In this document: positions 1 to 64,000 of the stretch, in pieces
How positions within the stretch are numbered: the stretch's first letter is position 1
Layout of the letters: every line of letters starts with the position of its first letter
Assembly (NCBI RefSeq): GCF_007970185.1
Contig: NZ_CP042431.1
Coordinates: 4,030,001-4,094,000, forward strand
Direction: 5' to 3'
DNA: 64,000 nt
From: Pseudobacter ginsenosidimutans
Lineage (GTDB): Bacteria; Bacteroidota; Bacteroidia; Chitinophagales; Chitinophagaceae
Notes under the pieces: model-generated
What the model was told of the DNA's origin: nothing
Database searches by the model: none
The model's input: the letters and a program-made list of their open reading frames with translations, nothing else
Position numbers and translations under genes: made by a program

Positions 1-544
1 TGGTTTCCTGGAGATGGATATGCGCATGTACATCGATAGTATCACGCTGGCGTAATTTCTCCAGGTCCCTGGCCGTATTCTGCAAAAGAAAAAGTGGCTG
101 GTTGTTCTGTGTGGCTGCTGCAGTTAATTCAGGCAGGGGAAGCAGGTGTGCGATATACTGCAATGCATTCTGCCTGCGTAATGATCTCCCCAGTACATAA
201 CCCCAGGCTATTTGCCGGTAGCCGATCAGTTTTATGATGGGTGTTTTAGGGACTCCGATGAAGGATTGCAGTTGAATGATCAGACTCCTGGAATCGTTCA
301 GGATACTGCCCCAGATCCTTCTGGCTTCCCACCACCTGTCGTATGATTGGTTCATCTTGAACGAAAGCAATACCGATATGGAAGTACCCAGGAATGCAGG
401 AATGGCCAGTGGCATCACCGGTAATGTGTTCATCAGTTCAAAGGCTCCTAAATGGGTTGCCAGTCCCAGCAATAGTACAATGGTCAGCTCATATTTGATG
501 ATGCCGAAAGTGTATTTGATGGGTATCCTGGATTCTCGTAACAT
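1..544 (-). CDS. Bestrophin-family (RFP-TM/UPF0187) membrane channel, 3' part outside window
   Basis: The gene starts at an ATG at 544 and stays open for 181 codons to the left edge, so its C-terminal part is missing. The protein begins MLRESRIPIKYTFGIIKYEL, followed by two hydrophobic stretches at about residues 20-55. The family hallmark comes next: a lysine/methionine/asparagine turn and SYDRWWEARRIWG (about residues 68-80), then a region rich in R and Q. Bestrophin-like proteins of bacteria form pentameric ion channels in the inner membrane; those studied conduct monovalent ions. The gene is divergent from the AraC-type regulator at 668, with about 120 bp between them. Family assignment is firm from the RWWE block; the ion and physiological role cannot be read from the sequence. 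Confidence 0.85.
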   Translation of the reverse strand, partial: MLRESRIPIKYTFGIIKYELTIVLLLGLATHLGAFELMNTLPVMPLAIPAFLGTSISVLLSFKMNQSYDRWWEARRIWGSILNDSRSLIIQLQSFIGVPKTPIIKLIGYRQIAWGYVLGRSLRRQNALQYIAHLLPLPELTAAATQNNQPLFLLQNTARDLEKLRQRDTIDVHAHIHLQET

Positions 545-667
545 AGGCTAAATGGGGTTTATGTCAGGTAATGCTGTTGGCCGGATGCGGGCCCGCAAAT
601 TGCGGCTTTGCTAAAAAATGAGTAATTTCATGTACTGCCTTATATGCCTGCATAAACACGGATCTCC

Positions 668-1228
668 TTGAAACTCTTTATAAAAAATATGGTGTGCATT
701 CGTTGCAAAATGGTGGTGAGGGATGAATTGACAAAACTTGGGGTTCATTGTATTGTAGTTGAACTCGGAGAAGCGGAAATTCTTGAAACCATTACCCCGG
801 AACAACGGGAAGAGATCCGGTCTGTTCTGTTACGATCCGGACTTGAACTAATGGACGATAAAAAAAGCATGCTTATCCAGAAGATCAAACAGGTGATTAT
901 CGAATTGGTGCATTACTCCGAGGAGCCGCTAAGGGTAAAGTTCTCTGAATACCTGAGCCGGCAATTGAACTACGATTATACTTACCTGGCCAATGTGTTC
1001 TCGGAAGTGCAGGGCACTACCATCGAAAAATTCATTATCTCACACAAGATCGAACGGGTTAAGGAATTGCTGGTCTACAATGAGCTCACACTTTCAGAAA
1101 TTGCCTTCCGGATGCATTATAGCAGCGTGTCTCATTTGTCAGCCCAATTCAAAAAAGTAACCGGTCTCACTCCTTCACATTTCAAACAGATCAAATCCCA
1201 GAGACGCAACATGCTGGACGAGCTGTAA
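668..1228 (+). CDS. AraC-family regulator with N-terminal HMA-like domain
   Basis: The first 60 or so residues look like a heavy-metal-associated ferredoxin-like fold: a beta strand KLFIKNMVC, a CxxC pair (CIRC) and a second strand ending in ELGEAEI. The C-terminal 100 residues are an AraC/XylS DNA-binding domain with two helix-turn-helix units (YTYLANVFSEVQGTTIEKFI and LTLSEIAFRMHYSSVSHLSA) and the usual ending LTPSHFK. The start is a TTG at 668; the next in-frame ATG (689) would remove the first strand of the HMA-like domain, so TTG is preferred. This domain pairing is common in Bacteroidota and suggests metal or thiol sensing, but no ligand is shown here. It is divergent from the bestrophin gene. 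Confidence 0.85.
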   Translation: MKLFIKNMVCIRCKMVVRDELTKLGVHCIVVELGEAEILETITPEQREEIRSVLLRSGLELMDDKKSMLIQKIKQVIIELVHYSEEPLRVKFSEYLSRQLNYDYTYLANVFSEVQGTTIEKFIISHKIERVKELLVYNELTLSEIAFRMHYSSVSHLSAQFKKVTGLTPSHFKQIKSQRRNMLDEL

Positions 1229-1317
1229 TGCTAAGGGAAACCGGCATCTGGAAATCGTATTTGAAAGCATCCATTTTAATTCCGCTTGCCATTGGCCTCT
1301 ATGTTATCTTCCTGTGA
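1228..1317 (+). CDS. Possible 29-residue single-pass membrane microprotein
   Basis: An ATG overlaps the stop codon of the AraC-type gene (TAATG at 1226-1230) and opens a 29-codon frame ending in TGA at 1315-1317. The peptide has a short polar start (MLRETGIWKSYLK) and then a hydrophobic stretch of about 16 residues (ASILIPLAIGLYVIFL), the shape of a small single-pass membrane protein. The overlapping start suggests translational coupling. It is short enough to occur by chance, and I recognise no family, so the call is tentative. Confidence 0.3.
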   Translation: MLRETGIWKSYLKASILIPLAIGLYVIFL

Positions 1318-1322
1318 CCACC

Positions 1323-1730
1323 TTATGACTGATGCTTTTGCTGAAAAGCCAGTTCTGTCCCCTGGATGCTGAAGAAAAGATTTTGTAACTGGTGCAAATG
1401 GAGCATGTGCTGAACGATTGGATGATGAGCAAAATCCAGTGGAAAATAATCATTGTCCAATTCGATGGAATAGGTTTTCTCAGGCCGTTGGTGTTGCCAT
1501 AACCTGAAATGCGGATGGAAAGTGAAACCCAGGAGCACCAGTAACTGATCGGTGATCTTTACATTTTCCAACCTGTCGGAGGCTGCACTTTCAAATTGTA
1601 CATCGCCGTCCTGCTCAAAGCCAATCAGTTTTTCTTCCTCATTTCCATTATTGTTGAGGCTGCATATTTTACGTAGCTTACTATCTACCAGCACATAATT
1701 ACCGATCCGGAATTGTTCTATGTTGATCAT
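1323..1730 (-). CDS. Conserved hypothetical protein, 135 aa
   Basis: The protein has no signal peptide or membrane segment and should be cytoplasmic. It opens with FRIGNYVLVDSKLRKI, carries ITDQLLVLLGF in the middle, and closes with LHQLQNLFFSIQGTELAF. This pattern (RIGNYV, ITDxxLxxLGF, LHxLQNLxFxxTGxEL) recurs in small Bacteroidota proteins of unknown function, often near mobile or phage-derived genes; that is recalled from general knowledge, not searched. It is convergent with the AraC-type gene and lies 122 bp downstream of the cupin gene on the same strand. No function is proposed. Confidence 0.65.
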   Translation of the reverse strand: MINIEQFRIGNYVLVDSKLRKICSLNNNGNEEEKLIGFEQDGDVQFESAASDRLENVKITDQLLVLLGFTFHPHFRLWQHQRPEKTYSIELDNDYFPLDFAHHPIVQHMLHLHQLQNLFFSIQGTELAFQQKHQS

Positions 1731-1852
1731 GCTACTGATTTTTAAAGCTGGTTTGAAATAACAACTGACCGACTCTCGCCGGTAGCAGTTGTTCGTTCAT
1801 CGTGGCCATTATAAGAAATAGGTGAATGGTAATTTGCTGGTTGATTCATTGG

Positions 1853-2218
1853 TCATTCATAACCACTTTTGATAGTGGTAAGTATCAATTTAAACCGGCC
1901 ATTGGGCTCGATATGATTGGGCGCATGTGCGGGAATTATGATCCCTTCACCGGTATGCAACAGAATCACTTGTTTGTCTATCACAAGTTCTGCCTTGCCT
2001 TCGATCACCTGCACGAAGGTTTCGAAAGGGCTCGTTTTTTCCTTCAACCCTTCGCCATGATCAAAGGAAACCATACTGATATCACCCGTTGATTTCCTGA
2101 TAATGGTTCTTATTCCCACGGAATTGGGTACATATTCGAGGATCTCTACAATGATATGCGCTCTAGACCTTTCCAGTTCAGGATAGGAGGGCGCATTATC
2201 TTCTGTGGAACTATCCAT
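1853..2218 (-). CDS. Cupin-domain protein
   Basis: At 121 residues this is a single small beta-barrel. Residues 45-115 fit a cupin_2 fold: a first block around DHGEGLKEKTSPFETFVQVIEGKAEL and a second block around HTGEGIIIPAHAPNHIEPNGRFK. Only some of the usual metal-binding histidines and glutamate are present in block one (there is E but no HxH), so metal binding is uncertain. Such stand-alone cupins are often called AdeA-like or quercetinase-like without known substrates. It is transcribed away from the exported-protein gene at 2499, leaving a 280-bp divergent intergenic region that holds a long palindrome. Confidence 0.75.
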   Translation of the reverse strand: MDSSTEDNAPSYPELERSRAHIIVEILEYVPNSVGIRTIIRKSTGDISMVSFDHGEGLKEKTSPFETFVQVIEGKAELVIDKQVILLHTGEGIIIPAHAPNHIEPNGRFKLILTTIKSGYE

Positions 2219-2383
2219 AGCGTAAAGTTTGATTCATTGAGTCAGTAAGAGGGCAGTTTTAATTGAAGGGCCAGGATAGAAATCCAGCCCGTTTAGATAA
2301 TCCAATATCCTATGAAAAACCTGATTAAAGGTAGATTGACGGAGAATAGCATTCGTTATCGAATTCCATTTTGCTTTTATATA

Positions 2384-2421
2384 ATTCACACATTGCCTGG
2401 CCGGCGGTGCAATGTGTGAAT
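2384..2421. repeat. Perfect 13-bp inverted repeat in a divergent promoter region
   Basis: ATTCACACATTGC (2384-2396) and GCAATGTGTGAAT (2409-2421) are exact reverse complements around a 12-base GC-rich loop. It lies between the divergent cupin gene (start 2218) and the exported-protein gene (start 2499). No T run follows on either strand, so it is not an ordinary terminator; an operator or a structured 5' leader is more likely. Confidence 0.6.
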
Positions 2422-2498
2422 GTTGCTACATATAATGCAAATTGTATAACGTACGTGCTGGTAAATGAACTGACCTTTGCTGCAGGAGAATTTAAATT

Positions 2499-2792
2499 AT
2501 GAAAAAGGTCTTTGGTTTAATCCTGTTGTTGATGGTTGTGGTGATCTGTTCGGCAAACGCACAGAGCAAAGCGAAAAAAGACACAACAGGGTTTGTTGAA
2601 AAATCCGCGAATAAAACAGCAGAAATTGCTGTAAAAGGGAAAGCTACGCTGGTAGATAAGGTGTATAAAGATAAAGTTGGCCCCAATGGTCAAAAAATAT
2701 ATATCGACAGGCATTCCAAATATTACTGGGTGGATAAGAAAGGCCACAATGTATACATAGCCAAGAGCAAACTCAGACCTAAAACGAATTAG
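2499..2792 (+). CDS. Small exported protein with PBCV-type basic adaptor-like repeat
   Basis: A clear signal peptide (MKKVFGLILLLMVVVICSANAQ) precedes a lysine-rich body of about 75 residues. The C-terminal part, roughly residues 62-95, reads VGPNGQKIYIDRHSKYYWVDKK and then GHNVYIAKSKLR, which matches the short GPxGxxIYxxxxGKYYxxxKGxKVY pattern known from PBCV-specific basic adaptor-like domains (recalled). The product is probably periplasmic and very basic. It stands 24 bp before the next exported protein and the two may be co-transcribed. The start is the ATG just after GGAGAATTTAAATT. Function is unknown. Confidence 0.65.
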   Translation: MKKVFGLILLLMVVVICSANAQSKAKKDTTGFVEKSANKTAEIAVKGKATLVDKVYKDKVGPNGQKIYIDRHSKYYWVDKKGHNVYIAKSKLRPKTN

Positions 2793-2816
2793 AGAGTAAT
2801 CTAACATATTCCAAAA

Positions 2817-3458
2817 ATGAAACAAATAAGAACAGGACTGCTTTTGGCAGTTGCCTGCTTCCCTACCTCAGTTGCTTTGTCGCAAACCAGCGATACTTCT
2901 GTAATGTTCAATAAAGAGAACAGGCATACTGTAATGATGTCTGTTGAGCGTCCGGAAAAGGAAGCGAGAGAAGCATTGAGGCTACGCCTGGAGCGCTCAG
3001 GTTTGAAGGAAAGAATAGTCAATAATGTAGCCATGTATAAGGATGTTGTATTCCCTGAAATAAGTCCTGAAAAAATAGACATCTATACGAAGGTTGATAA
3101 GGGGCCGTACAATTCCAGCGTCGTGTACATGGCAGTTTCCAGAAAGAACAGGAACTTTACGCATGGCAGCTTTGATAGTACCCTCACTGTACAAGTAAAA
3201 ACATTCCTTCAATCTTTCACAGGCGACGCAAACAGGTATTCGGATAATGCAGATATATCCAATCAGATGGATGATATCACCAAAGAAGAAAAATATTACA
3301 GCCAGTTATTGGATGAACAAACCGATTTGAAAAAAAAGCGACAGGATATTGATGATAAGCTTCTGGAGATCCAGAATAATCTCCTCTTGAAAAGAGAGTT
3401 GATAGATAAAAAGAAACTGGCTGTGCAGAATGCCAGGACCAAACTGTCGAAACAATAA
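2817..3458 (+). CDS. Exported protein with C-terminal coiled coil, function unknown
   Basis: Residues 1-22 form a signal peptide ending in VALSQ. The middle third is a mixed alpha/beta region with no motif I recognise. From about residue 150 to the end (TKEEKYYSQLLDEQTDLKKK onward) the sequence is nearly all charged residues with regular leucines, as in a coiled coil. The protein would be periplasmic or outer-membrane associated. It follows the small basic exported protein by 24 bp and is closed by a strong terminator 33 bp downstream. Nothing identifies its partner or role. Confidence 0.6.
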   Translation: MKQIRTGLLLAVACFPTSVALSQTSDTSVMFNKENRHTVMMSVERPEKEAREALRLRLERSGLKERIVNNVAMYKDVVFPEISPEKIDIYTKVDKGPYNSSVVYMAVSRKNRNFTHGSFDSTLTVQVKTFLQSFTGDANRYSDNADISNQMDDITKEEKYYSQLLDEQTDLKKKRQDIDDKLLEIQNNLLLKRELIDKKKLAVQNARTKLSKQ

Positions 3459-3491
3459 AGACCATTACCTTACAATACTGTCTGACCCTCG

Positions 3492-3533
3492 AAACAATAA
3501 AGCCTTCACCAGAACGTGAAGGCTTTATTGTTT
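3492..3533. terminator. Strong bidirectional intrinsic terminator
   Basis: An exact 18-bp inverted repeat (AAACAATAAAGCCTTCAC, loop CAGAAC, then its reverse complement) sits between two convergent genes. The AT-rich outer arms give a U tract on both strands, so it can end the exported-protein transcript from the left and the MutS-like transcript from the right. Confidence 0.9.
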
Positions 3534-3579
3534 TGGGGATATCGGGATCATTACAGAGTATAAAAGGCGCAGGTTGAGC

Positions 3580-4896
3580 TCAGGAGCTGATCAGATCGAG
3601 AATGCCTTCATTCCTGATGATCATCATTCCCTGCCTGTCTTCCGTAATTCCTTTTTCCAGGTTGTATGTGTAATGAGGCACCATTCCCTTCATTACGGTA
3701 GGCATGAATGTGAACTGCACATTGTTCAGTTTTTTCAATGCTTCTCCCACTTCGATGATATGGGTGCTCACAATGAACAGGCAATTCTTATATTCCGAAA
3801 ATGCTTCAGTAACTGCCAAAGTTCCATCGTAAGCATCTTTCACATTCGTTCCCTTGAACAGTTCATCAAACATCAGTAGTAAATGTTTCCCTGTGGCGGT
3901 GGCATCGGCGGCATTCTTCACGCGCACTACTTCTGCATAGAAATGGCTGTAACCAAGCCCAATATTGTCGGCCACATTGATACTGGAGTAAATTCCTTCG
4001 CGGATGGAGAATTCCATGTGCTGCGCTGGTACCGGGAACCCGATATGCGCCAGGTACATGGCAATGCCGATGCTCTTCATCCAGGTGGATTTGCCGGCCA
4101 TGTTTGCACCGGTGAGGAAGATCACATTGTTTCCTGCTCTCATTTCGATCTCATTCCCGATGGCGTGATCTATGCAGGGATGGCGGAGCTCCATTGCTTT
4201 GAGGGTGTTGGCTTCGCGTGGTAACGCCTTCGCATAAGTGAAGTTTTTTGCAGCGGCCACATTGCCAACTGCGATGTATACATCGGATTCCGAAATGAAA
4301 CGAAGGATGTCTCCAATTGGTTGGTTGAGCTTGTTGCGCAACAGGTGATCATAACGGGCAATGGTATTGAGTGAAATGGATTGATAGATATCCACGTTCA
4401 GCAATTCCTGTAATGCGGGCGCTGATAATATCTTTTTGACGCCGGATATCCTGCTGGCAAATGGACCGCCCAATGCTTCCAGTTCCGTTACGAATGCATA
4501 GCATTTCTTGAGGGTTACGATAGTGGCCTGCAGTCCCTGGATCATGGCTTTGTAGCGTTCATCGCGGGTGAGTGCAGACAGGGTTTTCTTCAGGATGGTA
4601 TTGAACCAGGTGGCGGGCAGGCTGTTGCCGTAGCCGGCATCGGTATATTCTCGCATGAGGGTTACCTGTTGCACATCGAAAGGGAATTGGAGCCGGGCAT
4701 CCTGGAAGAAGCTGAAAATGGCTGTGCGCTGGTTGATGGTCTGTGCATCTGTCAATGGGTTTTTAAACAATTCATCCAGCAATTGCTCGCCACCACGGGT
4801 TTTGACGGTATTGAAAAGAAAATACACTGATCCCTGCCGGAATTTTCCGGGCAGGTTCAATTCATCCTGGGATTGCTTATCGATAACAAAATTCAT
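3580..4896 (-). CDS. MutS-core ATPase (second gene of a tandem pair)
   Basis: At 438 residues this is about half a normal MutS. It keeps the lever/clamp helical core and the ABC-type ATPase: Walker A TGANMAGKST near residue 263 and Walker B-like LLMFDELFKGTN near residue 342, then STHIIEVGEAL in the place of the family's switch region. The N-terminal mismatch-reading domain with its Phe-x-Glu motif is absent, as are the nuclease (Smr) and KOW parts of MutS2. A role in DNA branch or junction handling is possible, but mismatch recognition is not supported. It lies 95 bp after its paralogue at 4992, with the same start (DELNLPGKFRQGSVYFLFN versus DLRLFSKRDQPGIYDIYN) and the same TRGGE block. The two could form a heterodimer (inference). 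Confidence 0.8.
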   Translation of the reverse strand: MNFVIDKQSQDELNLPGKFRQGSVYFLFNTVKTRGGEQLLDELFKNPLTDAQTINQRTAIFSFFQDARLQFPFDVQQVTLMREYTDAGYGNSLPATWFNTILKKTLSALTRDERYKAMIQGLQATIVTLKKCYAFVTELEALGGPFASRISGVKKILSAPALQELLNVDIYQSISLNTIARYDHLLRNKLNQPIGDILRFISESDVYIAVGNVAAAKNFTYAKALPREANTLKAMELRHPCIDHAIGNEIEMRAGNNVIFLTGANMAGKSTWMKSIGIAMYLAHIGFPVPAQHMEFSIREGIYSSINVADNIGLGYSHFYAEVVRVKNAADATATGKHLLLMFDELFKGTNVKDAYDGTLAVTEAFSEYKNCLFIVSTHIIEVGEALKKLNNVQFTFMPTVMKGMVPHYTYNLEKGITEDRQGMMIIRNEGILDLISS

Positions 4897-4919
4897 AAAA
4901 TATATTTTAAAAAGTCGGG

Positions 4920-4958
4920 GCGCCGCCAGTCACTCCCCGGAGGCGAGCGACTGGGCGC
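4920..4958 (-). other. Long imperfect hairpin between the two MutS-like genes
   Basis: The arms GCGCCGCCAGTCACTC (4920-4935) and GAGCGACTGGGCGC (4945-4958) pair with one mismatch and small bulges. On the minus strand the hairpin is followed, six bases later, by CTTTTTAAAAT just before the downstream ATG at 4896. It could attenuate or process the message between the two genes. The U tract is not immediately after the stem, so it is not a textbook terminator. Confidence 0.4.
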
Positions 4959-4991
4959 ACCCTGTGCTTATTCTCCTGACACACCCTGAGC

Positions 4992-6281
4992 TCATTCCTT
5001 TTTTCCGTTCTTCAATGTTTCCAAAATGCCTTCATTCCGGATGATGATCATGCCATGCCGGTCATCGGTAATGCCTTTTTCTAACGTATACGTATATTCG
5101 GGAACATTTCCGTTCATCTTTGTGGGCAAATAATGGAAACCGATATTCGGTTTTTGTTTCAATGCATCACCTGCTTCCACGATATGTGAGGAAATGATGA
5201 ACATACTGTCCTTTTTCCCGGCAAAAGCGTGGGTGATGGCCACTGTGCCTTCATGTGCATCCTTCACGTTGGTGCCACGGAACAATTCATCGAACAACAC
5301 GAACAATGATTTACCCTGGCTGAGCTCGCTGGCCATCTTTTTCACCCTCAAAACTTCCACATAGAAATGGCTGGCCCCGATCCCGAGATTATCCGGCAGG
5401 TTGATGGTAGTGTAAAGTCCATCCATAACCGAAAAATCCATGGCGCGGGCGGCTACCGGAAACCCCATGTGTGCGATGTACAGGGCAGTACTAAAAGAGC
5501 GCAGAAAAGTGCTTTTGCCGGCCATATTGGCGCCTGTCAGGAACACAACGGATTTCGAATGGTCCATCGTAAGGTTGTTGGCTACGGGATCCTTCAGTTC
5601 CGGATGATATACCCCTTCCAGTTTCAGTAAGCCTGTTCTTTTGGGGTGGGTAACCGGAAAAATGAATTTCCGTTTATTGGCCACCTGCGCAACGGAGATA
5701 TACACATCTATATCGTAAATGAAGCGCAGCACTTCTTTTATCTTTTCTTTTTCTCGGTTGCGGAAAAGCAGGTCGTAAGCGGTGACGGCTGCATAGGACA
5801 GCTTGCTTTTCGGTTGTTCATTGAAAACGGGAGCGAATGCCGGGGCGTTCAGCAGCACGCTGATAGTGGTCCTTTCCTTCTCCAGTTCAGGAATGCGTTG
5901 TATATCTCCGTTGTTCACGAAATCTCTGACGGCGTGCAGCAATTCTATCACGCCTGTTACGCCGTTGCCGATCTCTTTTTCTCCCAGTGCAGCTTTTTGT
6001 CCATCTGTTTTTTCTTCGGCATGTGACATATATTTTTCCACTGTATCCAGCATGCCTGCCTGAAAGGGGAATATTGTATCCAGGCTGGCAAACGTGGATA
6101 TGATACCTGCTCTTTTGGTGATGGCTTCCTTATCGGCGAGCGGGTGCCGGAACAGTTGTTCCAGCACGGCTTCGCCTCCACGGGTTGAGGTATTGTTATA
6201 GATATCGTAGATGCCCGGTTGATCGCGTTTGGAGAATAAGCGGAGATCTTCGATGGTTTGTTCATCTGTTTGCAATAACAT
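4992..6281 (-). CDS. MutS-core ATPase (first gene of a tandem pair)
   Basis: This 429-residue paralogue of the neighbouring gene has the same layout: a helical core with STRGGEAVLEQLF near residue 33, Walker A TGANMAGKST near residue 248 and Walker B-like LFVLFDELFRGTN near residue 327, ending in TDDRHGMIIIRNEGIL, which is almost the same as the C-terminus of the other copy. It also lacks the MutS mismatch-binding domain. The ATPase should be active because both Walker motifs are intact. It starts 12 bp after the stop of the ABC permease/GldG-like gene, so the four minus-strand genes from 9539 to 3580 may be one transcript. The physiological role of these short MutS relatives is not established to my knowledge. 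Confidence 0.8.
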   Translation of the reverse strand: MLLQTDEQTIEDLRLFSKRDQPGIYDIYNNTSTRGGEAVLEQLFRHPLADKEAITKRAGIISTFASLDTIFPFQAGMLDTVEKYMSHAEEKTDGQKAALGEKEIGNGVTGVIELLHAVRDFVNNGDIQRIPELEKERTTISVLLNAPAFAPVFNEQPKSKLSYAAVTAYDLLFRNREKEKIKEVLRFIYDIDVYISVAQVANKRKFIFPVTHPKRTGLLKLEGVYHPELKDPVANNLTMDHSKSVVFLTGANMAGKSTFLRSFSTALYIAHMGFPVAARAMDFSVMDGLYTTINLPDNLGIGASHFYVEVLRVKKMASELSQGKSLFVLFDELFRGTNVKDAHEGTVAITHAFAGKKDSMFIISSHIVEAGDALKQKPNIGFHYLPTKMNGNVPEYTYTLEKGITDDRHGMIIIRNEGILETLKNGKKE

Positions 6282-6293
6282 TTTTCTCTTTTT

Positions 6294-8609
6294 TTATTTT
6301 CGCTTTCTGCGGATCAGCAGGATGATGCCGGTGAGCAAAATGATAGAGGGGATGATGTACACGAATACAGGCTTCAGCGCTTTTCCTGTTTGTTTACCGA
6401 TAGTGAGGAACAGGTCTTTGGCATAAATGCCGTTGTGGTATACCGGATATTCATTGTTCAATGCCCAGCTATAGGCGGCATTGTAGAAGGGGCCACCATG
6501 TTCATTCCTGTTCGACATAAAATCCGCATCGCCGGCTACAACGATCCTTTGTTCCTGTCCATTCACCATTCGGGAAAGTTTCACGCCGGTGATATATTTC
6601 TCTTTTTTTACATCGCCTTCCTGCGGTGCATAGATGGGCGCGGCAGAATCCACTACCAGATTGCCTTTTTCGATCCACCTGTTCTTCATGCCTTCTGCAT
6701 CGAGTATCGCCTCGATCCGGAAACCTTTACTGGTGTCATAGTTCAGGTGGCCTCCTCCCATATGCTTGATGCCATATTTCATTCTTCGGGTGGTCCGGTA
6801 ATCGTACAAGGCAGGCTCATCGGCCAGGTTCGAGCCGGTATCGGTAATTATGCCCAGGAAATAATGGGGCATTTCATGTGGGTTGGGAGTAACAATGGTG
6901 CCGTCTTCCAACGTCACACCCAGTGTCTGGAGAATGGGGTTCAGCATTTGCTGTTTGCCGGGCTCTGCATAGAAGATGGCATCGCCGCCCTTTTCCAGCC
7001 AGGAAAGAATTTTTTGTTGTTCCACCGGTTCAAGGGCTGAGCGGGGATCGGCCACCACCAGCATATCCGTTGTTGAAGGGATATCCTGGTGTAGCAGGTT
7101 CACAGTATCTGTATTCACGCCCTTGTTGATGAGTGCACCTCTCGATTCGATATTGGCGGTATGGTTCGCAAATTCCCGCTCTCCGCCTTTGTAGGGATTT
7201 CTTTCGTAGTGCCCGGTAGTGAAAAGCACTTCCGGTACAGCATCCCTGGTCAGCCTCCTGATGGTGCCTGAGATATGGTTCTCATCAGGCCATACTTTGG
7301 TATCGGAAAAGGTCCTGAGAAATTCTTTTCGGCCTTTATATTCCAACTGCATCACAAGGCCGTAGTTCTCCTCTTTCAGTGAAATCTTTTTCCGCATCTC
7401 AGCGGGCTTTTGAAAAAGAGAAAGCCTTATGTCGAAGAACTCCGCCATCCTGGCCGCAGCTTCGTCCAGGGTCTTTACATTGAACTGCTTCAGGTAAGCG
7501 CTGTCGCCATCCTGTGCATCGTAGTAATATTCATATTTCAGCTTAATGTTAGGATAGAACCTGATCACGTTTTCCCAGAAATGCCATACATATTTGTTGC
7601 GATGTTCCGGAAAACCGGCCCTCACGGCTTTACCCAGCAGGTTGGTGTATAGTGTTACGGTCAACGGAGATCCGTCCATCTCTTTCAATACTTCCTGGGT
7701 AGCGGGGTTCAGCGTATTCTGTTGCGTGTTGGTGATATCGAGATAACCGATCAAACCCGGTCGGGAAGTAAGATAGCCAAGTGCCATCACCACCAGAAAA
7801 CATCCGAGATAACGGCTGAAGGCAACACGCCAGTGTTTGGATTCCTGCGTGCTTTTCAGTTTGATCAGGGTGAATGCGAGGAACAGTACGATAATGAGCA
7901 GGAAATAACAAACATCCCGGGTGGTGATCAATCCTCCCAGGATATTGGAAGTTCTTCCGGAAAGCGACAGGAACCAGGTGAGGTCTCTTACAAAATCATA
8001 TTGCTGCCAGAGATTCTGGATGGCATAGAGCACAAAGAATACAACAAAAGTGATGATGCCCGCCACGATCTGGTAGCTGGTCAGGGAAGAAATGAACAAA
8101 CCGATAGCAGCATAGGTATTCGCCAGCAGGAAAATGCCCAGCATGGCAGACAGGAACCATTTCCATTCTGCATGTTCAATGGAGAAATAGCCTGTAGTAA
8201 GAAAGATGGCCACAAAAAAGATGAGGATGCTATTGAATACTACCAGCGCCAGGTATTTGCCGAAAACGATATCGCGTGTGCGGATGGGGCTCGAGTATAA
8301 CAGCTTGATGGACCCGCTTTGCAATTCCCGGTTGATGATGCCCATCGTCAGCAGGGGAATGAAGAGATAGAGCTTGTCTACCATTTCACCGTAACTGCCG
8401 GCAAAAACACCCCAGCTCATACCGGAATTGAATCCTTTCCAATCAGGGTCGGATTCCTGCATGATTTGCTGTATGCGGCTGAAAGTTTCCAGCGGCGCTG
8501 TGAACTGAACGGCACAGAGCACGAAGAAAACCACCGTAAGCAACCATGCGATAGGGGAATAGAAGAGGTTGCGCAGTTCTGCCTGCGCCACTTTGAAAAT
8601 GATATACAT
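6294..8609 (-). CDS. ABC-2 type permease fused to GldG-like domain
   Basis: Residues 1-260 are a six-helix ABC-2 permease, starting LRNLFYSPIAWLLTVVFF with the conserved cytoplasmic loop RELQSGSIKLLYSSPI. After a further membrane segment (about 270-290, YLGCFLVVMALGYL) comes a long periplasmic region typical of GldG/ABC-type uncharacterised transport domains (NTLNPATQEVLKEMDGSPLT, later MLVVADPRSALEPVEQQKIL). A last helix and basic tail (YIIPSIILLTGIILLIRRKRK) anchor the C-terminus. In flavobacterial gliding systems GldF and GldG are separate proteins; here they are one 771-residue chain. With the ATPase 6 bp upstream it forms a two-gene exporter. Whether it serves gliding is not shown, so no gld symbol is assigned. 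Confidence 0.85.
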   Translation of the reverse strand: MYIIFKVAQAELRNLFYSPIAWLLTVVFFVLCAVQFTAPLETFSRIQQIMQESDPDWKGFNSGMSWGVFAGSYGEMVDKLYLFIPLLTMGIINRELQSGSIKLLYSSPIRTRDIVFGKYLALVVFNSILIFFVAIFLTTGYFSIEHAEWKWFLSAMLGIFLLANTYAAIGLFISSLTSYQIVAGIITFVVFFVLYAIQNLWQQYDFVRDLTWFLSLSGRTSNILGGLITTRDVCYFLLIIVLFLAFTLIKLKSTQESKHWRVAFSRYLGCFLVVMALGYLTSRPGLIGYLDITNTQQNTLNPATQEVLKEMDGSPLTVTLYTNLLGKAVRAGFPEHRNKYVWHFWENVIRFYPNIKLKYEYYYDAQDGDSAYLKQFNVKTLDEAAARMAEFFDIRLSLFQKPAEMRKKISLKEENYGLVMQLEYKGRKEFLRTFSDTKVWPDENHISGTIRRLTRDAVPEVLFTTGHYERNPYKGGEREFANHTANIESRGALINKGVNTDTVNLLHQDIPSTTDMLVVADPRSALEPVEQQKILSWLEKGGDAIFYAEPGKQQMLNPILQTLGVTLEDGTIVTPNPHEMPHYFLGIITDTGSNLADEPALYDYRTTRRMKYGIKHMGGGHLNYDTSKGFRIEAILDAEGMKNRWIEKGNLVVDSAAPIYAPQEGDVKKEKYITGVKLSRMVNGQEQRIVVAGDADFMSNRNEHGGPFYNAAYSWALNNEYPVYHNGIYAKDLFLTIGKQTGKALKPVFVYIIPSIILLTGIILLIRRKRK

Positions 8610-8615
8610 GATGGA

Positions 8616-9539
8616 TTATTGTTGTGAGTGAGACAATTGTTTGAAAACATCGTCGAGCAGCGATTTTTCCAGGCTGATCTCGGAGAGGCCCCAGTTGTTT
8701 TCAATACTGGTGCGGATGATCGTTTGTGTAATGGTTGAACTACCGGAGAAGTACAAATGACAACTATTGGGTGATACTGCTTCCACTTTGGTGATGCCGG
8801 GTATTCTTTGCAGCTCGGATGCAGCAGGCAGGTTATCCATCTTCACAAAAATGGTTTGCGGTTGTGCATAGCTGTTGAAGGCATCGATGGAATCGGCGAA
8901 CACGATCCTCCCTCCTTCGATCATGATGATCTCGCGGCAGAGCAGGTTGATCTCGGAAAGCACGTGAGAGCTCAGTAATACGAGGTGGTCATTGGCGATC
9001 TCACGGATGAGTTTCCTTGCTTCGATCACCTGGTTGGGATCGAGGCCATTGGTGGGCTCATCCAGTATTACCATTCCTGGCTTGTGAATGATGGCCTGAG
9101 CAATACCCACCCGTTGCCGGTAACCTCCGGAGAGATTCTTGATCAGGCGCGAGCTGAAATGCGTGATGCCGGTCTTTTCCATTGCTTCCTCTACAGCGCT
9201 TTTGATCTTTATTCTTTCGATGAAGCGAAGCGTAGCGGCGTAGGTGAGGTATTCATTCACGGTGAAGTCTGCATACAATGGCGGCGTTTGCGGAAGAAAG
9301 CCCAGTTCTCGTTTGGCGCCCCTGGGATCTTTTCTTTTATCGATGCCGTTCACATACACTTCGCCTTCGGTTTGGTTCAGTACACCACAGATGATGTTCA
9401 TGGTGGTGGATTTGCCGGCTCCGTTGGAGCCAAGCAAACCCACCACGCCTTTCTGATTGATCTCGATATTGATATCCCTGATCGCCCAGGCAGTGGCATA
9501 ACGGTGTGAAAGGTTTTCTACTTTTAATAATGCACTCAT
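8616..9539 (-). CDS. ABC transporter ATP-binding protein (GldA-like)
   Basis: All ABC ATPase motifs are present and in order: Walker A GSNGAGKST (residues 37-45), Q-loop FLPQTPPLY, signature LSGGYRQRVG near residue 138, Walker B MVILDEPTNGLDP and the H-loop SSHVLSE. The C-terminal 90 residues form the regulatory extension common in GldA/CcmA/NatA-type proteins. It is cytoplasmic and should drive the permease/GldG-like fusion 6 bp downstream. It is the first gene of the minus-strand group and follows the locus 1 lipoprotein gene by only 44 bp, so read-through from locus 1 is possible. Confidence 0.9.
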   Translation of the reverse strand: MSALLKVENLSHRYATAWAIRDINIEINQKGVVGLLGSNGAGKSTTMNIICGVLNQTEGEVYVNGIDKRKDPRGAKRELGFLPQTPPLYADFTVNEYLTYAATLRFIERIKIKSAVEEAMEKTGITHFSSRLIKNLSGGYRQRVGIAQAIIHKPGMVILDEPTNGLDPNQVIEARKLIREIANDHLVLLSSHVLSEINLLCREIIMIEGGRIVFADSIDAFNSYAQPQTIFVKMDNLPAASELQRIPGITKVEAVSPNSCHLYFSGSSTITQTIIRTSIENNWGLSEISLEKSLLDDVFKQLSHSQQ

Positions 9540-9583
9540 GGTATTGTGTTCAGCTTTTTTATGAATCGTTTTTCAGGGGCGGG

Positions 9584-10324
9584 TCAATAGTTGGGAAAGA
9601 AATTAAGTTTCGGCAGGTTCTCTCCGGTACCTCCACGTTTACCGGTAAGCACCAGGGTCATGGGCTTATGGAGGAAATTATTGATGCTGGAATAATCCCC
9701 GATGGAATTTGCCGTGTAAGCAGCCAGTAATGCTTCTGTTGTGGCATCGCGTATTTCAAATACATAATTTGAAACCGACATGTCTGCCGGCAGCGGGATG
9801 AAAGCCGATACGGATTTAAAATCCAGTTGGCTGATCAATGATCCATGGGGCTTACCCTGTATGTTAGCACTTACTGGCTGACCATTGCTCATATTGGCAA
9901 AGCGTACATAGGTAACACTGTCTTTACTGAAACCAGGCAGCTTTTCTTCCAGCAACAGCGCTTCTGCCTGCTGCGCTCCGCTGTAAAGGAAGAGACTGTA
10001 AATATTCCCGCTTTGCAGCGTGAGGTCGCCACTCCATACAGGCTCATCCTTCGGCATCGTGTCTGCTGATGCATAAAAGGCAAAAGGTTGAACGGCTTGT
10101 TTGGAATGGATCTTTGTATGATTACGCGGAGGCAGCAGCAATGCTGTATTGTATTGAATGGGATGTTGGCCACTCAGGTTCGCTCTTATGGTTATGCCAT
10201 CTTCCAGTGCGTTGAAGAGCATCACTGTTGCCGGACTTTCTTCCGGCGTCTTTTGTTTGGAGCAGGCGCCTGCCACTACTGTCAGCAGTAGTAATAGCAG
10301 GTAGTTGATATTGTAGATGCGCAT
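9584..10324 (-). CDS. DUF4397-like lipoprotein of SusCD locus 1
   Basis: A lipoprotein signal peptide ends in VAGAC at about residue 21. The rest looks like the two-part beta-sandwich of DUF4397 proteins: TVMLFNALEDGITIRANL at the start, then YSLFLYSG and a second copy-like part TYVRFANMSNGQPVSANIQG. This family is found as the third gene after SusC/SusD, where it is thought to be an additional surface lipoprotein that may bind the locus substrate. It starts 27 bp after the susD stop. Substrate is unknown. Confidence 0.7.
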   Translation of the reverse strand: MRIYNINYLLLLLLTVVAGACSKQKTPEESPATVMLFNALEDGITIRANLSGQHPIQYNTALLLPPRNHTKIHSKQAVQPFAFYASADTMPKDEPVWSGDLTLQSGNIYSLFLYSGAQQAEALLLEEKLPGFSKDSVTYVRFANMSNGQPVSANIQGKPHGSLISQLDFKSVSAFIPLPADMSVSNYVFEIRDATTEALLAAYTANSIGDYSSINNFLHKPMTLVLTGKRGGTGENLPKLNFFPNY

Positions 10325-10351
10325 ATGAACTTTTTTAAGGTGATGGGAGAA

Positions 10352-11782
10352 TCAGAGATTGGTGTATCCTGGATTTTGCTTCAGGTTGTTATTGTCCCTG
10401 ATATCGTTCAATGGAATTGGGTACAACAATTGATGATCTCCATCCCAGGGCATTTTGTAAGAGAGAACAGAGAGCACTTCAGAGGCTTTGCCTGTGCGTT
10501 TGAGATCGAACCAGCGATGGCCCCATTCAGCGAACAGTTCCAGTTGTCTTTCCTTTGCGATGGCGGCTGTAACTTCTTCCGCAGAAAGATCGGTTGGAAG
10601 CAGGGTGGCATTCGCTCTTTCCCGCAGTTTATTCAGGTCATCGATAGCGTCGGTAGTGTTGGAAGAAGACAAGAGCATCCTGGCCTCTGCGCGGATCAGG
10701 TAGAGTTCCGGCAGGCGCATCACCACATAATATTCCAGCGGGGAATCATATGGGTTGGTGCTGCCGATCTTGTATTTGGCGGGCAGAAAGATATCGTCTG
10801 ACTGTTTTATCCAGGCAGCTTTTCTCTTATCGCCTGCTTCAAAACTGTTCACCAGTTGTTCATTCAACCTGAATCTGACAGCCACCACATATCCTTCCGG
10901 AGTGGCGTTGCCGAGCATGCTGATATTGTTTTGTTTGAGCTGGAGGATGGCTTCTTTGCTGGTGCTCAGGAAAGCGTTGGAAGGGTCGTCCAGTTGATAG
11001 AACAGCGTTTGTCCGATCACGTTGGTAGCGCTGGTGATAGCGCCCTGGTAGTCGCCGGCAAAGAGGCAGGCCCTGGCCAGCAGCGCTTCTGCAAACCACC
11101 TGTTGATGCGTACACGCTCGGATTTTCCGGCAGTATAATCCGTTTGAAGCAGGGGAATAGCCTGCCTCAGATCGGCCAGGATCTGTTCGTACACTTTAGC
11201 CACAGGAGTTCGGGTGAGCCTGGCCGTTTTATTGAAGTCGGTGGTCAGGGGCATGGGCAGGTCGCCAAAGAAATTGACCAGGTTGAAATAAGCGAAAGAC
11301 CTGATGGCAAGCGCTTCTCCTGTCAGTTGTCTTCTTGTACTGTCGGTCAGATACTCCGATTCTGAAGCAGCGATGCCTTCGATAATGGCATTGGCATCGA
11401 AGATGGCTTTGTAGGCGGAGCCCCAGAGATCTATGCTGGCCCCCGCCCTGAATACGGTCAGCTTGTTGGTGTTGAAGAACAGATATGTTTCATCGTCCAA
11501 TTGCGAGCGCAACTCATCGGAGGCAAGTCCGCCAAGGATAGTGCAAAGCCCGGCAGAGAAATTCTTTTCAGCTGTCAATGTGATCAGGTTTGCCGTGAAT
11601 CCGTTGATCATTTTGGAATACAGCGCCGATACGGCCCAGTCAGCTTCCTTATTACCGGCAAAAGCCTGGCTGGTAGTAACAGTGTCTACCGGCGCATCGA
11701 TCTCCACCAGTTTTTTACAACTGCCCATGAGAGCGGTCAGCGCCAAAACAAACAGCCAGTGAGAATATTTTATCGTATACAT
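10352..11782 (-). CDS. SusD/RagB-family outer-membrane lipoprotein, locus 1
   Basis: The signal peptide ends at the lipobox LMGSC (cysteine near residue 20), followed by KKLVEIDAPVDTVTTSQAF as in SusD proteins. The body carries the helical repeat landmarks: ALAIRSFAYFNLVNFFGDLP, YYVVMRLPELYLIRAEARML, LNKLRERANA and the ending WGHRWFDLKRTGKA, then LYPIPLNDI and NPGY. SusD proteins sit on the cell surface as the lid over SusC and bind the glycan or other ligand. A longer frame reaches 11956, but that extension lies inside susC and has no signal peptide, so the ATG at 11782 is chosen; it is 11 bp after the susC stop. Confidence 0.93.
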   Translation of the reverse strand: MYTIKYSHWLFVLALTALMGSCKKLVEIDAPVDTVTTSQAFAGNKEADWAVSALYSKMINGFTANLITLTAEKNFSAGLCTILGGLASDELRSQLDDETYLFFNTNKLTVFRAGASIDLWGSAYKAIFDANAIIEGIAASESEYLTDSTRRQLTGEALAIRSFAYFNLVNFFGDLPMPLTTDFNKTARLTRTPVAKVYEQILADLRQAIPLLQTDYTAGKSERVRINRWFAEALLARACLFAGDYQGAITSATNVIGQTLFYQLDDPSNAFLSTSKEAILQLKQNNISMLGNATPEGYVVAVRFRLNEQLVNSFEAGDKRKAAWIKQSDDIFLPAKYKIGSTNPYDSPLEYYVVMRLPELYLIRAEARMLLSSSNTTDAIDDLNKLRERANATLLPTDLSAEEVTAAIAKERQLELFAEWGHRWFDLKRTGKASEVLSVLSYKMPWDGDHQLLYPIPLNDIRDNNNLKQNPGYTNL

Positions 11783-11793
11783 ATGAACGTTGT

Positions 11794-14700
11794 TTAGAAG
11801 TTGAGGGTGAGTGTGGTGGTGATCACTCTGGTGAGTGGCGTGAAGCTGCTGAGGCTTTGTACTTCGGGATCGATGCCTTTGTAGGAAGTGATCACGAAGA
11901 GGTTCTGGGTTTCGGCAGAAAGCCTGCAACCCTGCATCCTGATCCGCTGCAGCCATTTGGCAGGAAGATCATAAGCGATGCTCAGTGTGTTCAATCTCAG
12001 ATAGGAGCCATCCACGAAGGCGCCGTCGGAAGCGCCGAGATAGCCAAGATTACCTGTGGCGGTATACCTGGGATAGAGGGCCTTGTCGCCTGCTTGTTGC
12101 CAGTGATTGTTCTTCACTTCATCGGGCAGCATGAAATTATTCATGGAGCCCACTACCAGGTTGAGGAATGGATCCTGGGCCATACTTTTCTTGAATACGA
12201 AATGGGTATAAAGTGAAAAGTTTTTATAGCTGGCCGTAGCGCCAAAACCTCCTTCGAACCTGGGTGCACGATCGAATTCGATATATCGGTCGTCACTGGC
12301 ATCCCTGGGGATCGCACCGCTTCCGGCCTGCACTTTGCCATCCTTGTTGCGGTCTTCAAATGTATAATTGCCGGTGAGCGGATCGATGCCGGTATAGTGC
12401 AGGAGATAGTTGATGGTGAGTGGCTTCCCGATGATATAGGAATTGGCGTAAGAAGAATATTCGAACCCGGGATACCTGACCAGTTTGTTCCTGTTCCTGC
12501 CGATATTGGCGTTGAGCCTGATATTCCAGTCCTTTGTTTGAAGAACATTGCTGTTCAAAGAAAACTCAAGTCCGGAATTTTCCACCACTGCATCCCAGTT
12601 GGCGGTAACAGACGAAAATCCTGTATAGGAAGGTGTGTTTACGCCGGTGATCTGATTGCCGCTACGGTTGCTGTACCAGGATACGTCGAAGGTGAGCCTG
12701 TCTTTGAACAGGGAGAGGCTGGCGGCAACTTCCAGTTTTTTGGTGCCTTCCCAACCATATTCCGGGTTGATGGACCTGGCAATATGGAAGCCGGGCGATC
12801 CATTGTAGTCGTATATTCTCTGTGCAAAGTTGCTGATATCATAAGCGCTGGCCCAGCGGGTGATATAACCGTAATCAGTACCCGCATCCCTTCCGGTGAT
12901 GCCATAGCTGCCGCGGAATTTGAGAAAGCTGATCCAGTCGGGTAAAACACTCTGCATCCATTTTTCATCGGAAGCGAGCCAGGCAAGCCCTGCCGATCCG
13001 AAATTACCGAACTGTCTTCCGGGACCAAACCTGGACGAACCATCCCTTCTTCCGCTCAGGTTGATGATATATCGATTGTCCCAGCGGAAATTGATGATCC
13101 CGTAAGCGCCGCTGTATTTGTAATCGGCGCGTGAATCGGTACTCTCTTTCGCCATGGCGTTGTTGATGCTTCTGATAAGGTTATCGTTGGGAAAACCCAT
13201 TGCTATAGTGGTATTGCTTCTCGCAATAGCCTGCTGGATGGTGGCGCCCACCTGCACACTCAGATTGGCCTTTCCGAAAAGTGTGGTGTATTGTAATTGC
13301 GGGTCTACTGTCCAGTTATTATTGTTTGAGGTGCCGAATACAGCCTGGGCGGGACGGGGGAAAGCCGGATCGTAAGCTGCTGCGGGCATGAACATCGCAT
13401 TGTTGTTCTGCGTGATATTGTATCCTGCAGTGGAGGATAAGGTGAGTCCTCTGATCAATTCGTAACGCAGGCTGATGTTCATGTTCATGAAAGTGGACTT
13501 ACTTTCACTGGGTGTTTTCAGGCCGGTGAAACGGAAGCCGCTTATGTATTGTTCCCTGTAAGGTTCGAAATTGAAGTCGCCATTCTTGTCATAGAGCGGT
13601 GGAGCATTGGGAGGAAGGAACATGGGGTTTTCCACCCGGTAGGCATTGATGTCTGTAAGGCTGAAAGCTGCGCCTGCATCTACCTGGAACTTCTGATTGA
13701 GACTGGTATGGCTCAGGTTCAGTCGCAGTCCGCCCACATTGTTCTTGCTGCCATTGTTCATGATCTCTTTCCTGGTCTGGTAATTGGCAGCAATGCTGTA
13801 AGCAGTTTGCGCCATACCGCCGGATACGCGTGCGTTTACAGAGAGAACATTGCCGGTGCCGATGAGCTCGCGCTGCCAGTCAGTATAGCGGGTAGTGTCC
13901 CAGTAGGTGAGATCGGGTGCATTGTACCTGCCGGGTTGTACGCCATCGTTGCGCAATGCTTCACGTCTGACAGCGAGGTATTCAGGCGTGCCCGGCAATT
14001 TTGCTCTTTTGGGCACAGTGAGAATACCATTGTTGATGGCCATATTGAAACGGGTAGGACCGGATTTCGCTTTTTTGGTGGTGATGAGGATCACGCCGTT
14101 TGCGCCGCGTGAACCATAGATGGCGGTGGCATCGGCATCTTTCATCACATCAACACTCTCGATGTCGCGGGGATTCAGGAAGAGCAGCGGATTTTCGCCC
14201 GGCGTGTTCACCATGCCGCTTTGAATAGCGCCGGTTGAAATCTCTCCACGCTTTGTATAGGGGCCTATTTCAAGGCTGGTTTGCGGAATGCCATCGATGA
14301 TGTACAATGGTTCTACCAATGCTCCTGCATTGATGGAAGATCTTCCCCTGATCTCCACTTTGATGGGGGCGGCGGAATTGCCGGTAATGGTGCTGACAGA
14401 CATGCCGGGTACTTTTCCTTCCAGCGCCTGCAAAATGTTCATTACGGGTTGCCTTTCTATTTCTGTGGCCTTGATGCTGGTGACATTGCCGGTAGCATAA
14501 CGTCTGGATGTTTTGCCGTAAGGGATGATCACCACTTCATCGAGTATGGAATTGGAGCGCGTGAGTTTGATCAGTACATTTTGTTGATTGGTGATCAGCA
14601 GCTGACTGCGTTTAATACCTTCTGTATAGCCGGGTTGCTGCGGAAGGGCAGAAGAACGGTCAGCAGTAATTGTTTCAAATTCTTCTCCATTGAGCCGGAT

Positions 14701-15303
14701 GGCAATAGGATTGAAGCCTACGGCAGAGATATCGAGCACTTCACCGTTTTTTACTTCCAGCGAGAAACGTCCGCCTGTTCCGGATGTGGTGCCTCTTTTG
14801 GTGCCCCTGATGCGAATGCTCACATCCAGGATGGCTTGCTCCTCTGCATCGATGATGCGCCCGAATACAGCTGGTGCATCGATGAGGAGGTGTTCATATA
14901 CAGGTGGTGCAGTTGCTGTAAGATGCGAAAGAATGATGGTCTTCTCCTGTATGATGAAGCTCACCGGTTGATCTTTGAAAACCATTTGCAGTAATTCCTG
15001 CAAAGGCATATTGTAAGCAGTGAGCGTAACAGGATGCGTGTTGTTCAGGATCTCTTTATTGTAGAACACAACATAACCTGTTTGTTGTTTGATGGCGTTG
15101 AATACATGCTTTATCGGAATATCCTTTCCGGAGATCGTCACGTTTTGCGCGGATCCTTCGGCATGTACCTGTAAGAAAGTGAGGGTCAAAAGCAGGGCGG
15201 TTAATTTCATAACCAGCAGAATTTTGGTGATGGGGCTTCGTCTTCCCCGCTCACTGTAAGGTGCGAGCGGGTTTGAACCTGACCCGGAAGCAATTTTTTG
15301 CAT
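11794..15303 (-). CDS. SusC/RagA TonB-dependent transporter with STN domain, locus 1
   Basis: The order of parts is: an unusually long N-terminal region (about 30 residues) ahead of the hydrophobic core MKLTALLLTLTFLQV, an STN signalling domain (NVTISGKDIPIKHVFNAIKQ onward), a carboxypeptidase-regulatory-like domain (FGRIIDAEEQAILDVSIRI), the TonB plug (VDVMKDADATAIYGSRGANG) and a long outer-membrane barrel ending in TTLTLNF. The STN domain is the part that talks to FecR-type anti-sigma factors. The start at 15303 is chosen because its position relative to a conserved upstream hairpin matches locus 2; starts at 15390 and 15210 are possible. The transporter imports a ligand handed over by SusD using TonB energy. 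Confidence 0.92.
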   Translation of the reverse strand: MQKIASGSGSNPLAPYSERGRRSPITKILLVMKLTALLLTLTFLQVHAEGSAQNVTISGKDIPIKHVFNAIKQQTGYVVFYNKEILNNTHPVTLTAYNMPLQELLQMVFKDQPVSFIIQEKTIILSHLTATAPPVYEHLLIDAPAVFGRIIDAEEQAILDVSIRIRGTKRGTTSGTGGRFSLEVKNGEVLDISAVGFNPIAIRLNGEEFETITADRSSALPQQPGYTEGIKRSQLLITNQQNVLIKLTRSNSILDEVVIIPYGKTSRRYATGNVTSIKATEIERQPVMNILQALEGKVPGMSVSTITGNSAAPIKVEIRGRSSINAGALVEPLYIIDGIPQTSLEIGPYTKRGEISTGAIQSGMVNTPGENPLLFLNPRDIESVDVMKDADATAIYGSRGANGVILITTKKAKSGPTRFNMAINNGILTVPKRAKLPGTPEYLAVRREALRNDGVQPGRYNAPDLTYWDTTRYTDWQRELIGTGNVLSVNARVSGGMAQTAYSIAANYQTRKEIMNNGSKNNVGGLRLNLSHTSLNQKFQVDAGAAFSLTDINAYRVENPMFLPPNAPPLYDKNGDFNFEPYREQYISGFRFTGLKTPSESKSTFMNMNISLRYELIRGLTLSSTAGYNITQNNNAMFMPAAAYDPAFPRPAQAVFGTSNNNNWTVDPQLQYTTLFGKANLSVQVGATIQQAIARSNTTIAMGFPNDNLIRSINNAMAKESTDSRADYKYSGAYGIINFRWDNRYIINLSGRRDGSSRFGPGRQFGNFGSAGLAWLASDEKWMQSVLPDWISFLKFRGSYGITGRDAGTDYGYITRWASAYDISNFAQRIYDYNGSPGFHIARSINPEYGWEGTKKLEVAASLSLFKDRLTFDVSWYSNRSGNQITGVNTPSYTGFSSVTANWDAVVENSGLEFSLNSNVLQTKDWNIRLNANIGRNRNKLVRYPGFEYSSYANSYIIGKPLTINYLLHYTGIDPLTGNYTFEDRNKDGKVQAGSGAIPRDASDDRYIEFDRAPRFEGGFGATASYKNFSLYTHFVFKKSMAQDPFLNLVVGSMNNFMLPDEVKNNHWQQAGDKALYPRYTATGNLGYLGASDGAFVDGSYLRLNTLSIAYDLPAKWLQRIRMQGCRLSAETQNLFVITSYKGIDPEVQSLSSFTPLTRVITTTLTLNF

Positions 15304-15360
15304 ACCTTTGGGTAAGTTTTGGTGGTGAACAATAAGGGATAATCGCCTGGTTGGGGCCAA

Positions 15361-15403
15361 CGAAACTGTCGCCGGGAGTGCCACGAACACTTCCGGCTTT
15401 TTT
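15361..15403 (-). promoter_or_regulatory. Conserved susC leader element, copy 1
   Basis: Read on the minus strand, an A run (15403-15398) is followed by GCCGGAAGTG, a 7-base loop, CACTCCCGGC and then GACAGTTTCG. The ten-base arms pair fully if one G-U is allowed. The same layout occurs before the locus 2 susC (24552-24595) with compensating base changes. The end of the element is 57 bases from the chosen susC ATG. On the opposite strand the same hairpin is followed by six T, so it could also end antisense transcription. Confidence 0.6.
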
Positions 15404-15515
15404 ATTGGTCCCGGTTAAGATAATAGGAAGGCTAATGGTTGCCGGTATTCCACCGGACATTCATGAAGGAAAGGTTCTGCTATTGTTATGGTATCATCTT
15501 AAATTTCATCTAGCC

Positions 15516-16685
15516 CTATTTGGGCAACACGATGAGTTTTCGCCCATCCAAACGGTAACGGATACCCGATTTCTCGAGAGCGATCAATACGCCGTTGAGC
15601 GTCATATTCCTGCTCATCTCTCCGCCGAATTCGATTCCTGGAATTCCTTTTTCGTATGACACATCGATGTCGTACCAGCGCTCCAGTTGCTGCATCACTT
15701 CTTCCAGTGAAGCGCCTTCGAAGTTGAAGAAGCCGCGCTGCCAGGCCATCACCTTATCGATATCTGCATTACCGATAATATGCAGCGCATCGGTTACACG
15801 TGCCTGTTGGCCGGGCTTAATAACAGAGCCATTCACTTTTACACTTCCTTCGATCAAAGTGGTATTCAGGCTCTTTTCATTTTCATAGGCGCTGATATTG
15901 AAGCTTGTGCCCAATACTTCGATGCTGGCTTTGTTGCTTGCATTCACTATGAAAGGCTGCTTTGCATTTTTAGTTACTTCAAAATAAGCTTCGCCTTCGA
16001 GTTCCACTTTCCTGTTTTTGGCTGAGAAGATTGTAGGATAGCGGATGGAGCTGGCGGCATTCAGCCATACATGCGTGCCATCCGGCAGCGTGATCTCGAA
16101 CTGCCTGCCCCTGGGCGTTGACATGGTATTGTAGGCAATATCTTCTGCTTTAGAATCGGATGGGCTATACTTGAGTTGCCCATCCTGCATCGATACGTAT
16201 GATCCATTCTGATCTGCAAGTACGCCATTGTTCATGCTGTCGAGTACCAGCTTTGTTCCATCTGCCAGCGTGAGGATAGCACCTGATTTTCCGGGTGCGA
16301 TCTCATGGGCAGGTACTGATCTTCTCTCTGCCAGTTGTTGATCACTGTTGTTGCGAAGCCTGAGGAAAATGGTGGCCGATAAAGCAAGTATGATGATGGC
16401 GGCCGCTGCAGCCCGCCAACTGCGCCAGATGGGGATGCGTGGAACGGATTGTTCTGTATTCTCCCATTCTTTCATGGCTATCTCCTGGTGAATGGAACGC
16501 AATAGTTCCGGGTTGCTGAGTTCATTCAGATCGGGCAATGTTGCCACGATGGCTGCGTATTCATCGATCAGCGCATCGAACTCCTGCTGATCCAGTGTCT
16601 GCATCCATTCCTGAAAGGCTTGTTGCTCTTCAGGGCTCACCTGGCGCAATGCGTAGCGGGATAATATTTCTGCTTTATTGATCAT
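15516..16685 (-). CDS. FecR-family anti-sigma factor, locus 1
   Basis: The N-terminal 80 residues are a cytoplasmic anti-sigma region (SPEEQQAFQEWMQTLDQQEF). One membrane helix follows at about residues 90-112 (AAAAAIIILALSATIFLRL). The periplasmic part has the FecR domain (STPRGRQFEITLPDGTHVWL, then EGEAYFEV and VLGTSFNISAY) and a C-terminal DUF4974/STN-like domain (SLEEVMQQLERWYDIDVSYE). It should hold the ECF sigma factor encoded just upstream and release it when SusC is loaded. It starts 59 bp after the sigma gene, and a 212-bp gap with the conserved hairpin separates it from susC. Confidence 0.92.
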   Translation of the reverse strand: MINKAEILSRYALRQVSPEEQQAFQEWMQTLDQQEFDALIDEYAAIVATLPDLNELSNPELLRSIHQEIAMKEWENTEQSVPRIPIWRSWRAAAAAIIILALSATIFLRLRNNSDQQLAERRSVPAHEIAPGKSGAILTLADGTKLVLDSMNNGVLADQNGSYVSMQDGQLKYSPSDSKAEDIAYNTMSTPRGRQFEITLPDGTHVWLNAASSIRYPTIFSAKNRKVELEGEAYFEVTKNAKQPFIVNASNKASIEVLGTSFNISAYENEKSLNTTLIEGSVKVNGSVIKPGQQARVTDALHIIGNADIDKVMAWQRGFFNFEGASLEEVMQQLERWYDIDVSYEKGIPGIEFGGEMSRNMTLNGVLIALEKSGIRYRLDGRKLIVLPK

Positions 16686-16743
16686 ACCGGCTTTATAAAA
16701 CGATTGCCGGTAAGGGGAGGGGACGGGCAGGTGAAAATTTTTT

Positions 16744-17349
16744 TTAGCTGTGGAGTGAGCCGATGATCAGTCCACCTACTATTACAGGCAGATCGCCTTT
16801 TTCAGCGATATATGTTTTCAGGAAGGTCCTGGCTTTCTGCAATTGTTTCTTTACTACTTCTCTAGACAGGTTCATGCGGCCGGCGATCTCATCAATAGAC
16901 AACCCGTCGAACACGCTGAGGGAAAAGATCTCACGACGGCGCTCCGGCAGTGCATCGATGCCCCGGCGAGCAATGCTCATGTATTCCTTTAATTGTAACT
17001 GGTTGCCGGTGAGCTGAACAGATTGCTCCTGTAACTGAGCATAGTGGCCGATATGATTGGATTGAATCTTCTGTAGTTTCAGTAAATCCAACAACCTGTT
17101 CTTTGCCATACGCTGCAGGTAATATTCCAGGTGTTCGATCCCCGCCAGATCATTTCTTTTGATCCAGCATTTTACAAAAGTATCCTGAAGAATAACATTC
17201 AACAGATGTGCGTCGGATCGTGTAAAAGGAGTAAGGAAGAGTCTTAACCGCGGTTCATAATAATGATAGAGGGTGTCAAATGCAGATTTGTCGCCGGTTG
17301 CAAGGCGTGCCAATAATTCTTTTTCTTCGTATGAACCTTTGATCGGCAA
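16744..17349 (-). CDS. ECF sigma-70 factor (FecI-like), locus 1
   Basis: Region 2 runs from about residue 18 (AFDTLYHYYEPRLRLFL) and region 4 from about 128 (LPERRREIFSLSVFDGLSID, then EIAGRMNLSREVVKKQLQKA). The C-terminus ends in a short hydrophobic tail, PVIVGGLIIGSL. This size and layout fit the Bacteroidota sigma factors paired with FecR. The start codon is TTG at 17349; no in-frame ATG lies nearby, so weak initiation may limit the amount of sigma made. It should direct transcription of susC/susD after signalling. It is divergent from the large T9SS protein gene at 17688. Confidence 0.9.
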   Translation of the reverse strand: MPIKGSYEEKELLARLATGDKSAFDTLYHYYEPRLRLFLTPFTRSDAHLLNVILQDTFVKCWIKRNDLAGIEHLEYYLQRMAKNRLLDLLKLQKIQSNHIGHYAQLQEQSVQLTGNQLQLKEYMSIARRGIDALPERRREIFSLSVFDGLSIDEIAGRMNLSREVVKKQLQKARTFLKTYIAEKGDLPVIVGGLIIGSLHS

Positions 17350-17687
17350 TGTTTGAAACAGGGTTGGCGGTTAATGTTTGCAAACTATAATAAAAAAGCC
17401 AAATGAGGGGAGACCTGTAGAAGTAATTAACAACTGTCGTTACCCAGATTGTTTTTTCTGTATATTTGGCGCACCTACCAAGAAACCCGGTCCCTCCGGG
17501 GTATAAATCCAATAGACTTGTTACCATGTCTCTGCATTTGCCTGTACCAGACAATGCAAAAGCAACTCCTATTCTTTTTCCCTTAAATGCGAGCTCCTGA
17601 TTAGTGCAGTTATAGCAAGCATATGACCTGCTATGGCCTGTGCATGTATTGTCCCATACCTATTCAAACCATCAATAAATCCGAATT
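17350..17687. other. Divergent intergenic region, 338 bp
   Basis: This gap separates the locus 1 sigma gene (minus) from the large T9SS protein gene (plus). It holds one good match to the Bacteroidota promoter -7 box (TATATTTG at 17461) and a small GC-rich hairpin near 17487-17502 (CCCGGTCCCTCCGGGG). On the minus strand a similar but badly spaced box (TATAGTTTG) lies about 30 bases before the sigma gene. I see no gene or RNA family here. Confidence 0.5.
17461..17468 (+). promoter_or_regulatory. Putative Bacteroidota -7 promoter box
   Basis: TATATTTG matches the Bacteroidota consensus TAnnTTTG exactly. It would give the gene at 17688 a leader of about 210 bases. No clear -33 TTTG is found at the expected distance, so support is only partial. 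Confidence 0.35.
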
Positions 17688-20600
17688 ATGAAATCCATTT
17701 TTTACTTACCTCTGAGTAGGGGGAGAAAAGCTTCTACTGTAAGAAGTTTTTTGATGATCCCTGTGCTGCTTTTTCTTTATTTATGTAATTATGCTCAAAG
17801 TCCCGGTGGCGTTTCAACCGGTCTCAGACTTTGGGTGAAGGCAAATGCCGGAACAGTTGTTGCCGGCGGTAAAGTGACCGCCTGGAATGATCAGTCGTCC
17901 GGTCTCCGTCATCTCACCACCACCTCCGCCACTTATCAGCCACTGGCTGTAGCGGCCGGGGCGGAGTACAATTTCAATCCATACCTTAGTTTTGACGGAG
18001 ATTTCCTCCGTTACACTGGTAATGTTCTTCCTGACAATTCCGGGGCTTCTATTTTTTCTGTGGCCAGCTACACCAGCGGTACAGCTTACAACACGCTTTG
18101 GGATTTTTATGCCAATGATCCCACCATTAACACGCAGGGGGGGCGCTGGTTGCTTTACCACAGCGGAGCGGCGTATCACAGCGCGCCATTGCTGAAAGGC
18201 AAGCCTACCCTGGTCAACAGCCATTGGCAACACAATATCGCTATCAGCACCATGATGGATATCAATGGCCTTCAGCAGGTAATGAACAAGCAGGTGAATA
18301 CCAATGGGAACAACTATTTCCTTGGTGCCGGTAATACCAGCAGCGGTGAAGCCTGGGAAGGCGGCATTGCTGAGAATATCGTGTATGATGCACCGTTAGC
18401 TCCCACTGATCAGGCAAAAGTGAATTCCTATCTGGCCATTAAGTATGGCATCACACTCGATGCCGATCCCGGCAGCGCAGCTGTCAATTACAATTATATT
18501 TCTTCGGCAGGAACTACCATCTGGGATGGTGTTGCCAACAGCAGCTATCACCATGATATCACCGGCATTGGCCGTGATAATGCTTCAGCCCTGATGCAGC
18601 TGAAATCGAAAAGCATCAATGATGGATCGATGGTTACCCTGGAAATTGATCCTCCCTCAGCTGATGGTTCATTTCTTGTCATTGGCGACAATGCAGGAAA
18701 GGGCGGGCTCACAACTCCGTATTCACCCAATAGCTTCACATCCGCTATTCCATATTTCCATTTCGGAAGGATCTGGAAAGTGCAGGAAACAGGCGTCACC
18801 GGTGCCTGCACCCTCCATGTTGTTTCAACTACTGCTACTCATCTGCTGGTGCATAACAGTGAGGATTTCAGCACAGGTACGCCGGTTGAGATAGCCCTGG
18901 TGAACGGATATGCGGATGTTGATTTCTCCAATGGACAATATTTCACTTTTGCAGGTCCGGCCAATGCTCCGGGAGGCGTGATCCAGGACCTGGCCTGCTG
19001 GCTCAAAGCCGATGCCGGCACCAGCAGTACAACACCCGGTGCATCTGTAAGCGGTTGGCAGGATCAGTCGGGTAACGGCAACACACACACGCAAGCAACT
19101 GCCGGAGCACAGCCCACCTATGTTGGCGCAGGAGGAAGTTTTCTCATGAACTACCAGCCGGCTCTCAGGTTCGATGGCACCAATGATAAAATGTCTGCAC
19201 CGGCCTATATCAATACACAGCTTCCCGATAACAATGCTGTGCATGTTTTTGTGGTATCGAGGATCAATGCCAACAGTTCCACTGCCTGGCAAACCACTTA
19301 TGGCGTGATCGATAGTTGGGTGAATGCACTCTGGTACAACAGAACGCCCGGCAATTACCTCGCCGGTAATCAGATAGCCGATACCAAAACGGGTGTACTG
19401 TATGGCATCACCAGTCATATTATGCCGAAAACTGTCGGTACCACCAAAGTGATCTGGAACGGCACTGTAAAAACTTTCTCCAATCTGAACTATAATAATA
19501 CAGGCACCACTTATTCAGTAGGCGGAGACGTAGCCAATGCAGATTTTGTTGGAGGGGATATCCAGGAAGTGATCGTTTACAAAGGCGCTCCCAACCTGGA
19601 TTTCGATGCCAGCAATCTTGCAAAGATCCAAACCTATCTCGCCATCAAATATGGTATTTCACTGGACCCCGCAGGACAAGCGGATTACGTTTTGCCGAAT
19701 GGCACCCTGATCTGGACAGGCGCCGATCACCCCGGATACCAGTATCATATTTTCGGACTGGGAAGGGATGACAACTCCGCTCTCTATCAGAAACAGGCAT
19801 TCAGTTATGGAGATTCTTCCATCACTGTTTATCTCGGCAGTCTGGCCGGGCTGAACAACGATAACAATGCAGGTATCGCCAGTAACAACAGCTTCCTGGT
19901 TTTAGGAGATAATAACGCCAATGGGTACACGGTAGTGAATTATGCTGCCGGCAAATCATTTCAGAACGGTGCTACCAGCAAGCCTCTGAATGCACTCACC
20001 AGCAGGATCTGGAAGGCAGATGCTACCACGCAAAGCAGCTGGTCTGTGAATATCAATACCAATAAATTCAGGTATGCCAGCTATGTGCTGGTGAGCGCCG
20101 ATCCTGCTTTCCCTGATGCTACAACCCGTATCTATCCTGTTACCAGCAGTGTGGCAGAGAATGTGGTCATCAATGATGGTGAATACTTCCGCTTTGCTGC
20201 TTTTGTAAAAGCACCTGGAGGCGTAGTGAATAATCTGGCCCTGTGGATAAAGGCGGATGCAGGATTGCCCGCGAGCGGTAAAGCAGGCATATGGCTGGAC
20301 CAAAGTATTGCCGGTAAAGACCTGCAACAACCCAATACCACTTATCAGCCAACCATCACCAGTGGTACTGCAGTCAGCAACTTCAATCCTGTGCTCACAT
20401 TCGATGGTAATTCCATCTACCGCAACCAGGACCTGGTTCAGAATACAACCGGGTCAGGCGCTTCTATATTCAGCGCCGCAAGACCAACAACTATAACGGG
20501 AACCCGCACACTATGGGACTTTGCTTCCAATATGCCTACGCTGAATGTGATTGGCTCCAACTGGAACTACTGGAATCTGGGCGGAACACATAGTGTATTG

Positions 20601-22517
20601 CCTGTAGCCGGACAAATGCAGATCGCCAACGCACACTGGCTGTTAGGTACCACCGGTAGCAGGTTGAAAGAAGTGAATGGCAACGGTGAGGTCGCTACGG
20701 GTTCTCCTGTAACACCTTCTACCAGCCAGTACCTGATCGGGGCAGGTAATACTACCAATTCGGAAGACTGGATCGGAGATATAGCGGAGAATGTCGTTTA
20801 CAATGTAAAACTTACTCCGGCAGAACTGGTCAGGATCAATACTTATCTCGCCATCAAATATGGTGTTACGTTGAGGAATACCACCACTTATCAATATGAG
20901 GCTACAGATGGGACCCTGATCTGGGATGGCGCAGGCAGCGGCAGCTTCCATAACAATGTGGCCGGTATTGGTGCTGATGAAATGGAAGATCTTAACCAGA
21001 AGCAATCGCGCAGCGTGAATTCCGGTGACCAGATCACAGTTGGGCTTGGAGAAATCGCAGTGGATAATATTTCCAACACATCCGTGTTCAACCAGGATAT
21101 AGCTTATCTCGTTTGGGGTGATAATGGCGTCACCAATGCAAACACCACACTTGTGTCCGATTATGGTGTAGGAGTGAACATCAATCATCTCAACAGGGTA
21201 TGGAGGATCGAAAACAACCGGGTGAACCAGGTGGTGAGGATCAGTATTCCTAATACATTACAACCGGGTGCGCTGGTGGGAGCCTGTGAGCAATACAAGC
21301 TGATCACGTCTTCTTCCGGAACTATCAGCGGTGCCTCCATTACATCTATCCAGCCGGTAGCTGTCGATGGCAGTAACTACGTGGTAGACTATACATTCCC
21401 GGCAGGCGTTTCTTATTTCACGCTGGCAAGGGTAGACCCTGCTTCTTCAGGTGTAGTTGTGCTGCCTTCAGAAAATACACAGGCTGATAATTTCGCCGAT
21501 TGTTCCACCAATGAGTGGATCTACTTCTATGCAGATGCTGCAAAAGCACAAAAGCTGACTGCGATGTCTGATTTCACAACGGCTTATCTGAACAATCTCA
21601 CTGTTGATATCACACCTGCCGGTTATGGTTATGCGAGTGCTTCCCGCGAATCTTCGCTGATGCCCCGCATCACTACAGTAACGGATGCAACGGCCGGAAC
21701 TTTCCCTGCTGCGAAGATCAGGATCTATTACAGCCAGGAGGAAATGGATAACAGCATGATCCCCGGCGCTATCACCAATACCTGGCTCAAATACAGCGGT
21801 AACGCCAATGCGGTGATTGCCGATCTGCAGAATGATGGAATATTCGAAGCGCCATTCATTACTGCATTAACCCCTGATGCTTCCGGTGTTGAGGATGGAG
21901 TGAACTATGTGGAATTCCACAATATCACTTCCTTCTCTTCTTTCATTCATGTTTCCACCACAGAGCCTTTGAATATATTGCTTCCGGTGAAACTTGGATC
22001 ATTCAAGGCCATCAGCACTGAAGCGGGCATCCTGCTTAACTGGACTACCGTTCAGGAACTCAATAACAAGGGCTTTGCTGTTGAACGTAGTGTTGATGGA
22101 ACCAACTGGCAACAACTGGCATTTATTCCATCGGCAGCAAAAGATGGCAACAGCAACACGGTGCTGAATTATCAGTTTACAGATGTTGCTCCGGCCAATG
22201 GCATCAATCACTACAGGCTGAAGCAGTTGGATCTTGATAACAGAAGCGATCTTTCAAAGATCATTTCTGTGAGATATGAAGGCGCAAGGAAGTTGTCTGT
22301 TACACCTAATCCGCTGAGCAATGGATTTACAGTGGTGAGCGGATTGAATATTGGTGATGAGCTTCGCGTACTTGATCAGTCCGGTGTTCAGGTCTATCGT
22401 CAGCGCGCAGGTGCATGGCAACACAGGATCGATCTGCGCAAACAGCCTGCAGGCATTTATTATCTGGAAATCATAAAGGGAAATAATAAAGAATTATTGA
22501 AGATCATAAAACAGTAA
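17688..22517 (+). CDS. Giant three-repeat T9SS-secreted surface protein (1609 aa)
   Basis: A signal peptide with a long basic lead ends near LCNYAQ (residue 37). Three homologous units of roughly 400 residues follow, each opening PGGV..L.LW.KA.AG (about residues 39, 427 and 842), with W.DQS soon after, then a LamG/concanavalin-like sandwich and a second part marked by AENIVYD, YLAIKYGI/V and TLIWDG. Near residue 1430 a single domain begins LLPVKLGSFKAISTEAGILL, the type that often sits before the sorting signal. The last 75 residues (TPNPLSNGFTVVSG to LLKIIKQ) are a T9SS type A sorting domain. It should be exported through the outer membrane and displayed or released. The job is likely adhesion or carbohydrate binding (inference). 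It is a single gene with its own terminator. Confidence 0.85.
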   Translation: MKSIFYLPLSRGRKASTVRSFLMIPVLLFLYLCNYAQSPGGVSTGLRLWVKANAGTVVAGGKVTAWNDQSSGLRHLTTTSATYQPLAVAAGAEYNFNPYLSFDGDFLRYTGNVLPDNSGASIFSVASYTSGTAYNTLWDFYANDPTINTQGGRWLLYHSGAAYHSAPLLKGKPTLVNSHWQHNIAISTMMDINGLQQVMNKQVNTNGNNYFLGAGNTSSGEAWEGGIAENIVYDAPLAPTDQAKVNSYLAIKYGITLDADPGSAAVNYNYISSAGTTIWDGVANSSYHHDITGIGRDNASALMQLKSKSINDGSMVTLEIDPPSADGSFLVIGDNAGKGGLTTPYSPNSFTSAIPYFHFGRIWKVQETGVTGACTLHVVSTTATHLLVHNSEDFSTGTPVEIALVNGYADVDFSNGQYFTFAGPANAPGGVIQDLACWLKADAGTSSTTPGASVSGWQDQSGNGNTHTQATAGAQPTYVGAGGSFLMNYQPALRFDGTNDKMSAPAYINTQLPDNNAVHVFVVSRINANSSTAWQTTYGVIDSWVNALWYNRTPGNYLAGNQIADTKTGVLYGITSHIMPKTVGTTKVIWNGTVKTFSNLNYNNTGTTYSVGGDVANADFVGGDIQEVIVYKGAPNLDFDASNLAKIQTYLAIKYGISLDPAGQADYVLPNGTLIWTGADHPGYQYHIFGLGRDDNSALYQKQAFSYGDSSITVYLGSLAGLNNDNNAGIASNNSFLVLGDNNANGYTVVNYAAGKSFQNGATSKPLNALTSRIWKADATTQSSWSVNINTNKFRYASYVLVSADPAFPDATTRIYPVTSSVAENVVINDGEYFRFAAFVKAPGGVVNNLALWIKADAGLPASGKAGIWLDQSIAGKDLQQPNTTYQPTITSGTAVSNFNPVLTFDGNSIYRNQDLVQNTTGSGASIFSAARPTTITGTRTLWDFASNMPTLNVIGSNWNYWNLGGTHSVLPVAGQMQIANAHWLLGTTGSRLKEVNGNGEVATGSPVTPSTSQYLIGAGNTTNSEDWIGDIAENVVYNVKLTPAELVRINTYLAIKYGVTLRNTTTYQYEATDGTLIWDGAGSGSFHNNVAGIGADEMEDLNQKQSRSVNSGDQITVGLGEIAVDNISNTSVFNQDIAYLVWGDNGVTNANTTLVSDYGVGVNINHLNRVWRIENNRVNQVVRISIPNTLQPGALVGACEQYKLITSSSGTISGASITSIQPVAVDGSNYVVDYTFPAGVSYFTLARVDPASSGVVVLPSENTQADNFADCSTNEWIYFYADAAKAQKLTAMSDFTTAYLNNLTVDITPAGYGYASASRESSLMPRITTVTDATAGTFPAAKIRIYYSQEEMDNSMIPGAITNTWLKYSGNANAVIADLQNDGIFEAPFITALTPDASGVEDGVNYVEFHNITSFSSFIHVSTTEPLNILLPVKLGSFKAISTEAGILLNWTTVQELNNKGFAVERSVDGTNWQQLAFIPSAAKDGNSNTVLNYQFTDVAPANGINHYRLKQLDLDNRSDLSKIISVRYEGARKLSVTPNPLSNGFTVVSGLNIGDELRVLDQSGVQVYRQRAGAWQHRIDLRKQPAGIYYLEIIKGNNKELLKIIKQ

Positions 22518-22539
22518 GTACGGATTTCAACAAAACAGG

Positions 22540-22572
22540 AAAGGCGCAACCGGTAAGGCTGCGCCTTTTTCT
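22540..22572 (+). terminator. Intrinsic terminator after the T9SS protein gene
   Basis: AAAGGCGCA (22540-22548) pairs with TGCGCCTTT (22560-22568) and is followed by further T-rich sequence (TTCTTTT). It lies 22 bp after the stop codon. Confidence 0.85.
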
Positions 22573-22664
22573 TTTGCAATAGCGGTTCTCTTTCTACATT
22601 TATCTTATTATCATGAGCTTTTCCCGCAATCTGCTATCTTTATACTGTAATTAAACCAGCCCGT

Positions 22665-23279
22665 TTGATACTCAGACCCCTTCATAATGAGATAATATTA
22701 CTAAAACAAGTCTCGGAAAACCATGAGCCTGCTTTCCGTCAGTTGTATGAAGGTTATGCTCCCGGCGTGTATGCAGTAGCACTTCAGCATCTCAAATTGC
22801 CGCATCTGGCCGAAGATATCGTGCAGTCAGTTTTTCTCAAACTATGGGAAAACAGAACAGAGCTTACATCCATTCAGCATTTTGCTTCCTGGTTCTATAC
22901 GATCGTTCGTAATACCATTGTAAGTTCCCTGCGCAAACAGGGCAGCCATGAAACCTATATCAATTACCTGAAAGAAAGGATGGAAATTGCCATGGACAGT
23001 CCTGAGCTGCATCTGATGAAAAAAGAACAGGTGAAACTGGTTCAGCAGGCCGTTGACCAGCTCAGCCCGCAACAGCGGACTGCTTTCAAATTACAAAGGG
23101 AAGAAGGACTGAGCTATGAAGAGATCGGGCAGAGAATGGGTATTGCCACCAATACCGTTCGCGTGCATCTTCACAAAGCCATGGAATCTTTACGGAATTA
23201 TATACTCACGCATAGCCCGAATGGCGCTATGGTGGCCTGTTTGCTGCCCCTTATCCTGCTTGACCCGAATTTTTTCTAA
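22665..23279 (+). CDS. ECF sigma-70 factor (FecI-like), locus 2
   Basis: Region 2 is seen at about residues 20-85 (AFRQLYEGYAPGVYAVALQH, LAEDIVQSVFLKLWENR) and region 4 at about 130-185 (LSPQQRTAFKLQREEGLSYE, EIGQRMGIATNTVRVHLHKA). The tail MVACLLPLILLDPNFF is strongly hydrophobic, like the tail of the locus 1 sigma factor. The start is TTG at 22665: the frame is closed upstream and holds no earlier ATG. TATCTTTA (22635-22642), close to the Bacteroidota -7 consensus, lies 30 bases before it. With the FecR gene 55 bp downstream it should control the locus 2 transporter. Confidence 0.9.
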   Translation: MILRPLHNEIILLKQVSENHEPAFRQLYEGYAPGVYAVALQHLKLPHLAEDIVQSVFLKLWENRTELTSIQHFASWFYTIVRNTIVSSLRKQGSHETYINYLKERMEIAMDSPELHLMKKEQVKLVQQAVDQLSPQQRTAFKLQREEGLSYEEIGQRMGIATNTVRVHLHKAMESLRNYILTHSPNGAMVACLLPLILLDPNFF

Positions 23280-23334
23280 AAAAATGTTAAACGGCACTAA
23301 TACTTTTTCCTGAGCTGCGCGACTTTATAATTGT

Positions 23335-24507
23335 ATGTCCACACCCTCTGCTCCATATGATGAATTGATCAACCGCTTCGTGACTGAACATTTGCAGCCC
23401 GAAGAGGTGGATACATTCTTTGCCTTCCTGGAAGAGGAAGGATTTCGCGAACGTTATGGCAACAGGGTGGAGCAGGATCTGCTTCAGCAGACATGGGAAG
23501 GATGGAAAAATGCACAACAGGCGGAGCTGCTGTACCAGAAGATCGTGCAGGCCGGAGGGATCAAACAGGAGGCAAAGGCAATTGTAATGCACCGTTCACA
23601 TTTCCTCAGAACAGCCTGGTTCAGATATGCAGCGGCTGTCGCGTTACTGATCATCGGGGCTGCTGCTTACTTTATTTTCAGACCAGCTGCAACAGGCAAA
23701 GAACTGGCGCTGAAAAAAGTGGAAAAAGAAAATATCGTATTGCCTGGCAGCAACAAAGCAGTATTGACACTTTCCAACGGTCAAAAAATGGATCTGGGGA
23801 AAGATGATGCAGGCACTATCCGTGATGGCGCTATGAATATCGAGAACCAGGAAGGTCAACTGATCTACGCCGGCAATGCAACAATGGATCCAGGTGCTTT
23901 GAATACCATCACAACACCCAATGGCGGTATGTTTCAACTGCTGTTGTCCGATGGAACGAAAGTATGGCTCAACGCAGCCAGCAGCATCACGTATCCTGTA
24001 GCTTTCAGTGGCAGCAGGAGAGAGGTAAGCATCACCGGTGAGGCTTACTTTGAAGTGAAGCAACAGAAGAACAAACCCTTCATCGTGAAAACTGCCGGAG
24101 AAGAAATTACTGTTCTGGGTACTGCTTTCAATGTGAACAGCTACACTGATGAACCTTCAATCAGGACGAGCCTTGTTGAAGGTGCTGTAAAGATCAACAA
24201 TACAATCCTCAAACCCGGTCAGGCCTACTCTAACGGAGTGGTGGCTGCAACCGATGTTCGTCAGGACATTGCGTGGAAATCCGGGTACTTTGATTTCGAT
24301 AAATTACCTTTTGACCAGGCCCTCCGTCAACTGGCCCGGTGGTACGATGTGAAGATCGTATATGAAAATGGGATCCCCCGAGAAGAAATGTTCGGGAAAA
24401 TGGAGCGTACTCTGACATTGAACGATGCATTAGGAGGTCTGGATGGCACAGTTGCCACTTTCAGGCTGGAAGGTAACACGGTCCGTGTGACTGCTTTACT
24501 GAAGTAA
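23335..24507 (+). CDS. FecR-family anti-sigma factor, locus 2
   Basis: The layout is the usual one: an N-terminal cytoplasmic region of about 90 residues (YDELINRFVTEHLQPEEVDT), a membrane helix near residues 98-118 (YAAAVALLIIGAAAYFIF), the FecR domain (TTPNGGMFQLLLSDGTKVWL, GEAYFEVKQQKNKPFIV, VLGTAFNVNSY) and the C-terminal DUF4974 domain (FDQALRQLARWYDVKIVYE). It should restrain the sigma factor encoded upstream and take its signal from the STN domain of the SusC encoded downstream. A 149-bp gap with the conserved hairpin element separates it from the chosen susC start. Confidence 0.92.
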   Translation: MSTPSAPYDELINRFVTEHLQPEEVDTFFAFLEEEGFRERYGNRVEQDLLQQTWEGWKNAQQAELLYQKIVQAGGIKQEAKAIVMHRSHFLRTAWFRYAAAVALLIIGAAAYFIFRPAATGKELALKKVEKENIVLPGSNKAVLTLSNGQKMDLGKDDAGTIRDGAMNIENQEGQLIYAGNATMDPGALNTITTPNGGMFQLLLSDGTKVWLNAASSITYPVAFSGSRREVSITGEAYFEVKQQKNKPFIVKTAGEEITVLGTAFNVNSYTDEPSIRTSLVEGAVKINNTILKPGQAYSNGVVAATDVRQDIAWKSGYFDFDKLPFDQALRQLARWYDVKIVYENGIPREEMFGKMERTLTLNDALGGLDGTVATFRLEGNTVRVTALLK

Positions 24508-24551
24508 AACCTCATCTTACTGTTTCTCGAAGTATAGCCGCGTCTATACCG

Positions 24552-24595
24552 AAAAAAACCGGGAATGCTTGGAACCATCCCCGGTGACTGTTTCG
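24552..24595 (+). promoter_or_regulatory. Conserved susC leader element, copy 2
   Basis: An A run (24552-24558) leads into ACCGGGAATG, an 8-base loop, CATCCCCGGT and then GACTGTTTCG. Relative to copy 1 the outer pair changes from G-C to A-T and the inner GTG/CAC becomes ATG/CAT, so pairing is kept while sequence changes. One A-C mismatch interrupts the stem. The element ends 61 bases before the chosen susC ATG; copy 1 ends 57 bases before its ATG. Confidence 0.6.
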
Positions 24596-24656
24596 GGATA
24601 GCGTTGAAAAACCATTGTTGGAAGTTTATTCATCAACCCAAAACTGTTACAAAAGT

Positions 24657-27600
24657 ATGTTATTGACTGCTTATTGTAACCGGCGGGCTACTGCTTTTTT
24701 GAAAAACCGGCAGGAGCCTCACTGGTTCATCACCAAAACCTTGCGTGTTATGAAATTAACCGCATTGATGCTATTGATCTGTGGTTTGTCTCTGAGCGCT
24801 AAGACTTCTTCCCAAACCATCACTTTCTCCGGTAAGAATGTGACGATGGAGAAAGTATTTGCTGCCATCGAAGCACAAACAGGTTACGTGATCATCGGAA
24901 GTGCAAGAACTATCAAAAGCACGGAACGTGTTTCACTTCAGGTATCGCAAATGGCGCTTTCCCGTTTTCTCGAATTACTCCTCGAAAGCAAGCCTATAGA
25001 ATTCGAGATCAGATCAAAGACCATCTTTATCAAAGAGAAACCCGCAGCCAGGGCCATCAGTCCTTTGTCCCTGTTCAATCGCGCAGCAGCGCCAATATCC
25101 GGCTATGTCCGCGATGAAGAAGGTAACCCTTTGTCCGGCGCAACTGTGAGGGTCAGGCGAAGGAACATCCTTATGAACAACGCTACTGTTACAGATGCGC
25201 AAGGCCGTTTTACCATCAGAGCCAATGAAGGGGAATCCCTGGTGATCAGCTTCATTGGATTTGTCAGCCAGGAAATCAAAATTGAATCTGGTAAGGAAAT
25301 CAACATTACGCTGGTTCGTACAGACAGGGAACTGGAACTGGCTACAGTAGTAGTGAATACCGGATATCAGCGCATCTCCAAAGAACGCGCTACCGGCGCT
25401 TATGATGTAGTGAATAAAGACATGCTTCAGAAACGCCCCATCTCTAATCTCTCTACCGCATTGCAGGGCATGGTTCCCGGCATGCAGGGAAAAGAAAAAT
25501 CAGATGGCAGTTTCAATTTCCTCATCCGCGGTACCAGCTCCATGTATGCAGATGCCAAACCATTGGTGGTAGTAGATGGATTCCCTGTTGCGGATACCAG
25601 CTTCACTACTATCAATCCAAATGACATCGAATCCGTTACAGTGTTGAAAGATGCTGCGGCAGCTTCCATCTGGGGCGCCAGGTCCGCCAACGGTGTGATC
25701 GTGATCACTACCAAACAGGCCAGGGCCGGGCAAAAGCTCAAAGTGGAAGTGAACGCATTTACCAGGATCGGAGACAAGATCGATCTCAACCAGGTGACAA
25801 GAACAGCCGCTCCGCTGGATTTTATCCGCTACGAAGAGCTCGCCTGGAAGAACAACTGGGCGCTCAGCAAATTCAGCGGCTCCTTCAACCAGCTGCGCAC
25901 ATCGCTCACACTTGCGCAGGAACTGCTCTATGCCAATGAAACAGGTAAGATATCCGCTGATGCCATGAACCGTGGGCTGGACAGCCTGCGCCGTATCGAC
26001 AACAGAGGGCAGATCGAAGATCTGCTCTTGCAACGTCCCGTGCTCAGTCAATACAATATCAATATCTCCGGCGGAACCGATAAGATCAGGAGCCTGGCTT
26101 CCTTTATGTTCGAGAAGAATAAAGATGGTTTTGTGGGTAACCAGTACAACCGTTTCATGTTCAACTTCAATAACCAGTACAGGCCCACGAAGTTCCTCAG
26201 CTTCTTCGCCAGCGCATCCATTCAATACACCAATCAGACATCAAGCGGGGCAACGGTTACAGAGCTGGAGCAGTTATCGCCTTACGAAACCCTGCTGGAC
26301 CCTGATGGCAGTTACAGCGTGAACCTGAAAGGGATCAACAGGGGATTGTTTGCCACTCTTCCGGCAAAATCTCTGCCTTATGAAGACTGGAGCTTCAACC
26401 TCCTGCAGGAAGTACGTGAAAGGGAATTCAAAACAGAAGACCTGAATGCCCGCCTTCAACTGGGTATGACCATCAATATCATGAAGGGATTGTCTTTCGA
26501 TACAAAACTTCAATACGAAAGGCGCAAGACGGATTATCAGAACTACTACAGCGAGAACACGTACTTCGCACGTGATATGGTGAATTATAATATCGACTAT
26601 ACACCTGCCACACAAACTGTGAACAAAGTGTTCCTGCCCAAAGGCGGTATCCAAACGCCCCGCCAGTTTGGTACCAATACCTGGATCAACAATACCACCA
26701 ACGAAAGCTATGTGTTCCGCAACCAGCTGAACTTCGACCGCGTTTTCGCAAGAAAGCACCAGGTAACTGCTATTGCCGGTTTTGAGTTGTCGCAATATGA
26801 AGTGGATAATATCGCCAATCCCTGGCTCTATGGCTATTATCCCGATAAGCTGCAGAGCAGCGCGCCCCCTTACGGATATGGCAGCGCTGGCAATACTTTC
26901 AAGAATATCACCGGCAGTACCGGGATAACCCTGCAGGGCGGTAATCCCATCATCGGCTGGGGGCTGGACAGGTATGTTTCCTTCTATGGCAATGCAGCGT
27001 ATACCTATAACCGTAAGTATACATTGTCTGGCAGCATCCGCGCCGATGCGTCCAACTATATCACCGATGATCCCAGTCTGCGCTGGTCGCCCTTCTGGTC
27101 CGTTGGCGGCGCCTGGAATATCGGACGTGAGGATTTCATGAAAGATGTTGCTTTTGTGAATAATCTTTCATTGCGCGCTACCTATGGAATGAACGGTAAT
27201 GCGGAAAAGGGAACTTCCACCAAAACCCTGCTGAATATGGGCACTTCACTGAATGCCACCACCGGCACCATTACTGCTACTATCTCGGACTATGGCAACC
27301 CGTTATTAAGATGGGAGAAGACCACCACTACCAATATCGGTGTTGATTTCGGACTGTTCAAAGGAAAGCTGGTGGGTAAGATCGATTACTACAAGAAGAA
27401 TGGTTCCGATCTGGTGGGACTGGTTACGCTTGCAGCTGCCAATGGCACAACCAGCCAGAAATTCAACAATGCCAAAATGGTGAACAATGGTATCGAATTG
27501 TCGCTGGGAACAGCATTCGATATACCCGGTATTCCTGTTGAATACCAGACCATGGTCACTTATGCATACAACAAGAACAAGATCACTGATCTCTATTATC

Positions 27601-28292
27601 CCGCTATTTATGGATATGATATGCTGAGTGGTAATGCATTCGTACAGGGTAGTCCCATTCAGCCTGTTTATTCTTACACCTATCTTGGTATGAAAGACGG
27701 AGAGCCTTATGTAGCCGGTGTGAAAGGAACGCCCAACCGTTTCGATGACCTGGCATTGCACAACAGGGGACTGGGATTGCAATACCTGAACTATGAAGGA
27801 ACGGCCATTCCTCCGCATACGATGAGCTGGCTGAATACTTTCAGGGCATATGGTTTCAGTTTGAATGTGCTGTTCACCGGAACGATGGGTGGCGTATACC
27901 GTAACCCGGTATTCAATTATGCCACTACCATCGGAGGCGGAAAAACATTTGTGGATCGCTTCGTGTCTGAAGTATTTGCCGGTAATCCCGATATACCATC
28001 CTTTCCGCAGGCAAATGATCCCGGCACTTACCGCTGGGACAGGTATGCGCCGAATTTGCAGGGACTGGTGGAAAGCTCTTCCTATATCGAGTGTAAAGAG
28101 ATCATGCTGGATTATACATTTCCCGATAAACTCAGCAAAGCTGTGCTGCTGGAAGGCATCCGCGTATATGCTCAGGCCAGGAACCTGGGATTGGTGTACC
28201 GCGCTAACAGCAGAGGGTTCCATCCCGATTGGCTGCCCGGAAGCAATCGTCCATTGAGGACCATTACCCTGGGATGTAATATTCAATTCTAA
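24657..28292 (+). CDS. SusC/RagA TonB-dependent transporter with STN domain, locus 2
   Basis: About 31 residues precede the hydrophobic signal core MKLTALMLLICGLSLSA, giving an extended signal peptide that shares ITKTLRVMKLTAL with locus 1 (ITKILLVMKLTAL). Next come an STN domain (TITFSGKNVTMEKVFAAIEA), a carboxypeptidase-regulatory-like domain (ISGYVRDEEGNPLSGATVRV), the plug (VTVLKDAAAASIWGARSANG) and the beta barrel ending in ITLGCNIQF. The frame also opens at a TTG (24615) and a later ATG (24750); 24657 is preferred because the bases just before it (CAAAAGTATG) match those before the locus 1 start. It is followed 11 bp later by its SusD partner. Confidence 0.92.
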   Translation: MLLTAYCNRRATAFLKNRQEPHWFITKTLRVMKLTALMLLICGLSLSAKTSSQTITFSGKNVTMEKVFAAIEAQTGYVIIGSARTIKSTERVSLQVSQMALSRFLELLLESKPIEFEIRSKTIFIKEKPAARAISPLSLFNRAAAPISGYVRDEEGNPLSGATVRVRRRNILMNNATVTDAQGRFTIRANEGESLVISFIGFVSQEIKIESGKEINITLVRTDRELELATVVVNTGYQRISKERATGAYDVVNKDMLQKRPISNLSTALQGMVPGMQGKEKSDGSFNFLIRGTSSMYADAKPLVVVDGFPVADTSFTTINPNDIESVTVLKDAAAASIWGARSANGVIVITTKQARAGQKLKVEVNAFTRIGDKIDLNQVTRTAAPLDFIRYEELAWKNNWALSKFSGSFNQLRTSLTLAQELLYANETGKISADAMNRGLDSLRRIDNRGQIEDLLLQRPVLSQYNINISGGTDKIRSLASFMFEKNKDGFVGNQYNRFMFNFNNQYRPTKFLSFFASASIQYTNQTSSGATVTELEQLSPYETLLDPDGSYSVNLKGINRGLFATLPAKSLPYEDWSFNLLQEVREREFKTEDLNARLQLGMTINIMKGLSFDTKLQYERRKTDYQNYYSENTYFARDMVNYNIDYTPATQTVNKVFLPKGGIQTPRQFGTNTWINNTTNESYVFRNQLNFDRVFARKHQVTAIAGFELSQYEVDNIANPWLYGYYPDKLQSSAPPYGYGSAGNTFKNITGSTGITLQGGNPIIGWGLDRYVSFYGNAAYTYNRKYTLSGSIRADASNYITDDPSLRWSPFWSVGGAWNIGREDFMKDVAFVNNLSLRATYGMNGNAEKGTSTKTLLNMGTSLNATTGTITATISDYGNPLLRWEKTTTTNIGVDFGLFKGKLVGKIDYYKKNGSDLVGLVTLAAANGTTSQKFNNAKMVNNGIELSLGTAFDIPGIPVEYQTMVTYAYNKNKITDLYYPAIYGYDMLSGNAFVQGSPIQPVYSYTYLGMKDGEPYVAGVKGTPNRFDDLALHNRGLGLQYLNYEGTAIPPHTMSWLNTFRAYGFSLNVLFTGTMGGVYRNPVFNYATTIGGGKTFVDRFVSEVFAGNPDIPSFPQANDPGTYRWDRYAPNLQGLVESSSYIECKEIMLDYTFPDKLSKAVLLEGIRVYAQARNLGLVYRANSRGFHPDWLPGSNRPLRTITLGCNIQF

Positions 28293-28303
28293 AAACGGAG
28301 ACC

Positions 28304-29785
28304 ATGAAGAAAAATCATTTCATCATATTGATCGCAGCTGTGCTGATGACTACGGGCGGCTGTAAGAAATACCTGGAGAAAGAATCCAAAAAACTCGCTA
28401 CCATCGAAACGGTGGAACAGTTGGAAGCCTTGCTGAACAATGCTTCCAGGTTTGTTCAGGAAAATAATTACACCGCCACTTACTCAACGGATGATACGGA
28501 GATCCCGAAAGAGGATTATAAGAACAACGCGGGAGAGTTCACTCCTGAAGCGATCTATTTTTATCTTTTCACCAATGACCAGGTAGAGAACAATATCGCA
28601 TCAGACCAGCTCTGGGCGGGAGAATACAACAAGATCTTCACGGCCAACCTGGTGATCAATAATGTGGAAGCTGCAACAGGTGATGAAGCGCTTAAACAAA
28701 AGGTGAAAGCTGATGCACATTTCGTTCGCGGTTACTCATACTGGTTATTGGCCAACTATTATTGCCTTCCCTATACCGGGGCCAATACAAGCGCCAGGGG
28801 ATTGCCCTTGAAAACAGGTACTGAGTTCACCGAGTCACTGAAAAGGGCCACACTGAAGGAAACCTATGATTTCATCCTGGCAGATATGTCCGAAGCTGCT
28901 AAAACACCGGTGAACGATGTTGATGTTAAACTTCCCTGGCGCGCCAGTAAAAAAGCGGTGGCGGCATTCATGAGCCGGTACTATCTTTTCGCGGGCGATT
29001 ATGATAAGACCATCGAGCAGGCGGATATAGCACTGGCCACTGCTTCTGTGCAGCTGAAAGATTACAGGACGCTGGTGGCAGGTACTCCGGCATCGTATGC
29101 CAATCCCAACGTTACCATCAATTTTTCGGAACTGAACGACTGGACCGCTGCGAAATATTATTACTGGCCCGAGTTCTATTATCTCCGTTTCACGTATACA
29201 CCCGGCTGGTGGTTCCTTCCCAGCTCCTCACTGGTATCCTTATACGATCAGCAGAATGATCTTCGATACAAATGGTTCATGTTCCCGCAGGGTGGAAGGT
29301 ATTTCGATGCCGGAACAGCCAATATGTACCGCTACCAGATCTTCCAGACCGGCAGTCTGCTGCCTTCAGGTCCAACCATTGCTGAAGTATTGCTGAACAA
29401 GGCCGAGGCCCAGGCCCGCAAGGATGAGCCCGGTAATGCGATGAACACCGTGAACCTGCTGCGCGATAAACGCATGAGCAGCTCCCTGCCACTCAGTGCC
29501 GGCAGCAAAGCCGAAGCCATCACGAAAGTGCTTGAAGAGCGCAGGCGTGAGCTGCCTTTCGTTACCCGCTGGTACGATATCCGCCGCTTCAGCGTGAATG
29601 ATTATCCGGGAGATGATGTTGCCATCACGCGCGATTTCTTCCAGCTCAATAACAGTGTGGTGAATACCGATGTTCCGCAAACCTATACATTACCCGTTGG
29701 TAGCAAGCGCTACGCTGTTCCCGTCAACGGCGTGGAGATCGGCGCCAGCAGGGGACAGATCGAACAAAACGATTACAACAATTAA
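28304..29785 (+). CDS. SusD/RagB-family outer-membrane lipoprotein, locus 2
   Basis: The signal peptide ends in TTGGC with the lipidated cysteine near residue 20, followed by KKYLEKESKKLATIETVEQL. SusD landmarks are present: ADAHFVRGYSYWLLANYYCL, AVAAFMSRYYLFAGDYDKTI, AEVLLNKAEAQARKDEPGNA, VLEERRRELPFVTRWYDIRR. At 493 residues it has normal length. It is the surface ligand-binding partner of the SusC encoded 11 bp upstream. The downstream thioredoxin-type gene follows almost at once. Confidence 0.92.
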   Translation: MKKNHFIILIAAVLMTTGGCKKYLEKESKKLATIETVEQLEALLNNASRFVQENNYTATYSTDDTEIPKEDYKNNAGEFTPEAIYFYLFTNDQVENNIASDQLWAGEYNKIFTANLVINNVEAATGDEALKQKVKADAHFVRGYSYWLLANYYCLPYTGANTSARGLPLKTGTEFTESLKRATLKETYDFILADMSEAAKTPVNDVDVKLPWRASKKAVAAFMSRYYLFAGDYDKTIEQADIALATASVQLKDYRTLVAGTPASYANPNVTINFSELNDWTAAKYYYWPEFYYLRFTYTPGWWFLPSSSLVSLYDQQNDLRYKWFMFPQGGRYFDAGTANMYRYQIFQTGSLLPSGPTIAEVLLNKAEAQARKDEPGNAMNTVNLLRDKRMSSSLPLSAGSKAEAITKVLEERRRELPFVTRWYDIRRFSVNDYPGDDVAITRDFFQLNNSVVNTDVPQTYTLPVGSKRYAVPVNGVEIGASRGQIEQNDYNN

Positions 29786-29819
29786 ATACTTGGCTCATGA
29801 AAAAACAAAGCTTGCCGGC

Positions 29820-31304
29820 ATGATCACCGGTATGTTGATCTCGGCTGCCTTCACCGGTAGTTTCGCACAACACAAATCTGTAGCTCCGGCCGATGCAAAG
29901 ACCATCGCAGATGCGCAGAAACAGGTGGAGAAATTTCCCGACAGTCTTTCCCTGCATGATGATTATATCAAAGCAATGACCCTGGCTAATCCTGATCTTA
30001 AAACACAGTACGATGCCTGGATGAAAAAATATCCGGCCAATTATAAAGTACCTTTTGCCATTGGTAAGGCTTTGTACAACCGGGAAGATCCTGCCGCTAC
30101 TCCTTATCTCAAAAAAGTAGTGGCCATGAAACCGCAGATGGCGGAAGTATACCAGATGTTATCCATCGATGCAGAGCGCTGGGGAGATGAGAAAGCTGCG
30201 CATGAATACATGGGCAAGGCAAAACAGGCTGCTCCCAATGATCCGTCTTACGCATTTTACTATGCGATGGATTTTGAACATACCGATCCTGCAAAATGGA
30301 GGGAAGAGATCTATACGGTGGCCAAACGTTTTCCGGATCATGAACGTGGCGCACAGGGACTATACTGGCTCGCTACCAGGTCCACTGATAAGGCAGAGAA
30401 ATTCAAAGTATATGAGCAACTGATCCGCTTGTACGATCCTTTAAAATTCAACTGGTCGTCCAGCGGCGCTTCAGGCCTGTTCGATCTTTATGTAAGTGAG
30501 AGCATGTATGATAAAGCCTCCGCACTTGCCAATAAAATGAGATCGAAAGAAAGCTGGAAAAGCCAGGGGGAACTGGCTGCATCTCTCGTGAAATTGCAGG
30601 AATTGAAAGCAGCGGGAAAATGGAATGAAGCACAGGCGATGCTGAAGGATGTGAAAGTGCCTCGTTATTCCGGCGCAGCAGAATACATCAACCTGCTGAA
30701 AGCTGAGATCGCCGATGCAGCAGGTAATACAAGAGCTGCATACGATAGCCTGCTGATCATCTTTGCGAAAACGCCCACGGAAAATACAAAGGCTGCCATC
30801 TCCAAATATGCATCCAAACTGGGTTTGAATGCTACGCAGGTGGAAACGGATATATGGAGTGCGCGCAATAAGAATACTTACCAGGCGCCTGCATTCGCAC
30901 TGGACATGTATACCGAAAAAAGAAAAGCAACACTGGATGAATTCAAAGGGAAAGTGGTATTGCTCACTTTCTGGTTCCCCGGTTGCGGCCCCTGCCGTGG
31001 TGAGTTCCCGCATTTCCAGGAAGTGGTGAACAAGTATAGCAAAGATGAACTGGCTTATATCGGGATCAATGTATTCCCAGAACAGGATGATTATGTGGTG
31101 CCATTCATGAAAGGAACAGGCTATACTTTCACGCCCCTGAGATCAACCTCCGACTGGGCAATGGAAGTATACAAAGTGCGTGGACAACCCACTAATTTCC
31201 TCATCGACAAAGAAGGGAATATCGTGTACAATAATTTCATGATCAATAGTAATAATCAGCGCATGCTGGAAATGATGATAGAATCATTGTTGAAGAAATC
31301 ATAG
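29820..31304 (+). CDS. TlpA-like thioredoxin-fold protein with N-terminal helical repeats
   Basis: Residues 30-360 are helical and TPR-like (AHEYMGKAKQAAPNDPSYAF, AQGLYWLATRSTDKAEKFKV). The C-terminal 130 residues are a thioredoxin/TlpA domain: FKGKVVLLTFWFPGCGPCRG with active-site cysteines at about 389 and 392, then a cis-proline region VRGQPTNFLID. It is probably periplasmic and reduces or isomerises disulfides. Such proteins often close SusC/SusD operons in Bacteroidota. The start is unclear: the natural-looking start MKKTKLAG would need one more A in the A run at 29800-29805. As the bases stand, translation must begin at the ATG at 29820 or a TTG at 29790, four bases after the susD stop. 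Confidence 0.82.
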   Translation: MITGMLISAAFTGSFAQHKSVAPADAKTIADAQKQVEKFPDSLSLHDDYIKAMTLANPDLKTQYDAWMKKYPANYKVPFAIGKALYNREDPAATPYLKKVVAMKPQMAEVYQMLSIDAERWGDEKAAHEYMGKAKQAAPNDPSYAFYYAMDFEHTDPAKWREEIYTVAKRFPDHERGAQGLYWLATRSTDKAEKFKVYEQLIRLYDPLKFNWSSSGASGLFDLYVSESMYDKASALANKMRSKESWKSQGELAASLVKLQELKAAGKWNEAQAMLKDVKVPRYSGAAEYINLLKAEIADAAGNTRAAYDSLLIIFAKTPTENTKAAISKYASKLGLNATQVETDIWSARNKNTYQAPAFALDMYTEKRKATLDEFKGKVVLLTFWFPGCGPCRGEFPHFQEVVNKYSKDELAYIGINVFPEQDDYVVPFMKGTGYTFTPLRSTSDWAMEVYKVRGQPTNFLIDKEGNIVYNNFMINSNNQRMLEMMIESLLKKS

Positions 31305-31337
31305 TTCCCAACGGTGTACCAACCTGTACAACAAGAA

Positions 31338-31367
31338 AAGAAGGCCGCAGTAATGCGGTCTTTTTTG
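31338..31367 (+). terminator. Intrinsic terminator of locus 2
   Basis: AAGAAGGCCGCA pairs with TGCGGTCTTTTTT around a GTAA loop, with one G-U pair, and the distal arm runs into a T tract. It lies 33 bp after the thioredoxin-type gene. Confidence 0.85.
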
Positions 31368-31583
31368 TGACTTATACCGTAGAATGTAAAAATTGGCGTG
31401 CTTTTCCCTTATCGGGACTTATGCTTTGTTTAAAAAAAAGTAGCTGTAAAATTAAAGTTGCGGACCGGATAGTCTCCGGGCCTGATTTTGTGGTTATAAG
31501 TGTGGCCGGAGGAAAGTCCGGACGGCGCTGCGATGATATTTACCGCCGCCAGATTTTTATTACATTGCATGAACTGCTACTTT

Positions 31584-34500
31584 ATGAAGCTGATCAATAA
31601 GATTTATTGGTTTTTACTGCTGTGGTCGATTCAGGGAACAGCTACAGCCCAGCTTCAGCGCTATTTTGGAAAACGGTATGATACAGATAACGGCCTTCCA
31701 CAGAATTCTGTCAGTCATATTGGCTTTGATAGAGGAGGTTTTTGTTGGTTAAGCACCCAGATGGGGCTTGTTCGTTTTGATGGAAATAATTTCAAAGTGT
31801 ACGGAGAGCAAGACTTTCCGCAGGCGCAAACAAGCCGTGTATATGATGTCAGGGCAGATCGTGAAGGAAATCTCTGGGGTGTGATGACTTCAGGTACCAG
31901 GCTCGCGATGGAACCAAAAGGACCTTTCGAAACAGCTATCCCCATGGTCCGGGGAACAGTAAATAATGTTTTTCCCCGCGATGGTTATTTTACGGGTGAC
32001 GTCGTTACCCAAACAGTGAAGCAGTTAATCACCGATCAAAAAGCGGAAGAACCACGCATGGGGATGTTGGATACCGCTAATAAGTTGTGGGGAATAGGGG
32101 AAGAAGAGGCATACCTGATGCTGGAAGATAAACTTTATTATATACAAGGCAGGCACTATGAACGTCTGGGGCCTTCGTCTCCAAAGGGCTCATTGGCAAT
32201 CCTGGACAGCGCAGCTATTAAATTCTCCAATGGAAACCGCCTGACAGCATGGTATAAGAACAAGCCCCTGGAGTCTGTTACTTCCATTCAGGGCGCACTG
32301 GCTTCAGAACCATTATTCCTTCAGGGCAAATTTACGATCTGCTGGTGTCCGGCAGGTACTTTCATTTACTGCAATGGAGTCCTGTATAAATTATCATTCA
32401 AACAGCAATTGGTCTATGCAGAAAAAATGGTAGACAACTTACACATCAAAGAGCTTTCATCGGTTTATTACCAGCCGTCAACAAAGATCTTATTTCTGGG
32501 AAGTTATATAGATGGATTGTATGTACTTAAACCGGTTCCCTTCAAAGTGCCGGCAATACCGGAAAGCCTGCCAGACCTGTCTCAGAACTTTTATGTTCAG
32601 GCCGTGCTGGATAGTAACCGGCTTTTCTGCCATAATATTCTATTTGCCCGTGATGCTGCTTCATCCTATTTCGATATCCGTGGAAACAGATGGGGAGCTT
32701 TGTTCGCAAAAAATCCTCACTTCATTTATTTCAGTAAAGATTCCACGCTATGTTCTTATGATTTCCTGAAGAAGGAACGAAAAGAAATCGCCAATGTAAA
32801 ATCATGGGTACCACTATTCCTTGCTTCATTATATGATTCCACATTATATTTTGCTACCACGCGCAGAATCGGAATTATCAAAAACAATGAAGTAAAAGAC
32901 CTCAGGTTGATCGAAGTGGAAAAACGCATCGTTTGCATGGTGGAGCATTCACCAGGCTCGTTTTATATTGGTACGCAGGAAGGCCTGTTCGAGTATGAAT
33001 GGCAGCAGCATAAGCTCCGGAAAATAAATGTACTTGATACGATCAATATCCGGACGCTCCATTGGGAAAGTTCCAATAAGCGGTTGTGGATCGGCACTTA
33101 CGGTACCGGAGCTTTCCTGTTTGAAAATGGCCAGCTTTTTCCCGTTCCGCAATTGGTGCCAGCATTGTCCGCTGTACATTCTTTTATCGATGACGGGCGG
33201 GGTTTCTTTTGGCTCACCACCAATAAAGGGTTGTTCAAGGTTAACAAAAATGAGCTCCTTGAATTAGCGCATCAGAAGCGTGAGCAGGCTTTTTTTTATG
33301 TGTTCGACAGGAATGACGGGTTGCCTACAAGCGAGTTCAACGGTGGCTTTCAATATCCTTATGTATGGTTTCCGGATAGCACACTTTCTCTTCCTACACT
33401 TAAAGGACTGGTTTGGCTCCATCCTCACCATACAGGAATTATTTATCCTGATAAAAAGATCTATCTGGACATGATCAGCATCGATGGGAGCGTGCAGAAA
33501 GATCTGAACAACAATATCTCCCTTCCTGTTGGTAAACATGCGCTTGCCATTACAGTTGCCACACCTTATTTTGGAAATCCTGCCAACCTGCATTTACAAT
33601 ACATGATCCAGAACTGGAATGAGGATTGGAAAAGCGTTCCGGTTGATGGCAGGATAGTCCTGGAGAATCTCCCACCGGGTAAATATTCATTGATCATCAG
33701 GCAGGAGGTGATTACAAACAATAGAGATGCTGTGAGGCTGCAGCTTCAAATCCAGGTTCCGCCACCCTTTTTTCAGACTATATGGTTCAGGGTACTTGTA
33801 TTGGCTTTGATGGCTATAGTGATTTATCTTTTGGCAGGCTGGCGGATACGCGGATTGCAAATGCGTTCCAGGTTGCTGGAAGAAAAAATACAACAACGCA
33901 CAGTAGAGCTGAACAGGACGGTGAGTGACCTGGAAAAATCGCAGCAGGATCTGTCGAAAAGCAACCATGTGAAAGATCTGATGATCTCCATGGTATTGCA
34001 TGATCTGCAGTCGCCCATCCGATTTCTGAATACACTTGTCAAACATCTGAATCAGCAGTATGCACATTTGGAACCTGGTCAACTGTCCAGGAAAATGTCG
34101 GAACTAAAAAGCAGCACTAACGCATTGTTCAATTTTACTGCACAATTTTTTACCTGGGTCAGAAGCCAGCAGAAACAGTTTACCGTAACCTGGCAAGAAG
34201 TTAGTCTCGGAGAGGTTTTTGAGGAGATCGGGCATTTGTATTCGGATGTGATGAAGTCCGAAGGAAATACTCTGCTGGTTATACCCACCAACCTGACCTG
34301 TTTCACGGACGCAGGTTTGCTCAATGGTATCCTGAGAAACCTGGTGGATAATGCCAATAAGAATACCAACAAAGGAGAAGTAAAATTGACGGCCCGTCAA
34401 CGAGGGGATGATATTGAAATAGAATTATCAGATTCCGGTATTGGCATGGATGAAACTGAGATCATGGCATTCCTGGACAATGACCCGCTTACTTATCGCG

Positions 34501-34625
34501 GAGGCCTGGGAAGAATCCTGATCAAAGACATGCTGGACATGATCGGCGGTAAGCTGGAAATTGAAAGTGAAAAAGGTAAAGGAACTGTTTTCCGGGTTGT
34601 GATCCCTAATAACCGGCAAGTATAA
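31584..34625 (+). CDS. Sensor histidine kinase with two-component-regulator propeller
   Basis: A signal peptide (MKLINKIYWFLLLWSIQGTATA) leads into about 600 periplasmic residues with repeated propeller blades (GLPQNSVSHIGFDRGGFCWL; LWIGTYGTGAFLFENG; FFWLTTNKGLFKV). A Y_Y_Y domain follows at about residues 631-715, a membrane helix near 732-752, a coiled coil, a HisKA domain with the phosphate-accepting His806 (VLHDLQSPIRFL) and an HATPase domain with N-box NLVDNANKNT near 918, DSGIGMDE and GGLGRILIKDML. All kinase motifs look intact. Unlike hybrid two-component systems of Bacteroides it ends after the HATPase, with no receiver or HTH. The convergent response regulator at 34667 is the likely partner. 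The ATG at 31584 gives the best signal peptide. Confidence 0.88.
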   Translation: MKLINKIYWFLLLWSIQGTATAQLQRYFGKRYDTDNGLPQNSVSHIGFDRGGFCWLSTQMGLVRFDGNNFKVYGEQDFPQAQTSRVYDVRADREGNLWGVMTSGTRLAMEPKGPFETAIPMVRGTVNNVFPRDGYFTGDVVTQTVKQLITDQKAEEPRMGMLDTANKLWGIGEEEAYLMLEDKLYYIQGRHYERLGPSSPKGSLAILDSAAIKFSNGNRLTAWYKNKPLESVTSIQGALASEPLFLQGKFTICWCPAGTFIYCNGVLYKLSFKQQLVYAEKMVDNLHIKELSSVYYQPSTKILFLGSYIDGLYVLKPVPFKVPAIPESLPDLSQNFYVQAVLDSNRLFCHNILFARDAASSYFDIRGNRWGALFAKNPHFIYFSKDSTLCSYDFLKKERKEIANVKSWVPLFLASLYDSTLYFATTRRIGIIKNNEVKDLRLIEVEKRIVCMVEHSPGSFYIGTQEGLFEYEWQQHKLRKINVLDTINIRTLHWESSNKRLWIGTYGTGAFLFENGQLFPVPQLVPALSAVHSFIDDGRGFFWLTTNKGLFKVNKNELLELAHQKREQAFFYVFDRNDGLPTSEFNGGFQYPYVWFPDSTLSLPTLKGLVWLHPHHTGIIYPDKKIYLDMISIDGSVQKDLNNNISLPVGKHALAITVATPYFGNPANLHLQYMIQNWNEDWKSVPVDGRIVLENLPPGKYSLIIRQEVITNNRDAVRLQLQIQVPPPFFQTIWFRVLVLALMAIVIYLLAGWRIRGLQMRSRLLEEKIQQRTVELNRTVSDLEKSQQDLSKSNHVKDLMISMVLHDLQSPIRFLNTLVKHLNQQYAHLEPGQLSRKMSELKSSTNALFNFTAQFFTWVRSQQKQFTVTWQEVSLGEVFEEIGHLYSDVMKSEGNTLLVIPTNLTCFTDAGLLNGILRNLVDNANKNTNKGEVKLTARQRGDDIEIELSDSGIGMDETEIMAFLDNDPLTYRGGLGRILIKDMLDMIGGKLEIESEKGKGTVFRVVIPNNRQV

Positions 34626-34666
34626 CCGAAAAAATAAAAACAGGTCCACTATTCCATCAAAACAGA

Positions 34667-35302
34667 TCAATCGTTCTCTGCAATACCGTTTACCTGGGCG
34701 AGATGACTGAATTCGATCAGATTTGAAACATTCAGTTTTTTAAAAATCCTCGCTTTAAAGGAGCTGGCCGTGGAAGCGCTCACGGATAGCGAATTGGAGA
34801 TCTCCAGGGGGCCATATCCTTTCAGCAATAAGATGGCAACTTCCATTTCCCTTTCTGAAAGTTGGCTGAACACGTTCTTTTGTGGTTCCGTCAGTATTTC
34901 ATGAATGTTTTGAATTTGCGAATCAGACAGGTATTTTTTTCCCTTGCTGATATGGCGGATGGCATCCCTGATCTCCGTATCGGACGCATTCTTCTGCAGG
35001 TAACCAAAGGCACCGGATGAAAGCAATCTTCTTGCAAAGACTGCTTCTGAGTTTACGCTCAAAACAAGCACTTTCAAACTGGGCTGGATGGCCATCACTC
35101 CCGGCACCAGTTGCATGATGTCTACATTAGGCATACTAAGGTCTGTAATGAGCAGATCAAAAAGCTGGGATTTCAAAAACCTGAAAAGCTCGGTCCCGTT
35201 AGAAGCAAACTCGGTACTGCATTGTCCAAGCGCTTCTTCCACCAGCAGGCGAACGCCTAAGCGAACTGGAAGATGATCGTCTGCAATCAATACTTTGAGC
35301 AT
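34667..35302 (-). CDS. NarL/LuxR-type response regulator
   Basis: A receiver domain fills residues 1-120: the acidic pair D8-D9 (LIADDH), phosphate-accepting Asp54 (LLITDLSMP), a Ser near 83 (VLVLSVN) and Lys near 105 (GYLQKNAS). A LuxR-type HTH fills about 148-205 (LSEREMEVAILLLKGYGPLE, then ISNSLSVSASTASSFKARIF). It is convergent with the propeller histidine kinase, 41 bp apart, and is probably phosphorylated by it; such a pair could tune surface nutrient genes nearby (inference). The ATG at 35302 is chosen over a frame extension to 35335 because it matches the usual start of the receiver (MLKVLIADD). Confidence 0.9.
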   Translation of the reverse strand: MLKVLIADDHLPVRLGVRLLVEEALGQCSTEFASNGTELFRFLKSQLFDLLITDLSMPNVDIMQLVPGVMAIQPSLKVLVLSVNSEAVFARRLLSSGAFGYLQKNASDTEIRDAIRHISKGKKYLSDSQIQNIHEILTEPQKNVFSQLSEREMEVAILLLKGYGPLEISNSLSVSASTASSFKARIFKKLNVSNLIEFSHLAQVNGIAEND

Positions 35303-35723
35303 AGCGGTCAATCTTTGATAACGAATTACCGGCAATTAAAGTTATTCTACTTTATCTGCCAATAAATAATTCCTGACTAAGGAGTTTAAACCCGGAAAGC
35401 GAAGTGAAAAATGGGATTGGTTTTCTTGTTATCATGAAGCCGGGATCAAGAATAAGCCTCCCCAGGATTAGGGAGGCGATGCCAAATCGACGCGACTGCG
35501 TTATATCTTGAAAGAAGCCAATACTGGTTTCCTGTGATCCGGATTTTGAATTAAAGGACCGCAATGAAGCGGCCCTTTACGAGAACTGCTATCCTCCCTA
35601 TGAGGTGGCGAATGATAAACCACAAAAACCGTTGCGCATTACCAAATTAGTATCATTGTCCGGAAAAAAATGTAATGTGGCTAAAACGCCACGTGTATTC
35701 ATCTGGATGAGAATGTTCTGCAT
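35303..35723. other. Intergenic region, 421 bp
   Basis: This gap lies upstream of the NarL-type regulator and downstream of the receiver-only gene. Apart from one hairpin at 35553-35578 it shows no gene, no remnant of an HTH domain that the receiver-only gene could have lost, and no repeat that I can see. Confidence 0.5.
35553..35578 (-). terminator. Terminator-like hairpin on the minus strand
   Basis: On the minus strand AAAGGGCCGC pairs with GCGGTCCTTT over ten positions (one G-U) around a six-base loop, followed by AATTC. It lies about 146 bases beyond the stop of the receiver-only gene. The U tract is short, so termination may be partial. Confidence 0.5.
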
Positions 35724-36113
35724 TCATGGCTCCTTATTATTGTTCGTATATCCGTCTGAGTTATATACAATCCTGATGGTATTCATGATCTCCTGATCTG
35801 ACGCTTCCTTATGAAGGTACCCAGATACCCCTGATTCCAATAAGCCCAGTTCGGTCTTTGAGTTTACACTGAATACCAAAATTTTCAACTCTGGTTGAAG
35901 AGACAGGATTGTTGGGATCAATTCTGCGGGATCTGCCAATGGCATATTCAGGTCAGTGATCAGCAGGGCATAAACATGTTGGTGAACAAGGGCAAACAAT
36001 TCCTGACCGTTCCTTGCAAAATCTACGATACAATCTCCCAGTGCGGTTTCCACCAGGCTTCGTAAACCGATCCGGACGGGGAATTGGCTATCAGCAATTA
36101 ATATCCTGTTCAT
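35724..36113 (-). CDS. Receiver-only, degenerate paralogue of the response regulator
   Basis: The 129 residues are a receiver domain alone, closely similar to the neighbouring regulator (RIGLRSLVETALGDC versus RLGVRLLVEEALGQC; ALLITDLNMP versus DLLITDLSMP). Asp54 and the lysine (GYLHKEAS) are kept, but the second residue of the acidic pair that binds magnesium is Ser (LIADSQ instead of LIADDH). The DNA-binding domain is missing and the chain ends in a polar tail. It may be a local duplicate that lost its output domain, or a phosphate sink or decoy for the same kinase. The ATG at 36113 matches the paralogue's start. Confidence 0.75.
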   Translation of the reverse strand: MNRILIADSQFPVRIGLRSLVETALGDCIVDFARNGQELFALVHQHVYALLITDLNMPLADPAELIPTILSLQPELKILVFSVNSKTELGLLESGVSGYLHKEASDQEIMNTIRIVYNSDGYTNNNKEP

Positions 36114-36891
36114 AAAAAACTAGTTAAGGAGAATCAGCCGCTAAATGTAGTATACATCCGGATAATAAGGTTGTGGCCGTTTTGCAGATCAACGTGGCTT
36201 TTCAGCTACATGCAGATTTTTTTCAGGTAATAATTCTAATATTGAATTGTGAAAGGAACTACAGAAAGAAATACACGCCTTTCATTTGTTCGCACCTCCT
36301 CTATTTGATAGATTCCAGTATCTCCTCTTTTTGATCACAACTGATCGTTTCCTTCAAGATAAAGTTTCTAAATGCTTTCATTATTCCGTATGGCTTTCAG
36401 ATAAAGCGTGGGCAGAGCGAGTGTAAGTATGCAGCAGAGGGAATACGGTCGCCACCGCGGTTGCAGCGGGAAACGGAATTTTTGGTTTTACAGGTTATTC
36501 CAGTAAGGGAGGTTTATTCCGTTCTCAAACTGCAGTATCTCCGGTGGCAGACCAGCCCGCGCTTTTGTAGTGAAGGCTATGAGATGGCCCGTTATGGCTC
36601 TGATAACAGGCAGACGTGCCCTTTAACCCCTATGATGAAGCCCGCCTTTTGAAGTGCGGGTTTCATTGTTCCAGGAGCGGCTATAAGCCTGACTCAAGAG
36701 TGTTTGTTACAACATTTACATCAGTCAGGCCGTAGCTATTGCAGCAGCAATGTGAAAATGAAGGAGGCTTTCTGCGGAGGACAGCCTCTTTGATATTGTA
36801 GTCGCGACAGTATGTGTTTTTCCAAAAAAACCTCAAGCTATATCGATTTAGCAAAAAAATACCTACCTTTCCCTCCTGCTAACGCGCCATC
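36114..36891. other. 778-bp region without a supported gene
   Basis: No open frame here has convincing length or composition; the longest (36461-36652) lacks any family feature. A hairpin at 36635-36666 (ATGAAGCCCGC with GCGGGTTTCAT, one G-U) is followed by a weak T-rich stretch on the plus strand, so a short plus-strand RNA ending there is possible. TACCTTTC at 36864-36871 resembles the Bacteroidota -7 box and lies 28 bases before the sigma gene at 36892. Confidence 0.45.
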
Positions 36892-37428
36892 ATGGAAAAA
36901 CAGGAAGATATCATCCTACTAAACAGGTTAAAGGCCGGAGATATGCAGGCTTATGAGCTGTTGTATAAGAAATATTACAAACTGCTCAGCGCCGAAGCAT
37001 ACCTGATCCTGGAAGACGCTATGGAAGCGGAAGACCAGGTTCAGACATTATTTGTTGAGCTCTGGCAAAGGCAATTGTTCAATGCCATCAATGGTTCCGT
37101 TAAAGCCTATCTTCAAAGGGCCACTCATAACAGGTGCCTGAAAGTGATCAGGAAAAGAAAGTCCGTTTCCCGCCATTTCGGAAAATATTTATATGTTGTA
37201 AATGCAACTCCTGAAACTACTACTGTTGAAAAGGAAGAAGCAGACAGGGATTTCAATATGCATTCCCTCCTGAATGAGCTGCCCCTGCAACGTTCGGAAG
37301 CTTTTCATCTCGTATATATCGAAAATAAAAAATACAAGGAGGCAGCCGATCATATGGGGATTTCAATCAATTCAGTCAAAACCCATCTTAAACTTGCTGT
37401 AAGATCCTTGCGCAGCCGCTTTTCCTGA
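36892..37428 (+). CDS. ECF sigma-70 factor (FecI-like), locus 3
   Basis: At 178 residues it is the shortest of the three sigma factors and has no hydrophobic tail. Region 2 is at about residues 15-80 (AYELLYKKYYKLLSAEAYLI, EDQVQTLFVELWQRQ) and region 4 at about 125-175 (LPLQRSEAFHLVYIENKKYK, EAADHMGISINSVKTHLKLA). It starts with ATG, unlike the TTG-started sigma genes of loci 1 and 2. The FecR gene follows 86 bp downstream. It is predicted to drive the susC/susD genes of locus 3 when released. Confidence 0.9.
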   Translation: MEKQEDIILLNRLKAGDMQAYELLYKKYYKLLSAEAYLILEDAMEAEDQVQTLFVELWQRQLFNAINGSVKAYLQRATHNRCLKVIRKRKSVSRHFGKYLYVVNATPETTTVEKEEADRDFNMHSLLNELPLQRSEAFHLVYIENKKYKEAADHMGISINSVKTHLKLAVRSLRSRFS

Positions 37429-37514
37429 CCGGGCCTTCACCCGATCCAATGAAAAGCGGGTCATATAATGATGCACCGCGTAAACAGACCATTAAATTCA
37501 ATCACCAGCACCGG

Positions 37515-38687
37515 ATGAAATTATCCCAGGAACATATCAGACGCCTTCTCATGGAAAAGATCGCGGGAACGATCAGTGAAGAAGATGACCAGATGATCGA
37601 AGCGGAGATCGAACTTGACCCGGCGGTAAAAGCCAGTTGGGAAGCTATTTGCAGGACTATGAAGAGTGAAGAAGCAGAAGACTTCCTGAACAATCTCGAT
37701 GCAGATCGTTCCTGGGATTCGGTGGCCGCCAAAATACAGGCAGGTACTCCCGGCAGGTCGCGTCTTTACAAAAGGATAGCCGTTGCGGCGGCTGTGCTGT
37801 TGTTGCTGGTATCGGGGCTCTGGCTTAGCCTGAGACTCCGGAGCTCCGGCTCTTCGCCACTGGCTAAACAAACACAACTGTCAGGAAAAAGTACAGATAG
37901 CCTGCAACATGCAGTGGGACTCTACATGGCAGATGGAAGACAGATCAATTTGACGGATAGCGCAGGTCGCGTGATCGATCTCGGCGATGCCGCACTCAAT
38001 ACTTCAGGCAACAGCATGCAATTGCAGGCAGCCAAAACAGGAAAACAGGAATGGACAACCGTTTCCGTTCCTGCAAAACTGGATTACCGGATCGTGCTGG
38101 CAGATGGTTCTGAAGTATGGCTCAATTCCTCTTCCAGTCTACGGTTCCCGCTGCGTTTTACCGACAGTTTACGCGAAGTATTCGTGGAAGGTGAGGCGTT
38201 TTTCAGGATCAGTAAAAATGCTTCGCAGCCTTTTGTTGTACATAGCAAGGCTGCAGATATCCGTGTACTGGGCACTGCTTTCAATGTTCATGCTTATCAT
38301 GCCGGTAAGGCAACCATCTCTTTGGTGGAAGGTTCCGTTAAAACACGGATACCTGGTGCAGAAAAAGAAACTATGTTGAAACCCGGACTGGAAGCGGTGA
38401 TCGATACGGCAACAGGATCCAGTGTCCGCAGTTTCAAATCTGCCAATACACTGTCCTGGATGAAAGGCATTTATTATTTTCATGATATACCACTTTACGA
38501 GATCGGCGAAGTGTTGGAGCGCTGGTTTGGACTTACACTTGTATACAGCGATGCATCATTACGCAATCTCCCCGTTACCGGCGCCATCGAGAAAGATCAG
38601 CCACTGGCAGATTTTCTTTCCAGTCTGCAAACCACAGCCGGTATCAAAACCGAGATCCGCCAAAATCAATTATACCTCATCAGATAA
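37515..38687 (+). CDS. FecR-family anti-sigma factor, locus 3
   Basis: An N-terminal cytoplasmic region (LSQEHIRRLLMEKIAGTISE), a membrane helix near residues 90-108 (IAVAAAVLLLLVSGLWLSL), the FecR domain (VPAKLDYRIVLADGSEVWLN, GEAFFRIS, VLGTAFNVHAY) and the C-terminal DUF4974 domain (LYEIGEVLERWFGLTLVYSD) are all visible. The frame is open to 37449, but the ATG at 37515 starts the family-typical N-terminus. It should couple the locus 3 SusC to its sigma factor. A strong terminator directly downstream separates it from susC. Confidence 0.92.
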   Translation: MKLSQEHIRRLLMEKIAGTISEEDDQMIEAEIELDPAVKASWEAICRTMKSEEAEDFLNNLDADRSWDSVAAKIQAGTPGRSRLYKRIAVAAAVLLLLVSGLWLSLRLRSSGSSPLAKQTQLSGKSTDSLQHAVGLYMADGRQINLTDSAGRVIDLGDAALNTSGNSMQLQAAKTGKQEWTTVSVPAKLDYRIVLADGSEVWLNSSSSLRFPLRFTDSLREVFVEGEAFFRISKNASQPFVVHSKAADIRVLGTAFNVHAYHAGKATISLVEGSVKTRIPGAEKETMLKPGLEAVIDTATGSSVRSFKSANTLSWMKGIYYFHDIPLYEIGEVLERWFGLTLVYSDASLRNLPVTGAIEKDQPLADFLSSLQTTAGIKTEIRQNQLYLIR

Positions 38688-38707
38688 TTCCTGATTACTA
38701 TATCTTC

Positions 38708-38744
38708 AGCCTGTAAGCGTATAGCTGCTTACAGGCTTTTTTTA
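38708..38744 (+). terminator. Intrinsic terminator between fecR and susC, locus 3
   Basis: AGCCTGTAAGC (38708-38718) and GCTTACAGGCT (38727-38737) form a perfect 11-bp stem followed by seven T residues. It lies 20 bp after the fecR stop and about 70 bp before susC, so susC needs its own promoter or read-through. Confidence 0.88.
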
Positions 38745-38814
38745 TTTCCACCGGGATCCGTTCACCCGTTTTTTCAAAAAGGGGGTCATAGAACAAATAC
38801 CCACTAATTGCGCC

Positions 38815-41800
38815 ATGATGAAATTTGCCCTGGTTCTGAAGCGATCTTGTCTGCTCGGGATCGTTTTGATCATCACCAACTGCTGCCTGTTTGCGCAGGA
38901 CACCAAAAAGATCACGCTCACTGCTGCCAGCATCAGCTATGAAGATATTTTTGAAACGATACGCCAGCAAACCGGCCTGATCGTTTTTTATACCAATCAG
39001 CTGCTGAACGACAAAGAAAAGATCAGTGTCGATTTTCAGTCCACCCCACTGACGGCTGCGCTTCAGCAGATCTTCAACAATAAGAGCATCGGCTGGAATT
39101 TCAATAATAAATTTATCGTGCTGCGAAAAAAAGCGGAAGAGCCTGCAACGCAGGCACCTGCCGCCAATGCGCCGGCAGGCATCAAAGTGCAGGGATTGGT
39201 CACCGATGAAAAAGCCAGTCCGGTTTCAAATGTTACCGTCAAACTGAAAGGCGCTTCCAGTGGTGTGATGACGGATGCCCTGGGCAAATACTCCATTACG
39301 GTACCGAATGAAAAATCGGTGCTGGTCTTTACCCATGTAACCTCATTGGCCGAAGAGATCCTGGTCGGGAAAAACCAGGTGATCAATATAAGCCTGAAAT
39401 CCAAGGACGATCATCTGGCCGATGTGGTAGTGATCGGTTATGGCACTACACGTAAAAAAGATGTAACGGCATCGATCTCCTCCGTATCCAAGGAAGCATT
39501 GTCAGACAGAACATTATTATCACTGGCAGATGCTATGAAAGGCAAGGCTTCCGGCGTACAGATCATTCAGAACGATGGTACTCCCGGTTCGGAGAATACG
39601 ATCCGTATCCGCGGCGCAAGTTCCATCAGCGCGGGCAGTACGCCACTCTTCGTGATCGATGGCGTATTGCAGGATGATGCCAATAATATTAATCCGGGCG
39701 ACATTGAATCGATCGAGATCCTCAAAGATGCTTCGGGCACTGCCATCTATGGAGCGCGTGGCGCCAATGGCGTAATATTGATCACCACCAAAACAGGTAA
39801 GACCGGAAAAACGAGAATGGAACTGTATACCAATATCGGTTTCCAGCGTGCCGGTCACCTGTACGACCTCATGGATGCATCTGAGTATGCGCATGCCCGT
39901 TATCTTGCATCAGGCTATGTCTGGTCGGCCCCCGATCCCAATGACCCCAACAAACCCGCTACCACACAAGCTGGTATCACTTATTACCGCGACAGCCCCC
40001 TGGGAGAGACCGGTAGTTTCTGGGGCGTGTCTGAAGACAATGCCTTTGCCAATTGGCAAAACTTCAATCATCCCGATTCCACCAATACTGACTGGCAGCG
40101 CGCCATGTTCCAGAACAGCAAAGTGCAGGAATATCGTTTCAATGTTTCCGGCGGTAATGCCAATACCAAATTCTCGCTCATGGGTGGTTATCTCAATCAG
40201 GGAGGATTGGTGGTATACAGTGGTTACCAGCGATACAATGCACGATTCAATATCCAGCAAAGACTTTCCAAAAACATTCAGCTCACCGCCAATCTGCTGG
40301 GCACACGTACGGAAACCAACGGCTTCATTACGGGCTCTTACAATGGTGGCATCACGTCAAATGCAGTGGTCACCAGCATGCTGCAGCAACCTCCTGTGAA
40401 GCCATTGACATTTACCGATGTGGAAGACAATGAAGGAGTGGAAGGCTATATCACCAGCAATCCCTATTCACTGGCGGAAAAAGTTACGAACAACAGGTTC
40501 AGCAATGAATGGCTTGCCAGGATGGCCGCAGACTGGACCATCACCAATAATTTCAGCTTCAGGATCACCGGTACTTATTCAAATATCAATACGAATACAG
40601 ACGCATATTATCCGCGTTATACGCAGGCAGGCTCCAAGTACAAAGGCCGTGCGGTATTGTCGCGCGGAACCATCACCAAAATGATGAATGAGAACCTGCT
40701 CTATTATAAAGGCAGGATCGGTGACGAGCATCGGTTCAATGCGATGGGGGGCGCTATCGTGGAGCAATACAAGAATAACCTGCTTACTGCGGAGAACCAG
40801 AGTTATGATATCGAATTACTCGGGCCATACGGATTGGGAAATGGAACAGTGCCTATCATCCCAACCTATTCCATCACACAATGGAGAATGATGTCTTTCC
40901 TCGGCAGACTGGAATACTCATTCCGTGAAAAATATCTTGCTACAGTTACGATGCGTGCAGACGGTTCCTCCCGTTTCAGCAGGAACAATAAATGGGGTTA
41001 CTTCCCTTCAGCTGCGCTGGCCTGGAGAGTTTCGGAAGAGCCCTTCATGAAAGACCTGAAATTCATCAGCAGCATGAAACTGCGTACCAGCCTGGGACAG
41101 AGCGGGAACACTGCCATTCCGCCTTATCTAACGTTAAGTACAATCTCTACTTATTTTTCTCCGATGGATGGCCTTACACCCAATTTCGGAGTAGTGGTGG
41201 AAAGACCTGAAAACCCCACACTCAAATGGGAAACCACCACACAACTGGATGCCGGTATCGATATGACGCTCTTCAACGATAAGGTGTCGCTCACTATCGA
41301 CTGGTACACCAAGCGCACAGATGATCTGCTGATTCAGGTAGTAACTCCGGCTTACAGCGGTTACAGAAAAACCTGGACCAATCTCGGCTCTATACGAAAT
41401 GCAGGCGTTGAATTGACTATCGGCACCAGCCTTGTAAGAAAGAACCGGTTCAGCTGGAGCATCGATGCCAATATCGGTCTCAACAGATCCAAAGCCATTG
41501 AAGTAGGACCTGACCTGAATCTCGATCCCGGCGTAGTGGCAGGCGTTGGAGCCGCAGCCATCATCCGCAACGGGCAAACCATCGGACAATGGTATGGATA
41601 CCAGACCAACGGTATTTTTCAATCCTATGCAGAGATCCAGGCTTCCGGTCTTACCATGATCAATGGTCAGGCTATCAGCGCCATTCGCCCTGGTACACGC
41701 CGTTTCATCGATCAGAACAATGACGGTGTTATCAACTCATCTGATCGTGTAGTGATAGGGCAGGGCCAACCCGAATTCACCGGAGGCATAACCAATACTT

Positions 41801-42306
41801 TCAGTTACCAGGGATTTTCCCTGAATGCGGTTGTGCAGTACAGTTATGGTAACAGGATCTTCAATGCCAATCGTGTTGCCCTGGAAGCAGGACGAAGCAG
41901 CAACAATATGACCAAAGGCGCTACTGATGCATGGAGCCCTTCTCTGTACGACATGAATACCGGTAAACTGCTGAGAGAAGGTAATCCCGGCAATACATAC
42001 CGGATGCCGGGCAGCCCTGAAGAATTACTGATGATGGATGCCTGGATCGAAGACGGCTCCTATATCAGGTTAAGCGATGTAACGCTTTCATACTCCTTCC
42101 CTGTGAAAGCTACAAAGAAATTCGGCGTGCAGGGTTTGAGCCTCTTCGCCAGCGGGAAGAATCTCTGGATCCTGACAGATTATTCAGGATATGATCCTGA
42201 AGTGAATACAAGGCAGGGAGGATTCGGAGACCTGATGCCCTCACTCGATTATGCATCTTATCCCCGCTCCAGGGTATATTCATTCGGTTTAAAACTTCAA
42301 TTCTAA
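38815..42306 (+). CDS. SusC/RagA TonB-dependent transporter with STN domain, locus 3
   Basis: A normal-length signal peptide (MMKFALVLKRSCLLGIVLII to LFAQ) is followed by an STN domain (KITLTAASISYEDIFETIRQ), a carboxypeptidase-regulatory-like domain (KVQGLVTDEKASPVSNVTVK), the plug (VVVIGYGTTRKKDVTASISS; IEILKDASGTAIYGARGANG) and the barrel ending in SFGLKLQF. The STN domain fits control through the FecR and sigma genes upstream. The second Met (38818) is an equally good start. Unlike loci 1 and 2 it lacks the extended N-terminus and the conserved leader hairpin. It is intact although several genes after it carry frameshifts. Confidence 0.93.
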   Translation: MMKFALVLKRSCLLGIVLIITNCCLFAQDTKKITLTAASISYEDIFETIRQQTGLIVFYTNQLLNDKEKISVDFQSTPLTAALQQIFNNKSIGWNFNNKFIVLRKKAEEPATQAPAANAPAGIKVQGLVTDEKASPVSNVTVKLKGASSGVMTDALGKYSITVPNEKSVLVFTHVTSLAEEILVGKNQVINISLKSKDDHLADVVVIGYGTTRKKDVTASISSVSKEALSDRTLLSLADAMKGKASGVQIIQNDGTPGSENTIRIRGASSISAGSTPLFVIDGVLQDDANNINPGDIESIEILKDASGTAIYGARGANGVILITTKTGKTGKTRMELYTNIGFQRAGHLYDLMDASEYAHARYLASGYVWSAPDPNDPNKPATTQAGITYYRDSPLGETGSFWGVSEDNAFANWQNFNHPDSTNTDWQRAMFQNSKVQEYRFNVSGGNANTKFSLMGGYLNQGGLVVYSGYQRYNARFNIQQRLSKNIQLTANLLGTRTETNGFITGSYNGGITSNAVVTSMLQQPPVKPLTFTDVEDNEGVEGYITSNPYSLAEKVTNNRFSNEWLARMAADWTITNNFSFRITGTYSNINTNTDAYYPRYTQAGSKYKGRAVLSRGTITKMMNENLLYYKGRIGDEHRFNAMGGAIVEQYKNNLLTAENQSYDIELLGPYGLGNGTVPIIPTYSITQWRMMSFLGRLEYSFREKYLATVTMRADGSSRFSRNNKWGYFPSAALAWRVSEEPFMKDLKFISSMKLRTSLGQSGNTAIPPYLTLSTISTYFSPMDGLTPNFGVVVERPENPTLKWETTTQLDAGIDMTLFNDKVSLTIDWYTKRTDDLLIQVVTPAYSGYRKTWTNLGSIRNAGVELTIGTSLVRKNRFSWSIDANIGLNRSKAIEVGPDLNLDPGVVAGVGAAAIIRNGQTIGQWYGYQTNGIFQSYAEIQASGLTMINGQAISAIRPGTRRFIDQNNDGVINSSDRVVIGQGQPEFTGGITNTFSYQGFSLNAVVQYSYGNRIFNANRVALEAGRSSNNMTKGATDAWSPSLYDMNTGKLLREGNPGNTYRMPGSPEELLMMDAWIEDGSYIRLSDVTLSYSFPVKATKKFGVQGLSLFASGKNLWILTDYSGYDPEVNTRQGGFGDLMPSLDYASYPRSRVYSFGLKLQF

Positions 42307-42326
42307 ATTATCATAATCCCCTCCAT

Positions 42327-44050
42327 ATGCAATCAAGATCAAGTTTTCTGTTCTGGGGTATTTTGAGTGTATCGATACTTGGCGGTACAAGTTCCTGTAA
42401 TAAATTCCTGGAAGAAAAACCCATTACAGAATATACGGCAGATAATTTTTTCGTTGACAAAACAACGCTGGATGCCGGCATCGTAGGGATCTATTCCTCT
42501 GCCAAAGATCTGTTTGGCGTTTACACCAATACGCCGCTGTTCATGACGCAGCTGGGTACAGACGAAGCCATGTTCAAAGGAACATCCGGTGTCCGTTTCA
42601 GTTTCGACAGGCATTCTTTCTCTCCGCGCGAGGGCTCTATTTATGAATATTGGTTAAGGCATTATGAGATCGCTGCAAGGGCCAATACCATTATCGATGC
42701 AGCAGCCCGTGTATCATCCATTTCGGAAACCGACAGGAATATGATCACAGGCGAGGCCCGCTTTGTGCGCGCTTTCGTGTATTTCAGGCTGGTGCAGGCT
42801 TTTGGTGAATTGCCCATCATCGATAAACCCATCAAAGGTGGTTTCGATTACAGCCTGCCACGCAGGCCCATCAGGGATGTGTATGATTTCATCGTGAATG
42901 ATCTCGTTTATGCCGCTACGGAAGGAGTGTTATCCAAACAAAAAACGAATAATGGACATGCCAATCATTGGGCTGCCAAAACCCTGCTGGGAAAAGTGTA
43001 TCTCACTATGGCATCCGCCAAGGAAACGGCCCTCACCAAAACCACCGGTAAAGTAGATGGGTATAAAGATATTCCTGCTGATATAACTGAGCTCTATGGT
43101 AAGGCAAGGGATGTGTTGGGAGATGTGAAAGACAATAGTGGTGCATCACTGCTTCCAGTGTATGGAGATGTATTCACGATAGAGAATAAAATGTAAATGC
43201 TGAATCTTTGTTCGAGCTCCAGTTTGCCGCTACAGTTCCATATGGTACACAATGGACGAAGGAATATGGAATGATCGCGGCCGGAGGGCAAATCAATGGC
43301 AATCCTGCTTATTATACCAATTCCATGATCGGCCAGTGTAACCTGGTGTATGTGCCGAAGTTTTACAAGTATTACAAAAGCGGCCCCAAGGTAACGGACT
43401 ACGACAAACGAAGGGTCTGGAACCTGGCAGATTCCATTGTGAATATTGCCAACAATGTGCCCGCCAGTCTTACGTATATCTGGGGTACTTTATACAATCC
43501 CGACAAATACAATCAAACGATACTGGGTAGGTGCGGCGTTACCAAATACAGATGGGGCGCCAGTTGGAGGGCAAGTTCGCAATACCTGTATTCCAATTGT
43601 CCCAATAATGTGATCGTACTCCGTTATGCCGACGTGCTGCTGATGTTTGCAGAAGCTGATTTCAAATCAACGGGAACGATCTCTGCGGAAGGGCTCGAAG
43701 CCATCAATCGTGTGCGTCAGCGTGCGCGTGGACTTAAACCGAATGGCACTCCGGTTACCGAAGCGGAAACGCCGGGCTTTAATAATTATACAGCTTCAGA
43801 TATCAATATCGATGAGATATTGAAGGAGCGTGCACGTGAATTGTGTTTCGAATTCCAGCGCTGGTTCGACCTGGCAAGAACAGGTAAGTTCGAGTATTTT
43901 CTGGAACTGACCCGTCCGGCCAATGATGCGAATATCGTGAACACGGCTACCAGCTTCGATCCTGCCACTCACTACCTGTTCCCGATCCCGCAATCTGAAA
44001 TCGACCTGTCCACCAATAAAGAACAATTCAGACAAAATCCGAACTATTAA
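42327..44050 (+). pseudogene. SusD/RagB-family lipoprotein, locus 3, broken by one frameshift
   Basis: The first part (42327-43196) has a lipobox near GTSSC and SusD marks ITGEARFVRAFVYFRLVQAF and HWAAKTLLGKVYLTMA, and stops at a TAA. The second part continues in another frame through LFELQFAATVPYGTQWTKEY, VLRYADVLLMFAEADF, ELCFEFQRWFDLARTGKFEY and [11 protein letters not shown] to the normal SusD end. One A missing from the run at 43188-43191 explains the break: adding one A restores ENKNVNAESLFELQ, which is what SusD proteins have here. Either the sequence has an error or the gene lost a base; nothing else is missing. If intact it would be a 574-residue surface binding protein for the SusC encoded 20 bp upstream. 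Confidence 0.85.
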
Positions 44051-44090
44051 CAGGGCGCCTTATCAGCAATACCCTAAAATCTTGATTGAG

Positions 44091-45719
44091 ATGAAAAGAA
44101 AGCATTTCCTGGTTTGTTTACTGATTCTGGTAACAACCATTCCGTCCGTATCCGTACATGCGCAAACAAATTCCGGTAAGAAAAATTATGATGTTGTTGT
44201 ATACGGAGGCACAGCTTCCGGTGTGATTGCAGCAGTAACTGCTGCAAGGGAAGGCATGCGTGTAGCCATTCTTGAACCGAAGACCCACCTGGGTGGCATG
44301 GTATCCGGCGGGCTCTCTGCTACAGATCTGGGCCGCAAGGATGTGATCGGCGGCTATGTGAAGGAGGTTTACAAAAGGGCAGGGGATCACTACAAAGTGA
44401 CTGCTAAAGATGGCATCGCCTGGTTCCCTGAGCCGCATGTAGCTGAAAAAATGCTCAACGATATGGTGAAAGAGGCAAAAGTGGACGTATTCTTCCAGCA
44501 CCGCCTGAAAGAAAAGGGAGGCGTTGTTAAAAAGAACAAAGCTATCACCGGGATAAAAATGGAAAACGGAACTTCCTTCACTGGCAAGGTATTCATAGAT
44601 GCCACGTATGAAGGCGACCTGATGGCTTTTGCAGGCGTATCGTATGTAGTTGGCCGTGAGGCACAAAGCCTGTACAATGAATATTCCGCCGGCATTCGTG
44701 AAGGTTCAGGCCATCGCAGTGCATATGGCCCTGACGGAAAACTCCTGTTCGGCATTCAGCCAAATCCTCCCGGCCCCATTGGCGCAGGTGATAAGAAGAC
44801 CCAGGCTTATAATTTCAGGTTATCGCTCACCAACGATCCAAATAATAAACGCCCTTATCACAAGCCGGAGGATTATGACACGAATCGCTATTATGAATTG
44901 CTGCTCTCCACCCTGGATGCCATTAAGAACCTGGGTGCTGTGGAAGCCGCTGCAAAAATGTTTCCCGGTCCTGGTAAAGTTCCCAACAATAAAGTGGACC
45001 TGAACACGGCGGATTATGTGGGAGGTAACTGGGATTATCCGGATGGCTCTTACAAAAGAAGGGCGGAGATTTGGAAGGACCATGAGAATTATGTAAAAGG
45101 GTACATGTATTTCCTCGCCAATGATCCGCGTTTACCTGAAGAATACCGTGCAGGCATCAACCTGTGGGGCCCTTCCAAAGATGAATTCACCGATAACGAT
45201 AACTGGCCTTATGAACTGTATGTGCGCGAAGCCAGGCGTATGCTGGGTGAGTTCGTGATGATCCAGAAGGATGTGATCTCCGAAATGCAAAAGCCTGATC
45301 CCATCGGTCTGGGCTCTTATGGACTGGATGTTCACCGCGTACAGGGATATGCAGATGCAAAAGGTATTTTGAAATATGAAGGCGGCGTTCAACGCACTGA
45401 GCAGGAACGCATGAAACATATCCCTTACCAGATCCCATACCGTAGTATCGTTCCAAAAAAATCACAGGTATCCAATCTCCTGGTGACCGTTTGTATCTCC
45501 ATGAGCCATGTTGTATGTTCATCCCTCCGAATGGAGCCGCAGTATATGATCATCGGACAGGCTGCTGGTAACGCCGCTACCATGGCCATTCAGAATAAGA
45601 AAACTGTTCAGGATGTGGACACCAAAGCGCTTGGTGAAAAATTGCTGAGCCAGGGAGCTATCCTTGAGCACAAACTGAAAACTCTGGCTGATCTGCCCGC
45701 AGGAAAAAAAGAACAGTAA
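44091..45719 (+). CDS. FAD-dependent oxidoreductase (FAD_oxidored-like), exported
   Basis: A signal peptide ([20 protein letters not shown] to VHAQ) precedes a Rossmann FAD-binding start [20 protein letters not shown] and the family landmarks [55 protein letters not shown] and the C-terminal [20 protein letters not shown]. These are the marks of the FAD-dependent oxidoreductases often found in polysaccharide loci of Bacteroidota. The substrate is not known; oxidation of a sugar or sugar-derived alcohol is plausible (inference). It follows susD by 40 bp and is intact. A TTG at 44082 extends the frame by three residues, but the ATG fits the signal peptide. Confidence 0.87.
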
Positions 45720-45736
45720 AAAAATATTACCGTCTC

Positions 45737-47460
45737 ATGTTCAAACAATTTGTACTCGTATGGATGCTGGGATGTAGCGCCCTGGTTGCTGCTGCCGGCA
45801 ACAGAACAGACAGTGCCTATGGATGGCCTGCACAAAAAGCTCCAACGTCCATCATTACCTGCAGTATCCAGCGCGGGAGTGATCTCAGGGAAATGAATCT
45901 TGCACAATCCGTGGCTGGACTGGCAGCGCAATCGCTCAATGAAGGAAAGACGAAGGAAGGCGTGTGGATTAGTGTATCCAATCCCAATTATGCCATCTAT
46001 TACCGGTCGCTGGTGAAACGGCTGCATGCAAAGGAAGCAGGAAGTCTTACTGCCTGGCAACTGGTTGACAGGTATGTCCCAATAGGCATCATCAAAGGAT
46101 ATGTTTTGTATGATGTGAGAAAAATGGACAATTCCGTTAACCTCGCCACTGTGTATGCAGGTCTGATGAAAGGGATCCTTGTTGATCTGTCTGAGGAAGC
46201 AACAGCCAGGGAAAAAGGACTGGTGAAATTATTCGACGCATCAGCCATCGATCCTGATCTGTCCACTTTTCTTCCTTTAAAAGAAAAAGTGAACAGGAAC
46301 CTGATGGTGCTTTGCAATCCTGAATTCAGTAATAACCGTGATTATGCCATTGCGCACAAGAGCCTGGTATGGCATGGGGTTGATTCCACGCTGAAAGGTT
46401 TGCTGGAATGGATACAGCCATTGTCGCCCGTAATCGGATGGAACAAGGGAGGTGAGTTCCAGCATATAGAGCCCTGTACACGGCGCGGTCTCATCAATAC
46501 AGCGTCCGACTGGTGTGTGAACCTCAGCCTGCTGAGTATTTACGAAACCAAAGCGCCTGCGAAGATCAAATCGCTGGCGCCAAAGGAGATCAACTGGAAT
46601 GATCAACGCAATTGCCAGTCTTTCGTGATGAGCGATGGCGACAATATGCAATGGACATTCGGCGATTTCATCAGCAGCAAGGATTACTGGTCCAATCCTT
46701 CCAATAGTGGTATTAATATGTCTTTCACTTCCTGCGTGGTGAATCTTTCTGCCGGGGCAGGGATGTATATGATGAGCTGCAACGGACACAGCCTGCAGGT
46801 GTATCTGTAGTGGAATATGGCGGAGGCTATTTTTACCCTGACCTCTTTGCAACGGCTACTGGTGAGCCTGAAAAGTGGTTGCGCGAACTGGCGAAACGCA
46901 TGAACAAACAAATGAAACTGACAGGTGTGAAAGTGCTCGGATTCATTTGCAGGAATATGTCGGGAGAAGCAGCGCAGCGCGCTTACCGGATCTTTGCGGA
47001 AGAGATCGAAGAACTTACCGGGATCATTGCTGTTCAGTATTCACCTTATAATGCCGGAAGGGGAAAAATATTTTGGGTAAAGAACAGGAAGGGTGCTGAA
47101 ATACCTGTTGTAACCGCTCGCTACCAACTCTGGCATAACCTGAAAAAAGAAGGTTCAGGCAATCCTGCAGAGCTGGTAGAGATGATCAATGAAGATGATT
47201 CAAAGGCTACTGCAACTGACCCTGCTTTGTCCTGGACTATCGTACATGCATGGTCGAGGTTCAATGAGCCCGGAAAAATAGTACATGCAGTATCCGATTC
47301 TGAGGAAGCGAAAAGACATGGTACCGGCGAGCGGGGTGTAACACCAGTCAAATGGATAGCAGATAGATTATCGTCCAATACAAGAGCAGTGAGCATTGAA
47401 GAACTGCTCTGGCGTATCAGGATGCAATACCATCCGGAAGAAACAAAGAAATTATTCTGA
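45737..47460 (+). pseudogene. GxGYxYP-type putative glycoside hydrolase, broken by one frameshift
   Basis: Part one (45737-46810) has a signal peptide, a region with SQ/NLAQSVAGLAAQSL and FDASAIDPDLSTFLPLKEKV, then SFVMSDGDNMQWTFGDFISS. Part two in another frame carries YGGGYFYPD, the signature that gives the GxGYxYP family its name. The join lies at the G runs 46754-46762: one extra G would give DVYDELQRTQPAGVSVVEYG reading straight into part two. The family is annotated as putative glycoside hydrolase on structural grounds; its reaction is unproven as far as I know. It sits between the two FAD oxidoreductase genes and 17 bp after the first. Whether the break is real or a sequencing error is open. 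Confidence 0.75.
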
Positions 47461-47472
47461 TAAAATAATGGA

Positions 47473-49365
47473 ATGAAGAAACCAATAATAGCCTGGTGGC
47501 TGAGTGCAATATTGATCTGTATCCTGCCATCAGTACCTTTTGCGGCATCTGCGCAAACCAGTGCATCCTTTGATATAGTAGTGGTTGGTGGAACGCCTGC
47601 CGGTATCATGGCTTCCATATCTGCGGCCAGGATGGGAAAGCGTTCTTTGATCCTGGAGCGCACCAGTCATGTGGGAGGGCTTGTTGCCAACGGTCTCGGC
47701 GCTACGGATATCATTACCCGTGGGCCACTGCGGGCCTTTTCCTTGAATTCGTGAATCGTGTGAAGGCTCATTACGTGAGCGCCTACGGGCCACAATCCAA
47801 ACAGGTAAAGGATTGCAGCCAGGGCTATCATTTTGAGCCATCTGTTGGGGAGAAAGTACTGCTGGATATGCTGAAAGAAACCACATTGGTAACGGTGTTG
47901 CTCAACCGACAGTTTGATGCGCTGCCTGAAAATCTTTTGATCGAAAACAATACTATCAAAAGCATCACGGTGCTGAACCGGCAGTCGCAGCAAAAGGAAC
48001 AATTCAGCGGAGCTGTTTTTATCGATGCCACCTATGAAGGCGATCTGATTGCGGCAGCCGGCGTGCCTTACAGCCTTGGAAGAGAAGGAAAGAAAGAATT
48101 CAATGAGCCCTATGCCGGCCAGGTGTACAAACTCTGGCTTGCGGAGAGGCAGGAGGAGGGACTACCAATCTCGCGGATAATGCGGTGCAGGCTTATAATT
48201 TCAGACTATGCCTCACTACTGATCCGGCCAACAGGATACCTGTTCCAAAACCGGCTGCTTACAACAGGGAAGAATATGTTTCACTGATCGAAGATGTTTT
48301 ATCTGGAAGACATTCGGGTATTGAATGGGCGGATATGCCGCAAAAGTTAAGAGACAGTAATATTGCATTGCGGGCGCAGGGAAAAGCGCCGGTTGGCAAG
48401 TGGATGCCGGAAGGGATCCAGCGGCTGGTGAACAAAGTGGTGTTGCCGAATGGAAAAACAGATGCCAACAATCAGCACCGCGCATTGCTCTCTACTGACC
48501 TTCCCGAAGAGAACTGGCCCTGGCCTACGGCAGGCTGGGAATGGCGTGATCAGTTTGCAAACAGGTTAAAAGATTATATCCTTGGACTTTTGTATTTCGG
48601 GCAACATGATGAAGCGCTGCCTGAATGGTTTCGAAATGATTGTTTGCAATGGGATTGTCTGCCGATGAGTTCAAAGACAATGGCAATTTTCCCAGGCAGG
48701 CATATGTGCGCGAAGGCAGAAGGATGAAAGGGCTCTATCTGTTCAAGGCAGCCGATGCATTGCCGCTGATCAATGGAGGACGGCCTCCTCTGCATACCAG
48801 CAGCATCACCGGCAGTCATTACGATATCGATTCACATGCTACAAGGAAAAGGGAAAAAGGGAAAAATGTACTGGACGGATTTCTCAGTTATCCTACCATG
48901 CCTTATACCGTGCCCTTCGAAGTGATGGTACCGCCAGTGATCTCCAATCTGCTGGCGCCTGTTCCTGCTTCCGCCACTCACCTGGGCTTCGCTACTTTAC
49001 GCATGGAACCCTGCTGGATGGCATTGGGTCAGGCAGCAGGTATTGCCGCTTCAACAGTGATATTATCAGGCAAACCTGTACAGAAGGTCCCGGTAACAAC
49101 AATCCAGGATGAATTGATCAGGCAGGGAGCAGTGTTGATCTATTACAAAGATATCAATCCAGCTCATCCTTCTTTCAAGGCCGTTCAAAAAATTGGATTG
49201 AAGGGATGGTTGCCGGATTGGACGGTGAGACCGGATGAAAAAGTGAAAAGAACAGAGTTGGATGAATGGCAGAAATTATCCGGACTGAAATTCCCGAAAC
49301 ATATTCAAGCCAATCAAAGTACCAGGAGTGAAGCCATCCAGTGGCTTTTCTCGAAGGCTCAATAG
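47473..49365 (+). pseudogene. Second FAD-dependent oxidoreductase, broken by three frameshifts
   Basis: Four fragments in successive frames (47473, then about 47725, 48161 and 48652 onward) add up to one paralogue of the protein encoded at 44091: signal peptide, [107 protein letters not shown] and LRMEPCWMALGQAAGIAAST. Each break is a missing G in a GGG run (47722-47724, 48158-48160, 48651-48653); restoring one G at each gives RGATAGLFLEF, EEGTTNLADNAVQ and CLQWGLSADEF, all family-typical. After three losses the frame returns to the first one. It would be about 630 residues if whole. Confidence 0.8.
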
Positions 49366-49372
49366 AATTTTC

Positions 49373-50104
49373 ATGAACAGAAAACAATTCCTTACCAGGT
49401 CTGTGCTGCTGGCGGCAGGCAGTGGACTGTTAAAGATAGCTTCCGCAAATACGCCGGTGCAGCATGCTGCCGGCACGGAGCTGCTGGTCAATGCCGGCAT
49501 TGCAGGCAACAACACGAACAACCTGCTGAAGCGGATCTACACAGATTGCCTGGCACATCAACCAACGCTTACTATTCTCATGATCGGCACCAACGATATG
49601 AATAATGGCAAGCATGTTCCGCTCGAAAAATTCAGGAACAATCTGAATATGCTATCTGATAGGATCATCAATTCAGGCAGTCAATTGATGTTGATGACAA
49701 TCCTGCCCTTCTATGAACCTTATTTGTTGTTAAGGCACCCTGTGGCATTCTTTCAACCTGAAGGGCCGGAAGGGAGAAGGAAGCAGGTGAATGAAGTGAT
49801 CATAAAGACAGCAGCAGAAAGGAAAGCCGGCTTGCTAGATATCGGCAGTATCTTCGAAAAAGTAGGAAAGATCGGTCTTGAAAAAGATTGCCTGCTGCGA
49901 AATAAAGAGAATAGTGGAAAAGAAGATGGTGTTCATCCCACGCGTGAGGGCTACCGTTTTCTCGCACTGGCAGTAAGCCAATACATTCAGTACAATCACC
50001 ATGATGCCCGCCGCATCGTTTGCTTTGGCGACAGCATCACCAAAGGCGATGGTTCTGTAGACAAAGAAAGCTATCCGGCATATTTGAAAAAATTATTATC
50101 ATAA
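49373..50104 (+). CDS. SGNH hydrolase with circularly permuted catalytic blocks
   Basis: After a signal peptide (MNRKQFLTRSVLLAAGSGLL) the mature chain begins at what is normally the second conserved block (LLVNAGIAGNNTNNLLKR), continues with the third (MIGTNDMNN, Asn74) and the fifth (EDGVHPTREGYRFLA, His188), and only then shows the first block, IVCFGDSITKGDGS with the catalytic Ser near residue 221, ending in SYPAYLKKLLS. In ordinary SGNH/GDSL esterases the GDS block and its helix open the domain. No GDS block exists at the N-terminus here and nothing continues after the stop. The product is probably a periplasmic esterase (for example of acetylated sugars; inference). It lies 7 bp after the broken FAD gene. 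Confidence 0.85.
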   Translation: MNRKQFLTRSVLLAAGSGLLKIASANTPVQHAAGTELLVNAGIAGNNTNNLLKRIYTDCLAHQPTLTILMIGTNDMNNGKHVPLEKFRNNLNMLSDRIINSGSQLMLMTILPFYEPYLLLRHPVAFFQPEGPEGRRKQVNEVIIKTAAERKAGLLDIGSIFEKVGKIGLEKDCLLRNKENSGKEDGVHPTREGYRFLALAVSQYIQYNHHDARRIVCFGDSITKGDGSVDKESYPAYLKKLLS

Positions 50105-50125
50105 AAAGGAAACTGATCCCATAAG

Positions 50126-51349
50126 ATGCGTAATCCCTCTGCCTTGAAACAACTGTTATCCGTACCCGTTATTGTTGCTGCGCTTGGTTATTTTGTGGAT
50201 ATCTATGATCTCCTGTTGTTCAGTATCGTGCGTGTGCCCAGCCTGCGTGCCCTGAATGTTGGAGACGATCAATTGCTGCAGCAGGGCATCTTCCTCATCA
50301 ATACACAAATGGCAGGCATGCTGCTGGGAGGTATTCTCTGGGGTATCCTGGGTGATAAGAAAGGACGGCTGTCAGTGTTGTTCGGATCGATTGCCCTGTA
50401 TTCACTGGCAAACATCGCCAATGGCTTTGTGACCAACGTTGACCAATATGCGATCCTTCGCTTCATTGCGGGCGTGGGCCTGGCAGGAGAATTGGGAGCG
50501 GGGATTACACTGGTAGCCGAAGTGTTGCCGAAGGAGATCAGGGGATATGGTACTTCCATTGTTGCATCGGTAGGCGTACTGGGCGCTGTGCTGGCTTATT
50601 TCATTGCAGATCTCTTCGACTGGCGTATCGCGTATTTTATAGGAGGAGGGCTGGGGCTGGCTTTACTGGTATTAAGATTCAATGTTTTTGAATCAGGTAT
50701 TTTCAAGCATGTGAAGGAAGCGAATGTTGCACGGGGAAATTTCTTTGCCCTCTTCAGTTCATGGAAACGTTTTGTAAAGTACCTGCGCTGCATCATGATC
50801 GGCCTGCCTATCTGGTTCGTGATCGGGATTCTGATCACTTTCTCTCCTGAGTTTGGCGTGGCAATTGGTCTTCATACTCCCATACAGGCAGGAAAAGCTG
50901 TTATGTTCAGTTATATAGGCTTATCACTGGGCGATATGAGTAGCGGTCTGCTCAGTCAGTATTTGAAAAGCCGAAAGAAGACGGTGGCTGTATTCGTTTG
51001 TCTGACGGCCCTTGCCATGCTGGTGTACCTGTTGCAGCGTACACAAAGTGTTGCAGTATTTTATAGCTTATGTCTCTTCCTCGGATTTGCGATCGGTTAC
51101 TGGGCGCTGTTTGTGACCGTTGCTGCAGAACAGTTCGGTACAAATCTTCGCGCTACTGTGGCAACCACAGTCCCCAATTTTGTAAGGGGCAGCGTGAATG
51201 TTTTCACCCCTTTGTTCCTGATGGGTGTTGAACAGGCCGGATTCCTGGGTTCCGCTGCCATGGTGGGCGGGGCAACAATTGTGCTGGCCTTGCTGGCAGC
51301 ATGGAGAATGGAAGAAACTTTTTCCAGGAATCTTGATTTTACAGAATAG
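50126..51349 (+). CDS. MFS transporter
   Basis: At 407 residues it shows about 12 hydrophobic segments and the MFS loop signature GILWGILGDKKGRLSVLFGS between helices 2 and 3, with a second marker EVLPKEIRGYGTSIV after helix 4. It belongs with the sugar/sialate/aromatic-acid-type MFS carriers and sits in the inner membrane. As last gene of locus 3, 21 bp after the SGNH hydrolase gene, it probably moves the processed substrate from periplasm to cytoplasm. The substrate cannot be read from sequence; no sialic acid or aromatic catabolism genes are present to guide a guess. Confidence 0.88.
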   Translation: MRNPSALKQLLSVPVIVAALGYFVDIYDLLLFSIVRVPSLRALNVGDDQLLQQGIFLINTQMAGMLLGGILWGILGDKKGRLSVLFGSIALYSLANIANGFVTNVDQYAILRFIAGVGLAGELGAGITLVAEVLPKEIRGYGTSIVASVGVLGAVLAYFIADLFDWRIAYFIGGGLGLALLVLRFNVFESGIFKHVKEANVARGNFFALFSSWKRFVKYLRCIMIGLPIWFVIGILITFSPEFGVAIGLHTPIQAGKAVMFSYIGLSLGDMSSGLLSQYLKSRKKTVAVFVCLTALAMLVYLLQRTQSVAVFYSLCLFLGFAIGYWALFVTVAAEQFGTNLRATVATTVPNFVRGSVNVFTPLFLMGVEQAGFLGSAAMVGGATIVLALLAAWRMEETFSRNLDFTE

Positions 51350-51359
51350 AAAACAGGAA

Positions 51360-51677
51360 TTACACTTTCACGGCAGTACCGGTAGCCACTACCATCAGCA
51401 TACTGCCTTTGCCTCCCACTGTTTCAAAATCGAGGTCAACACCTACAATGGCATTGGCGCCGATGGCGGCCGCCTTCTGCTGCAATTCGTTCAGGGCCGT
51501 TTGTTTCGCTTCCTGGATCACGCGCTCGTATGTACCACTGCGGCCACCTACAATGTCCCTCAGTCCGGCAAAAATATCCTTGAAAATATTCGCACCGATA
51601 ATGGTTTCAGAACTGATAACACCTAAGTATTGCTGAATCGGATTTCCTTCAATGGTGTTGGTGGTAGTAACTATCAT
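51360..51677 (-). CDS. YbjQ/UPF0145-family protein
   Basis: The 105 residues begin [20 protein letters not shown] and include [55 protein letters not shown] and the ending [11 protein letters not shown], all typical of the YbjQ family (heavy-metal-binding-like or lipid-associated pentameric protein; role unsettled). A longer frame reaches 51833 but would run across the operator palindrome, so the ATG at 51677 is chosen. It converges on the MFS gene with a 10-bp gap, and is divergent from the T9SS gene at 51834. Confidence 0.88.
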
Positions 51678-51729
51678 GGAGAAATGTTTTATCATTAGTA
51701 GGATAGATTGGCGGAATATTACAGGCTTT

Positions 51730-51760
51730 GGGAACATTCCCTCGGTGTGGGAGCCTTCCC
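51730..51760. promoter_or_regulatory. Probable LacI-family operator, site 1
   Basis: GGGAACATTCCC (51730-51741), a 7-base spacer (TCGGTGT) and GGGAGCCTTCCC (51749-51760) match the site at 55951-55981 in the whole left half, in the spacer length, and in most of the right half. It lies 74 bp before the T9SS gene at 51834, with TACCTTCC, a weak -7-like box, just after it. Confidence 0.7.
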
Positions 51761-51833
51761 ACGAAAAATACCTTCCGCAATTTGGACTGGCTGAATTCTT
51801 TTTTCTGTTTCTTGGTCCAATACTAATTGCCAT

Positions 51834-53165
51834 ATGAAAAAAAGTATCCCCCTGGTACTGTTGGTATTCTTATTTACCAACTGCCTTGCCCAGTCATTTA
51901 CTCCCGGAAATTTTGTTGTGCTAAGGATCGGTTCCGGCGAAGCGCCGCTTGCAGCGGGCATTGCACAGCCGGTTTACCTGGATGAATACAATCCCTGCGG
52001 CGACCTGGTGCGATCGATCGCAATGCCCGTATCCGTAAACGGCAGCAACAAAAGATTGACGCTGCCCATTTCCACCAGCGATTATACGGAAGGCTATATC
52101 AGTCGCTCGCAGGATGGAAGCAAACTGGCGCTGGCCGGTTATGATGCAGACCCTGGTACCACTGGTGTTTCATCCACTACTTCCACTGCCGTAAAAAGAG
52201 TGATCGCCATTGTGGACCAAAATGGAGCAGTGAATACCAGTACTGCATTGAGCGCATTCAGTTCTCAGGTAATACGCGCTGCCGTTAGCGATGGCTCCAA
52301 TATCTGGGTAAGCGGCGGATCCGGCGGTATCATGCACACTACTACAAGCGGCACCACATATACGCAGATCACTACCAGCACAGCACGCTGCCTGATGGTA
52401 ATTAATGCACAACTGTACGCCACTTCCACTGCAGGCGCATCGCGGCTCACCGCTGTAGGCACCGGACTCCCGGTAACTGCCGGACAATCCATGGTGAACC
52501 TGCCCGGTACACCCGCCACCGGCAGCCCTTACCAGTTCTTTATCGTGAATGCAGGATCAGGATCTGATATGCTGTACATCGCAGACGATAATCTGCTGAG
52601 AAAATATTCCCTCTCCGGAGGAGCATGGGTGAGCAATGGAACCATTGGAACATTGGGAGATAAGTACCGCGCTTTGACCGGACAGATCAACAGCAATGGA
52701 CATGTGATCATTTACGCCATCAGAAGAAATGATAATACTACCAACTCCGGCGGGGAAGTGGTTTCACTTACAGATAGTACTGGTCACAACAACAATTTTT
52801 CTTCGCTCACTCCAACACTGATCGTGAGATCAAATGAGAACAATGTTTTCAGATCAATTGTGATGGCTCCTGATCCATCGCTTTCCGGTATCACCGGTAC
52901 TGCTGCTGAAGAAACCCCATGGCAAATGCAGCTGAGCCCGAACGCTGCGAACAATAAAGTTTTGCTGACCTTCAAAACAGAACAAAGCAACAATGCCATT
53001 ATAGTGATCACCAATTCAGCCGGACAGGTAGTGAAGAAAATAGAAGGGGTATCGATGAAGTCCGGACAAACTTCCGTGGATGTGGAAGCCCTGGTGAAAG
53101 GAGTGTATTACCTCACGCTGAACAGCGGCAATAAAAAGGAAACGAAGAAACTGGTAAAGCTCTGA
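51834..53165 (+). CDS. T9SS-secreted propeller-like surface protein, locus 4
   Basis: A signal peptide ([20 protein letters not shown]) is followed by about 330 residues rich in G, S, T and short strands with blade-like repeats ([40 protein letters not shown]), which suggests a beta propeller. The last 80 residues ([20 protein letters not shown] to ETKKLVKL) are a T9SS type A sorting domain. The protein should be exported to the cell surface. It carries a LacI-type operator copy in front and the beta-helix protein gene 44 bp behind, so it is probably part of the locus 4 substrate-degrading set. The ligand is unknown. Confidence 0.8.
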
Positions 53166-53209
53166 TTGGCCCGGAAAAACAATTGATAATATTCTAAAGA
53201 ATAACTACC

Positions 53210-54874
53210 ATGCATAGACTATTTTATTTTTTATTGTTCCTGTCTTTTGGACTGGCGACCCATGCGCGCCAGTTGCCGGAACTAAAGCCTATCCTTGACG
53301 CACAGGCTGGCAACGCCGTTATCGAGATCCCTGCGGGAACTTACCTGCTGAACAATATGACCAATGGCGCTTATCAGTTCCATAATCTGAACAATGTTGA
53401 GATCAGGGGTAATGGAGCCAGCATCATCTGCAATTCACAGGAGCTTGCTTTCCGTTTTCTGAATTGCACCAATATTACTATAAAGGATTTCAGTATCGAT
53501 TATGATCCGCTTTGTTTTACTCAGGGAGTGATTGTTGCAAAGGACCCTTCCAATCTCTGGTTTGAGGTGGAGATAGATCCGGGTTATCCTGTAGACAATG
53601 TAAGGAATACCCGTGTACAATTCTATGACCCTGCTACCCGTCAACTGAAAAGGAACAGTATCACAACAGGGGAAGGGCATTATTCCGCATTCGCCAGGAT
53701 CGGCACCACAAGGAGGTTCCGGCTCACCAAGAATGCAGCCTGGGTAGCTTACGAAAAACTGGGGGACCTGGTGGTGCTGGACGTGGTTAGTACCAAGGCC
53801 AATCCTGCAGCGCATTGTTTCCAGCTGGAAAAATGTACCAATGCCAAAGTGCAGAATGTATCTATTTATGGTTCCAACAGCTTTTCATTTTTTGAAAGGG
53901 ACTGTAAAGGATCACATTACAATGGCTGCAAGGTCGGAAGGGGCCCGATGCCTGCAGGTATCCCGGCCAGACTCCGTTCAGGCAATGCCGATGGTATACA
54001 TAGCAGTCTCGCCAGTGTGGGACCGCTGGTGGAGAACTGCGATATCAAACACAATGGTGATGATTGTATCATCGTATGTGGCCGTTCATTTCCCGTTTGC
54101 AGGATCGACAGCGCCACCAAAAGCATTTATGTACTGAGCAGGGAAGGTCTTCCTGTTTTCTATGTGGGCGATACCCTGCAACATGTTTTGTATGCCGGAA
54201 CGAAAAGTGGAAAGATGAAGATCACCGCTTTCGAATCCTTCGTTCCATCGGCAGCAGATCAGTCAGCTGTAGTATCCCTGTATCCTGATCTTCTTTTCAA
54301 AACAAGTTACACCAGGGGAACACGCCTGCAGGTGGATACATTGCCTGCAATGGGCGTTGGCGATATCGTGTACAATGAAAGCCATACCGGCAAAGGCTTC
54401 GTGATCCGCAACAATAATATCGGGTATAACCGTTCACGCGGTATCCTTATCAAAAGCTCCAATGGCATTGTGCACAATAATGAAATTGCAGGCACGGCCA
54501 TGAATGGCATTCTCGTAGCACCTGAAATACATTGGATGGGCGGTGGCTTTGCCAATAATGTGGAAATCAGGAATAATACACTGTTCGAATGCATGTTTGA
54601 GAAAACCAATCAGGGAATGCCTCCGGGCGCGCTGTCTGTCTGGTATGTGAACGGACTGGCCCAGGTCCCTGCAGCAGGAGCTTTCGGACAGATCAATGTG
54701 CATCACAATACGATCAGGAAATGTCCATACCCTGCTATCGTTTATTCATCTGTAAGTGGATTGACGCAGGCTTCCAATGTAGTGGAGCCTTATCCCTGCA
54801 ACAGCAGGGAACATGGAAAGAAATTCGGTACAGTTTATACCGGGCCTGTGTGGGAAAAAAATAATACGCCGTAA
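53210..54874 (+). CDS. Right-handed parallel beta-helix protein, probable polysaccharide-active enzyme
   Basis: A signal peptide (MHRLFYFLLFLSFGLATHA) precedes a long run of short strands with asparagine ladders (FRFLNCTNITIKDFSIDYD, FQLEKCTNAKVQNVSIYGS, GFVIRNNNIGYNRSRGILIK, GIVHNNEIAGTAMNGILV). The stretch SGNADGIHSSLASVGPLVEN, CDIKHNGDDCIIV resembles the NADGIH...G/N.GDD core of beta-helix glycosidases such as the GH110 alpha-galactosidases and GH28-like enzymes, with likely catalytic aspartates. I cannot fix the family or substrate. It is co-oriented 44 bp after the T9SS gene and converges on the LacI-type gene. Periplasmic or surface location is expected. Confidence 0.75.
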   Translation: MHRLFYFLLFLSFGLATHARQLPELKPILDAQAGNAVIEIPAGTYLLNNMTNGAYQFHNLNNVEIRGNGASIICNSQELAFRFLNCTNITIKDFSIDYDPLCFTQGVIVAKDPSNLWFEVEIDPGYPVDNVRNTRVQFYDPATRQLKRNSITTGEGHYSAFARIGTTRRFRLTKNAAWVAYEKLGDLVVLDVVSTKANPAAHCFQLEKCTNAKVQNVSIYGSNSFSFFERDCKGSHYNGCKVGRGPMPAGIPARLRSGNADGIHSSLASVGPLVENCDIKHNGDDCIIVCGRSFPVCRIDSATKSIYVLSREGLPVFYVGDTLQHVLYAGTKSGKMKITAFESFVPSAADQSAVVSLYPDLLFKTSYTRGTRLQVDTLPAMGVGDIVYNESHTGKGFVIRNNNIGYNRSRGILIKSSNGIVHNNEIAGTAMNGILVAPEIHWMGGGFANNVEIRNNTLFECMFEKTNQGMPPGALSVWYVNGLAQVPAAGAFGQINVHHNTIRKCPYPAIVYSSVSGLTQASNVVEPYPCNSREHGKKFGTVYTGPVWEKNNTP

Positions 54875-54893
54875 AATTTTTCGCTGGCAGCAC

Positions 54894-55907
54894 TCAGCTG
54901 GATTTTCTGACGATCAGTTCTGTCTTCAAAACTTTGATGATCGATTTCCATTCCGATACATCACGATTGATCTGATCGATCAGTAATTGAGCGGCAGTGC
55001 TGCCAATTTCTCTTACCGGTTGGGAAACGGTAGTGAGCGGGGGATCGATCAGATCCGAAGCGAAATCATTACTGAAGCCAACGATGGCGATATCTTTCGG
55101 TACATCCAGACCTTTCTTTTTTACGATCTGCAATGCTTCGATAGCCGTGGGATCATTGATGCAGAAAATTGCGTCAGGCGGATTCGCCAGTCGCAGCAAA
55201 TGGTTCACATAGATCTTCACTTTCCCGATACTGAGATCATAGGGAATGATCAGTTCTTCATCGATGGGAATATTGTATTTCTTCAAAGCAGCTTTGTAGC
55301 CTTTAAGACGCTTCACACTGATGGGCAGTGAATCCGGTCCTGCCAGATGCGCGATCCTTTTTTTCTTTCTTTTGACCAGGTGCTCAACAGCTCTGAATGC
55401 TCCTTCATAATCATCCACCATCACCTTCGGCACATCCATATCTTCACAAACCCTGTTGAAGAATACGATGGGGATACCCTTTCGCTCGAAAATCTTCAGG
55501 TGATCGAAATTGCGTGTTTCCTTGGTAAGCGAAACCAATACACCATCCACCTGGTTGGCCAGCATCAGTTTCGTATTGGCCACTTCTGTTTCATAGGTTT
55601 CATTGGAATGACAGATAATGGTGTTGTAACCCGCTTCTGCAGCCACTTCCTGAGCACCCATGATCACCTGCGGAAAATAGGAACTGATGAATTCAGGAAC
55701 AATGATGCCGATGGTATTGCTCTTCCTGTTGAGCAGGCTGATGCTAAGCATGTTCCGCTGATAATCCAGTTGCTCCGCCAGTTCCAGTACGGCCTGTCTG
55801 GTTTTGTCGCTTACGCTTGGATGGCCCGTCAACACCCGCGATACAGTGGATTTGGAGAGGTTGAGTTTTTTGGCAATGTCTACGATCGTTACCTGATGGC
55901 GCTTCAT
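54894..55907 (-). CDS. LacI-family transcriptional regulator, locus 4
   Basis: Residues 1-50 form the LacI HTH and hinge (VTIVDIAKKLNLSKSTVSRV, LTGHPSVSDKTRQAVLELAE). The remainder is a periplasmic-binding-like sugar sensor (NTIGIIVPEFISSYFPQVIM; VDGVLVSLTKETRNF; DAIFCINDPTAIEALQIVKK; LTTVSQPVREIGSTAAQLLI). Length (337) is normal. It should repress by binding the two 31-bp palindromes in this locus and let go when it binds a sugar derivative. It is divergent from susC at 56055, with one palindrome in the 147-bp gap between them. Starts at ATG 55907. Confidence 0.92.
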   Translation of the reverse strand: MKRHQVTIVDIAKKLNLSKSTVSRVLTGHPSVSDKTRQAVLELAEQLDYQRNMLSISLLNRKSNTIGIIVPEFISSYFPQVIMGAQEVAAEAGYNTIICHSNETYETEVANTKLMLANQVDGVLVSLTKETRNFDHLKIFERKGIPIVFFNRVCEDMDVPKVMVDDYEGAFRAVEHLVKRKKKRIAHLAGPDSLPISVKRLKGYKAALKKYNIPIDEELIIPYDLSIGKVKIYVNHLLRLANPPDAIFCINDPTAIEALQIVKKKGLDVPKDIAIVGFSNDFASDLIDPPLTTVSQPVREIGSTAAQLLIDQINRDVSEWKSIIKVLKTELIVRKSS

Positions 55908-55950
55908 GAATTGAGAATTGAACTACAAATTACGGGAATTGCGTGGTAAT

Positions 55951-55981
55951 GGGAACATTCCCGCACTGTGGGAATGTTCCC
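55951..55981. promoter_or_regulatory. Probable LacI-family operator, site 2
   Basis: GGGAACATTCCC (55951-55962), spacer GCACTGT and GGGAATGTTCCC (55970-55981) form a perfect 12-bp inverted repeat with a 7-base spacer, 44 bp before the LacI-type start and 73 bp before susC. It is placed to control both genes. Confidence 0.8.
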
Positions 55982-56054
55982 AATTTAAAAACAGGTAAAG
56001 AATCTTTGTCTTGCTACAGGTATTCGGCATATTTGTTAGAGAACGACGCTGCAT

Positions 56055-59000
56055 ATGAAAAAACGCCTGACTGCAATCTATCTTGCTACTTTAATGTTAG
56101 CACTTGCATTCTCCGGTCTCCATGCCCAGAATGCTCCCGCCACTTCAACTTCAAAGAACATTTCCGGAAAAGTCACCGATGCTGAGAATGAACCGCTCGA
56201 AGGTGTTACGGTACAGCTGAAAGGAAAACAGCTCACTGTTACCACTGATGCCAAGGGAGTGTACACTATTACAGTGCCCAATATCAAAGGGGCTGTGCTC
56301 AGTTTTTCGATGGTAGGTTATTCCAGTAAGGAGATTCCGCTGAATGCCACCACTTCGGTATACAATGTGAAGCTCACCAGTACGCAGACTGATCTCGATG
56401 ATGTGATCGTGATCGGTTATGGTACGGTCAAAAAGAAAGACCTCACCGGATCGGTTGGACAGGTGAAGGTGGAGGATGTAAAAAAAGCTCCCGTGCCTTC
56501 CTTCGAAGATGCGCTTGCAGGCCGTGTGGCCGGCGTGCAGGTAAGCGCGGTGGACGGACAACCCGGATCTTCCAACCTGATCACCATCCGTGGCGGCAAC
56601 TCCGTTACACAGAGCAATGCTCCGCTCTATGTGATAGATGGATTCCCGGTTGAGAATCCCAATAACAATACTTTCAATCCTGACGATATTGAGTCGATTG
56701 AAATTCTCAAAGACGCTTCCGCTACGGCCATCTATGGTGCCCGTGGCGCCAATGGTGTTGTAATGATCACCACCAGGAAAGGAAAGGCGGGGATCCCTGT
56801 ACTCACCTACAATACATGGGCAGGCGTCCAGAAAGAGATCAGGCGACAGGAGGTGATGAGCCCTTACGAATTTGTGAAATACCAGCTGGAACTGAATCCC
56901 AGCTCCTTCAAGGATATTTACCTGAAAGACGGAAAAACGCTTGACTCCTACAGGGATGTAAAAGGCGTGGATTGGCAGGATCATATCTTCCGTACTGCGC
57001 CTATGCAAAGTCATAGTATTTCGCTTACCGGAGGAAATGATAAAACAAGATATGCTGTGTCCGGAAACCTGCTGGATCAGCAGGGGATTATCATCAACAG
57101 CGGATTCAGGCGCTACCAGGGAAGGATGGTGCTGGACCAGTCTGTGAATGATAGATTGAAAGTAGGCCTGAATGTGAATTACACCTGGCTCAGAACAACC
57201 GGGCAGATCGCCACAAGCGGCGGTGAGAATGGCATCAATGCTTCTTCCTATCTTTTCTTCAGCGCTTGGGGTTATCGTCCTGTTACAGGCGACTCACTCA
57301 GCGATCTCAGCCTGCTTGAAGATGCTTTCGATTCCGATATCACCACAGAATCGGATCTCAGGGTAAATCCCTTCGTGTCTGCACAGAATGCCCATAATAA
57401 GGCCTTCACCAATGTATTGCTGGCAAATGCGTATCTGGATTATACCCTGGCCAAAGGCCTCAAACTGCGTATAACCGGCGGCGTTACCAGGAATGGAAAT
57501 CGAAGGGAGATCTTCAATAACTCCAATACTGCCGCTGGTAATATCAGAACTACTTACGGACGCGCCAATGGCGTGAATGGTTCAGTTACCAATAATATCT
57601 TCTCCAGCTGGTTGAATGAGAATACCCTCACCTGGAATAAAAGATTCAACAAGAACCATATCCTGAATGTGGTGGGAGGATTCACCCTGCAGAAAACAAG
57701 ATCTCAGTCCGATGGTTTCACAGCCAATAAGATCCCGAACGAAGGACTGGGCATCAGTGGGCTGGATGAAGGCACTCCGATCGTGAACGTTTCTTCCGAA
57801 TCCGAAGCAGCACTTGCCTCTTTCCTTGGCAGGGTTAATTATACATTGAATTCGAAATATCTTTTTACGGCATCGTTCAGGTCTGATGGATCATCCAAGT
57901 TTGCCAGCGGAAACCGCTGGGGTTATTTCCCTTCCGGCTCTGTGGCCTGGCGTATCCATGAAGAGAAATTCATGAGGCAGTTCTCCTTCCTGTCTGAAGC
58001 CAAGCTGCGGGCCAGTTATGGCATTACCGGGAACAACAGGGTAGCAGATTTCGCATACCTGTCTGTGTTACGTCAAACCGGATTTACCAACGGCAGTGGC
58101 AACAGTACACCTGGTTATTATTTCAACAATGCACATATCCCGGGATCTGCGCCGGTGGAAGTAGGCAATAAGGACCTGAAATGGGAACGCACTGCACAGA
58201 TGGATCTCGGCCTTGATCTCGGCTTCCTGAAAAACCGGATCAATCTTACTGTTGATTATTACAACAAAAGAACAAGCGATCTGCTGCTCCTCGCCAATCT
58301 CGCAGCTTCCACAGGCTATCTCACGGGATACAAGAATATCGGTAAGGTCTCCAACAAGGGCCTCGAGTTCACTTTGAATACAGTGAATATCGATAACAAG
58401 GATTTTGGCTGGACCACCAATTTCAATATCGCTTTCAACCGGAATAAGATCCTCGAGTTGAACTATGATCAACCCAGCATCACTACACGCGTGCAGGGAT
58501 GGAATGATAATTTCAACAACTCACTTCCTTACCTGGCTAAACCTGGTTTGCCCGTAGCCATGTATCTCGGTTATCTCTACAACGGATTGTACCAGGTGGA
58601 GGACTTCAATAAACTGCCCAACGGTTCTTATTCCCTGAAAGATGAGGTGCCGAATAACGGGCAGGATAGAACGCTGATCAAGCCCGGGTATATGAAGTAC
58701 AAAGACATCAATGGTGATGGAATTGTAGATGCCAATGACCAGACCCTCATCGGCAATCCCATGCCATTGCATATCGGGGGCTTCACCAATAATTTCCGCT
58801 ACAGGGGTTTCGACCTGAGCGTATTCTTCCAGTGGTCGTATGGCAATGATGTACTCAATGCCAACCGTCTCGTGTTCGAAGGCATGGAAGCAAGGCCCTT
58901 CCTGAATATGTTCAAGTCATGGGAAGACAGGTGGAGGCCGGATAATACTGATGCCACATTGCCTGTAGCCGGCGTGACAAGTCCGAACGTATATTCCGAC

Positions 59001-59258
59001 CGCGTGATAGAAGATGGGTCCTACCTGCGTTTGAAGACCGTAGCACTGGGTTATTCATTGCCCGATGCCCTGATGAAACGGATAAAGATCAAGAGCATCC
59101 GCCTATATGCCGCAGCGCAGAACCTTGTTACCTGGACCAATTACAGCGGTGTAGATCCCGAAGTGTCTGTAAGGAATTCACCGCTTACACCCAGCTTCGA
59201 CTGGTCTGCTTATCCCAAAGCGCGTACCATCACACTCGGCCTGAACGTAACTTTCTAA
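56055..59258 (+). CDS. SusC/RagA TonB-dependent transporter without STN domain, locus 4
   Basis: After the signal peptide (MKKRLTAIYLATLMLALAFS to LHAQ) the chain goes directly to a carboxypeptidase-regulatory-like domain (NISGKVTDAENEPLEGVTVQ), then the plug (VIVIGYGTVKKKDLTGSVGQ; IEILKDASATAIYGARGANG) and barrel ending in TITLGLNVTF. The STN domain seen in the other three SusC proteins is absent and the length (1067) is correspondingly shorter. That agrees with control by a LacI-type repressor instead of a sigma/FecR pair. It starts 73 bp after the operator. Confidence 0.93.
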   Translation: MKKRLTAIYLATLMLALAFSGLHAQNAPATSTSKNISGKVTDAENEPLEGVTVQLKGKQLTVTTDAKGVYTITVPNIKGAVLSFSMVGYSSKEIPLNATTSVYNVKLTSTQTDLDDVIVIGYGTVKKKDLTGSVGQVKVEDVKKAPVPSFEDALAGRVAGVQVSAVDGQPGSSNLITIRGGNSVTQSNAPLYVIDGFPVENPNNNTFNPDDIESIEILKDASATAIYGARGANGVVMITTRKGKAGIPVLTYNTWAGVQKEIRRQEVMSPYEFVKYQLELNPSSFKDIYLKDGKTLDSYRDVKGVDWQDHIFRTAPMQSHSISLTGGNDKTRYAVSGNLLDQQGIIINSGFRRYQGRMVLDQSVNDRLKVGLNVNYTWLRTTGQIATSGGENGINASSYLFFSAWGYRPVTGDSLSDLSLLEDAFDSDITTESDLRVNPFVSAQNAHNKAFTNVLLANAYLDYTLAKGLKLRITGGVTRNGNRREIFNNSNTAAGNIRTTYGRANGVNGSVTNNIFSSWLNENTLTWNKRFNKNHILNVVGGFTLQKTRSQSDGFTANKIPNEGLGISGLDEGTPIVNVSSESEAALASFLGRVNYTLNSKYLFTASFRSDGSSKFASGNRWGYFPSGSVAWRIHEEKFMRQFSFLSEAKLRASYGITGNNRVADFAYLSVLRQTGFTNGSGNSTPGYYFNNAHIPGSAPVEVGNKDLKWERTAQMDLGLDLGFLKNRINLTVDYYNKRTSDLLLLANLAASTGYLTGYKNIGKVSNKGLEFTLNTVNIDNKDFGWTTNFNIAFNRNKILELNYDQPSITTRVQGWNDNFNNSLPYLAKPGLPVAMYLGYLYNGLYQVEDFNKLPNGSYSLKDEVPNNGQDRTLIKPGYMKYKDINGDGIVDANDQTLIGNPMPLHIGGFTNNFRYRGFDLSVFFQWSYGNDVLNANRLVFEGMEARPFLNMFKSWEDRWRPDNTDATLPVAGVTSPNVYSDRVIEDGSYLRLKTVALGYSLPDALMKRIKIKSIRLYAAAQNLVTWTNYSGVDPEVSVRNSPLTPSFDWSAYPKARTITLGLNVTF

Positions 59259-59277
59259 CGAATAAATTGCTTCGAAT

Positions 59278-60915
59278 ATGATTGCGAATATTGCATCATC
59301 AGGGAACAGTCAACCGGCCAAAGGATCCGGACGGTTTGTAAATGCAGGAATACTGCTGCTGATTGTTCTTTTTGTTGTTATCCTTTTTGGTTCCTGTAAC
59401 AAATTTCTGGACACCAAACCGGTTGACTCCATCACTCCTGAAACTTATTATAAAACACAAACTGATCTTGACAGGGCATTAGCGGCTGTGTATGACCGTT
59501 TGGGCGACCGCCGCACCTATGGATGCGGCCTCTGGGGATTCCTGAACTTCAGCGATGAATTCTACGTGAAGAGCCAGCCAACAGGTTATATGTCCAATAC
59601 ACTCGACGCCAGTATGCTGGAACTGAACCGTTGCTGGGAGGCTTTGTATGTTGGCATCGAGCGGGCCAATATGTTGCTGGATCACCTGGATGGTGCAGCA
59701 GTGCCTGATTCCAATAAGAATGAAGTGAAAGGGCAGGCGCTCTTCCTGCGGGCCTTCTATTATTTTGTGCTGGCAGATAATTTCGGCGCTGTTCCTTTGA
59801 AACTTACTTCCACTAAATCGCCGCTGGAACCAAACATTCCCCGTACGCCGCTGCCTGAAGTATATGCACAGATCGTGAAGGATATGAAGGAGGCGGAAGG
59901 ACTGGTGAAAGAGATCACATACTATGGCTTTGGTGGCCGTATCAGTAAATCTGCCGTTCAGGCCATGCTGGCGAGGATCTATCTTACAATGGCCGGCGAG
60001 CCGCTGAATGATGTTGCAAAATATGCTGACGCGAAGGAGTATGCGAACAAAGTGATCATATCCGGAAAGCACGCGCTCAATCCCAGTTTCCAGAATGTCT
60101 TCATCAGGTTGTCCGCAGATGAATATGATATCAAGGAATCGATCTGGGAACTGGAATTTGATGGCAATAACCAGGGCATCGTCCGCGAAGGTGGTTATGT
60201 AGGTTCCTGGATGGGGATCTATTGTCCTAATATCGATACTGGATTCGGATATGACCATGTGCACATTACTGCAAAAGTGTACAATGTTTACGAGCCGAAT
60301 GACCTGAGAAGGGATTGGACCGTGGCGCCATTCCGTTTTGTGCCTAACGGTTCCGGCACCAGGGCGCCTGTAACAAGAACTAACTGGAGCGCCACACAGA
60401 TCTACGAGAGAAGCGTTGGTAAGTACAGAAGGGAATACGAAAAGGCAAGACCGAGGGACCAGGATTTCACACCTATCAATTTCCCTATGCTCCGGTACTC
60501 CGATGTGCTGCTGATGTTTGCTGAAGCAGAGAATGAAGCAACGGGGCCTTCTGCGGAAGGGTTGGAATATGTGAACAAAGTGCGCAGAAGAGGTTTCGGT
60601 AAACCTGTTGATGTTGCTGATCCGGCAGTGGACCTTCCGGCGCTTGGGCAGCAGGATTTCCGCGAAGCCATCAGAGCAGAACGTTTCCGTGAATTGTCTT
60701 ATGAAGGCATCCGCAAACATGATCTTGTTCGCTGGGGCATCTACGTTACCACCATGCAGCAGCAGGTGACCGAGTACCAGACCAATATGCCTGCGAACCT
60801 ATCCGATGCAGCCATCAAACAGGCCAGCAGGGTAACTTCCAGAAGCGTGTTGTTCCCTATTCCGAACACGGAGATAGCAGTGAACCCTTACGTAACACAA
60901 AACCCAGGTTGGTAA
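59278..60915 (+). CDS. SusD/RagB-family outer-membrane lipoprotein, locus 4
   Basis: A long basic/polar lead is followed by a hydrophobic core and the lipobox FGSC near residue 40 (GILLLIVLFVVILFGSCNKF). SusD landmarks follow: ERANMLLDHLDGAAVPDSNK, GQALFLRAFYYFVLADNFGA, MLRYSDVLLMFAEAENEATG, YVNKVRRRGFGKPV, RFRELSYEGIRKHDLVRWGI and SVLFPIPNTEI with NPGW at the end. It is the ligand-binding partner of the SusC encoded 19 bp upstream. The signal peptide's N-region of about 20 residues is longer than usual. Confidence 0.92.
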   Translation: MIANIASSGNSQPAKGSGRFVNAGILLLIVLFVVILFGSCNKFLDTKPVDSITPETYYKTQTDLDRALAAVYDRLGDRRTYGCGLWGFLNFSDEFYVKSQPTGYMSNTLDASMLELNRCWEALYVGIERANMLLDHLDGAAVPDSNKNEVKGQALFLRAFYYFVLADNFGAVPLKLTSTKSPLEPNIPRTPLPEVYAQIVKDMKEAEGLVKEITYYGFGGRISKSAVQAMLARIYLTMAGEPLNDVAKYADAKEYANKVIISGKHALNPSFQNVFIRLSADEYDIKESIWELEFDGNNQGIVREGGYVGSWMGIYCPNIDTGFGYDHVHITAKVYNVYEPNDLRRDWTVAPFRFVPNGSGTRAPVTRTNWSATQIYERSVGKYRREYEKARPRDQDFTPINFPMLRYSDVLLMFAEAENEATGPSAEGLEYVNKVRRRGFGKPVDVADPAVDLPALGQQDFREAIRAERFRELSYEGIRKHDLVRWGIYVTTMQQQVTEYQTNMPANLSDAAIKQASRVTSRSVLFPIPNTEIAVNPYVTQNPGW

Positions 60916-60942
60916 CATCATTCATCATCCAACATCGAACGC

Positions 60943-61836
60943 ATGAACAAATTATTTTTCTATAGTATCATCTGCCTGTTGGCGGCTTCCTGCACCAAAA
61001 GGGATGAAGTGGGCAGTCCTGAATTTCAAGTATCTGCCAGCGCTGCCACTTATAAACTGGGCGACTCCATCGTTTTCAATTTCAAAGGGAGTCCGCAGAA
61101 CATCGTATTCTGGCCCGGAACGCCTGGCCGCACCTACGAGTTCAGGAACAGGACTTTCACTACCGGCAACAAACTCCTGATGAGGTTCAATTCATTTCAG
61201 CAATATGGAGTGCTCAACAATTTGACAGTACTGGTGTCTAATAATTTTAACGGCACTTACGACGCCACCAATGTACAGGCCGCTGCCTGGACGGATATAA
61301 CCAGCAGGTTCACCCTTTCCCAGGGCCTGGATCAGGTGCCTTCGGGAACAGTGGACCTGTCTGAGTTTACAGCAGACAATAAATCTGCCACTATAGCTTT
61401 CCGTTATATTGTACCGGCCATGGCCAATCCGAACCCCAACCGCTGGGTGATCCGCAGCTTTTTCATGGATATGGAAGATACTGAAGGTGTAGTAATACCC
61501 CAGGCCAATGTAGGCACGGCAGGATGGAAACCCGTGAGCTTTGAAAATCCTGCGTCCAACTGGCTGGTGATGAGTACACAGCTGTTAACGCAGGCCACTC
61601 CCAATAATGCAGATGATGATTGGATTCTGTCAAAGACCTTCAATCCTAATGCTATTTCGCCGGACAAGGGTATTCCTATCAAGAATATCACTACCAACCT
61701 TACACGATATTCGCCGGCAACCGATCTCTACAATAAGCCCGGCACATACAAAGTGATCTTTGAAGCCACCAATTCATCCTATCAGAATGAACCGGACAGA
61801 GTGGTGAAGGAAGTTACTATTACCATTACACCCTGA
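60943..61836 (+). CDS. DUF5017-like surface lipoprotein, locus 4
   Basis: The signal peptide ends in LAASC (Cys near 17). The body is a beta-sandwich-rich protein of 297 residues: FQVSASAATYKLGDSIVFNF, FWPGTPGRTYEFRNRTFTTG, WTDITSRFTLSQGLDQVPSG and a C-terminal PKD/Ig-like ending YKVIFEATNSSYQNEPDRVV. It resembles the DUF5017/SusE-like lipoproteins that follow SusD and help bind the substrate on the surface; the family name is from memory. It lies 27 bp after susD, and its TGA overlaps the ATG of the next gene (TGATG). Confidence 0.7.
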   Translation: MNKLFFYSIICLLAASCTKRDEVGSPEFQVSASAATYKLGDSIVFNFKGSPQNIVFWPGTPGRTYEFRNRTFTTGNKLLMRFNSFQQYGVLNNLTVLVSNNFNGTYDATNVQAAAWTDITSRFTLSQGLDQVPSGTVDLSEFTADNKSATIAFRYIVPAMANPNPNRWVIRSFFMDMEDTEGVVIPQANVGTAGWKPVSFENPASNWLVMSTQLLTQATPNNADDDWILSKTFNPNAISPDKGIPIKNITTNLTRYSPATDLYNKPGTYKVIFEATNSSYQNEPDRVVKEVTITITP

Positions 61837-64000
61837 TGATCAAAAACAGAACATATTTATCTCTTCCCACACTGCTGGTTGTATTGTTCAGCAGCCAGAT
61901 TTTTGCGCAACAGGAGGAAGGATCAAAAGCTGTACTGTCTTCCTCTTCCCTGCAACTGGAGTGGAAAAAGTCGAAAAATGGATGGCAGTTGCAGCAACTC
62001 GGTATAAAGCAGGCAGGCAAATGGACAAAGCTGCCGGGCCCGAGCGGGGAATATACTGTTCTGTATTCGCCGTCGAAACCCGATTCCGTTCCCGCTCCTG
62101 TTTTGGATGAACAGGGAAAAGAAGTGATGATCCCTGAGCCGCAATACCGTTATATCCTGCCTCCCTGGAAGCAGGCAATCCTCCCTGTAGCCATGAACAA
62201 AGCCGGTGAAGCAACACGTTTTTTTCCGGACTTGTTGAAAAAGCAGAAAGGGATATTGCAATTCTCACAGGAGCTCAAAGAAGCAGTTGTTACCGCCACC
62301 TGGAAAATGGATCCTCAATTTTCCGGAGATATCGTAGTGGATATGACACTTACCGCCAGAAAGGACGGTTATTTCTCCATTGCTTCTCCTTCACTTGCCA
62401 TCGTGGATCCGGAAGAACTGGACTGGGCCATGGTGCCTGGTCATTTTCAGGGGAAGACGATCGAAAAGGATTTCGTGAAAGCCTTTGGATATGGACAGGG
62501 CATTCCTGCCCTTCCTGTTGTTACACGCGAACGGACGGCATCTACACTGAGTCCGCTTGTTTCGACAAAAAAAGGAATAACCATGGCCGTTATACCAGAA
62601 CCAGGTACCAGTCGTGACCCCTGGGAATACGACCATAGCACGCAAAATACCTGGCAGCTTGGCCTGTCCGTCATGAACAGGGAGGCCCAACTGACGCCGG
62701 TTGCCTGGCATCCGGTGCTGGGAGAGAAAGGCTCTTACCTGAAAACGGGAGAAGCTGTCCATTTTTCCTTCCGGTATACTATCAAAGCAGATGACTGGTT
62801 TGCTGTATATAAACACGCAGCCAACGATATTTACCGGCTGAGCGATTTTCTAAAACTCAAACAAACCAAACAATCCCTCACCAACCGCATTCTTCGATTA
62901 CACCAGTACGTGATAGATGATAGCAGTTCCAAATGGAGAACGGAGCAATATAAAGGATTGACGATCGGCGCGCAGGATTATCGTGGAGGCGTATACGGTG
63001 GTGAAGGCGATGCTATCAAGAATGCCGATTATGGCGCCATGTGGATGCTGGCCCGCATCACCAATGATTCCGTTTTACAGAAAACAAGATTACCGTTCGC
63101 CAGGAATTTTAAGTTGGCGCAACAGGATAAAGATCCCGGTTTCTTTCATGGCGCAGCTGCAGGCCAATACTATCTTCCCGGAAGCAAAAGATTCACCGAA
63201 GAGTGGGGACCTTATGTGGAGCCGATCGGCACCACCTACTATGTGTTGATGGATGCCGGCAATATCCTCCTTTTCCATCCAACGGATACGGCTATTCGTA
63301 ATGAGGTGAGAGCTGCTGCAGACCGGCTTCTTGCCTGGATGGGCGCTGATGGACAATGGCAGCTGGCCTGGGATCATGCAACACAGCAACCCCTGTTCAA
63401 TGACCTGCAGGATCTGCGTCCAACTTTCTACGGCCTGGTGATCGCTTACAAATTACTGGGTGATAAGAAATACCTGCAGGCTGCCATCAAAGGCGCACAA
63501 TGGTATATCAGCAATGCGGTGAACAAAGGACAATTCACCGGAGTATGCGGTGATACGCGCTTCGCTCCTGATTTTGCCACAGGCCAGAGTGCACAGGCAT
63601 TGCTGGACCTGTATGATATCACGAAAGATCCGAAACATCTGCAGGCTGCCATTGCTACGGCGAAACTGTACACCACTTCTGTTTATACTCATCCCATTCC
63701 ATCAACTGCGCCGAAAATGGTAAGAGGCGTCAGCCGCCAGGACTGGGAGATCAGCCAGGCAGGGCTCAGCTTTGAGCATGGCGGAAGTTTTGGCTCTGCA
63801 ACTTTACGCGGACCTATACTGCTGGCCAGTCATGCAGGAATGTTCGTTCGTATGTATTCGCTCACTAAAGATTCTATTTTTCTGACAATGGCGCGTGCCG
63901 CTGCATTGGGCCGCGATGCATTTGTTGATTCTGCCACCAGTGTGGCAAGTTACTATTGGGATGTGATGAACAGGGGAGCGGGACCATATCCGCATCATGC
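61836..64000 (+). CDS. Large exported protein with probable alpha/alpha toroid domain, 3' end outside window
   Basis: The frame opens at an ATG overlapping the previous stop and is still open after 721 codons at the right edge. A signal peptide (MIKNRTYLSLPTLLVVLFSS to IFAQ) is followed by a beta-rich region of about 330 residues, then a helical region with repeated W, G and Y signatures (YGAMWMLARITNDSVLQKTR; RLLAWMGADGQWQLAWDH; GLVIAYKLLGDKKYLQAAIK; ATGQSAQALLDLYDITKDPK; FEHGGSFGSATLRGPILLA). This is the look of a six-hairpin (alpha/alpha) glycosidase or related lyase. I cannot assign a family. It should degrade or trim the locus 4 substrate in the periplasm. Confidence 0.75.
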   Translation, partial: MIKNRTYLSLPTLLVVLFSSQIFAQQEEGSKAVLSSSSLQLEWKKSKNGWQLQQLGIKQAGKWTKLPGPSGEYTVLYSPSKPDSVPAPVLDEQGKEVMIPEPQYRYILPPWKQAILPVAMNKAGEATRFFPDLLKKQKGILQFSQELKEAVVTATWKMDPQFSGDIVVDMTLTARKDGYFSIASPSLAIVDPEELDWAMVPGHFQGKTIEKDFVKAFGYGQGIPALPVVTRERTASTLSPLVSTKKGITMAVIPEPGTSRDPWEYDHSTQNTWQLGLSVMNREAQLTPVAWHPVLGEKGSYLKTGEAVHFSFRYTIKADDWFAVYKHAANDIYRLSDFLKLKQTKQSLTNRILRLHQYVIDDSSSKWRTEQYKGLTIGAQDYRGGVYGGEGDAIKNADYGAMWMLARITNDSVLQKTRLPFARNFKLAQQDKDPGFFHGAAAGQYYLPGSKRFTEEWGPYVEPIGTTYYVLMDAGNILLFHPTDTAIRNEVRAAADRLLAWMGADGQWQLAWDHATQQPLFNDLQDLRPTFYGLVIAYKLLGDKKYLQAAIKGAQWYISNAVNKGQFTGVCGDTRFAPDFATGQSAQALLDLYDITKDPKHLQAAIATAKLYTTSVYTHPIPSTAPKMVRGVSRQDWEISQAGLSFEHGGSFGSATLRGPILLASHAGMFVRMYSLTKDSIFLTMARAAALGRDAFVDSATSVASYYWDVMNRGAGPYPHH

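Follow-up and report, generated by a model that had tools for sequence, protein, structure and literature searches.

The gene at the centre of this analysis lies within a window of 64,000 nucleotides of the Pseudobacter ginsenosidimutans genome (contig NZ_CP042431.1, positions 4,030,001–4,094,000), and very probably encodes a small, complete SGNH hydrolase in naturally circularly permuted form. From N- to C-terminus, the SGNH blocks of its product run G (G45), N (N74), D/H (D185 and H188) and S (S221), followed by a helix and the stop codon. The corresponding motifs are N40-A-G-I-A-G45-N-N, G72-T-N74-D, D185-G-V-H188 and F218-G-D-S221-I-T, with S233-Y-P-A-Y-L-K-K-L-L forming the end of the chain. 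The sequence blocks of the superfamily (the block I GDS, the block II Gly, the GxND Asn of block III and the DxxH of block V) are thus present; the superfamily order S-G-N-H, however, is absent, and the order G-N-H-S is found in its place. When checked against the ORF and its translation, the coordinates, reading frame, residue numbers and block order of the original prediction for this gene were all correct (Table 1).

Table 1. Features of the permuted SGNH gene and its neighbours, in window coordinates
Feature	Position	Strand	Details
FecR anti-sigma factor, neighbour	37449..38687	+	
SusC-like TonB-dependent receptor, neighbour	38815..42306	+	
SusD-like gene, neighbour	42327..44050	+	Two ORFs, different frames
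FAD_oxidored gene (another), neighbour	44082..45719	+	One open frame
GxGYxYP putative glycoside hydrolase gene, neighbour	45737..47460	+	Two pieces, different frames; one ORF in L025
FAD_oxidored (PF12831) gene, directly upstream	47473..49365	+	Four pieces, different frames; one ORF in L025
Permuted SGNH/GDSL hydrolase gene	49373..50104	+	243 aa plus stop; ORF, Pfam, homologue alignment
Putative export signal and linker, residues 1–33	49373..49471	+	Tat-like variant, R-K-x-F-L, ahead of the new first strand; sequence, low pLDDT of residues 1–30, low conservation; RR-x-F-L/I in 22/38 rows
Block II NAGIAGNNT, residues 40–48 (Gly45), now first block	49490..49516	+	Sequence, Pfam, conservation
Block III GTND, residues 72–75 (Asn74)	49586..49597	+	Invariant in 38
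Block V DGVH, residues 185–188 (Asp185, His188)	49925..49936	+	D185, G186 and H188 invariant in 38
Short linker, residues 208–213, old C-terminal helix to old first strand	49994..50011	+	Model secondary structure
Relocated block I: strand 214–219, FGDSIT with Ser221, helix 234–242	50012..50101	+	Sequence, conservation, Pfam, model, rotation scan
MFS transporter gene, directly downstream	50126..51349	+	MFS neighbour in 9/42 permuted loci

The displaced block is visible in the Pfam matches. The main match to Lipase_GDSL_2 joined residues 32–195 to profile positions 30–177 of 178, the front 29 positions being missing, whilst the C-terminal 33 residues alone matched positions 1–27 of the same profile (E 0.0014) and positions 1–30 of Lipase_GDSL (E 0.0023), a match that is, judged on these profile scores, beyond chance. 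An in-frame GDS block further upstream, incompatible with the original prediction, was searched for: positions 48601–49500 contain neither GDS nor GNS in any of the three forward frames, and upstream of the permuted ORF lies a different gene, FAD_oxidored, ending at 49365.

Reordering restores a colinear SGNH match

A reordered copy of the window protein was made by removing residues 1–26 and placing residues 211–243 first. Its score against Lipase_GDSL_2 was 83.2 bits in one stretch (profile 1–177) versus 74.9 bits in two stretches for the native order, and against Lipase_GDSL it was 77.9 versus 65.0; scored as parts, the core alone reached 60.5 and the C-terminal piece alone 19.6. At the family level, the native profile (A1, 38 rows) matched 7ddy over 26–204, the GDS piece aligning apart from this as a weak 6.1-bit segment earlier in the chain, whilst the reordered profile (A2, 11 rows) gave one colinear match, 2–203 to 7ddy and 1–204 to 1yzf. 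For 3p94, 4iyj and 9hi6 the match covered the core only, even with A2, and 3p94 and 4iyj scored slightly lower with A2 than with A1. Given their different numbers of rows, the scores of the two profiles are not strictly comparable.

In a rotation scan, the 38 mature proteins of the family (see below) were rotated in three-residue steps and scored with a profile built from 19 canonical SGNH proteins. These had come from the search with the reordered profile, nine of the 28 rows, long or fused, having been left out; that the 19 themselves score best unrotated is by construction. The best cut fell 7–11 residues ahead of GDS in 37 of the 38, and for the window protein the plateau extended from 132 to 177 (mature numbering), ending at the cut just before the GDS strand. 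All 38 proteins gained over their native order (median 14.4 bits); as a maximum over rotations cannot lose, it is the position of the cut that is informative. The reordering tests, the rotation scan, the ORFs described below and models with a C-terminal strand together support the original proposal that the fold has been circularly permuted, its first helix and second strand flanking the cut.

A conserved but patchily distributed family

Homologues were collected by blastp of the window protein against the ORFs of the gathered loci (E ≤ 1e-20), which gave 41 rows and, once three duplicate ORFs were dropped, 38 unique sequences, the window included. The order GTND, DGxH, GDS was found in all 38, with neither GDS nor GNS ahead of GTND in any of them. 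Homologues with the same order, which the original prediction had suggested looking for, rose to 42 unique permuted ORFs (about 40 genomes) when wider searches had brought the total to 112 loci. Pfam has no separate family for the 38 members, all of which it assigns (E ≤ 0.001) to Lipase_GDSL_2 and Lipase_GDSL, and the NCBIfam matches of the window protein are all far below cut-offs.

The distribution of the permuted family is patchy. The related loci returned numbered 30, of which 25 were strong (E 2e-65 or better) and came from Pseudoflavitalea, Chitinophaga, Dyadobacter, Spirosoma, Pseudarcicella, Pedobacter, Pararcticibacter, Mucilaginibacter, Arachidicoccus and a Sphingobacteriales MAG; the other five were weak and unlike the permuted pattern. 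With the genome of origin counted each time, the permuted kind occurred at family level in 16 of 294 genomes (E ≤ 1e-15; one with a broken copy), at class level in at least 4 of 395 (E ≤ 1e-25; up to seven candidates scored per genome) and at phylum level in at least 3 of 296 (E ≤ 1e-28; up to ten candidates scored per genome). One of the 92 genomes in the family of genome G761 had a match, namely G761 itself, and plasmid records contained no match to the permuted family at E 1e-15. The broken copy (L148, also L023) matches over residues 161–243 only and has one internal stop; a FAD_oxidored gene still adjoins it.

Within the relocated block, C217, G219, D220, S221, T223, G227, Y234, P235 and L238 are invariant in the 38 rows, as are N74, D185, G186 and H188 elsewhere in the chain; G45 is nearly so (90 % or more), its position being occupied by Asn in L024. 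The majority residue has a mean frequency of 0.78 over residues 214–242 versus 0.65 over residues 34–209. Compared with L025, a relative at 86 %, the window protein differs by three amino acids over the 34 codons at its C-terminus (dN 0.045, dS 0.86); the values for the core are dN 0.065 and dS 1.10. These codon comparisons indicate strong purifying selection on the C-terminal block, with a dN/dS of about 0.05.

The window protein was also predicted to carry a signal peptide directly before the new first strand. The evidence for it is softer: the Tat-like motif in the window is the variant RKQFL, and the N-termini of some other rows are Sec- or lipoprotein-like, L021 and L022 having the lipobox-like L-T-G-C and L-T-A-C just ahead of the first strand. 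RR-x-F-L/I is present in 22 of the 38 rows and an R-R/K-like motif in 28, both being minimum counts as some rows are trimmed at the start. From its N-terminus, we infer that the enzyme is exported.

Predicted structure

Structure prediction, likewise suggested as a check, placed the C-terminal segment as a strand in both of the proteins modelled. AlphaFold2 on A1 (the window protein) gave a mean pLDDT of 88.1 and a pTM of 0.82, with residues 16–18 and 20–31 under 50; the ten-residue block containing strand 214–219 averaged 94, that containing helix 234–242 averaged 91 and the loop between them 70. For a distant member of the family, L021, the corresponding values were a pLDDT of 94.5 and a pTM of 0.89, and the block with the relocated strand (201–206) averaged 98. 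A parallel alpha/beta/alpha fold is thus present by prediction, and the best Foldseek rows were SGNH structures, 1yzf for the window model (E 1.3e-6) and 7pzh for the L021 model (E 2.0e-6). The TM scores by query length were about 0.5, at E-values of about 1e-6; this is roughly what a sequential aligner would reach with one strand and helix at the other end, and would be expected for a permuted fold without being proof of it.

Origin of the permuted order

For phylogenetic analysis, the 38 permuted sequences in reordered form were combined with 28 canonical homologues that passed a coverage filter, giving 66 rows. The resulting tree placed two of the long canonical rows, weakly supported, within the permuted set; a single change was recovered in 44 % of bootstraps, and the AU test did not reject a single permuted group (p 0.417). 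With six long canonical rows dropped, the permuted group formed one side of a branch (95/90, and 96 % of 200 bootstraps), the program still warning of long branches meeting. The permuted family is therefore likely, but not certain, to be of one origin, which these sequence trees showed only after the six long canonical rows had been dropped.

A close canonical sister was sought with the reordered profile in 296 genomes of the phylum (where counts are minimum ones), 147 of the family, 39 relatives and the six genomes of named loci, and none was closer than E 9.8e-28, the value of the best full-length canonical match, which came from the 39 relatives. The matches under 1e-28 (at least three in the phylum and 12 in the family) all start at profile positions 30–34, and are hence of the permuted kind.

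As to a route, the permuted gene probably arose when a tandem duplicate lost sequence at both of its ends. Single ORFs with two tandem SGNH-like matches were seen in L091, L092 and L110 (690, 451 and 778 aa, respectively), the second match in L110 being weak and in pieces. Such ORFs show that related genomes do contain tandem fusions that could yield a permutant on trimming, and they are possible raw material for the circular permutation. The genome of origin itself carries two SGNH-like genes in tandem near 5.82 Mb (L002 and L005).

Genomic neighbourhood

The genes of the window locus are arranged in the order FecR, SusC, SusD, FAD_oxidored, GxGYxYP hydrolase, FAD_oxidored, permuted SGNH and MFS. 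Among them, the GxGYxYP gene, the FAD_oxidored gene at 47473–49365 and the SusD gene are frame-split, whilst in L025 each of the first two is a single ORF, to which the pieces are still 81–90 % identical; the locus has either decayed recently or contains sequence errors.

We compared the context (∼6 kb each side, shorter where a contig ended) of 42 permuted loci, comprising the window, 25 named loci and 16 others, one broken copy included, with 20 hand-picked stretches around canonical SGNH genes. Using neighbour profiles that had been seeded from the permuted loci, and with one control stretch (L115) lacking an SGNH match at threshold, we found a FAD_oxidored (PF12831) homologue in 35 of the 42 permuted versus none of the 20 canonical loci, SusD in 29 versus three, SusC in 26 versus four and FecR in 16 versus none. 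In the main clade (33 rows) FAD_oxidored was present in all 32 loci with context, that of L011 being left out. In five Dyadobacter loci (L045–L049), MFS, Gluconate_2-dh3 and GMC oxidoreductase genes come after the permuted SGNH and FAD_oxidored genes, an arrangement that suggests sugar or glycoside oxidation in the same pathway.

A distant subfamily (L139–L143) has FAD_oxidored in none of its five loci. In the three of these loci whose neighbours were scanned, L140 has dehydrogenases of the short-chain and zinc types, L139 an enolase-superfamily protein together with a symporter and a flavin oxidoreductase, and L142 a LacI regulator and a glucosamine-isomerase-like protein. With such neighbours, a role in carbohydrate metabolism may not extend to every member. 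A search of the open-licence literature for this locus context returned nothing.

Proposed function and alternative explanations

The block I strand and helix with the nucleophile are missing at the front of the chain and follow the C-terminal helix; in the proposed mechanism, strand 214–219 would take the central place in the sheet. From what is known of the fold, Ser221 would thereby come to lie next to His188/Asp185 and to the oxyanion-hole residues Gly45 and Asn74. Ser221 would then attack the ester, His188/Asp185 acting as the base and Gly45, Asn74 and the Ser backbone as the oxyanion hole. In the main clade the exported enzyme would work within a locus that has FAD_oxidored and mostly SusC/SusD genes. 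The most likely role predicted from sequence and context is that of an exported carbohydrate O-acyl (acetyl) esterase; our guess at its substrate would be an O-acyl group, most likely O-acetyl, on a glycoside that the locus itself processes. The fuller reading, which we hold to be somewhat favoured, is that of a second, separate natural SGNH permutation that arose once and leaves the nucleophile strand to be made last, giving a complete monomeric esterase that is often Tat-exported (folded before export), with one clade tied to FAD_oxidored carbohydrate loci.

A monomer is not the only arrangement that would accommodate a C-terminal nucleophile, as the GDS block could be exchanged with a neighbouring subunit in a domain-swapped dimer with a composite active site. 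Swaps do occur with terminal segments on short linkers, and the models were of monomers only; within these, however, the relocated strand has a high pLDDT at the pTM values given above, and the linker varies by only a few residues in length across the 38-row alignment, and we regard a swap as very unlikely. The frame-split condition of three neighbouring genes, indicating a region that is decaying or carries sequence errors, could suggest a decayed or mis-assembled SGNH gene in which the C-terminal GDS is a chance occurrence or a leftover. Against this stand the open frame of the permuted gene itself, the order kept in 38 of 38 unique ORFs and the purifying selection on the C-terminal block, and we attach next to no probability to it. 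An artefact of assembly or truncation was ruled out by the same shared order together with the lack of an upstream GDS.

A different activity must also be weighed, as the permuted SGNH proteins that we found described are, in the portions of those papers available, acetyltransferases or parts of acetylation systems; the window protein might accordingly be an O-acetyltransferase, like AlgJ/AlgX, PatB1 and WssI, and not a hydrolase. We consider this very unlikely: the cut differs (G-N-H-S versus H-S-G-N); the protein has GDS, Asn and D-x-x-H where the same portions give GTSYS, Tyr and D-x-H for AlgJ/AlgX; SGNH proteins of the esterase type are its best matches by sequence and by fold; and the window locus, with SusC, SusD and MFS genes, looks catabolic. 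Membership of the AlgX/AlgJ/PatB1 group was ruled out by the block order and, for AlgX/AlgJ, also by the block residues.

Relationship to known SGNH proteins and significance

The hydrolase reading places the protein closest to canonical SGNH/GDSL hydrolases such as 7ddy (AlAXEase), 1yzf, Axe2 (3w7v), 3p94 and Escherichia coli TesA (1ivn), with which it shares all four blocks, S, G, N and D/H being intact, and it is colinear with Pfam, 7ddy and 1yzf once the C-terminal block is moved first. It differs from them in order (G-N-H-S versus S-G-N-H), and the permuted proteins form a group separate from canonical homologues in the same and related genomes when the six long rows are left out. A similar SGNH core is found in sialate O-acetylesterases of Bacteroidota and in acylhydrolases related to them (6njc, 7pzg, 4iyj and 4hf7), of which 4iyj has the canonical order as far as profile alignments show.

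Natural circular permutation of the SGNH fold is itself a likeness to AlgJ/AlgX, PatB1 and WssI, for which the available sections of the reports give the order H-S-G-N or H-S-G-Y/D (PMC9487903, PMC4148444, PMC5697884, PMC10302187), and a review, in the part available, still counts the permuted AlgX and DHHW groups within the SGNH superfamily. In those proteins, according to the same sections, the cut lies before block V and block residues are altered, the last place being Y or D in AlgJ/AlgX and WssI. The window protein has G-N-H-S in place of the AlgX/AlgJ (DHHW/PatB1) order H-S-G-N, and the marks given there for AlgX/AlgJ (block III Tyr, block V DxH and block I GTSYS) are absent from it, the equivalents being GTND, DGVH and GDSIT. 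AlgJ/AlgX, PatB1 and WssI did not appear among the matches listed by the sequence search or by Foldseek of both models; Neisseria PatB, a different protein from PatB1, appears among the PDB profile matches and the L021 Foldseek matches.

In the original prediction, the arrangement was not known to be a described subfamily. For the G-N-H-S order this agrees with the open-licence literature, in which we found no description of it (subscription papers lying mostly outside the search), nor did the available main text of the CIRPIN paper and of a protein-language-model permutation paper contain a relevant passage on SGNH-type enzymes. Circular permutation of SGNH proteins as such, on the other hand, was already known from AlgJ/AlgX, PatB1 and WssI, as far as the parts of those reports available show. 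What is new, within the literature searched, is thus the G-N-H-S order.

To our knowledge, natural circular permutations inside an enzyme core that keep every catalytic residue are uncommon. As the main Pfam match starts at profile position 30, annotation may mistake intact proteins of this kind for N-terminally truncated ones. For the recurring FAD_oxidored/SusCD locus, the permuted SGNH gene would provide an added marker enzyme. A nucleophile-bearing central strand at the C-terminus, with canonical relatives in the same genomes, would offer a natural test of folding order and of the origin of permutations; if the reading is correct, the protein would be a minimal single-domain natural permutant, and would allow a direct test of whether central strand 1 must be made first.
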